Source: Cyanobacteriota bacterium (GTDB lineage: Bacteria > Cyanobacteriota > Cyanobacteriia > PCC-6307 > Cyanobiaceae). Taken from it: 35,865 nt of DNA. Positions within the stretch are counted from its first letter, which is position 1. The number at the start of each line of letters is the position of its first letter. Location: positions 1-35,865 of the forward strand of contig JAPLID010000170.1 of the NCBI GenBank assembly GCA_026389285.1, given 5' to 3'. Positions 1 through 35,865 of the stretch are shown piece by piece. A program made the position numbers and the translations under genes. The notes below the pieces were generated by a model, which was given only the letters and a program-made list of their open reading frames with translations, made no database searches and was not told where the DNA came from.

Positions 1-103
1 AATTGCGGGAGCTGCGGCCGATCCGCTCCCGCAGACTGGCCAACTCGGTGGCCAGGGCGGTGAGTTGGTTGCGGAGTTCGTCGTTCTCCTGCTGCTGAGC
101 CAA
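1..103 (-). CDS. IS66-like transposase, N-terminal fragment (runs off the left edge)
   Basis: Reverse strand reads (TTG)LAQQQENDELRNQLTALATELASLRERIGRSSRN, a coiled coil followed by the start of an R.SRN(SSKPPSSD)-type motif as in IS66 TnpC N-termini. The TTG start is a guess; the gene is truncated by the window edge. Confidence 0.6.
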   Translation of the reverse strand, partial: MAQQQENDELRNQLTALATELASLRERIGRSSRN

Positions 104-141
104 GATGAACGTCCTGGCACCGGCTGGCCACGTCAACCAGC

Positions 142-279
142 CCGCTTCTGAAATCCCAGCTGGTGGGGTGCCCATCACAACCAACCTCTGCTTGAGATGC
201 AAACGGGAATCAGGCCGCCGTCAAGGGTTCAGCAGGGATGAAGTTTACGGAGAGCTGTCCCGACCCCTGAATGGGTACC
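142..279 (+). repeat. IS end, left copy of a 138-bp inverted repeat
   Basis: ccgcttctgaaatccc...cctgaatgggtacc is the exact reverse complement of 35727-35864. It lies immediately upstream of the outward-reading transposase start. Confidence 0.9.
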
Positions 280-461
280 TCCAACTTGAGGGATGGCGGC
301 GCATCGCCGTACGAGCCCGTTCCAATCAGCAGTTGATGGAAGCCCAGAAAAGTGGGGTGCCGAATAAGCAGCTGGTTGAGATGTGGATGGATTCCCAGCG
401 CTCCTTGCTCGACCTGGCCTATGAACATGATTGCGACGAACCCCATCACGCCAAGTCCTGA
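280..461 (+). pseudogene. Possible 3' remnant of a gene interrupted by the left IS
   Basis: Frame LEGWRRIAVRARSNQQLMEAQKSGVPNKQLVEMWMDSQRSLLDLAYEHDCDEPHHAKS* has GC-rich third positions and starts exactly at the IS boundary. Family not recognised. Confidence 0.3.
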
Positions 462-577
462 ATAAATAGCAGCGATGTTGTTCTGGGTTGAACCTCGCAA
501 AGCCGAATATTCCCGATCCAACTCTGTCCGGAAGCTTGCTCAAGGATGTTGAGCCTCTGCGTCCATTTCACGGTGCA

Positions 578-814
578 TCAGCTCTTCTGCTGGGGCCCTG
601 GCTTCTCATTCAGGAGCGGAAACAGGCGAGGGGCGGCCAGGATCAGCAGCCAGGCCAGCGTGAAGCACGTACCCGCCAGCCACTGCTGACGCAACAACGC
701 CACCAAGGCCACGGTGCTGGCACTGATGCGCAAAGCACGCACCGCGAACCGAGCCAAGGCCAACGCCCGGGTCGGTTGCTGCTCAGAGGTTGAGGTCCCG
801 GACGGTTCAGGCAT
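578..814 (-). CDS. Small hypothetical membrane protein
   Basis: MPEPSGTSTSEQQPTRALALARFAVRALRISASTVALVALLRQQWLAGTCFTLAWLLILAAPRLFPLLNEKPGPQQKS; two hydrophobic segments. Confidence 0.45.
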   Translation of the reverse strand: MPEPSGTSTSEQQPTRALALARFAVRALRISASTVALVALLRQQWLAGTCFTLAWLLILAAPRLFPLLNEKPGPQQKS

Positions 815-1082
815 GAGAGACAGGCTCGCTGGCAAAGGGAGCAACGGCTGAAGAAGTCCCGGTCGAGGAGATTCTGATCGGCTGAGGCAGCCCCCGTGCA
901 CGCCCTCGGGTCGGCACCAAAGGCTCCAGCGCCGCCGGCGACATCCATTGAACGTCAGGGCCGAATTCCCGGCAGCACTGACCCAATGGGGTTACTGGGA
1001 TGCTTGGTTAGCACTGCCAGGCGCGGTGCTTCGATCGCGTGCCGGCCGCCATCTAAACTGACCAAGGGCTGCATTTGCCCAG

Positions 1083-1154
1083 GCCGGCTTAGCTCAGTGG
1101 TAGAGCAGCGCTTTTGTAAAGCGAAGGCCATCGGTTCAAATCCGTTAGCCGGCT
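1083..1154 (+). tRNA. trnT: tRNA-Thr(TGT)
   Basis: GCCGGCT...AGCCGGC acceptor stem, D-arm AGCTCAGTGGTAGAGC, anticodon arm gcgctttTGTaaagc, T-arm GGTTCAAATCC. Followed by a T-run. Confidence 0.93.
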
Positions 1155-1485
1155 TTTTTTCCCAGAACCCCTCTCGTCCGTACTGACATGGATGGGCAGG
1201 ATCCGCCTCGGTCCTGGCGGGACTCCCTGGGTTGATGAACAGGTTGATCAGGGAAAGCCAAAATGTTTTTGTTCATGAGAGGCAAGAGATCGTGATCACC
1301 GAGAACCGCAGACGGCGTTTGCCAATCACTAAGTCTGCATGGCACCAACTGGCGCTCTATCCGCGGACAACGATCCAATATGCCCAGCCATAGACCAGCG
1401 CAATCAGCGCAACCTGGTCATAACGGAGGGTCGAGCAGACAGCCTCTCATCACCAGATATCACAGGCAAAATCAAATAGCTTTTG
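1145..1485 (-). pseudogene. Decayed transposase-like ORF remnant
   Basis: One reverse frame reads TLRYDQVALIALVYGWAYWIVVRG*SASWCHADLVIGKRRLRFSVITISCLS*TKTFWLSLINLFINPGSPARTEAD with two internal stops. It resembles the C-terminus of IS4/IS1380-type transposases (impression only). Confidence 0.35.
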
Positions 1486-1634
1486 ATTCAAGGCCTCCTC
1501 ACCTGGACAGTCTTGTTGATCATCTCTTGCTCATGGATATGGAGATCATAGGCATCCTAAAAGCGATTACATTACAACAGAAAACCAGCGAGACCGCAGC
1601 CAAGACGTGATGCTTGGTCGGGAGATCAATCAGG

Positions 1635-2960
1635 TTATGGCCCAACCGCTCGCTCTCCGATTGCAGGAGCCTGCCGCTGTCTGAGCGGAGCCGGCAGCCG
1701 GGTGCTCACCAGGGCAGCAGCGGCCACTAGAAGCGAGGAGGTCCAGAGACAGGCGGTCATCCCGCCCAGCAGAAACATCGCACCAGAGAGCAACGTGCCC
1801 ACCAGCCGGCCGGCGGCATTGGCCATGTAGTAGAAACCCACATTGAGGCTCACCGCTTCGGCATCGGAATAGGCCAGGATCATGTAGCTGTGGATCGAGG
1901 AATTCATGGCGAATACCACACCGAATACCGCCAGGCCTGCCACCACAGCCACGCCGGGCTGCCCCACCTGACGCCAAAGGGCGATGGCGATTAAGGCAGG
2001 AATGGCCGTGAGCACCGCGCTCCAAAACTGCACCGCCGCAACGCCTGGAGCTGCGCTCTGCCCCCAGGCCCGCCGCAACGCCGGCGCTGCGCCCTGCACG
2101 ATCCCGTAGCCGATCACCCACAGGCCCATGAAGCCGCCCACCTCCCAGAACCGCCAGCCCAGGGCGGCCTCCAGAAACACCGGCAGTGCCACCACGAACC
2201 ACACATCGCGTGCCCCGAACAGAAAGAAGCGCGCCAGCGACAACACATTGATGCCGCGACTCTTGGAGAACAGGGCGCTGAAGCCAGGTTTCTGTTTCAT
2301 GCGGCCCATGTCGGCCGGCAGCACCAGGGTGCAGCAGAAGGCCAGCAGCAGGCCTGCCGCCATCACCGCAACGGCCGCATTGAAGCCGATCGTGGCCAGC
2401 AGCACACCACCGAGGAAGAAACCCACCCCCTTGAGGGCGTTCTTGGAGCCGGTGAGAATCGCCACCCAGCGGAATAACCGTTGTTCGCCCTGCTGTTGGT
2501 TATCCGGTGTTTCCGGCACCACGGTTTTGATAGCGCTCTTGGCGCTCATCTTGTTGAGATCCTTGGCGATGCCGCTGATCGCCTGGGCCACCATCACATA
2601 GGCCACGCTCCACCATTTGGGCCAGCTGTCGGCCACCGGGATCAACAGCAGCAGCGCCGCCACCTGCAGCAACGTGCCACTCCAGAGCGTGAGCCTGAGC
2701 CCGAAACGCCCCCCGAGCCAGCCGCCGTAAAGGTTGGTGATAATCCCGAAGAACTCATAAAAGAGAAACAGCAACGCAATCTCCAGCGTGCTGTAGCCAA
2801 GCGCATGGAAGTGGAACACCACCAGCATCCGCAGCGCTCCATCGGTGAGCGTGAAGGCCCAGTAGTTGGCCGTCACGATCATGTACTGCTGCAAGGCCGT
2901 CAGTCTTCGCATGGCCGCCCTGTTTTCCGAAAGCGGCGGGGTGGGTCTCGGTGTTGTCAT
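1635..2960 (-). CDS. arsJ: Organoarsenical efflux MFS transporter ArsJ
   Basis: MTTPRPTPPLSENRAAMRRLTALQQYMIVTANYWAFTLTDGALRMLVVFHFHALGYSTLEIA...; MFS topology, directly downstream of a GAPDH gene. Confidence 0.88.
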   Translation of the reverse strand: MTTPRPTPPLSENRAAMRRLTALQQYMIVTANYWAFTLTDGALRMLVVFHFHALGYSTLEIALLFLFYEFFGIITNLYGGWLGGRFGLRLTLWSGTLLQVAALLLLIPVADSWPKWWSVAYVMVAQAISGIAKDLNKMSAKSAIKTVVPETPDNQQQGEQRLFRWVAILTGSKNALKGVGFFLGGVLLATIGFNAAVAVMAAGLLLAFCCTLVLPADMGRMKQKPGFSALFSKSRGINVLSLARFFLFGARDVWFVVALPVFLEAALGWRFWEVGGFMGLWVIGYGIVQGAAPALRRAWGQSAAPGVAAVQFWSAVLTAIPALIAIALWRQVGQPGVAVVAGLAVFGVVFAMNSSIHSYMILAYSDAEAVSLNVGFYYMANAAGRLVGTLLSGAMFLLGGMTACLWTSSLLVAAAALVSTRLPAPLRQRQAPAIGERAVGP

Positions 2961-2989
2961 GGTGGGGAAGCGGCGGCGATCAACCGGGA

Positions 2990-4033
2990 TCAGCGCGCAT
3001 CCAGCAAGGCCACATGGCTCACCAGATCGGCCATGCGGCAGCTGTAGCCCCACTCGTTGTCGTACCAGGCATACACCTTGAGCTGGGTGCCATTCACCAC
3101 CATCGTCGAGAGGCCATCGACGATCGCGCTGCGCGGATCGTTGACATAGTCGACCGACACCAGCGGCCGGGTTTCGTAGCCGAGGATCCCTTGCAAGGGC
3201 CCATCAGCTGCCTCCTCGAAGGCCCGGTTCACCTCCTCCACACTGACGCTGCGCCTGAGCTCGAACACCGCATCGGTAAGCGAGGCATTAAGTAGTGGCA
3301 CCCGTACGGCGTGGCCGTTCAACTTGCCTTGCAGCTCCGGGAAGATCATGCCGATCGCCTTGGCTGAGCCGGTGGTGGTGGGGATCAGGCTCTGGCCGGC
3401 GGAACGAGCCCGGCGCAGATCGCTCTTGAAGCCATCCACCACCACCTGGGTGTTGGTCAGGTCATGCAGGGTGGTGATCGAGCCGTGTTCGATACCGAAG
3501 CTCTCCTGCACCACCTTCACCACCGGCGCCAGGCAGTTGGTGGTGCAGGAGGCGGCGGTGATTAGGCGGTGGAGGTTGGGGTCATAGAGGTGGTGGTTGA
3601 TGCCGAAGACGATGTTGAGCGCCTCGGCGCCGGCGATCTCGCCCTTCACCGGGCAGGCCACCACCACCCGTTTAAGGCCCACCGCATCGAAGTAGGGCTG
3701 CAGGGTTTCCGGTGTCTTGAACTTGCCGCTGCATTCGAGCACCATCTCCACTCCGGCCGCGCGCCAGGGCACGGCGGTGGGTTCTTTCTCCTGGCTGTAG
3801 CTCACCGGGGTGGTGCCCACCAAAAAACCATGCCTGTTGCCTGGCAACTCGCTGTTGCCCTGCACCGCCTGGTGCCAGCGGCCATGCACCGAGTCAAACG
3901 CCAGCAGATGGGCAGCGGCCTGGGCGTCACCGCCCGGGTCATTGACGTGGACGAGTTCGATGCCCGGGCGCCCCCAGAGGGCCCGGAACACCAGGCGGCC
4001 GATGCGACCGAAGCCGTTGATGCCGATCTTCAT
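2990..4033 (-). CDS. ArsJ-associated glyceraldehyde-3-phosphate dehydrogenase
   Basis: [19 protein letters not shown]... with the catalytic SCTTNC motif; 30 bp upstream of arsJ. Confidence 0.9.
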
Positions 4034-4132
4034 GGGGATCAGGGGCCGAATCGGCGAAGCAGGCCGGAACCATAGATCAACCGAAGTTGATTGGACTGGT
4101 GCTCTGCGTCACGTCTGCGGCCTCGGCGCTGC

Positions 4133-5014
4133 ATGAGCAAGGGATTGGGAGGGTGGAGGAGGGCCCGATCCCAGCGCGATCAGGCTGCTCCACAGCGCCC
4201 GACAATCAGCTGCCGCCCGATCTGTGACACTGCCCCCCAGGATCCGCAGCTCCTGGCAAAGAGTGAAACAATCAAACCAGCCAACGCATCGTCAGTGCAG
4301 AGAATTTATTTCTATAAGCGATTGCTGATCTCCTGTATCGCCCTCATGGTCTGCTTTGGCCTGCCCGTACCTTGGAGTCGGCTGGCCTCCGTTGGTTATT
4401 TATTACTTGGGCTAGTCCTGGTTCAAGGATTATGCAGCGAACCCACAGAGACTGCGACGCGTGGCACACCGTCAAGATCCTATCGAATACTCGGCATCAG
4501 TGCAATCGCATTCTGGTTGCTGTGGACGCTGACTCCGGTCGAGATGCCCAACACCGGGATTCCGGTCATCCTGCTGTGGACGATCTTCGGTGGCTGGAGC
4601 GCCATTCGACTGATCCGGCGACTGGCCAGTGAGCGCAAGGTGAATGGAGCCGTGCTGCAGGGAGCTCTGGCGGGATACCTGATGCTCGGACTGGCCAGCG
4701 GCCTGTTGCTGTGCAGCCTGGAAACCATCCAGCCTGGCAGCTTCCGGGGTATCGACATCGGCAGCGAGGCCGCCGGCCTGACGCATTCGGTGTGGGGCCT
4801 GAACTTTGTGGGGTTGAATTACTTTGCCTTCGTCAGTCTGACCACCATGGGCTATGGCGATGTCGTGCCGATGACAGCGGCAGCCAGCATGATCTGCGTG
4901 ATGATCGCCGTGACCGGAACCTTCTACATCGCCGCGATCATGGGGATCCTGATCAGCAGGCTCACCATTCAAGAAACCGAGCAGGCGCGCCAGTCATCCC
5001 GCAACAAGCAGTAG
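4133..5014 (+). CDS. Ion channel family membrane protein (K+ channel pore)
   Basis: Selectivity-filter sequence FVSLTTMGYGDVVPMT followed by a hydrophobic helix, with further TM segments upstream. Start uncertain (ORF opens at 4091). Confidence 0.8.
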   Translation: MSKGLGGWRRARSQRDQAAPQRPTISCRPICDTAPQDPQLLAKSETIKPANASSVQRIYFYKRLLISCIALMVCFGLPVPWSRLASVGYLLLGLVLVQGLCSEPTETATRGTPSRSYRILGISAIAFWLLWTLTPVEMPNTGIPVILLWTIFGGWSAIRLIRRLASERKVNGAVLQGALAGYLMLGLASGLLLCSLETIQPGSFRGIDIGSEAAGLTHSVWGLNFVGLNYFAFVSLTTMGYGDVVPMTAAASMICVMIAVTGTFYIAAIMGILISRLTIQETEQARQSSRNKQ

Positions 5015-5031
5015 CGCCAAGCAGCGCTACT
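5010..5031 (+). terminator. Hairpin overlapping the ion-channel stop codon
   Basis: AGTAGCGC-caagca-GCGCTACT, 8-bp perfect stem with a 6-nt loop; no U-tract. Confidence 0.35.
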
Positions 5032-5191
5032 CGCCCTGAGCGCCGCCGCGGGCCACCGCTGAGGAGGCAGGATCGCCGCATTGAGGATGTTGATCGTCGT
5101 CACCTCCTGGCGGAAGGAGGCGGGGCTGACCGCGATCGTGTCGACCGGCAGGCGCCAGCAATGCGAAGTTTTGCCCAGCACGCGCAGCGGA

Positions 5192-5470
5192 TCAGGCTGG
5201 CCAGGGCAGAGGGCAGAGCAACTGCACCGGTCTGCGGATGGTGCGCCAGTCGCCATTGCTGGTGCTCACCTCCAGACCGATCGAAGCCTGGCTGGCATCG
5301 GGCTCGGGATCAAGGCCATCCAGCCAGCCGACGGCATCGCAAATGGCCTCTTCGATCGAGTCATAGAGACCGTCGAGGTGGGGATGGGGCTGGAGGAACG
5401 CGTCAATCAACCGGTAAGCCCGGGTCGCAGGCTGGGACGTCAAAAGCAGATGAGCATTCAGGGATTCCAT
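5192..5470 (-). CDS. Conserved-looking hypothetical protein
   Basis: MESLNAHLLLTSQPATRAYRLIDAFLQPHPHLDGLYDSIEEAICDAVGWLDGLDPEPDASQASIGLEVSTSNGDWRTIRRPVQLLCPLPWPA; coding-like composition. The ORF extends to 5542. Confidence 0.55.
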   Translation of the reverse strand: MESLNAHLLLTSQPATRAYRLIDAFLQPHPHLDGLYDSIEEAICDAVGWLDGLDPEPDASQASIGLEVSTSNGDWRTIRRPVQLLCPLPWPA

Positions 5471-5736
5471 CACTCGACCCTCATGGGAGATGCATTCTGG
5501 ACGCTGTGCCAGATGCAAGACTGTCATCCATAACACCGTCAACTGTGCTCGCAGCCCTCTGAGCGGATCTGCATCAGTCCATGGCCTGAGATTCGGACTG
5601 GCGGACCTTGCTCCATCACCCTGGCGGCCTCAACTCCTGCAGGAGGACAAGTTCAATCTCAGGGATGATCGATCAGATGCTGATGATGCCCTGTCCATCC
5701 AGACCCAGGCAGAACGATTGCCCATGCCTGGCCCCC

Positions 5737-6870
5737 TCACACGAGCAGGGCCACCTCGACGCAAAGGCCCGGCCCGAAGGCCATCGCCAGGCAGGGGCCG
5801 GTAGCGCCGCTGCGCCGCAAGCGCTCAAGGATGAACAGCAAGGTCGGCGAGGACATGTTGCCGCAGTCCCGCAGCACCGAGCGGGAGGGCTCGATCAGGG
5901 CGGGATCGAGCCCCAGGCTCTCCGTCACCGCCGAGAGGATGCGGGGGCCTCCGGGATGCACCGCCCAGCAACCGATGGCCGCGAGCGTGAACCCTTGCTT
6001 TGCCAGCCACCGTTCCAGCCAGGGCCTCAGATGCTCGGCAATCAGATCGGGAACCTGGGGGGACAGACCCATGACGAAGCCGTGATCCTCGATCGCCCAG
6101 GACATGGCGCCGGAGCTGGCGGGCACCAGCAGCGAACCGCTGGCGATCAGTCGCCGCAGCCCCGGCGCGGCCGGAGCCGCGATTGCCGACAGCTTCGTTG
6201 CCGACATCTCGGTTGACGGCGCCCCAACGGAAGCCACCAGGGCGGCGGCGCCGTCGGCGAACAGGGCATTGGCCACGATCCGCTCCCCCTCCCAGCCGTA
6301 CTGCAGATGCAGGCTGCAGAGTTCAACCGCGCAGAGCAGCACGCAGGCCCCGGGATCGGCGCCGGTGAAGCCGGCCGCCACCCGCAGACCGTTGAGGGCG
6401 GCGTGACACCCCATGAAGCCCACGTGGGTGCGGGCCACGTCAGCGGGCAGCGGCAGGGCGGCCATCAGGGCAAGATCGACGCCCGGGGCATGGAAGCCGG
6501 TGCAGGAAACCGTGATCAGATGGGTGATCCGTTCGGGGGGAACCTGCGCCTGCTCCAGGGCCGCCCGCACGGCCCGCAGGGCGAGGGGCGGGGCCTCCTG
6601 GCTGTAGCGGCGCATGCGCTCGCCGGTGCCGGGGCTGGTGGGGCCGAAAAAGCTCTGCTCACTGCCGGAGTTCAGGCCGGTGAGGTCCTCCAGCACGACG
6701 TGGCGTGCGCCGACCCCCGAACGGCGATGCAGGGTCTCCAGCAGCCGGTATCTGGAGGGGGAAGGCACCTGCTCGGGCAGGGCCACCCGGGCCGCAATCG
6801 CCGTGGCATCCCCCTGGTTGAGGCGATGGGGGGGCAGGGCCGTGCCCAGGCCGTGAATCGTCAGGGACAT
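5737..6870 (-). CDS. Type III polyketide synthase (chalcone/stilbene synthase family)
   Basis: Contains the C-H-N triad contexts: TVSCTGFHAPGVD, CWAVHPGGPRIL, RDCGNMSSPTLLF. Confidence 0.93.
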   Translation of the reverse strand: MSLTIHGLGTALPPHRLNQGDATAIAARVALPEQVPSPSRYRLLETLHRRSGVGARHVVLEDLTGLNSGSEQSFFGPTSPGTGERMRRYSQEAPPLALRAVRAALEQAQVPPERITHLITVSCTGFHAPGVDLALMAALPLPADVARTHVGFMGCHAALNGLRVAAGFTGADPGACVLLCAVELCSLHLQYGWEGERIVANALFADGAAALVASVGAPSTEMSATKLSAIAAPAAPGLRRLIASGSLLVPASSGAMSWAIEDHGFVMGLSPQVPDLIAEHLRPWLERWLAKQGFTLAAIGCWAVHPGGPRILSAVTESLGLDPALIEPSRSVLRDCGNMSSPTLLFILERLRRSGATGPCLAMAFGPGLCVEVALLV

Positions 6871-8015
6871 GGCTCTGGGGTGCTCCGTTGCAGGGTGGCA
6901 CCATCGAGATGCTGGAGCAGGGGTGCGGCCGCGGCCGGCCAGCGCCCGGCCGCGGCCAGCAGGGTCCGGCTCAGGCCGGGTCGCCGCAGGGCGAAGGCCA
7001 GGCCATGGCAGAAGCGCTGCCGCGTCCCGATCCGCAGCGCATGGCGGCGGGCCCATTGCCGCTCGAGCCCCCGGCTCCACTCGCTTTGCCCCTGCAGCAC
7101 CAGGGGTACGACCGCCAGAGCCCCCACCAGGGCCCAGCCCATGCCCTCGCCGGTGAACGGCTCCACATAGCCGGCGGCATCACCCAGCAACAGCAACCGC
7201 TCGGCGGCTGGGGGCGTGCTGCGGCGGGTGAGGGCCGGGGTGGCCCGCCAAGGCGCAGCAGCAAGCTGGGGGAGCGGATCGAAGCCAGCTTCGGCCAGCA
7301 CGTCGGCGGCGCTGGCGGCTGGACCGCCGGCCGCGATCAGCTGGGGCCGATCGAAGGCTGCCGCCAGGTTGAGCGCGCCCGCTTCGTTGCGCACCAGGCC
7401 CACGTAGCCATGGCGGCCGATGGCCATGTGAATCGTGCCCCCGCCGTAGCCCTTCACGCCGGCATCCAGCTCGCAACCGGCGCCGATCCTGGCCCGGGGG
7501 TTGATCCGCATCCGGATCGGCAGATCGGCGGCCAGGCCGGGACTGCCCAGCCCCGTGGCCACCAGCACGACCCTGGCACTGGTGGTCTGAAGCCCGGCAC
7601 CGGAGCGCAACAGCACCTCCCGGCCCCCGGGACAGGTCCCAGCCACGGTGGCTTCGGTCTGCGCGTACAACACGGCGCCAGCGGCGACGGCGGCCTCGCT
7701 CAAGGCCAGGTCAAGGCGGCCCCGGGACAAAGAGCGGCCCGCCGGCAGGGCGAGCTCCACCTGAAGACCTGGCAGGCCGAGGCGGATGCGCTCCAGGGAA
7801 GCCGCCCCAAGGTCATCGACCAGATGGCCCAGTCCCGCCTGCTCCAGGGCCCTGAGGGCCACGCCATTAAGGCAGCTGCCGCAGATCTTCCAGCGAGGAA
7901 AGGCCCGCTTCTCCACCAGCAGCACCCGCAGGCGGTAAGACGCCAACTGGTGGGCGGCCAGGGCACCGGCGGGTCCGGCGCCGATCACGATCACGTCCCA
8001 GTCCGGAGCGCTCAT
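6861..8015 (-). CDS. FAD-dependent oxidoreductase (geranylgeranyl-reductase / hydroxylase-like)
   Basis: MSAPDWDVIVIGAGPAGALAAHQLASYRLRVLLVEKRAFPRWKICGSCLNGVALRAL plus LLLGDAAGYVEPFTGEGMGWALVGAL. Confidence 0.9.
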   Translation of the reverse strand: MSAPDWDVIVIGAGPAGALAAHQLASYRLRVLLVEKRAFPRWKICGSCLNGVALRALEQAGLGHLVDDLGAASLERIRLGLPGLQVELALPAGRSLSRGRLDLALSEAAVAAGAVLYAQTEATVAGTCPGGREVLLRSGAGLQTTSARVVLVATGLGSPGLAADLPIRMRINPRARIGAGCELDAGVKGYGGGTIHMAIGRHGYVGLVRNEAGALNLAAAFDRPQLIAAGGPAASAADVLAEAGFDPLPQLAAAPWRATPALTRRSTPPAAERLLLLGDAAGYVEPFTGEGMGWALVGALAVVPLVLQGQSEWSRGLERQWARRHALRIGTRQRFCHGLAFALRRPGLSRTLLAAAGRWPAAAAPLLQHLDGATLQRSTPEPCP

Positions 8016-8746
8016 CGATCCTGGGGCAGGCCGTCCGGACGGTGCCAGCACAGCACGTAGCGCTCGGGCCAGCTGCGCCGGAGATCGGCCCCCACGAGGC
8101 CCGCCCGGACCGCCAGGGCCCGCACCTCCGCCAACTGAAAAGCGCCCTGCACCGAGACCGGGCCATCGAAATGAACGATCGGGGAGCGACTCAGCAAGCG
8201 GCAGCCCGCCCAGGCCAGCCCATAGCCCAGGGGACTACGGATCAGGTCATTAACCAACACCAGGCCACGGCTGACACGACCCATCCGCCCCAGCAGATCC
8301 ACCGCCTCCGGCTCGTCGAGATGGTGCAAGAACAGGGTGCAGAGAATGACGTCGTAGTCGTCGGGCAGGGGATCGTTGAGGGCATCAAGCTGAAAGAAAC
8401 TGGCGCCCAGTCCCCGCTCCTCGGCGCTGCGGGCGGCGATGGCCACCGCCTGCGCACTGAGATCGCAACCGTCGACCCGGAGGTCGAGTCCTGCGCGGAG
8501 GGCCCGTTCCGCCAGAGCGGTGGTGTTGTCGCCGCCGCCGCAGGCCAGATCCAGCACCCGCAGGGGGCGCCCGGAGCGCTCGCGGGCCAGGGAACGGATC
8601 GGAGCCAACAGGGAGCCAACGGCGCCGCTGAAGGCGTTGATCCGGCGCAGACCCTGCAGGGCCTGGCTATGGGCGACGGGATCAATGCCGGGCTGATCCA
8701 TCCACTCGGGTTGCCGGTGGCGCTGGGCCAGTGGCTGGGGAAGCAT
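8012..8746 (-). CDS. Class I SAM-dependent methyltransferase
   Basis: RVLDLACGGGDNTTALAERAL..., DYDVILCTLFLHHLDEPEAVDLL; ATGA overlap with the downstream flavoprotein gene. Confidence 0.9.
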   Translation of the reverse strand: MLPQPLAQRHRQPEWMDQPGIDPVAHSQALQGLRRINAFSGAVGSLLAPIRSLARERSGRPLRVLDLACGGGDNTTALAERALRAGLDLRVDGCDLSAQAVAIAARSAEERGLGASFFQLDALNDPLPDDYDVILCTLFLHHLDEPEAVDLLGRMGRVSRGLVLVNDLIRSPLGYGLAWAGCRLLSRSPIVHFDGPVSVQGAFQLAEVRALAVRAGLVGADLRRSWPERYVLCWHRPDGLPQDR

Positions 8747-8890
8747 TAAGGGAGAACGCGGAGAAAGAAGAGGCCGGGGCAGCGAAATGGGCTCGAGCAG
8801 GTCCGTGGCTCTGGATATTGACGCTAAGGCCGCTTCCAGGATCCGTTGCCGGAAAAGATCAGCCCTGGCCTGGAACACGGCCTGGGCATC

Positions 8891-10249
8891 ATGGAGCCCC
8901 CGACAAGGGACACCCTGGCCAGCACGGTGACAGCGAACGAGACCGGAGTGATCAACGTGATCGGCACCGATGCCGGCGGCCTGGCGGGCCTGAGCGCTGC
9001 CAGGCTGGCCATGGTGCGTGATGCGCTCCTGGTGCTGGCGCCGAAGCGGCTGTTGCCGGAGCTAGTCCCCTGGTGGCAGGTTGAACAAGCGGCCGGACGG
9101 GTGCCTGCGGCGAGCCCCTGCCCGGAACAGCTGGCCAGCGACAAGCCCGAACGGATCTTCGAACCGCTGCGTTCCGCCCTGGCCGCAGGCCAGAGGGTGG
9201 TGCTGCTGGCCAGCGGCGATCCCCTCTGGTTCGGCATCGGCCGGCTGCTGCTGCAGGAGTTTCCGCCCGAACAACTGCGCTTCCACCCAGCTCCCGCCAG
9301 CCTGCAGCTGGCCTTTGCCCGCCTCGGGCGGCCCTGGCAGGACGCCAGCTGGATCAGCCTGCATGGCCGCGACCCCGAGCCCCTGGTGGCGGCCCTGCAG
9401 AAACGTCCACCGGCGCTGGCGGTGCTCACCGACCCCCAGCGCGGCGGCGCCCAGGCCGTGCGGCTGATGCTGCGCGCCTCAGGGCTGGAGGCCGCCTATG
9501 GGGTCTGGCTGGGCGAGCGGCTGGGCCATGCCGAGGAGCGGATGACGCGACTCGTCCCGGGCGATCCGCTGCCGGCTGATCTGGATCCCCTGCATCTGGT
9601 GTTGCTGGTGGCGGAGCCCGCCCCGGCACCGAATCCCGAGAAGCTGCCCCTGTTCGGCATCGCCGATGGCCTCTGGCTCCAACACGACGACCAACCGGGC
9701 CTGATGACCAAGCGCGAGGTGCGCATCCAGCTGCTGGCCGATCTGGAGCTGCCCGAGGCCGGTGTGCTCTGGGATGTGGGCGCCGGCGTCGGCTCGGTGG
9801 GGCTGGAGGCGCTGCGGCTGCGGCCCGGCCTGGCCCTCTGGGCGGTGGAACGCCGCGCCGGTGCCGCCGCCCTGATCAGCGCCAATGCCGAGCGGCTGGG
9901 GGTCACGCCAGCGGGAGTGGTGGAAGGAGCCGCCCCGGAGGCCCTGGCGGCCCTGCCGGATCCAGATCGGGTGCTGCTCGGCGGCGGCGGCCGCGATCGG
10001 GCCGCGCTGCTGGAGACAGTGCTGGGGCGGTTGCGGCCCGGTGGTCTGGTGGTGATCCCCATGGCCACCGTCGAGGCCCTGGCCGAGCTGCGGCCGCGGC
10101 TGGAAGCCGCCGGACTGACGGTGAGCGTTTCTCAGCACCAGGCCTGGCGCGGGGCGCCCCTGGCCGATGGCACCCGGCTGGCGCCGCTCAATCCGGTGCT
10201 GGTTCTCAGCGGGCGGAAGGGCCCGGTCCAGGGGAGCCAGCCGGCTTGA
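8891..10249 (+). CDS. cobL: Precorrin-6Y C5,15-methyltransferase (CbiE/CbiT fusion)
   Basis: N-terminal tetrapyrrole methylase (VLLASGDPLWFGIGRLLL) fused to a CbiT-like domain (LMTKREVRIQLLADLELPEAGVLWDVGAGVGSVGLEA). Confidence 0.9.
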   Translation: MEPPTRDTLASTVTANETGVINVIGTDAGGLAGLSAARLAMVRDALLVLAPKRLLPELVPWWQVEQAAGRVPAASPCPEQLASDKPERIFEPLRSALAAGQRVVLLASGDPLWFGIGRLLLQEFPPEQLRFHPAPASLQLAFARLGRPWQDASWISLHGRDPEPLVAALQKRPPALAVLTDPQRGGAQAVRLMLRASGLEAAYGVWLGERLGHAEERMTRLVPGDPLPADLDPLHLVLLVAEPAPAPNPEKLPLFGIADGLWLQHDDQPGLMTKREVRIQLLADLELPEAGVLWDVGAGVGSVGLEALRLRPGLALWAVERRAGAAALISANAERLGVTPAGVVEGAAPEALAALPDPDRVLLGGGGRDRAALLETVLGRLRPGGLVVIPMATVEALAELRPRLEAAGLTVSVSQHQAWRGAPLADGTRLAPLNPVLVLSGRKGPVQGSQPA

Positions 10250-10850
10250 GGGATTCGATGCGAAGCGCCGTTCCCACCCCGATCCCCAGAGCCGCCGCCT
10301 GACCGGCGCCGATCTCCAGCACCCCATCCACCACCACATCGGGCCCGTAGCTGCGGCAGGGCAGGCGCATGCAGGGGGCCGACGGCGCCACGACCTGGAT
10401 CACCTTCCCCGCCCGGACGAACAGCATGTCGAGCGGTTCCGGGGTCTGGTGCATCCAGAAGCGAGCCACCGCCGGCGGCTGGTAGCCGAACCACATCCCC
10501 TGCAGCTGCGGCAGGGGGCCGCGGCGCTGCAGCCCCATGGCGTACTGCCGGTCGCTGCGGGGCACCTCCAAGGCGATGCAGACCGGCCGGACCGCCTGGG
10601 GTGCTTCCAGACAGGCGCGGGCCGTGATCGGCAGCTGCTGGGGCGGGGGGCCGTCGGCAGCGGCGGGGGGATTGGTAGCAGCTGGGGTCGCGGCCCTGGC
10701 GGCGGTCCAGGAACCGTCGAAGGGGGCGAGTGCCAGCAGGGAAGCAGAAACCAGCCAGAGAGGGGCGTTCAGCCGGAAGAAGTCCATCAACCAACTGTTG
10801 GGTGTCTGCTGCGAAGGAGCAGCTTTCTGAAAGGAATCGATCGGGCTCAT
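10206..10850 (-). CDS. DUF192 family protein with N-terminal signal/TM
   Basis: RQYAMGLQRRGPLPQLQGMWFGYQPPAVARFWMHQTPEPLDMLFVRAGKVIQVVAPSAPC. Confidence 0.88.
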   Translation of the reverse strand: MSPIDSFQKAAPSQQTPNSWLMDFFRLNAPLWLVSASLLALAPFDGSWTAARAATPAATNPPAAADGPPPQQLPITARACLEAPQAVRPVCIALEVPRSDRQYAMGLQRRGPLPQLQGMWFGYQPPAVARFWMHQTPEPLDMLFVRAGKVIQVVAPSAPCMRLPCRSYGPDVVVDGVLEIGAGQAAALGIGVGTALRIESLKPAGSPGPGPSAR

Positions 10851-11554
10851 GGTCGCTGCCGCGCAGGCTGCGTTTCCCCCAGGCAGTAGCCCTCGCCGCG
10901 CACGGTGTGGATCAGGCGGCCTTCACCTCCCTCCTCCAATTTCTGGCGCAGATAGCGCACATACACCTCGATCACATTGCTGGCGCTGGAGGGTTGATCG
11001 TCCCAGATCTGCGAGCGAATCTTCTCGCGGCTGACCACCTCACCCCGGTGGCGCATCAACAACAGCAGCAGCGCGTATTCCCGGGCTGTCAGCGCCAGCG
11101 CACGCAGGCCGCGTCGCACCTGGCGGCTGGTGGGAAGCAGCTGCAGATCACCGACCTGCAGAACGGCATCGGCACCGCCTGCGCCACGCTCCTTCAGGTT
11201 CAGATGCAACCGCAGGCGGGTGAGCAGGTCGCTGGGGCCCAGTGAGCAAAGCCAGAAGTCGTCGGCGCCACTGGTCAGGGTGCGGCAGCGGTTGACCACG
11301 GTGTCCTGATCGATGCCCAGCAGCAGCGGGATCGCCCCCCAGCGCTGCCGCAGGGCGGCGATCTGGCGATCGCTGCCGGGGGAGAGGATCACCGCCTGGG
11401 GCGCCGGGGGCTCCTGGGACTCGGCCGCGGCCGGAATCCCGGTGCGGGTGCCGCGGCTCAGCTGGGAAGCCTGCAGGGGGAAGTACCCGGAAAGCTCCAG
11501 CCGGGGGGCCAGCAGCTCCGCCTCGTCTCCGACCAGCAGCACCACCGGACTCAT
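10847..11554 (-). CDS. OmpR-type response-regulator-like protein with a degenerate receiver domain
   Basis: C-terminal winged helix ([72 protein letters not shown]). The receiver lacks canonical phosphorylation residues. Confidence 0.85.
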
Positions 11555-12510
11555 GCCCTTGGCTCCTCGGCATCGAGGCCGTTACCCGGCTTGGCCACAT
11601 GGGGCAGCCCCCAGCCCAGCTTGTTGCGCAATACCTGGAAGAACTCATGATCCGCCAGCCGCACGAACCGCACCGGCTGCTCGCTGCGCCGCACCAACAC
11701 CCGATCCTCGGGCCAGATGTAACAGCCGGCACTGCCGTCGACCACCATCATCAGCCGCTCCGGCGTGGCGGGAAACACGGTGACCGGTTCGCGATCACTG
11801 AATACCAGGGCCCTCGAGGCCAGGGAATGGGCGGCGATCGGCGTGAGCTGCAAAACCGGGCAATCGGGGGAGATCACCGGCCCGCCGGCACTGAGGGCGT
11901 AGGCGGTGGAACCGGTGGGGCTGGAGAGGATCACGCCATCGGCGGCGATATCCACTGGAGCGTGGCGGCCGATGGCGATCTCGAAGTGACACATGCTGGT
12001 CAGGGGCTCCCGGTGCAGGGCCATCTCGTTGAGGCAGAGCACCTCCCAGCGCCGCTGGTCTCCCCGCATCACGCTCACCACCAGCAGCGAGCGTTCCTCC
12101 ACGCTCCAATCGGAGGCGATCACCTGATCGAGGGCCCGGTCCAGATCCTTGAGGTAGGCCTCGGCCAGAAAACCGAGATGGCCGGTGTTGATCGTCAGGA
12201 TCGGTACGCCGATCGGGGCGGTCATGCGGGCCGCCGAGAGCACGGTGCCATCGCCGCCCAGCACGATCGCCAGGAGCATCGCGGCGTCGAAACCGGCGGG
12301 AACGCAGGCGGCGTACCCCTTAGAACGCAGATGTTGATCCGGATTGGCGAAGCCCACCACCCCAGCGGAACTGCTGGCCCGGACCACCTCAAAACCCGCC
12401 TCCTGCAGGCGCTCTTCGATGGTGGCGGCGGTGGCCAGTGCCAGCTCCTTGCCGTCGTTGACGATCAGTCCGACACGGGGCACCGATCGCGGCCGGGGAA
12501 GAGCTTTCAC
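11551..12510 (-). CDS. nadK: NAD(+) kinase
   Basis: [51 protein letters not shown]. Confidence 0.95.
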
Positions 12511-12573
12511 TTTATCGGCAGCCCTGGAGTAGGAGGCCAGCCGGCTCGGGTGTCGAACCGCAGGGTAGGGGCA

Positions 12574-13596
12574 TCAGAACTGTTCCAAAAAGCGCAGATC
12601 GCTGGTGTAAAGCCGGCGGATGTCATCAATGCCATGGCGCACCATGCAGAACCGCTCCACCCCAAGACCGGCGGCGAAGCCACTCCAGCGCTGCGGATCA
12701 AGGCCCAGACCCTCCAGCACCGCCGGATCGACCATGCCGCAACCCATCACCTCAAGCCAGCGGCCGCGCCACTGCACATCCACTTCCGCCGAAGGCTCGG
12801 TGAAGGGGAAGTAGCTGGCCCGGAACCGCACCGGCAGATCACCGAAGAAGCGCTGCAAAAAAGTGGTGACGGTGCCGCGCAGATGGCTGAAATCGAGGCC
12901 TTCATCAAGGGCCAGCACCTCCACCTGGTGGAACACCGGCGAGTGGGTGGCATCGACCGCGTCGCGGCGGAACACCCGGCCGGGCGCCACGATCCGCACC
13001 GGCGGTGGATTCTGCTCGAGATGGCGGATCTGCACCGGTGAGGTGTGGGTGCGCAGCAGGCGCTCACCGCCATCAGCCCCCGGCGCCAGATAAAAGGTGT
13101 CCTGCATGTCCCGGGCCGGATGGTGCGGCGGGATGTTGAGGGCGGTGAAGTTGTAGTGATCGGTCTCGATCTCGGGGCCTTCGGACACCCGGAAACCAAG
13201 GCCGGCAAAGATGTCGACGATCTCTTCGGTCGTGCTGATCAACGGATGGCGATGGCCCGGCGGCACAAAGCGGCAGGGAACGGTCACATCCAAGCGCTCC
13301 CGCTGCAGCCGCTCCGCCATCGCCGCCGCCTTGACGCTCTCCAGCCGTCCGGCCAGCAACGTCTGCACCGACTCCTTGAGCACGTTGGCCCGCTGACCCA
13401 CCAGGGGGCGCTCGTCACCGGGCAACTTGCCCATCGCTCCCAGCACCGCGGAAAGACGGCCTTTTTTGCCCAGCAGTCCGACCCGCAGCTCCTCCACCTC
13501 GGCCGCGCCCGCTGCGGCGGCGATGGCGGCTTCGGCTTCGGCCTCCAGCTGCGTCAGCTGGTCGGTGAGGTCCTGGAGGCTGACGGTGGCGCTCAC
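12574..13596 (-). CDS. pheS: Phenylalanine--tRNA ligase alpha subunit
   Basis: [60 protein letters not shown], ends [22 protein letters not shown] start at 13596 preferred; ORF open to 13701. Confidence 0.95.
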
Positions 13597-13700
13597 GGGC
13601 TGGGGCTGTTGCAGGGCTAAGACCGACTGTAGGCAGGAGCCCCGGGCAGGCCCCGTTCTGTCCACCCCTCGGTAGCGTTGAACCAGTGCCGCCCGCCGCA

Positions 13701-14501
13701 ATGGCTCCGCTCCGCATCCTGATCAGCAACGACGACGGGGTGTTCGCCGACGGCATCCAGGCCCTGGCGGCCGAGGCCGCAGCCCGGGGACATCAGGTGA
13801 CGGTGGTCTGCCCCGACCAGGAGCGCTCGGCCACCGGCCACGGCCTCACCCTGCAATCGCCCCTGCGGGCCCAGCGAGCCGACGAACTGTTCGCGGATGG
13901 GGTCAAGGCCTGGGCCTGCAGCGGCACCCCTTCGGACTGCGTCAAGCTCGCCCTGTTCAGCCTGCTGGAGGAGCCGCCAGATCTGGTGCTCTCCGGCATC
14001 AACCACGGTCCCAATCTGGGCACCGACGTGTTGTATTCCGGCACCGTGGCGGCGGCGATGGAGGGCACGATCGAGGGCTTCCCGGCGCTGGCGGTGAGCA
14101 GTGCCGATTTCCAGTGGCGCCACTTCGAGCCGGCGGCCCGCCTGGCCCTGGAGGTGGCTGAGTCCATGCACCGGGCCGGCTGGCCCGAAGGCCTGCTGCT
14201 GAACCTGAATGTGCCGCCCCTGCCCGCTGAAGCGATCGGCCCATTGCGCTGGTGCCGCACGGCGGTGCGCCGCTACATCGATCAGTTCGACAAGCGCGTC
14301 GATCCCCGCGGCCGCACCTACTACTGGCTGGCCGGCGAGGTGGCCAATGATCTTGAGGCCCAGGTGGCCGGCCCGGCTGACTGGCCGATCGATGTGGCCT
14401 GGATCGATGGCGGCGGCGCCTCCCTGACGCCGCTGCAACCGGAGCTGCTTTGGCGCGGCCTGGCCCAGAGCCTGCCGGCGGCGGAGAGCCTGGGCGGCTG
14501 A
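13701..14501 (+). CDS. surE: 5'/3'-nucleotidase SurE
   Basis: [47 protein letters not shown]..., [26 protein letters not shown]. Confidence 0.95.
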
Positions 14502-14520
14502 GGCGGCTCACCCCGGCGCC

Positions 14521-15102
14521 TCAAGCCCGCCGGTGCACCCGCTGCAGCAGCCAGAGGCTGATCCAGAGGCCGATCAGGTGGGCGAACAACACCTGGGTGT
14601 TGCTCAGCACCGAGAGCATCTCGATCGAGGTGATCGGCAGACCGATCACCCGGCCGGCCGTTCCAGGAGCCTGCTGAATCTGGGCGCCGAAGAAGCCCGG
14701 AACCTGTTGCGAAGCCTGCACAAACAAGCTGCCCGCCATCGCCTGATAGCCGATCACCGCCAGGGTGACGCCCACCAGATCGGCCAGCACGCCGCGCTTG
14801 ATCAGGCGGGCCGTCTCGCCCTTACTGGGCCGTACCGGGCTGGCTAAGGCCCTGCCGCAGCGGATCACCAGGCCGCTCTGCCAGATCGACCAGAGCAGCA
14901 GGAAGAAGGCCAGGGTCGTAAGCGAGAGGCCCGGGCCCAGACCCAGGGCCCGGGCTGAGTTGGCCGCCAGGCGCCCGCCGATGTTGTTGAACAGCAGCAC
15001 CCCCATCACCACCACCGCCATCACCACCTGGGCCCAGAGACGGATCCAGCCCATGCGGCGCAAGGCCGCCGAGATCAGTTGCAGATCGAGGCGATCAGCC
15101 AT
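14521..15102 (-). CDS. DUF3611 family membrane protein
   Basis: MADRLDLQLISAALRRMGWIRLWAQVVMAVVVMGVLLFNNIG..., four hydrophobic segments; cyanobacterial/plastid family pattern. Confidence 0.8.
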   Translation of the reverse strand: MADRLDLQLISAALRRMGWIRLWAQVVMAVVVMGVLLFNNIGGRLAANSARALGLGPGLSLTTLAFFLLLWSIWQSGLVIRCGRALASPVRPSKGETARLIKRGVLADLVGVTLAVIGYQAMAGSLFVQASQQVPGFFGAQIQQAPGTAGRVIGLPITSIEMLSVLSNTQVLFAHLIGLWISLWLLQRVHRRA

Positions 15103-15182
15103 CGCGAGGGAGTTGGGCCGTCGGGCGACCTGTTGGCACCCAAACTTGCCATGGGAGGATCGGGAGGGCGAGGCCCGCATCG

Positions 15183-16448
15183 TTGATTCCGCTCCACAAT
15201 CCCAGCGATGCCCTGCGCCCCACCGCGATCGCGCTGGGCAGTTTCGATGGACTCCATCGCGGTCATCGCCGTGTGATCGCCGCCGTCGTGCCGCCCCAGG
15301 CGGCCCCGGTGCTGCAGAGCGGCCCTGCAGGCGACGACGACGCTGACCAGGCCAACCCCCAGGCCCCTTGGGATACCAGCGACCTGAACGCAGCTCGCCG
15401 GATCAACCCAGGCTGGAGCGATGGCACCCTGACCGGCGTCGATCGCGCCGCCGGAGCGAGGCTCCAGCCCGAACTGATCCCCACGGTGGTCAGTTTCTGG
15501 CCCCATCCGCGCGAGGTGCTGCACGGCGAACCGCGGCTGCGACTGGATCTGCCCGCCGAGAAACTGGAGGCGCTCGAGCCGCTCGGCATCCGCCAGCTGG
15601 TGCTGGTGCCCTTCGATCTGGCCCTGGCGGCCCTGACCCCGGAGCAGTTCGTCGAGCAGGTGCTGGTGGGGCAACTGCAGGCCCGACAGGTCGCCGTCGG
15701 CGACAACTTCCGCTTCGGGGCCGGCCGCTGCGGCGATGCCGCCGAACTGGCCCGCCTCGGCCAGCGCCACGGCATCGCCGTGACCGTGCTGCCGATGTTA
15801 TTTGACGGGGCCGAACGGGTCAGCAGCAGCCGCATCCGCCGGGCCCTGGCCGCTGGCCGGATCGCCGAGGCGCGCCGGCTGCTGGAGCGGCCCTATCGGT
15901 TCAGTGGGCAGGTGGTGCAGGGCCGCGGCCTGGGTCGCCAGCTGGGCTGGCCCACCGCCAATCTGCAGGTAGATGGCCGCAAGTTCCTGCCCCAGGAGGG
16001 GGTCTATGCCGCCCTGGCCTGGCTGGAGAGCGGCGAGGCGGGGGTGGCCTGCGGCGAGGCGATGGCGGCGGTGATGAACCTGGGCCCCCAGCCCACGGTC
16101 GATCCGCTCGCCCCCTCGGCGGTGGAGGTGCACCTGCTCGATCGGCAGATCGAACTGGACGGATTGCGGCTGCGGGTGGAGCCCTGGCAGCTGCTGCGCC
16201 AGCAGCAGCGCTTCGAGAGCCTGGAGGCCCTGAGCGCCCAGATCGGTGCCGATGCGGAAGCAGCCCGCCGGTTGCTGGCCGGACTCGCCAAAACTCCCCT
16301 AACCGCCGGGATAGGCGTGGGTGAGACCCCAGCCGATGAAGACCGGATGCCCCCTATCAGCAGGATGCCTGACACCAGCACCAGCATCGGGTTGTCGGAT
16401 CCATTCGGGTCGCTCGCCATGGCCCAGCCGCAAACGGCAACACCCTAG
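15183..16448 (+). CDS. ribF: Bifunctional riboflavin kinase / FAD synthetase
   Basis: ALGSFDGLHRGHRRVI, TVVSFWPHPREVL, VGDNFRFGAGRCGD, VSSSRIRRAL, RPYRFSGQVVQGRGLGRQLGWPTANLQ. TTG start assumed; the 3' end is questionable (see finding at 16299-16420). Confidence 0.92.
   Translation: MIPLHNPSDALRPTAIALGSFDGLHRGHRRVIAAVVPPQAAPVLQSGPAGDDDADQANPQAPWDTSDLNAARRINPGWSDGTLTGVDRAAGARLQPELIPTVVSFWPHPREVLHGEPRLRLDLPAEKLEALEPLGIRQLVLVPFDLALAALTPEQFVEQVLVGQLQARQVAVGDNFRFGAGRCGDAAELARLGQRHGIAVTVLPMLFDGAERVSSSRIRRALAAGRIAEARRLLERPYRFSGQVVQGRGLGRQLGWPTANLQVDGRKFLPQEGVYAALAWLESGEAGVACGEAMAAVMNLGPQPTVDPLAPSAVEVHLLDRQIELDGLRLRVEPWQLLRQQQRFESLEALSAQIGADAEAARRLLAGLAKTPLTAGIGVGETPADEDRMPPISRMPDTSTSIGLSDPFGSLAMAQPQTATP
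16299..16420 (-). pseudogene. Possible small membrane peptide gene with a 1-nt frameshift, antisense to the ribF 3' end
   Basis: MASDPNGSDNPMLVLVSGILLIGG in one frame continues sensibly as HPVFIGWGLTHAYPGG* in another if one base is added to the 5-nt homopolymer at 16350-16354. Confidence 0.35.
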
Positions 16449-16455
16449 ACAGGGT

Positions 16456-17577
16456 GTGAAAAACAATTCTGCCAGCGACGTGACGACCCGGCCTGCCGCC
16501 AGCCTGCGCCTGCTCGACGCCAACCTCGACCGGGCCCGCGAGGGGCTGCGGGTGCTGGAGGACTGGTGTCGTTTCGCCCTGGACCGCCCTGATCTGGTAG
16601 CCCGCACCAAGGATCTGCGCCAGCGACTCGGGCGCCAGCATCACGAGCGCTTCAAGCTGGCCCGCCACAGCGCCAGCGATCCGGCAGCTGGGCTGAGTCA
16701 CCCAGCCCAGCAGGAACGCCTGGACGACGCCGCGATCCTGGCCGCCAATGCCGCCCGCGTGCAGGAGGCCCTGCGGGTGCTGGAGGAGTTCGGCCGCCGC
16801 GACGAACCGGAACTGGCCCGGGAGGCCGCGGCCCTGCGCTACCTCGTCTACGACCTGGAGGTGGATCTGATCCAGGCCTCAAGGCTGGGCCTGGGGCGGC
16901 GCGAGCTGCTGCGCCAAACGCACCTCTATCTGGTCACCAGTCCGGTGCCGGATCTGGAGGAGGTGGTGGCAGCGGCGCTGGCGGCGGGGGTGCGGCTGGT
17001 GCAGTACCGGGCCAAACCGAGCCAAGGCCAAGGCCCCGGCCCCGGCCCCGGCCCCGGCCCGCTGCAGCACGCCCCCGCCGACGATCAACAGCGACTGGAG
17101 CAGGCCCGCCGCCTCCGAACCCTCTGCGCCCAGGCCGGCGCCCTGTTCCTGGTCAACGACCGCATCGACATCGCCCTGGCCGTGGAAGCCGACGGGGTGC
17201 ATCTGGGCCAGGGGGATCTGCCGCCGGCGGTGGCGCGCCGCCTGCTGGGGCCCGAGCGCCTGATCGGCCGCAGCACCCACCGGATCGAGGACCTGCGGCA
17301 GGCGGTGAGCGACGGCTGCGATTACGTCGGGGTGGGACCGGTCCATGCCACCCCCACCAAGCCGGGCCGCGAACCGGTGGGTCTCGCCTACGTGCGCCAG
17401 GCGACGGCCGAAGCGCCGATCCCCTGCTTCGCCATCGGCGGCATCGACCACCACAACCTGGCGGCGGTGCGGGCAGCAGGCGGCACGCGGGTGGCGGTGG
17501 TGCGCGCGATCACCGAGGCCCCCGATCCCGGCGCCGCCACGGCGGCTCTGCTGGCGGGCCTGGAGGCCGAAGCATGA
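16456..17577 (+). CDS. thiE: Thiamine phosphate synthase with N-terminal extension
   Basis: LRLLDANLDRAREGLRVLEDWCRF... N-domain; ThiE core VNDRIDIALAVEADGVHLGQGDLP, YVGVGPVHATPTKPG, IPCFAIGGIDHHNL. GTG start assumed. Confidence 0.93.
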   Translation: MKNNSASDVTTRPAASLRLLDANLDRAREGLRVLEDWCRFALDRPDLVARTKDLRQRLGRQHHERFKLARHSASDPAAGLSHPAQQERLDDAAILAANAARVQEALRVLEEFGRRDEPELAREAAALRYLVYDLEVDLIQASRLGLGRRELLRQTHLYLVTSPVPDLEEVVAAALAAGVRLVQYRAKPSQGQGPGPGPGPGPLQHAPADDQQRLEQARRLRTLCAQAGALFLVNDRIDIALAVEADGVHLGQGDLPPAVARRLLGPERLIGRSTHRIEDLRQAVSDGCDYVGVGPVHATPTKPGREPVGLAYVRQATAEAPIPCFAIGGIDHHNLAAVRAAGGTRVAVVRAITEAPDPGAATAALLAGLEAEA

Positions 17578-17915
17578 CCGGCGAGCAGGCCAGCGGTGCT
17601 CAGGAACACAAAGCCCTTCAGAACGCTGCCACCAGTCAGGCAGTAACCACCCAAATCAAGACCACCGAAATCAAGACCACCGAAATCAAGACCTCCGAAA
17701 CAACGACCACCCTGGAGATCCAGGTGAACGGGGAGCCGCGCCGCTGTGGAGCCGGGCTGACGCTGGTGCAGGTGCTCGAAGGCCTCGGCTACCGCCCCCA
17801 GCTGGTGGTGGTCGAGTTCAACGGCGCGATCCTGCCCCGTCAGAGCTGGGGCACCCAGGCGGTGGTGGAATCCGACGTGCTCGAAGTGGTCACCATTGTC
17901 GGGGGCGGTTCCTAG
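17574..17915 (+). CDS. thiS: Sulfur carrier protein ThiS with long repetitive N-terminal extension
   Basis: ThiS fold IQVNGEPRRCGAGLTLVQVLEGLGYRPQLVVVEFNGAILPRQSW..., C-terminal IVGGGS; ATGA overlap with thiE. Confidence 0.88.
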   Translation: MTGEQASGAQEHKALQNAATSQAVTTQIKTTEIKTTEIKTSETTTTLEIQVNGEPRRCGAGLTLVQVLEGLGYRPQLVVVEFNGAILPRQSWGTQAVVESDVLEVVTIVGGGS

Positions 17916-17942
17916 ATTTTATCCATTGTTTGGGCTCTGCTC

Positions 17943-18923
17943 ATGGGTCTTCGCGAGCTGCGGCGAACCCTCAGTCTCCTGGTGGTGCCGTTCCTGGTTG
18001 CCGGGATGCTGGTGATCGCTCCCCATCCCGCCTCGGCGGCCAGCGGCGGTCGCATCGGTGGGGGGAGCTTCCGCTCCGCTCCCTCGATGCCCCGCAGCTA
18101 TGGCGGCGGTGCCTCCCGCGGCTCCTACGGCGGAGGCTATGGCGGTGGGGGTTATTACGGCGGTGGCGGCGGCTACCGCGGCGGTGGCATGGGCTTTCCC
18201 TTCATCGTGCCGATCTTTGGATTCGGCGGTGGTGGGCTGTTCGGCTTCCTGATCCTGATGGCGATCGTCGGGATGCTGGTCAACGCCGTGCGCGGAGCCG
18301 GCGGTGGCGGTGGTCCGCAGCTGCGATCCGACGACGACGACTACGGGGCGATCCGCGCCGATGGACCGGTGTCAATCGCCCAGATCCAGTTGGGCATGCT
18401 CGCCACGGCCCGCGACGTGCAAGAGGACCTGCGCCGCATGGCCAGCACCTCCGATACCTCCAACAGCGAGGGCCTGCAGCGGGTGCTGCAGGAAACCACC
18501 CTGGCGCTGCTGCGCCGCCCGGAACTGTGGGTCTACGCCAACGGCGAGGTGGGCCAGATTCCTTTCGCCAGCGCCGAATCCACTTTTAATCGCCTCTCGA
18601 TGCAGGAGCGCAGCAAGTTGCAGCGCGAACTGACGGCCAACGTGGCGGGACGCCGCTATAGCGAGCCTTCGGTGGTGGCCGCCGGCACCAGCAGCGGCGC
18701 CAGCGATTACATCGCCATCACCCTGATCGTGGCTAGCCGCCGCGGCCTGCCCCTCAAGGGCACCGCCACGGCCGAGGCCCTGCGGGACAGCCTGCAGCAA
18801 CTCGGCGCCCTGGGCGCCAACGATCTGCTGGCCCTGGAAGTGATCTGGCAGCCAGAAGGCGCCGGCGAAGTGCTGAGCAGTGAAGAGCTGATCACCGCCT
18901 ATCCCGATCTCCAGCATCTCTGA
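17943..18923 (+). CDS. DUF1517 family protein with signal peptide and Gly-rich linker
   Basis: MGLRELRRTLSLLVVPFLVAGMLVIAPHPASAASGGRIGGGSFRS..., IAITLIVASRRGLPL, EVIWQPEGAGEVLSSEELITAYPDL. Confidence 0.85.
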   Translation: MGLRELRRTLSLLVVPFLVAGMLVIAPHPASAASGGRIGGGSFRSAPSMPRSYGGGASRGSYGGGYGGGGYYGGGGGYRGGGMGFPFIVPIFGFGGGGLFGFLILMAIVGMLVNAVRGAGGGGGPQLRSDDDDYGAIRADGPVSIAQIQLGMLATARDVQEDLRRMASTSDTSNSEGLQRVLQETTLALLRRPELWVYANGEVGQIPFASAESTFNRLSMQERSKLQRELTANVAGRRYSEPSVVAAGTSSGASDYIAITLIVASRRGLPLKGTATAEALRDSLQQLGALGANDLLALEVIWQPEGAGEVLSSEELITAYPDLQHL

Positions 18924-18964
18924 AGCCTCAGCCCATCGACCACCCGGCCTCTCTCACGGCCCCC

Positions 18965-19016
18965 CTTGCCCTCGGTCCGGGCGATCGGGACACTGATCGC
19001 CCGGACCGAGGGCAAG
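18965..19016. terminator. 22-bp perfect palindrome between convergent genes, putative bidirectional terminator
   Basis: CTTGCCCTCGGTCCGGGCGATC-gggacact-GATCGCCCGGACCGAGGGCAAG. Additional outer arms AGCCCATCG (18930-18938) / CGATGGGCT (19019-19027). Confidence 0.6.
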
Positions 19017-19048
19017 GCCGATGGGCTCCCGTCCGATGCATTGGGTCT

Positions 19049-19840
19049 TTAGTGCGGTCCTGCTTGAGGCGAGCGAGCGTTATGAGCAGAGCCGACTGCC
19101 CCATTCGCACCCAGGATGCGTAACGCAGCCATCGCCGCGCCGTAGCCGTTGTCGATGTTGACCACGGTGAGCCCCGGAGCACAGCTGGCGAGCATGCCCT
19201 GCAGGGCCGCATGGCCCCCGGCGCTGACGCCATAGCCCACCGACACCGGCACGCCGATCACCGGCTGGGGCAACAGCCCAGCCAGCACGGTGGGCAAGGC
19301 CCCCTCCATACCGGCGCAGGCGATCAGCACCCGCGCCTGACGCAGCGCCTCCAGCTGGCCCAGCAGGCGGTGCAGCCCCGCCACCCCTACATCCAGCAGC
19401 AGGTCGCAGGCCACCCCATGGCACTGCAGGGCCAGCTGGGCCTCGGCCGCCACCTTGAGGTCGCTGCTGCCTCCCGCCAGCACCGTCACCCGGCCCAAGG
19501 CCGGATCAGGGTCCGGCAGGGCGCCCACCGTCAGGCAGAACGCATCGGGATGGTGCCTCAGGCCGTTGGTCAGGCCGTTGGTCTGGGTGTTGGTCTGGGT
19601 GTTGGTCTGGCCAGTGCTCTGGTCAGCGGGCTGGTCAGTTTCCAGGGCCTGACCCAACAGTTCAGCCACCGCCAGAACCTTGGCGCCATCCACCCGAGTC
19701 ACCAGGGCCAGCTCGCCGGCCCGGCCCAGCTCCTCGATGATCGCCGCAATCTGACGGGGGGTCTTGTGCTCCCCCCAGATGGCCTCGACCATGCCCAGCC
19801 GGCGACGGCGATCGAGATCGAGCCTGGCGCCAGGATCCAT
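19049..19840 (-). CDS. larB: Nickel pincer cofactor biosynthesis protein LarB (AIR carboxylase-like)
   Basis: VEAIWGEHKTPRQIAAIIEEL, DVGVAGLHRLLGQLEALRQARVLIACAGMEGALPTVLAGLLPQPVIGVPVSVGYG, NIDNGYGAAMAALRI. Confidence 0.9.
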   Translation of the reverse strand: MDPGARLDLDRRRRLGMVEAIWGEHKTPRQIAAIIEELGRAGELALVTRVDGAKVLAVAELLGQALETDQPADQSTGQTNTQTNTQTNGLTNGLRHHPDAFCLTVGALPDPDPALGRVTVLAGGSSDLKVAAEAQLALQCHGVACDLLLDVGVAGLHRLLGQLEALRQARVLIACAGMEGALPTVLAGLLPQPVIGVPVSVGYGVSAGGHAALQGMLASCAPGLTVVNIDNGYGAAMAALRILGANGAVGSAHNARSPQAGPH

Positions 19841-20328
19841 CAGGTTGCGGGCGCTGCCTGCGCCTGCTCACCCTGAGACGGAGCGGGCAACTCGCCCTCG
19901 TAGACCAGCGGGAACGGATTGCCCCACGGACTCTCCTGATCCTCCGGGAGAGATATCGCCCCGAGCCGCACCAGGGCCGCCTGGGCGAGCCGTTCAAAGC
20001 GCTCCTGTACGACCTCGAGCTCCTGGCGGGAGATGGCGAGCCATTGCTCGCGGCTGGCCCAGTGGATCAACAGCTGTCCCTCTTCCTTCTCGCTGTCCCA
20101 GTGCAGATCGCGGCCCAGAAAGCCGCCCTGGCGCTGCAGCCAGGGTTCCCAGCTGCCCTGTTCGGCCTCCAGCCAAGCGGCCCGGGCGGCCGCCGGCACT
20201 CGCACCCTCAGGTGCTCCACCACCGCCACATCGACCTGGCCATCGGCGTTGGCAACGCCGCTGATGCTGCCGTCGATCGCGGCGATGCCGGCGAAGTCGA
20301 GGGGAACCGGCTGGCCGTTCAGATCCAT
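19840..20328 (-). CDS. TIGR03792-like cyanobacterial conserved protein
   Basis: VVEHLRVRVPAAARAAWLEAEQGSWEPWLQRQGGFLGRDLHWDSEKEEGQLLIHWASREQWLAI. Confidence 0.75.
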   Translation of the reverse strand: MDLNGQPVPLDFAGIAAIDGSISGVANADGQVDVAVVEHLRVRVPAAARAAWLEAEQGSWEPWLQRQGGFLGRDLHWDSEKEEGQLLIHWASREQWLAISRQELEVVQERFERLAQAALVRLGAISLPEDQESPWGNPFPLVYEGELPAPSQGEQAQAAPAT

Positions 20329-20420
20329 CGGCCGAAGGCTGCAGGAAGGCCAGGGTAGACAGCGCTCCACGGCGGCGGCAGGAGAACGAGCCCACGGCCT
20401 AGCAACGCTAAGCGCCGAAC

Positions 20421-20906
20421 TCAGGCCTGCTGCAACAGGGCCACCGCATGGCAGGCGATGCCCTCCTCACGGCCGGTTGGGCCCAGCCCTTCATTGGTGG
20501 TGGCCTTGACGCCCACCTGAGAGGGGTCCAGGCCCATGCGACCGGCGATGGCAGCACGCATGGCCTCGATGTGGGGCTTGAGCTTCGGCCGCTCCGCCAC
20601 CACCACCGTGTCGACGTTGATCACCACCCAACCCTGCCGGCTGATCAGCTCCATCACGTGCTCGAGCAGCACCAGGCTGTCGGCCCCTTTCCAGCGGGGA
20701 TCCTCGGGGGGAAAGTGGCGGCCGATGTCGCCAAGGCTGAGGGCCCCGAGCAGGGCGTCCATCACGGCGTGCACCAACACATCGGCGTCGCTGTGGCCAT
20801 CGAGACCCAGACCCTCGGGATGCTCCAGCACCTGGCCGCCGAGGATCAGCGGCCGCTCCGGCACCAGGCGGTGGATGTCATAGCCGTTGCCGATCCGTAG
20901 CTTCAT
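20421..20906 (-). CDS. ispF: 2-C-methyl-D-erythritol 2,4-cyclodiphosphate synthase
   Basis: [74 protein letters not shown]. Confidence 0.97.
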
Positions 20907-20948
20907 GGGGATGTCCTGCCGAGCTCCATTGTCCCTGGAACGCGGAGA

Positions 20949-21662
20949 TCAGCCTTTGGGTTCAGGCTGCAGCCGCTGCCAGCGGGCATACAGATCGGGC
21001 CGGCGCTCGGCCGTGCGCTCCTGTTGCTGCTGCAGGCGCCAGCGGGCGATGGCGCCATGGTCGCCGCTGCGCAGCACCGCCGGCACTTCCAGGTCCCGGA
21101 AGCTGGCGGGGCGGGTGTAGTGCGGATGCTCCAGCAGCAGGGCGCTATGGCTTTCCTCCTCCAGGCAGGCCTCGCTGCCCACAGTGCCGGGCCGCAGCCG
21201 CACGACGCCGTTGATGATCACCGCCGCCGGCAGCTCGCCACCGGTGAGTACGAAGTCGCCGATCGAGACCTCCTCATCAGCCAGGGCGCGGATGCGTTCG
21301 TCGAAGCCCTCGTAGTGGCCGCAGAGGAACAGCAACTGGTCGTAGTCCGTGGCCCAGCGGCGCAGATCGGCCTGCTGCAGGGGCTGCCCCTGGGGACTCA
21401 TCAGCAGCACCCGACGCCGCGGCAGCACCGGGATCGCCTCCACCGCGGCATAGACCGGCTCCGGCTTGAGCACCATGCCGGAGCCGCCGCCATAGGGCTC
21501 ATCGTCGACCTTGCGGTAGCGATCGAGGGCGTATTCGCGGGGGTTGTGCAGGTGCAGCTCGGCGATACCGGCAGCAAAGGCGCGGCCGATCACCCCGAGG
21601 TGCAGCAGCGGTGCAAAGGCCTCCGGCACCAGGCTCACCACATCGAGGCGCAGGGCGCTCAT
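20949..21662 (-). CDS. trmD: tRNA (guanine-N1)-methyltransferase
   Basis: LDVVSLVPEAFAPL, DDEPYGGGSGMVLKPEPV, LCGHYEGFDERIRA, EEVSIGDFVLTGGELPA. Confidence 0.96.
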   Translation of the reverse strand: MSALRLDVVSLVPEAFAPLLHLGVIGRAFAAGIAELHLHNPREYALDRYRKVDDEPYGGGSGMVLKPEPVYAAVEAIPVLPRRRVLLMSPQGQPLQQADLRRWATDYDQLLFLCGHYEGFDERIRALADEEVSIGDFVLTGGELPAAVIINGVVRLRPGTVGSEACLEEESHSALLLEHPHYTRPASFRDLEVPAVLRSGDHGAIARWRLQQQQERTAERRPDLYARWQRLQPEPKG

Positions 21663-22234
21663 CGGCTGGATGGAGCCCCGGTGGCAGCGGGCCGGCTGAC
21701 CCGACGAATCTCGGAGCTGAAGCTGGCCCGGCCCGGGGTGCCACCGGCGCGGTTCTCGACCGTGCTGCGCAGCCGCAGGTTGGGCTTGGTGAACCAGATG
21801 CGCTCCCACACCTCCAGTCCATCGGCCGCGATCAGCAGCTCGAGGCTGCCATCGGGGCCCAGCTGCCAGCAGCCCTGTTGCCAGCGGCCCTCCCGATCGC
21901 CGCTGCGGAAGCCGCCCTCGGCATCAAAGAGCAGCTGGCGGGACACACCACCATCCTTAAGGCCGAAGCGCAGGCCGCCTGGGCCGCCGTTGCCATCCGG
22001 CTCGACAAAGGCGACCACCAGCTCACCGCGCTCGCTGCTATGCCACGCATCCCCCAGCTCAGAGCTCAGCTCATCGCCGGCACCGGCACCGGCATCCGCG
22101 GATTTTTCAACCGCGTCGAGGTCGCCGAGGGCGAACTGGCTGCGCAGGCTCATCCATTCACCAGCGCAGTGCCGCAGAAACTGCGGCAGGTCGGCGGGAG
22201 GAAAGGGGGGCAGCTCGCTGCTGGTGTCGTTCAT
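21659..22234 (-). CDS. Phycobiliprotein lyase, CpeS/CpcS family
   Basis: FLRHCAGEWMSLRSQFAL..., VSRQLLFDAEGGFRS..., ERIWFTKPNLRLRSTV; ATGA-type overlap with trmD. Confidence 0.85.
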   Translation of the reverse strand: MNDTSSELPPFPPADLPQFLRHCAGEWMSLRSQFALGDLDAVEKSADAGAGAGDELSSELGDAWHSSERGELVVAFVEPDGNGGPGGLRFGLKDGGVSRQLLFDAEGGFRSGDREGRWQQGCWQLGPDGSLELLIAADGLEVWERIWFTKPNLRLRSTVENRAGGTPGRASFSSEIRRVSRPAATGAPSSR

Positions 22235-22280
22235 GAACCGATTCTCTCAGCTGCCGATCCAGCCCATCGGGAGCGGCCCC

Positions 22281-23306
22281 TCAGTCACCGCGATAACCCA
22301 GTTCCGTCAGGCGCCCCGGATGGCTGCGCCAGCCCGGCACCACCTTGACGAACAGCTCCAGATAGACAGGTCCGTCGAACACCTTCTGCATCTGCAGGCG
22401 AGCACCCTTGCCGATCTCCCGCAGCATCTGCCCCCCCTTGCCGATCAGGATGCCCTTCTGGCTGGAGCGCTCCACCATCACCGTGGCCAGCACGGCGGTG
22501 CGCGGGCCGTCCTCGACGATGCGCTCGATCTGCACCGCCACCGAGTGAGGAATCTCCTCGCGGGTCTGGTGCAACACCTGCTCCCGGATCAGCTCGGCCA
22601 ATAGCAGCTGTTCGGGCTGATCGCTGATGGCGTCGGCCGGATACAGATGGGGGCCGGGCGGCAGATCGGCGACCAGGGCCGCCACCAGCTCGCTGCAGCC
22701 CTCGCCGGTGAGGGCACTGAGGGGATGCAGTGGCCACGGCAGATGCTGAACCTGAACCGGCTCCAAGCCAAGCGCGTCGACAACGTGGACCGAGCTAACG
22801 GGCCAACCCTCGGAGCCGCCGGCAGGCCTGATCACCAGCAGCTCTCGATAGCTAGCGGCCAGGGCCTCCACCTGCTGCGGATCGACCTGATCACACTTGT
22901 TAAGGGCAATATGCACGGGTACGCGGCAATGGCGCAGCAGCTCGACGATGAAGGCATCGCCACGACCGGCGGGCTCACTGCCATCGACCAGCAACAGCAC
23001 CACATCGACTTCGCCGATGGCACTGCGGGCGCTCTGCACCAGGCGATGGCCCAGGAGATGGTGGGGCTTGTGGATGCCCGGGGTGTCCAGCAGCACCAGC
23101 TGGGCCTCGGGGGTGGTGAGGATGGCCCGCAGCCGGTTGCGCGTGGTCTGGGCCACCGGCGAGGTGATCGCCACCTTTTCGCCTACGAGTTGGTTGAGCA
23201 GGGTCGATTTGCCCACATTGGGCCGGCCGATCAGGGCCACGAAGCCCGAGCGATAGCCCGGCGGCGTGTCGGAGCCGAGGGAAGCGGCAGGAGAAGGGGC
23301 TGTCAT
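22281..23306 (-). CDS. era: GTPase Era
   Basis: RSGFVALIGRPNVGKSTLLNQLVGEKVAITSPVAQTTRNRL, DTPGIHKPHH, NKCD, KH-domain IGKGGQMLREIGKGAR. Confidence 0.97.
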   Translation of the reverse strand: MTAPSPAASLGSDTPPGYRSGFVALIGRPNVGKSTLLNQLVGEKVAITSPVAQTTRNRLRAILTTPEAQLVLLDTPGIHKPHHLLGHRLVQSARSAIGEVDVVLLLVDGSEPAGRGDAFIVELLRHCRVPVHIALNKCDQVDPQQVEALAASYRELLVIRPAGGSEGWPVSSVHVVDALGLEPVQVQHLPWPLHPLSALTGEGCSELVAALVADLPPGPHLYPADAISDQPEQLLLAELIREQVLHQTREEIPHSVAVQIERIVEDGPRTAVLATVMVERSSQKGILIGKGGQMLREIGKGARLQMQKVFDGPVYLELFVKVVPGWRSHPGRLTELGYRGD

Positions 23307-23448
23307 CGCTCAAGCCTGGCAGCTGACGGGCATGACGGGCACAGGAGCTGGGCGGAGCCCTGTTGATGGGAACCGCCGCGGGGTCAGCGCAGGGTCGGCG
23401 CAGGGTCGTTCAATTGTCCATAACCTTCGGGGACGCCAACGTTTGACC

Positions 23449-23976
23449 ATGTCCGCCTACGAGCCCCTGCAACCCAGCTTTCCCCAGGCGATCGAGATCA
23501 GTGGCCAGTGGCTGACGCTGTGGGAAACCGGCGAACTGAGCGACGAGGTGCTAGCCGACCGGGTGGCGGAACTGGTGGCCAGCCGCGATGGCGCTCGCGG
23601 TTTTTTTGTGGTGGCCCTGGCCGGCGATTCACCGCTGATGGACCGGCTGCCGGAGCCAGTGGCCCTGCAACTGCGGCTCGCCGGTGCGCCGGTGGTCGAT
23701 CTGATGGTGCGCAACCTGGCGATGAGCACGGCGATGGTGCAGCACCATCAGCGCAGTGGTGATGCCGAACAACAGGCCGGATCCGAACGGGTGCAACATC
23801 GCTCCACCGAGCTGCTGCGGCTGCTGGAGCCGGTGGCGGTCAAAGGAAGGCTGGAAACGCTGCTGGCTGCGGCCAGAGAGGGAGCCGGCGAAGACGTGGC
23901 CTTTCTGGAGCGCTGGGGCTACGACGCCCAACAAAAACAAGCGATCTGTGACGCCATCGACGCCGTGGCTGATTGA
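23449..23976 (+). CDS. Conserved-looking hypothetical protein
   Basis: MSAYEPLQPSFPQAIEISGQWLTLWETGELSDEVLADRVAELVASRDGARGFFVVALAGDSPLMDRLPEPVALQLR...; good coding composition. Confidence 0.75.
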   Translation: MSAYEPLQPSFPQAIEISGQWLTLWETGELSDEVLADRVAELVASRDGARGFFVVALAGDSPLMDRLPEPVALQLRLAGAPVVDLMVRNLAMSTAMVQHHQRSGDAEQQAGSERVQHRSTELLRLLEPVAVKGRLETLLAAAREGAGEDVAFLERWGYDAQQKQAICDAIDAVAD

Positions 23977-24146
23977 TCAATTCCTCGCTGACAGACACGG
24001 ATCGTCAACGCGGCGCCAGGTAAAATTTTCAAGAAGATTCATCCTTGGCGGCGCTCCAGCTTTCAGGGAGCAGCAACCGCAACCGCAGCAGCAGGAGCCA
24101 CGCTGGGCATTGGAACAGCGGCCATAGGCGCGGCGGCAGGCGCTGG

Positions 24147-25193
24147 CTAGGAAACGGGTATAGCAGCGACCGGGGCCGCAGGTGCTGCCGGCAAAGGCGC
24201 CTCGGCCATCGGAGCGGCCGGTGCCTGAACCGGTGTCACTGCCGAAGGAGATTGAGATGCCGGCTCTGCCGCAGGAGCCGTGACCTGCATCGGAGGTTGA
24301 GGTGCTGGCCTGATTTCAGGGGTGAGAACAGGAGCTGGCTCCAGGGGATGGAGATGGATCACCGCCGGCACGACCGATCCGACAGCGGGCCTCTGTTGGT
24401 GCCTGGACCAAGTATCGATCTCCTTGATAACGGAGGGGTTGTCGGGGGTCTGAAGAATGTCGACGCTGCCGTCGCTCTGGATCGCCAGGGGCACCTCAGT
24501 GCTGCGGCTGACACTCAGCGAGGGCACATGGATCACCCGGGCCGTGGCGATGCGGCGCGGAGCTCCTGGCAACTGGAGGATCGCCTGACGCATGGGATCG
24601 CGCCAAAGAATGGGCAGAGGGCCCATCGGATCGCCACTGCTCAGCGAAGCAGCCCGTTCGACCAGCGCCAGAGGCGACATCGGCCCTTCCTGCAGATCGT
24701 TGAGGTCAAGGCTGCCGCCCAGAAGCTGGGCGCGGCTGGAATGTCTGGTGAGCCAGTTGGTGGCGGGGGCGGAGCCCAGGGGGCCAGCGGCCTGAGCCTT
24801 GGGCTGAAAACCACCACCATCAGTCTGTGCAACCTCGGCGGCAGGGCCGTGCCTGTGGGGCAACAGCTCTTCGATCGAACGGCTTAGGGGCCGATCCAGC
24901 AGGGAGGCGGCACCGGATCCGGCGGTGCTGAGCAGCACTCCGGTGGAGGCGATCGCATTGCTGGCCAGCTGCTGCACCGGTTCGGTCGCGGCCAAAAGCT
25001 TGTCAAGACTCAAAGCCGGTGCCCGGGCGATCTGCCGATCGAGCTCGGCGCTTCGATGCGGCGGCGTGATCTGCCGCAAGTGGGCCACCCAGCGATCACG
25101 CAGGTCAATCGCCACCAGGGGCAGCCAGAAAACCTGGCTGAGCAGGGCCCAGGCAATCGCCCTGGGGTTGATGTTGGATGCTTGGGGGTTCAT
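24147..25193 (-). CDS. Hypothetical protein, N-terminal hydrophobic segment and Pro/Ala-rich C-terminal tail
   Basis: MNPQASNINPRAIAWALLSQVFWLPLVAIDLRDRWVAHLRQI...; long single ORF, low-complexity C-terminus. Confidence 0.6.
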   Translation of the reverse strand: MNPQASNINPRAIAWALLSQVFWLPLVAIDLRDRWVAHLRQITPPHRSAELDRQIARAPALSLDKLLAATEPVQQLASNAIASTGVLLSTAGSGAASLLDRPLSRSIEELLPHRHGPAAEVAQTDGGGFQPKAQAAGPLGSAPATNWLTRHSSRAQLLGGSLDLNDLQEGPMSPLALVERAASLSSGDPMGPLPILWRDPMRQAILQLPGAPRRIATARVIHVPSLSVSRSTEVPLAIQSDGSVDILQTPDNPSVIKEIDTWSRHQQRPAVGSVVPAVIHLHPLEPAPVLTPEIRPAPQPPMQVTAPAAEPASQSPSAVTPVQAPAAPMAEAPLPAAPAAPVAAIPVS

Positions 25194-25420
25194 GCGAATG
25201 GGCTCTCAAGGGAACAGAAAATTAACGGATCGCGGCCTGGGGATCTGTAGCGTTCACACACTTTCTGCCACGGCTCGCCCCTGATCGCCAGACCAAGACT
25301 GACTGATTCGAATCGATCGGCCGATCGCTGGGCCAAAACATAAGCTTGAAACACCGTGCAACAAGAAGGAATGGCGGGATGTCCAGCATCCCACGCAAAG
25401 AACCGCCGGATGCAAACCAT

Positions 25421-26468
25421 TTAGTTGCGGTTGTAATTCCCCAGATAAAAGAACGTTGAACCCAGTGAACTGAGCGGAGCAACCACCTGGTTGATCAGAT
25501 CGACAGCTTTACCATAATAACTACGCCTTACAATGATCATGTCGCGATCCCGGAGGGGTGGATTGAACCCCTTGGAAATATCTTGGCCAGGTTGATAGCT
25601 ATAATATTCAGTGGTGGTGGTGCCATTGCGATTGAGGCGCACCAGTTCGATATTGGTTTTTTTGGCACGCCAGGGAACCGGACCACCGGCGCGCAGTAGG
25701 GCCTCTTGGAGAGGCGTATTGGCAGGGACCGCCAAGGTTCCTGGCGATTTCACCTCACCAACCATGGTCACACTAATGGAGGTCGGTGAGAGATTGGAGA
25801 GGCCGATCTGGATCACTTCGCTCGGTACAGGAGTCTCCGATCGCGTGACGATGACCGTGTCGCCATCGAACAGAATCGGGTTCTGGCGCTGATTGCCCGC
25901 CTGAAGCAACTGGGCAAGATCCAGAACGGTCTGCTTCTCGAAGCCGCCGGAGCCTGCGGGGCGCCTCAAAACGATCTTGCGGATGTCGGCATTGAGGGTG
26001 ATGCCTCCAGCCGTCTGGATCGCTGAAACGGGGGTGGAATACGAGGGGAGCGGATAAAGGCCGGGACGTCCCACTTCACCGAGCACGCTCACCTGAACCG
26101 GGCGTGGCCTGATCAGGTTGAGGTTGAGCTGGGGTCGGACCAGCTGCTTGCCGTAGAGGGAGGTGAGCCAGCGACTGGCCTGGCCGAGGGTGAGGCCGGT
26201 GAGCTGCACCGATCCCAGGCACATATAGGTCGCTGTAGACACTCGGCAGGGAGAGGCGCTCCACAACTGCAGGTCGGGAGAGAGCCGACCCGGCCAGACC
26301 CTGACCCTGTGAAATGGCCTGGGCGATGGTCAGGTCGACGGGCCGTCCTGAGGAGGTTTGCGGCTGATCCGCCCGCAGCGGCAACAAAGGTGTGAGCGCG
26401 AGCAGTGCGCCCAGCGCAACAGCCCCCGGGGCCCTGGACTTGAGACGGAGAAAAAGTGGATGCGTCAT
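25421..26468 (-). pseudogene. Wza-like polysaccharide export protein (SLBB repeats), disrupted by deletion/frameshift in the N-terminal export domain
   Basis: N-part MTHPLFLRLKSRAPGAVALGALLALTPLLPLRADQPQTSSGRPVDLTIAQAISQGQGLAGSALSRPAVVERLSLPSVYSDLY (frame of 26076..26546). C-part (Y)MCLGSVQLTGLTLGQASRWLTSLYGKQLVRPQLNLNLIRPRPVQVSVLGEVGRPGLYPL... (frame of 25421..26266). The frames switch near 26220-26240. Confidence 0.75.
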
Positions 26469-26620
26469 AGGGCAGCGGCAAGCTGCGGGGAGACGGGAAC
26501 GATGAGGGACCTCCACGGGCAGCAGCGACGGGCCAGGCAAGACCACACCCTACCCATAACCGCCAGGAATCCACCTAGGGACGGTTCAGCCAGAGGATCG
26601 GACCCGGAATGCGTTCGAAG

Positions 26621-26647
26621 ACAAGATCTCTAGAGTAGGGATCTTGT
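26621..26647. promoter_or_regulatory. Inverted repeat upstream of the tyrosine kinase gene
   Basis: ACAAGATC-tctagagtagg-GATCTTGT in the divergent region between the exporter and kinase genes. Confidence 0.35.
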
Positions 26648-26650
26648 AAG

Positions 26651-29299
26651 ATGCGCAGAATGCTCCCCTCGGACGTCATCTCTGATTCAGCGTCCGTTCC
26701 GGGTAGGAGCGGAACCCTGTCGGCCAGGGATCCAGCCGCTCTGATGTCCCAGAGTCCTGCCCAGGTCAGCGCCAACCCGTTTGATCCCCAATCCTTCATT
26801 TCGCCGCTCGCCGGCGGTCAGGAATCCGGCGGCGCTGGCCTGGGAGGTCTCATCCGAACCGTCAAGCGGCGCCAGGGCCTGTTTTTGTTCACGTTTGCGG
26901 TGGTCACCGGAGCACTGGCGATCAACACCCTGCGACAGCGCATCTTCTCGCCGGTCTACGAGGGCGGCTTCCAGATGCAGATCACCAACCCCTTCGAAGG
27001 ACGGGCCGGCAGCGGAGGTGCCAGTGGCTCTTCTGTTGAGGCTCTGGCCCGCAGCAACTTCAACTTTGATGTGCCAAGCCTGGTGGTGCTGCTGCGCAGC
27101 CCCCTGCTGATCAAGCCCATTGCCGAAAAAGAGGGAGTCGGTGTCGGCGCAGTGGTTGAGAATCTTTCCGTCGGCGCTGCTTCAGAAACCGTTCAAAACG
27201 TGCTGAACGTTTCCCTGCGTTGGTCCGACCCAATCAAAGGACGGGCCATTCTCAATCAGCTTTCCCAGGCATACACACGATTTTCGCTGACCCAGCGCCA
27301 AGCGGCGATGGCATCAGGAGTGAAATTCCTGGATCAGCAGGCCCCAGACATCATGCGTCGGGTGGAGGGACTTCAGAATGAGATGCTGAATTTCCGCAAG
27401 CGTAATAACAACCTCGATCCAGCGGACAATGCAAAAAGTATTCTTGGGGCACGCGAAGGTCTGATCGGTAATTTGCGAGAGTTGCAAAACCAGCAAGTGC
27501 AGCTCACTAGTCAGCTGGCCTCTATTCAATCCGGCAAGTTGCAATGGAATCCAAGTGGTGCACCAACGGCGATTGAGCAACTGGGGCGTTCAGGTGTGCT
27601 GGTGCCTGGCAGGGGAGATGGAGCCGAAGTGGCCAGGGGAATCAATACCCCATTAGAACAATTCAATAAATTTGAAACCGACCTGGCTGATGCCAGAGCC
27701 ACGTATCGCGAAGATTCGCCGATTGTTCAATCAATTCTCGCCCGCCGCAACAGGCTTCTGCCCGTTGTCCAGCGCCAAGGCGCCGATCGCGTGCGCGCTG
27801 ATTTGTTAGCCAACGTTGCTCAGCAAGATGAGATCAATCGTCAGATCATGTTGCTGAACGAGAACTTCCGCAATAATCCCACCAAGATGAAGGAGTTTGA
27901 CGACCTTCAACAGCGTCTGTCGATCGCCCGTGAACATTATTCTTCGTACATCCAGGCTCGCGAAAACTTCCGCCTTGAACTCGCTAGGTCCACGTCACCC
28001 TGGCAAGTGATCAGCCCGCCCGAGTTCGCCGATCTTCCAGTGGAACCCAACCTTCAGAAGAACTTGTTGCGAGCTCTGATGATTGGTTTGTTGGCCGGCC
28101 TTGGGGCAGCAGTTCTTCGTGAGCGCACTGACAACGTTTTCCACACGCCAATGGATGCGGAACGGGAACTTCAACTTCCCGTGCTCGGTCTGATTCCCTA
28201 CCTACCCCTGGAGCCAGGTGTGGAAATCTCCAGCAGCATCGCGAAGATGTCAGCCAGCGAGCGCTTCGCCATCAAGGAATCTTTGCGCAGCCTGTTCACC
28301 ACCTTCCGGCTGCTGCGGGCTGACCGCAACATCCGCATGGTCGGCGTGACCTCCTCGACGCAGGGGGAAGGTAAATCCACCGCTGTCACGATCTTTGCCC
28401 GCACGCTCTCTGATCTGGGCTTGAAGGTGCTGATTGTCGACGCCGACATGCGCTTACCCATGCAGGCTCGCTACCTCGGTGTCGAGCAGGGCGAGGGACT
28501 TTCGACCCTGCTTTCGGATTCCAAAGCGAAGGCTGCCGAGCTGATTCGGAACGTCTCCGACAACTTTGACCTACTCCCATCCGGACCGAAGCCTCCGGAC
28601 CCAGCCAAGCTTCTCAATTCAAGCCGCTGCCAGGAGGTGGTCGATGAGGTGCGAGCCCTACCCGGTTACGACATTGTTCTTTGGGATGCTCCACCCTGCC
28701 TGATGCTCTCCGACCCGATCCTGCTGGGCGAAAAGCTTGATGGCATTCTCTTCCTTGTCGGCCTCGGCAAAGTGAGTCGCGAACTGGCTCCCCAGGCCTG
28801 TCGCCGCATCAAGGCCACCGGTGTGGATGTGCTCGGCCTGATCTGCAACCAGGTGTCCTTCCCAAGTCGACTCAACGACTACGGCTACGAATACGGTTAT
28901 TACTATCACTATGCTTATGCCGGAGCCTATGGCAGGGAAGGAAAAGAATACGGCAAATACGGTCGCGGCCTGAAGGGCTACATCAAGCGTTATCGCGATT
29001 CCTATCTGCGTGGGGGCTATGCCGGTTCCTACGCCAAAAACTCCTATCGAAACTCCTACGTTGCCAGCAACTATGTTCGCGATGGTCATGTTGCCCAGTC
29101 CTATCAGGATGCTGCTGTCAGTGATAGCAATGGCAATGGATCCGGGAGCGGTAAGAGCATGAGTTCATCCATGGATGCTCGGAAATCTCAAGGAATCGGC
29201 GTCAGCGAAGATCAACCCAGAACCAGGCGCTCAAACGGTCCTTTGGGATGGATTGGACGGCGCCTTCCTTGGCCCTTCGGCCGCAAACCGAAATCTTGA
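26651..29299 (+). CDS. Wzc-like polysaccharide biosynthesis tyrosine autokinase (BY-kinase) with Tyr-rich tail
   Basis: Wzz-type N-domain; Walker A GVTSSTQGEGKSTAV, A' KVLIVDADMRLP, B IVLWDAPP; C-terminal Tyr cluster. ATG at 26744 (MSQSPAQVSANPFDPQ) is an alternative start. Confidence 0.92.
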   Translation: MRRMLPSDVISDSASVPGRSGTLSARDPAALMSQSPAQVSANPFDPQSFISPLAGGQESGGAGLGGLIRTVKRRQGLFLFTFAVVTGALAINTLRQRIFSPVYEGGFQMQITNPFEGRAGSGGASGSSVEALARSNFNFDVPSLVVLLRSPLLIKPIAEKEGVGVGAVVENLSVGAASETVQNVLNVSLRWSDPIKGRAILNQLSQAYTRFSLTQRQAAMASGVKFLDQQAPDIMRRVEGLQNEMLNFRKRNNNLDPADNAKSILGAREGLIGNLRELQNQQVQLTSQLASIQSGKLQWNPSGAPTAIEQLGRSGVLVPGRGDGAEVARGINTPLEQFNKFETDLADARATYREDSPIVQSILARRNRLLPVVQRQGADRVRADLLANVAQQDEINRQIMLLNENFRNNPTKMKEFDDLQQRLSIAREHYSSYIQARENFRLELARSTSPWQVISPPEFADLPVEPNLQKNLLRALMIGLLAGLGAAVLRERTDNVFHTPMDAERELQLPVLGLIPYLPLEPGVEISSSIAKMSASERFAIKESLRSLFTTFRLLRADRNIRMVGVTSSTQGEGKSTAVTIFARTLSDLGLKVLIVDADMRLPMQARYLGVEQGEGLSTLLSDSKAKAAELIRNVSDNFDLLPSGPKPPDPAKLLNSSRCQEVVDEVRALPGYDIVLWDAPPCLMLSDPILLGEKLDGILFLVGLGKVSRELAPQACRRIKATGVDVLGLICNQVSFPSRLNDYGYEYGYYYHYAYAGAYGREGKEYGKYGRGLKGYIKRYRDSYLRGGYAGSYAKNSYRNSYVASNYVRDGHVAQSYQDAAVSDSNGNGSGSGKSMSSSMDARKSQGIGVSEDQPRTRRSNGPLGWIGRRLPWPFGRKPKS

Positions 29300-29318
29300 A
29301 TCGGGGATTGAATCAAGA

Positions 29319-29843
29319 TCAAGAGTTTCTGAGCACCTGGTCCATCAATTCAAGATGCTCGTAAATCGGTGAAGCAGGAGGGTGGCAGCGTCGCACCCAA
29401 TCCAGAGCGGCATACAGATCAATTCGACGGCTGCGCGCCGTGAGACCGACAGCCAGAAGCGGCGAACGTTCAATGCCGGCAAAACAGTGCAGATAGATCG
29501 GTGCGCCTTGCTCCATCAGTTGCTCCGCAGCCGTAAGAGCTTCGATCAGGCGCTCCGATCGAAGAACTTCCTGCTTGCGGTGATCGGGAAGAGACACGCC
29601 AGCGCTGATCCAACCTGGGGGAGGCAGCAACATTTCCTTCTCCTCCGGATAGCAACAACTGAAACGTCCACGCAGACCGGCCGCCTCCAGTTGCTGCCAA
29701 TGAAAAGGAGTGATGGGGCGGGGACCGATCGCCAATTGGTTGGTGAGAATCCAGCTGTAAGGGAGGGGTGGTCCTGAAGGCGCAACTGAGGCAACAACGG
29801 ATTGCGGCTGACCAAGCCAGCGCCATAGGGGATTCAGGATCAT
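29319..29843 (-). CDS. Dual-specificity/tyrosine-type Cys phosphatase
   Basis: P-loop HCFAGIERSPLLA (HCx5RS); LAIGPRPITPFHWQQLEAAGLRGRFSCCYPEE. ATGA overlap with the upstream gene. Confidence 0.82.
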   Translation of the reverse strand: MILNPLWRWLGQPQSVVASVAPSGPPLPYSWILTNQLAIGPRPITPFHWQQLEAAGLRGRFSCCYPEEKEMLLPPPGWISAGVSLPDHRKQEVLRSERLIEALTAAEQLMEQGAPIYLHCFAGIERSPLLAVGLTARSRRIDLYAALDWVRRCHPPASPIYEHLELMDQVLRNS

Positions 29844-30517
29844 CGCCTGGAAAAATCCTGCAGGTTGGAGGAAACACTTGCCAGAACCTGGCGCCAGATC
29901 GCGACAGGAGGAGGGTTCTTGTTCTGACTGCGAAGGCTGACCAGAATGCAACCAAAGCTGCGGGTCGGCTGCAGACCTATGAGCCCCTTGAGTGTCTCAA
30001 TCCGACCAGCGACACGCTGATCTGCAGCCTTCCCCAGCGCCTGTGCAGTAACGGCCATGCCATCAGGAGTAAAGATCTCGGGGACAAGACAAGATTGGTA
30101 AGACTGCCTCCCCTGAATCAATCCAGCGACGCTACCGGCCATCGGGACGTTGAGGCGACGTTTGGTCAATGCCAAATGAGGTCGATCACGGCCGATGAAA
30201 GCGGCCTGAAAGCTATCGCGCTGACGCACGCTGGCCCGGGCCAGACGCAGCTCCAGCCCTCCTGCCAACTGCCAGCCCAAAACGGCTGATAGAGACCGCT
30301 CATAGCTGCGTTCAGCGGGGAGGGTCGGCAGCGGCCTGGGATTGAGGCCAGCTTCTACAAGAGCTGTAGCCAGCCGGGCAGCCGCAAGATCTGGTGAACG
30401 GGGCCAGCGAGGCCATACCAGCGCCTGGAGAGCTGCGAGAGAAGCCACCAAAACCAGGAAACCGAGCCAGCGCTCCAAGAAAGGATGACGATCCCGCTCT
30501 ACCATTCCCTGACTCAT
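29840..30517 (-). CDS. Cyanoexosortase A system-associated protein
   Basis: N-terminal TM (ERWLGFLVLVASLAALQALVW) then an EpsI-like periplasmic domain; starts within the 3' end of the exosortase gene (4-nt overlap). Confidence 0.75.
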   Translation of the reverse strand: MSQGMVERDRHPFLERWLGFLVLVASLAALQALVWPRWPRSPDLAAARLATALVEAGLNPRPLPTLPAERSYERSLSAVLGWQLAGGLELRLARASVRQRDSFQAAFIGRDRPHLALTKRRLNVPMAGSVAGLIQGRQSYQSCLVPEIFTPDGMAVTAQALGKAADQRVAGRIETLKGLIGLQPTRSFGCILVSLRSQNKNPPPVAIWRQVLASVSSNLQDFSRR

Positions 30518-31563
30518 GACTCGGAATCCTCGAGAGCTGTGGGCTGGGGAGCCAACTCCCGTTCCAGAAGGTTGATGTAGAGCAATCCATAGACGAACAC
30601 CGCGACACCGGAGAACACCAGGGAGCCCGTTTCATCATGAAAAAAGGTGAACAACGGACTGCCCTTGCCCTGGCCAACACTGGCGCAGCCAGCAAGCAGT
30701 GCGATACGAATGGTGTTGGCGACCAGACCGATGGCTGGAGCAGCTGTGAACAGTAACAAGCGACTGACCCAGGAATTAATCCGGAACGCCAGCATGAAAA
30801 TCAGACCGACACAAAGAATCTGGGCCATCATGTCCAAGCCATTGCAGGCGGCCAGCACCTGCACACCACCACCAGGCAACATCACGCTGCGCCCTTCGAC
30901 CGCTACATCGAGACCCAGGATGGACAACCAGAAACCAGCTCCACGGGCTGTCAGCAAACTGAGGGGCTCCTCCGGCAACACACGCATCAACAGAGCGAAG
31001 GAAGGCAGCAGCAACAGGCAAAGGAGCGGATCGCGAAAACGACCTAGCTTTGAGAGCGGCAGACAGAGCAGCGAAAGGGCCAACCCCGCAAGCGGGGCAA
31101 GCATATAGATCAAGCCATCCCAATGAAGGATGACCGCTGTGCGTGCCAGGATCCAGAGCAACAGAGTCGAGCCGACCAGAAGTCCGAACAGTCCAGGACT
31201 CGGCTCCAGGTCATCGAGTTGATCCTCGATGCAGATCAGGGCACCGCCCCAGATCATCACGGCCAGCACGGTGACATTGGCCGACTGACTGGTATGAAAG
31301 ACCGCACTGTTCTGAGTTGCCACCAACAACGCCAGAAGCAGCCAGAGATTCCGCAGCGTCGGTGGTGGGATCGAAGGCAACCAGGATTGCAGGGAAGGAG
31401 GCAGTCGCTGACGCCAGGAATCTAGACGCCGATTGATCGGACCTACAGACAGGGAATGACGTGCCGGCGAACCGGTCGTGCTGAACCCTGGAGCTGAATC
31501 GTCAGCCGCTGACAAGGGCCCAGCAGACTGGGTCACAGAATCCGATCCTTGATCAACTGTCAC
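30514..31563 (-). CDS. crtA: Cyanoexosortase A
   Basis: Multi-TM; catalytic-type motifs VLAACNGLDMMAQ (Cys), GLVANTIRIALLAG (Arg), TFFHDETGSLVFSG (His). The symbol follows the exosortase family name, not carotenoid crtA. Confidence 0.9.
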   Translation of the reverse strand: MTVDQGSDSVTQSAGPLSAADDSAPGFSTTGSPARHSLSVGPINRRLDSWRQRLPPSLQSWLPSIPPPTLRNLWLLLALLVATQNSAVFHTSQSANVTVLAVMIWGGALICIEDQLDDLEPSPGLFGLLVGSTLLLWILARTAVILHWDGLIYMLAPLAGLALSLLCLPLSKLGRFRDPLLCLLLLPSFALLMRVLPEEPLSLLTARGAGFWLSILGLDVAVEGRSVMLPGGGVQVLAACNGLDMMAQILCVGLIFMLAFRINSWVSRLLLFTAAPAIGLVANTIRIALLAGCASVGQGKGSPLFTFFHDETGSLVFSGVAVFVYGLLYINLLERELAPQPTALEDSES

Positions 31564-31569
31564 AACAAC

Positions 31570-32976
31570 TCAACGCTTTGCTTGCATCCTGAGTTCGATT
31601 CCCAGAAAGTCTGCGCTCTGGGGAAGGGGCAAGGCATCAGGCTCAACTGGTGGAGCATAGGACTTCTGAAGCAGGGGGAGATGGCGGCACAGCAGGTCGG
31701 CATAAGCCTGCACGACCAGGGCAGGGGTGGCGGTCGCCTGCAGATAGCGACGGCCGGCCTCACCGAGCTGCCGAGCGCGGGCTGGATCCGCCGCCAGGGA
31801 TCGAATGAAGTCGGCCAGGGGTTGGGCCTCCCCGCTGGAGAAGGCACTGCCACAGCCGGCACGAGCAATTTCTGTACGCAGATAGGAATGGGGAGCGCAG
31901 ATCGCCGCCACGGGGGAGGCTGCAGCCAGATGGCCATAGAGCTTACTGGGGGCTACCTGACCCTCCGCGGCCTCAAGCAGGCTGACAATCGCCAGATCGC
32001 CTGCAGCCAGGAGCTCAGGTAGGACTTGGACATCCTGATAGGGCAGAAAACGCACATTCGAAAGCCCCCAGGCCTCGGCCTGCTCCACCAAAAAGTGATG
32101 CTGGGCTCCGCCTCCGACGATCAACACTTGGATGAGGGAATCATGGCGCAGTAGCCTGGCTGCTTCGAGGAGAGTGTCCAGGTCGTGACAGCGTCCCTGG
32201 TTGCCGGAATAGAGAACGGTGAAGCCTTCGCTGAGCCGGTGGGTCTGAACAAAACTGTTCTGAGGTTTGGGAATCGGCGTGATGGCAGCAGGATCGGCCC
32301 AGCTGGGGATCACCGTGATCGGGGTGAGAAATTCTGGATAGTTCCTGCGGAGATGGTCCTGCATGGTGGTGCTGAGGACCACAATTTCAGAGGCAGCCGC
32401 GAAGCTGCTGGCCTGTAGAAGGCGCCAGAGACGGGCAACCGGATGATCGGCTGCCACGACGCCAAGCGAGATCGCAATGTCCGGATACAGGTCGTAGACC
32501 AGGACCACGTAGGGCGCGCGAGTGAGCAAATGGCATAGCCAACCGACGATCGGTAGGTAGGCCGGCTCGGTGGTGAACAGCAGCAGATCACCGCGCCGGC
32601 CCTGGCGCAGCAGCCGCAGCAGAGTGCGCAGACAGAACAGCAGGCTGTTGACCACTCGGCCACGAATGCGCTCGGGCCAGAAGCGGGAGGTGGAGGTGCG
32701 TCGAATGCAGCGGTTGGGCAGGAACTCAATGCGCTCGGCCTGCTGCGCCTGGAAGGCGTAGCCGGGCTGACCGGTCAGCACCAGATTCTGCAGGCCCCGT
32801 TCGGCCAGCCTCCGCGACAGATCCTCGATGAACTGGCCCGTGGCGGCGAAATCGGGGGGAAAGTACTGGGAGACGATGGTGAGACGGGCCAGCCGTGAGC
32901 GCTCATCCCGCCATCGCAGGCGATCCGCCAGCTTTCGCAGGGGGAGGCGGGAGGAGAGGGCGAACCAAGGCATCAA
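31570..32976 (-). CDS. Glycosyltransferase family 4 (GT-B)
   Basis: LTIVSQYFPPDFAATGQFIEDLSRRLAERG..., FTVLYSGNQGRCHDLDTLLEAARLL, LEAAEGQVAPSKLYGHLAAASPVAA. Confidence 0.9.
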   Translation of the reverse strand: MMPWFALSSRLPLRKLADRLRWRDERSRLARLTIVSQYFPPDFAATGQFIEDLSRRLAERGLQNLVLTGQPGYAFQAQQAERIEFLPNRCIRRTSTSRFWPERIRGRVVNSLLFCLRTLLRLLRQGRRGDLLLFTTEPAYLPIVGWLCHLLTRAPYVVLVYDLYPDIAISLGVVAADHPVARLWRLLQASSFAAASEIVVLSTTMQDHLRRNYPEFLTPITVIPSWADPAAITPIPKPQNSFVQTHRLSEGFTVLYSGNQGRCHDLDTLLEAARLLRHDSLIQVLIVGGGAQHHFLVEQAEAWGLSNVRFLPYQDVQVLPELLAAGDLAIVSLLEAAEGQVAPSKLYGHLAAASPVAAICAPHSYLRTEIARAGCGSAFSSGEAQPLADFIRSLAADPARARQLGEAGRRYLQATATPALVVQAYADLLCRHLPLLQKSYAPPVEPDALPLPQSADFLGIELRMQAKR

Positions 32977-33203
32977 CTGTTTGTATGCGTTTTACGCAAA
33001 GATTTCAACCCGGGAGCGCCGCTTTGTGAAGTTGACCATGGGAGACACGCTGTTGCTGCTCACTAACCAGTGTCGCGCATCAACACCGTTCCAAACGGAT
33101 CCACAGAGGCTTCCGATCAGCTGTGATGCCGCGGTTACTCAAACTAATTGCTGCAGAGGTGGCCTGGCGCAAGGGTCGGCGAGTGCCGACGGGCGAACAT
33201 CGC

Positions 33204-33767
33204 TCAATCAAACCTTTCGAAACGGGCTCCAGTTGGCAGGGCGGGATTGCCGCGGACGACGGTGGCGGCAGGGACGATGCCACTGGCGACGGCAGCGAGG
33301 CTCACCACGGCTGCCTCGCCGACACAGGTGCCTGGGGCCAGCACGGCGCAGGCACCGATCCAGGCATCGGATCCGATCGTGATCGGCCCCAGTCGCAAGC
33401 CGAAATCAGAGGAGCGGTAGTCATGGTTGCCAGTGCAGAGGTAGGCACCCTGGGACAAGCAGACCCGATCGCCCAGGGTAACGCTGGCAAGATTGTCAAT
33501 CCAGACATCTTCACCCAGCCAGCAGTGATCGCCGCAGCTCAACCGCCAAGGAAACTTGACCCTCAGTCCAGGCTTGAGTCGACAGCCTCGCCCCAGACTC
33601 GCACCGAAACGACGGAGTAGTTGCACCCTCCAAGCAGACCCCGGCAGCCAGGAGGCCCTCAACAAAGGACTGCCCAAAACAAACCAGAGGCTGAGGACAA
33701 GACGAGATCGGCCTGGGCTGAAGTCAGCAGGAAGGCGGTACTGGTTAAGGTTCTGGGTTATCGCCAT
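33204..33767 (-). CDS. WcaF-like colanic-acid-type O-acetyltransferase (left-handed beta helix)
   Basis: GASLGRGCRLKPGLRVKFPWRLSCGDHCWLGEDVWIDNLASVTLGDRVCLSQGAYLCTGNHDYRSSDFGL...GPITIGSDAWIGACAVLAPG. Confidence 0.9.
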   Translation of the reverse strand: MAITQNLNQYRLPADFSPGRSRLVLSLWFVLGSPLLRASWLPGSAWRVQLLRRFGASLGRGCRLKPGLRVKFPWRLSCGDHCWLGEDVWIDNLASVTLGDRVCLSQGAYLCTGNHDYRSSDFGLRLGPITIGSDAWIGACAVLAPGTCVGEAAVVSLAAVASGIVPAATVVRGNPALPTGARFERFD

Positions 33768-33772
33768 GGCAC

Positions 33773-35587
33773 TTAATCAAAGCCGTGCGATTCAAGGGGT
33801 TGGAGAAGATGCTCTTGAAACCAGTGCTGCAACACCATTAGAGCCCAGCGTCGGTACCAGGGACGAAGATCAACTCCCGATGGAGCGGATGGTAAACCCA
33901 GAGACAGCGGCGAAGCCGGATCATCCAGCCAAAGCTGGAAGGGAAAGCGAAAGCCTTGCTTGGGCCGATCAAGGAACCAGTTCGGCAGCTCCGGGACAGC
34001 TCTTCGTAAGAGCTCCTTACCGGGGGCCAGCCTCAGAGGAGCAGGCAGGGGGGCAAGTTCACGCTGGAGCGAGGCATCCACCAAGGGAAGACGCAGTTCC
34101 AGCCCATGAGCCATGGCCATCACGTCAGAGTCGGGGAGGAGCTGATTGCGTAAATAGGTGGTTCCCTCCAGCCAAGCCACGCCATCGGCGCTGCACAGGC
34201 CCGGGGGTTCGGGTTTGATCCCAGAGGAGAAATCGGAGTCATCAAGGCCCCAGTGGCTCATCAACCTGGCAATTTCCCTGGGGGCAAACAAACCACGGAA
34301 GCATCGGTGGGCTGCCGCCTCAGAAGAATCATGCTCCAGCCAGTCGGCCAGTCGCTGCTGGCGGGACTGCTGGCCGTTGGGCAGTCGGCGCAGGGCATGG
34401 CCAGCCATTGGACTGAGGGAACCCAGTCGCCGATGCCAGCGCTGCATTCTTGGGATCTGACGGAAACTGGGATAGCCGCCAAACAGTTCGTCTCCACCGA
34501 GCCCGGAGAGCACCACCTTGATGCCCTGAGCCCGGGCCAGACGCGACACGCACCAGGTGTTAAAGCCATCGATCGAGGGTTGATCCTGGCTTTTCAGGAA
34601 ATCAGGTATCCAGGCGCGAGCTTCGCTAGCCGTGAGCGCAAGTGGCGTGTGATGGGCAGAGAACTGCGAAGCGATGCGGGCTGCAGGACCGGCTTCATCC
34701 AGAGCCTCAGCACCCTGCTCGGGAAAGCCGATGGTGAACGTGCGCAGACCGCGTGGGGCGAGGGCCAGAAGACTGGCTGAATCCAACCCCGCACTGAGAA
34801 ATAACCCGACGGGCACGTCGCTGACCATATGGGCCGCGACGGAAGACTCAAGGGCCTCCCTGGTGCGGGCGACCGCAGCAATGCTGAGAATGCTGCTGCC
34901 GTCTGCACTGAATGGAAGAGACTCGGGGATCGGGCACCAGGGCTCGATCTGCAGCTCACCGGCCCGCCAACGGGCCAGATGTCCAGCGGGAAGACGCCGT
35001 ACACCGGCCACCAGCGTGGCTGGTTCAACAACGGAACCGGTGGCAAGGAAATGACAGATGGCCTGGACATCCGGCTGGCGCGGAATCAGGTCACTGGCAA
35101 GCAGGGCCCGAAGTTCCGAAGCAAAGGCCAGCTCACCGGAGTCTCCCTGCCAGTAATAAAGGGGCTTGATGCCGTTGGGATCCCGGGCCAGCAAGGCCGT
35201 TCGCTCCTGGCGATCGAAAAGCGCCAAAGCAAACATGCCTCGCAGGTCGTCGAGCCCGGCGGAACCGTGACGGATCAGCCAGGCCAACAGAACTTCTGTG
35301 TCACTACTGCTGGTGAAGACAAGGCCCAGCGCTTCAAGCTGCCGGCGCAGTTGAATGTGGTTGTAGATCTCACCGTTGAACACCAGCTGCCAGCGACCGC
35401 AGGCGGATGCCATCGGTTGGTGACCGGCAGGGGAAAGATCAAGGATCGCCAGGCGACGATGCAACAGACAGGTGCTCTCGTCATGCCAGAGGCCCGCACT
35501 GTCAGGCCCGCGGTGGGCAAGCTTCGGGCCGACCCGGACAGCAAAATCACCAGGGGAGCGACCGATCAGGCCAGCTATGCCACACAT
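33773..35587 (-). CDS. asnB: Asparagine synthase (glutamine-hydrolyzing)
   Basis: MCGIAGLIGRSPGDF... (Cys2 nucleophile), LAHRGPDSAGLW, VFNGEIYNH, LFLSAGLDSASLLAL, VVLSGLGGDELFGGY. Confidence 0.95.
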   Translation of the reverse strand: MCGIAGLIGRSPGDFAVRVGPKLAHRGPDSAGLWHDESTCLLHRRLAILDLSPAGHQPMASACGRWQLVFNGEIYNHIQLRRQLEALGLVFTSSSDTEVLLAWLIRHGSAGLDDLRGMFALALFDRQERTALLARDPNGIKPLYYWQGDSGELAFASELRALLASDLIPRQPDVQAICHFLATGSVVEPATLVAGVRRLPAGHLARWRAGELQIEPWCPIPESLPFSADGSSILSIAAVARTREALESSVAAHMVSDVPVGLFLSAGLDSASLLALAPRGLRTFTIGFPEQGAEALDEAGPAARIASQFSAHHTPLALTASEARAWIPDFLKSQDQPSIDGFNTWCVSRLARAQGIKVVLSGLGGDELFGGYPSFRQIPRMQRWHRRLGSLSPMAGHALRRLPNGQQSRQQRLADWLEHDSSEAAAHRCFRGLFAPREIARLMSHWGLDDSDFSSGIKPEPPGLCSADGVAWLEGTTYLRNQLLPDSDVMAMAHGLELRLPLVDASLQRELAPLPAPLRLAPGKELLRRAVPELPNWFLDRPKQGFRFPFQLWLDDPASPLSLGLPSAPSGVDLRPWYRRWALMVLQHWFQEHLLQPLESHGFD

Positions 35588-35726
35588 TCAAGCAACATTC
35601 ATTGATTTTTCGGCCTTGATCAGCATAGATTTCCACAATCCAGGGAATCGTCCTGTCCCATTAAAACTCAGTGGGGTGAAGCCACCTGCTCAACGAGCTG
35701 TGTCAGGGTCATCCTGGAAAAGAATT

Positions 35727-35864
35727 GGTACCCATTCAGGGGTCGGGACAGCTCTCCGTAAACTTCATCCCTGCTGAACCCTTGACGGCGGCCTGATTCC
35801 CGTTTGCATCTCAAGCAGAGGTTGGTTGTGATGGGCACCCCACCAGCTGGGATTTCAGAAGCGG
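35727..35864 (-). repeat. IS end, right copy of the 138-bp inverted repeat
   Basis: ggtacccattcagggg...gatttcagaagcgg is the exact reverse complement of 142-279. The window ends one base later. Confidence 0.9.
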
Positions 35865-35865
35865 A

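Follow-up and report, generated by a model that had tools for sequence, protein, structure and literature searches.

We consider it reasonably probable that the locus described here, part of a 35,865-nucleotide window (the whole stretch of Cyanobiaceae DNA analysed), encodes a cell-surface module in which a kinase/phosphatase unit for exopolysaccharide (EPS) export would be joined to a CrtA-derived exosortase reading a genus-specific PGP sorting signal. This signal was missed in the preliminary description of the locus, and is more unusual than the phosphatase-bearing exosortase operon reported there. The locus comprises the following features:

25421–26266, minus strand: SLBB-domain polysaccharide export (Wza-type) protein (PF10531 1e-23, PF22461), co-conserved; its true start may be upstream
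26651–29299, plus strand: Wzc-type BY-kinase (PCP and ATPase) with a Tyr-rich C-terminal tail (TIGR01007 110 bits); convergent with the phosphatase, beside which it is conserved
29319–29843, minus strand: dual-specificity (DSP)-type protein phosphatase with the HCxAGxERS signature and an LPDHR general-acid loop (PF00782 26 bits)
29840–29843, minus strand: ATGA overlap of associated-protein stop and phosphatase start, seen in the sequence; in the genus otherwise only in G010
29840–30517, minus strand: exosortase-associated protein, one N-terminal TM helix and an alpha/beta domain, with invariant C143 and C190; no known family
30514–30517, minus strand: ATGA overlap of exosortase stop and associated-protein start, seen in the sequence; common in the genus
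30514–31563, minus strand: exosortase of a divergent CrtA-like clade, catalytic C240 (CNG), R286 (NTIR) and H309 (FFH) (PF09721 1.1e-29; TIGR03763 107 bits)
31570–32976, minus strand: WcaI-type glycosyltransferase upstream of the exosortase (NF007640 131 bits, under its cut-off of 276), outside the conserved core

A sequence check bore out the layout given in the preliminary description: the three operon genes are present with both 4-nt ATGA overlaps, and the 3' end of the Tyr-rich Wzc-type kinase gene lies 19 bp from the phosphatase stop, tail-to-tail. The kinase scores 110.2 bits against TIGR01007 (cut-off 108.05), and its Tyr-rich tail is apparent by sequence in the window and also in relatives. 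Linkage of the WcaI-type glycosyltransferase is seen in few genus members only, and promoter and terminator scans gave no result.

The phosphatase, exosortase and associated protein were found in nearly all of the 36 other genus genomes, with exosortase and phosphatase identities of roughly 50–86%. The order Wza-like protein, kinase, phosphatase, associated protein, exosortase is kept at all 30 phosphatase loci with readable context, and the kinase is convergent with the phosphatase, at a spacing of -10 to 272 bp, in 28/28 loci where the contig continues. Because the whole block is kept at this level of divergence, its arrangement is not due to chance; genus-level correlations represent in effect one clade, not independent events. 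The overlaps, from which translational coupling had been proposed, fare unequally: that between exosortase and associated protein is common in the genus (gaps at L123, L124, L130, L133 and L138, where exosortase starts are mis-called, were excluded), whereas that between associated protein and phosphatase occurs at only 2 of 30 loci, the two genes being mostly separated by 4–184 bp. Three species carry an HpsJ-like gene, absent from the window, between associated protein and phosphatase (L118 11526–12512, L119 4093–5082, L133 9143–10075), and the operon form in the window therefore appears reduced.

Motif alignment, the PF00782 match and a structure model uphold the earlier assignment of the phosphatase to the DSP fold rather than to the low-molecular-weight class (LMW-PTP). 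HCFAGIERS occupies residues 119–127 and a candidate general-acid Asp lies in LPDHR (85–89), both motifs being conserved among aligned relatives. The model (pLDDT 90.9) has DUSP23/VHZ as its best PDB match (2img, E 7e-11) and also matches PTPMT1 and archaeal Tk-PTP, with probability 1.0 for all three. As fold and motifs agree, we read the modelled protein as a probable divergent DSP despite a PF00782 score (26.0 bits, E 9e-6) below the gathering cut-off of 33.5. One of these matches, PTPMT1, acts on lipids, so the fold by itself does not tell which class of substrate the enzyme has. The sole LMW-PTP found in the genome from which the window comes is unlinked, on another contig, and a contig scan with the phosphatase alone returned a single distant Chloroflexi locus. 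One relative (G004) has a second copy of the phosphatase gene (37% identity) that immediately follows a Wza-like gene and has a second Wzc-type kinase nearby, with no exosortase within the 20 kb (L143 10132–15857).

To which partner the phosphatase belongs can be judged from a class survey of 146 genomes, 34 of which have the phosphatase and 48 a CrtA above cut-off. Outside the genus, canonical CrtA loci co-located with the phosphatase were found, among the matches listed, only in G059 and G160, both of family f24, in the order crtA, TIGR04153, HpsJ_A, phosphatase and with canonical CrtA scores (260–307 bits); in G059 the HpsJ and phosphatase genes beside the CrtA operon are separated by a transposase gene (NF041680; L145 10349–11662). 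The phosphatase is absent from all 20 CrtA loci fetched without regard to it, and no exosortase was detected in the 19.9-kb phosphatase locus of G111. The neighbourhood survey that the preliminary description had proposed as a check thus returns the phosphatase at none of these 20 loci but in an exosortase operon in two distant-family genomes.

Of the 27 phosphatase loci lying outside the main cluster of the genus, two are linked to an exosortase, against 13 that have Wza or Wzc no more than about 10 kb away; the other 14, several of them on short contigs, show neither Wza nor Wzc within that distance. The phosphatase overlaps the kinase gene by 4 nt in L152 and L153 and is convergent with it in L151, L162 and L171. 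Wza and a clear Wzc are missing from 20 LMW-PTP loci. Taken together, 13/27 DSP loci with Wza/Wzc linkage versus 0/20 CrtA and 0/20 LMW-PTP loci give a pooled Fisher p=8e-7, treating as independent loci that are not entirely so, and leaving out a weak ATPase match at an LMW-PTP locus (L213, E 7e-7) and a weak match at a CrtA locus (L203, E 4e-5). On the strength of this linkage the phosphatase is best read as the predicted cognate, Wzb-equivalent phosphatase of the kinase. In the tree the genus phosphatases are sister, with moderate support (89/87), to kinase-linked DSPs of the same family. We read the phosphatase as having joined the exosortase operon in the genus lineage and separately in family f24, where two genomes show it. 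The mechanism put forward earlier, which tied protein sorting to tyrosine phosphorylation of the EPS machinery, is therefore half right: the kinase–phosphatase link is supported by context, and the block including the exosortase is a conserved genus trait but not a general exosortase system.

The exosortase itself, previously called cyanoexosortase A, matches PF09721 well (104 bits, GA 25.7) and has TIGR03763 as its nearest model, but at 107.2 bits (127 bits in a relative, G008) it falls below the curated cut-off of 150 and is not, by sequence score, a formal CrtA. All 26 genus and all 22 CrtA sequences compared keep the C240/R286/H309 triad, whereas positions next to it differ: CNG in the genus versus CSG in CrtA, R-I versus R-V, and FFH versus YWH. 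L142 with CSG and L137 with FWH are exceptions within the genus, and the extra genus exosortases all have FFH with CSG, CAG or CNG at the Cys motif, which makes FFH the more consistent marker. We hypothesize that the CSG/CNG and YWH/FFH differences, one clade against another, bear on specificity. The associated protein has no NCBIfam or Pfam match, and was found in 33 of 60 relatives searched, all 33 of this genus; a fold search with its model (pLDDT 87) gave no PDB match at E<=0.001. Homology to TIGR04153 was considered and is unsupported by profile comparison (hhalign probability 0.8%, E 0.07); a TIGR04153 search of the protein found nothing at E<=1.

Substrates of this exosortase escape the standard PEP-CTERM model. 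PF07589 scored no protein above cut-off in any of the 37 genus genomes, while being positive in 13 of 24 genera searched, and at relaxed E its best weak matches in the genus were at the level of control noise. The idea of an exosortase lacking substrates was dropped once weak matches of the cyanobacterial model TIGR04155 turned out to be a single conserved C-terminal tail (VPGPLPxLGAGxAFGFSRxLRRR) on secreted-looking proteins. A profile HMM of this tail detects 2–49 copies in each of the 37 genus genomes, but none in 15 other genomes of the family and a weak match in one (G139) of 18 others. The genome from which the window comes has one exosortase match and 15 VPGPLP-type tails (C112:4196–4303, C173:10696–10806, C124:644–733, C73:34885–34971, C73:43222–43308 and others, L287–L293). 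Eight of these were read; Sec-like hydrophobic N-termini are present on the longer proteins, the bodies are mostly unrelated, and most tails score below the NCBIfam cut-offs, with three narrowly above. The tails fit a tripartite PEP-CTERM-like plan, with a PxP motif, a short hydrophobic helix and a C-terminal Arg cluster on secreted proteins. Among 60 tails, which were themselves collected with an HMM built from signals of this kind, the tripeptide is PGP in 53 (49 by script and the remaining four by eye), PSP in four and PAP in three, and PEP in none. The draft assemblies G005, G021 and G030 have signals, but no exosortase was found in them; in G030, with its 49 VPGPLP tails, the cause may be an assembly gap or another sorter. 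The VPGPLP string occurs in none of the biology papers searched, and literature searches on PEP-CTERM with Cyanobium and on HpsJ with exosortase returned nothing relevant.

We propose that the locus is a cell-surface module of two joined units. The first would be a polysaccharide export machine built from the Wza-like SLBB protein, the Wzc-like autokinase and its Tyr-rich tail and, in place of Wzb/LMW-PTP, the DSP-type phosphatase; this phosphatase would most likely remove phosphotyrosine from the kinase tail, so that the kinase cycles during chain export. The second would pair the CrtA-derived exosortase with the associated protein, itself anchored in the membrane. Secreted proteins bearing the VPGPLP tail, whose Gly (sometimes Ser or Ala) stands where PEP has its hallmark Glu, are probably what the exosortase cleaves and transfers, and the tagged proteins would thus be displayed on or with the exopolysaccharide, the two units being presumably co-regulated. 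A further step, which we advance tentatively and think rather unlikely, is that the active-site surroundings (CSG to CNG, YWH to FFH) co-changed with the shift from PEP to PGP, and that the recoded sorter joined the Wza/Wzc/DSP machine, such that polysaccharide export and protein anchoring would be switched together by Tyr phosphorylation.

Other explanations of the block have to be weighed against a two-unit module. It is possible, although on balance we doubt it, that the genes are merely clustered as in a loose EPS island, co-inheritance of surface genes being selected without any regulation joining the sorter to the kinase–phosphatase pair. The flanking glycosyltransferase and WcaF genes are indeed swapped between species, as is typical of EPS islands, and CrtA and DSP are mostly separate in other families; yet the core keeps its order, orientation and close spacing while these flanks vary. 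Alternatively, the phosphatase could serve the exosortase operon, acting on the exosortase, its partner or its substrates, with the kinase a mere neighbour. We regard this as unlikely, even though the genes share a strand and a 4-nt overlap in the window, are co-located in 30/30 genus loci and recur beside canonical CrtA, with hpsJ, in the two f24 genomes. Those two are the only linked canonical CrtA loci among the matches listed in the 146-genome sample, the phosphatase is missing from 20/20 CrtA loci, its overlap is kept in just 2/30, and outside the genus cluster it tracks Wza/Wzc. It also has no evident export signal and should therefore be cytoplasmic, whereas the exosortase reaction is generally placed on the periplasmic side.

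For the signal, a sceptical reading would take the VPGPLP tail as a genus-specific membrane tail, or as the tag of another sorting enzyme. Lack of the PEP glutamate, scores mostly under the curated PEP-CTERM cut-offs and the 49 signals of G030, where the exosortase was not found, are in its favour, but we hold it to be very improbable. The tail has the tripartite plan of PEP-CTERM, and its similarity to TIGR04155/TIGR02595 is weak but consistent; moreover, the genus-wide exosortase with its intact triad would otherwise be left with no known substrates, and the signals are absent from the 15 other family genomes, 14 of which have no exosortase among the matches listed.

The favoured two-unit module resembles several known systems. 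It shares with the cyanoexosortase A system (TIGR03763 CrtA, TIGR04153, NF050013 HpsJ-like A) an exosortase followed by a one-TM associated protein and sometimes an HpsJ-like gene, the catalytic Cys/Arg/His, and a large set of secreted substrates that end in a PxP-hydrophobic-Arg tail. It differs in its sub-cut-off exosortase, an associated protein not recognisable as TIGR04153, the lack of an HpsJ-like gene in the window, a PGP rather than a PEP tripeptide, CNG/FFH where CrtA has CSG/YWH, and the added phosphatase and Wza/Wzc neighbours. Synechocystis Wzc (Sll0923) and Wzb (Slr0328) form an EPS kinase–phosphatase pair, likewise a BY-kinase with a Tyr-rich tail and a cysteine-based tyrosine phosphatase acting in EPS production (PMC6562117); here, however, the linked phosphatase is DSP-fold and the LMW-PTP gene lies apart. 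A literature search on cyanobacterial dual-specificity phosphatases with Wzc gave nothing relevant, only the LMW-PTP Wzb being found described. The PEP-CTERM/EpsH system similarly combines an EPS-linked candidate transpeptidase, integral to the membrane, with numerous secreted substrates, but PEP is near-invariant in its description (PMC1569441), whereas all 60 tails inspected here have Gly, Ser or Ala for Glu. Cyanoexosortase B of Nostoc punctiforme is also tied to surface polysaccharide, but belongs to another exosortase class with PEP-CTERM substrates, and the main text of that paper mentions neither 'phosphatase' nor 'kinase' (PMC12188702).

Residue-level exosortase specificity is poorly understood, and a natural enzyme/signal pair without the hallmark Glu and with few co-changed active-site residues would open the recognition code to direct testing. 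A DSP-type Wzc-linked partner would extend the phosphatase classes in bacterial tyrosine-kinase control of EPS in cyanobacteria. The secreted-protein family, with 15 members in this genome, is probably under-recognised because standard PF07589 annotation scores none of its signals above cut-off in the genus.

A second divergent exosortase occurs in some species (L144 in G004; L321–L325 in G031, G036, G023 and G026). At L144 it comes with an associated protein, and three proteins encoded close by carry deviating versions of the signal tail, an arrangement suggestive of a second, dedicated system. Elsewhere in the window, type III polyketide synthase, FAD oxidoreductase and methyltransferase genes lie in a row (5737–8878), a layout reminiscent of a small biosynthetic cluster of the alkylresorcinol or quinone type.
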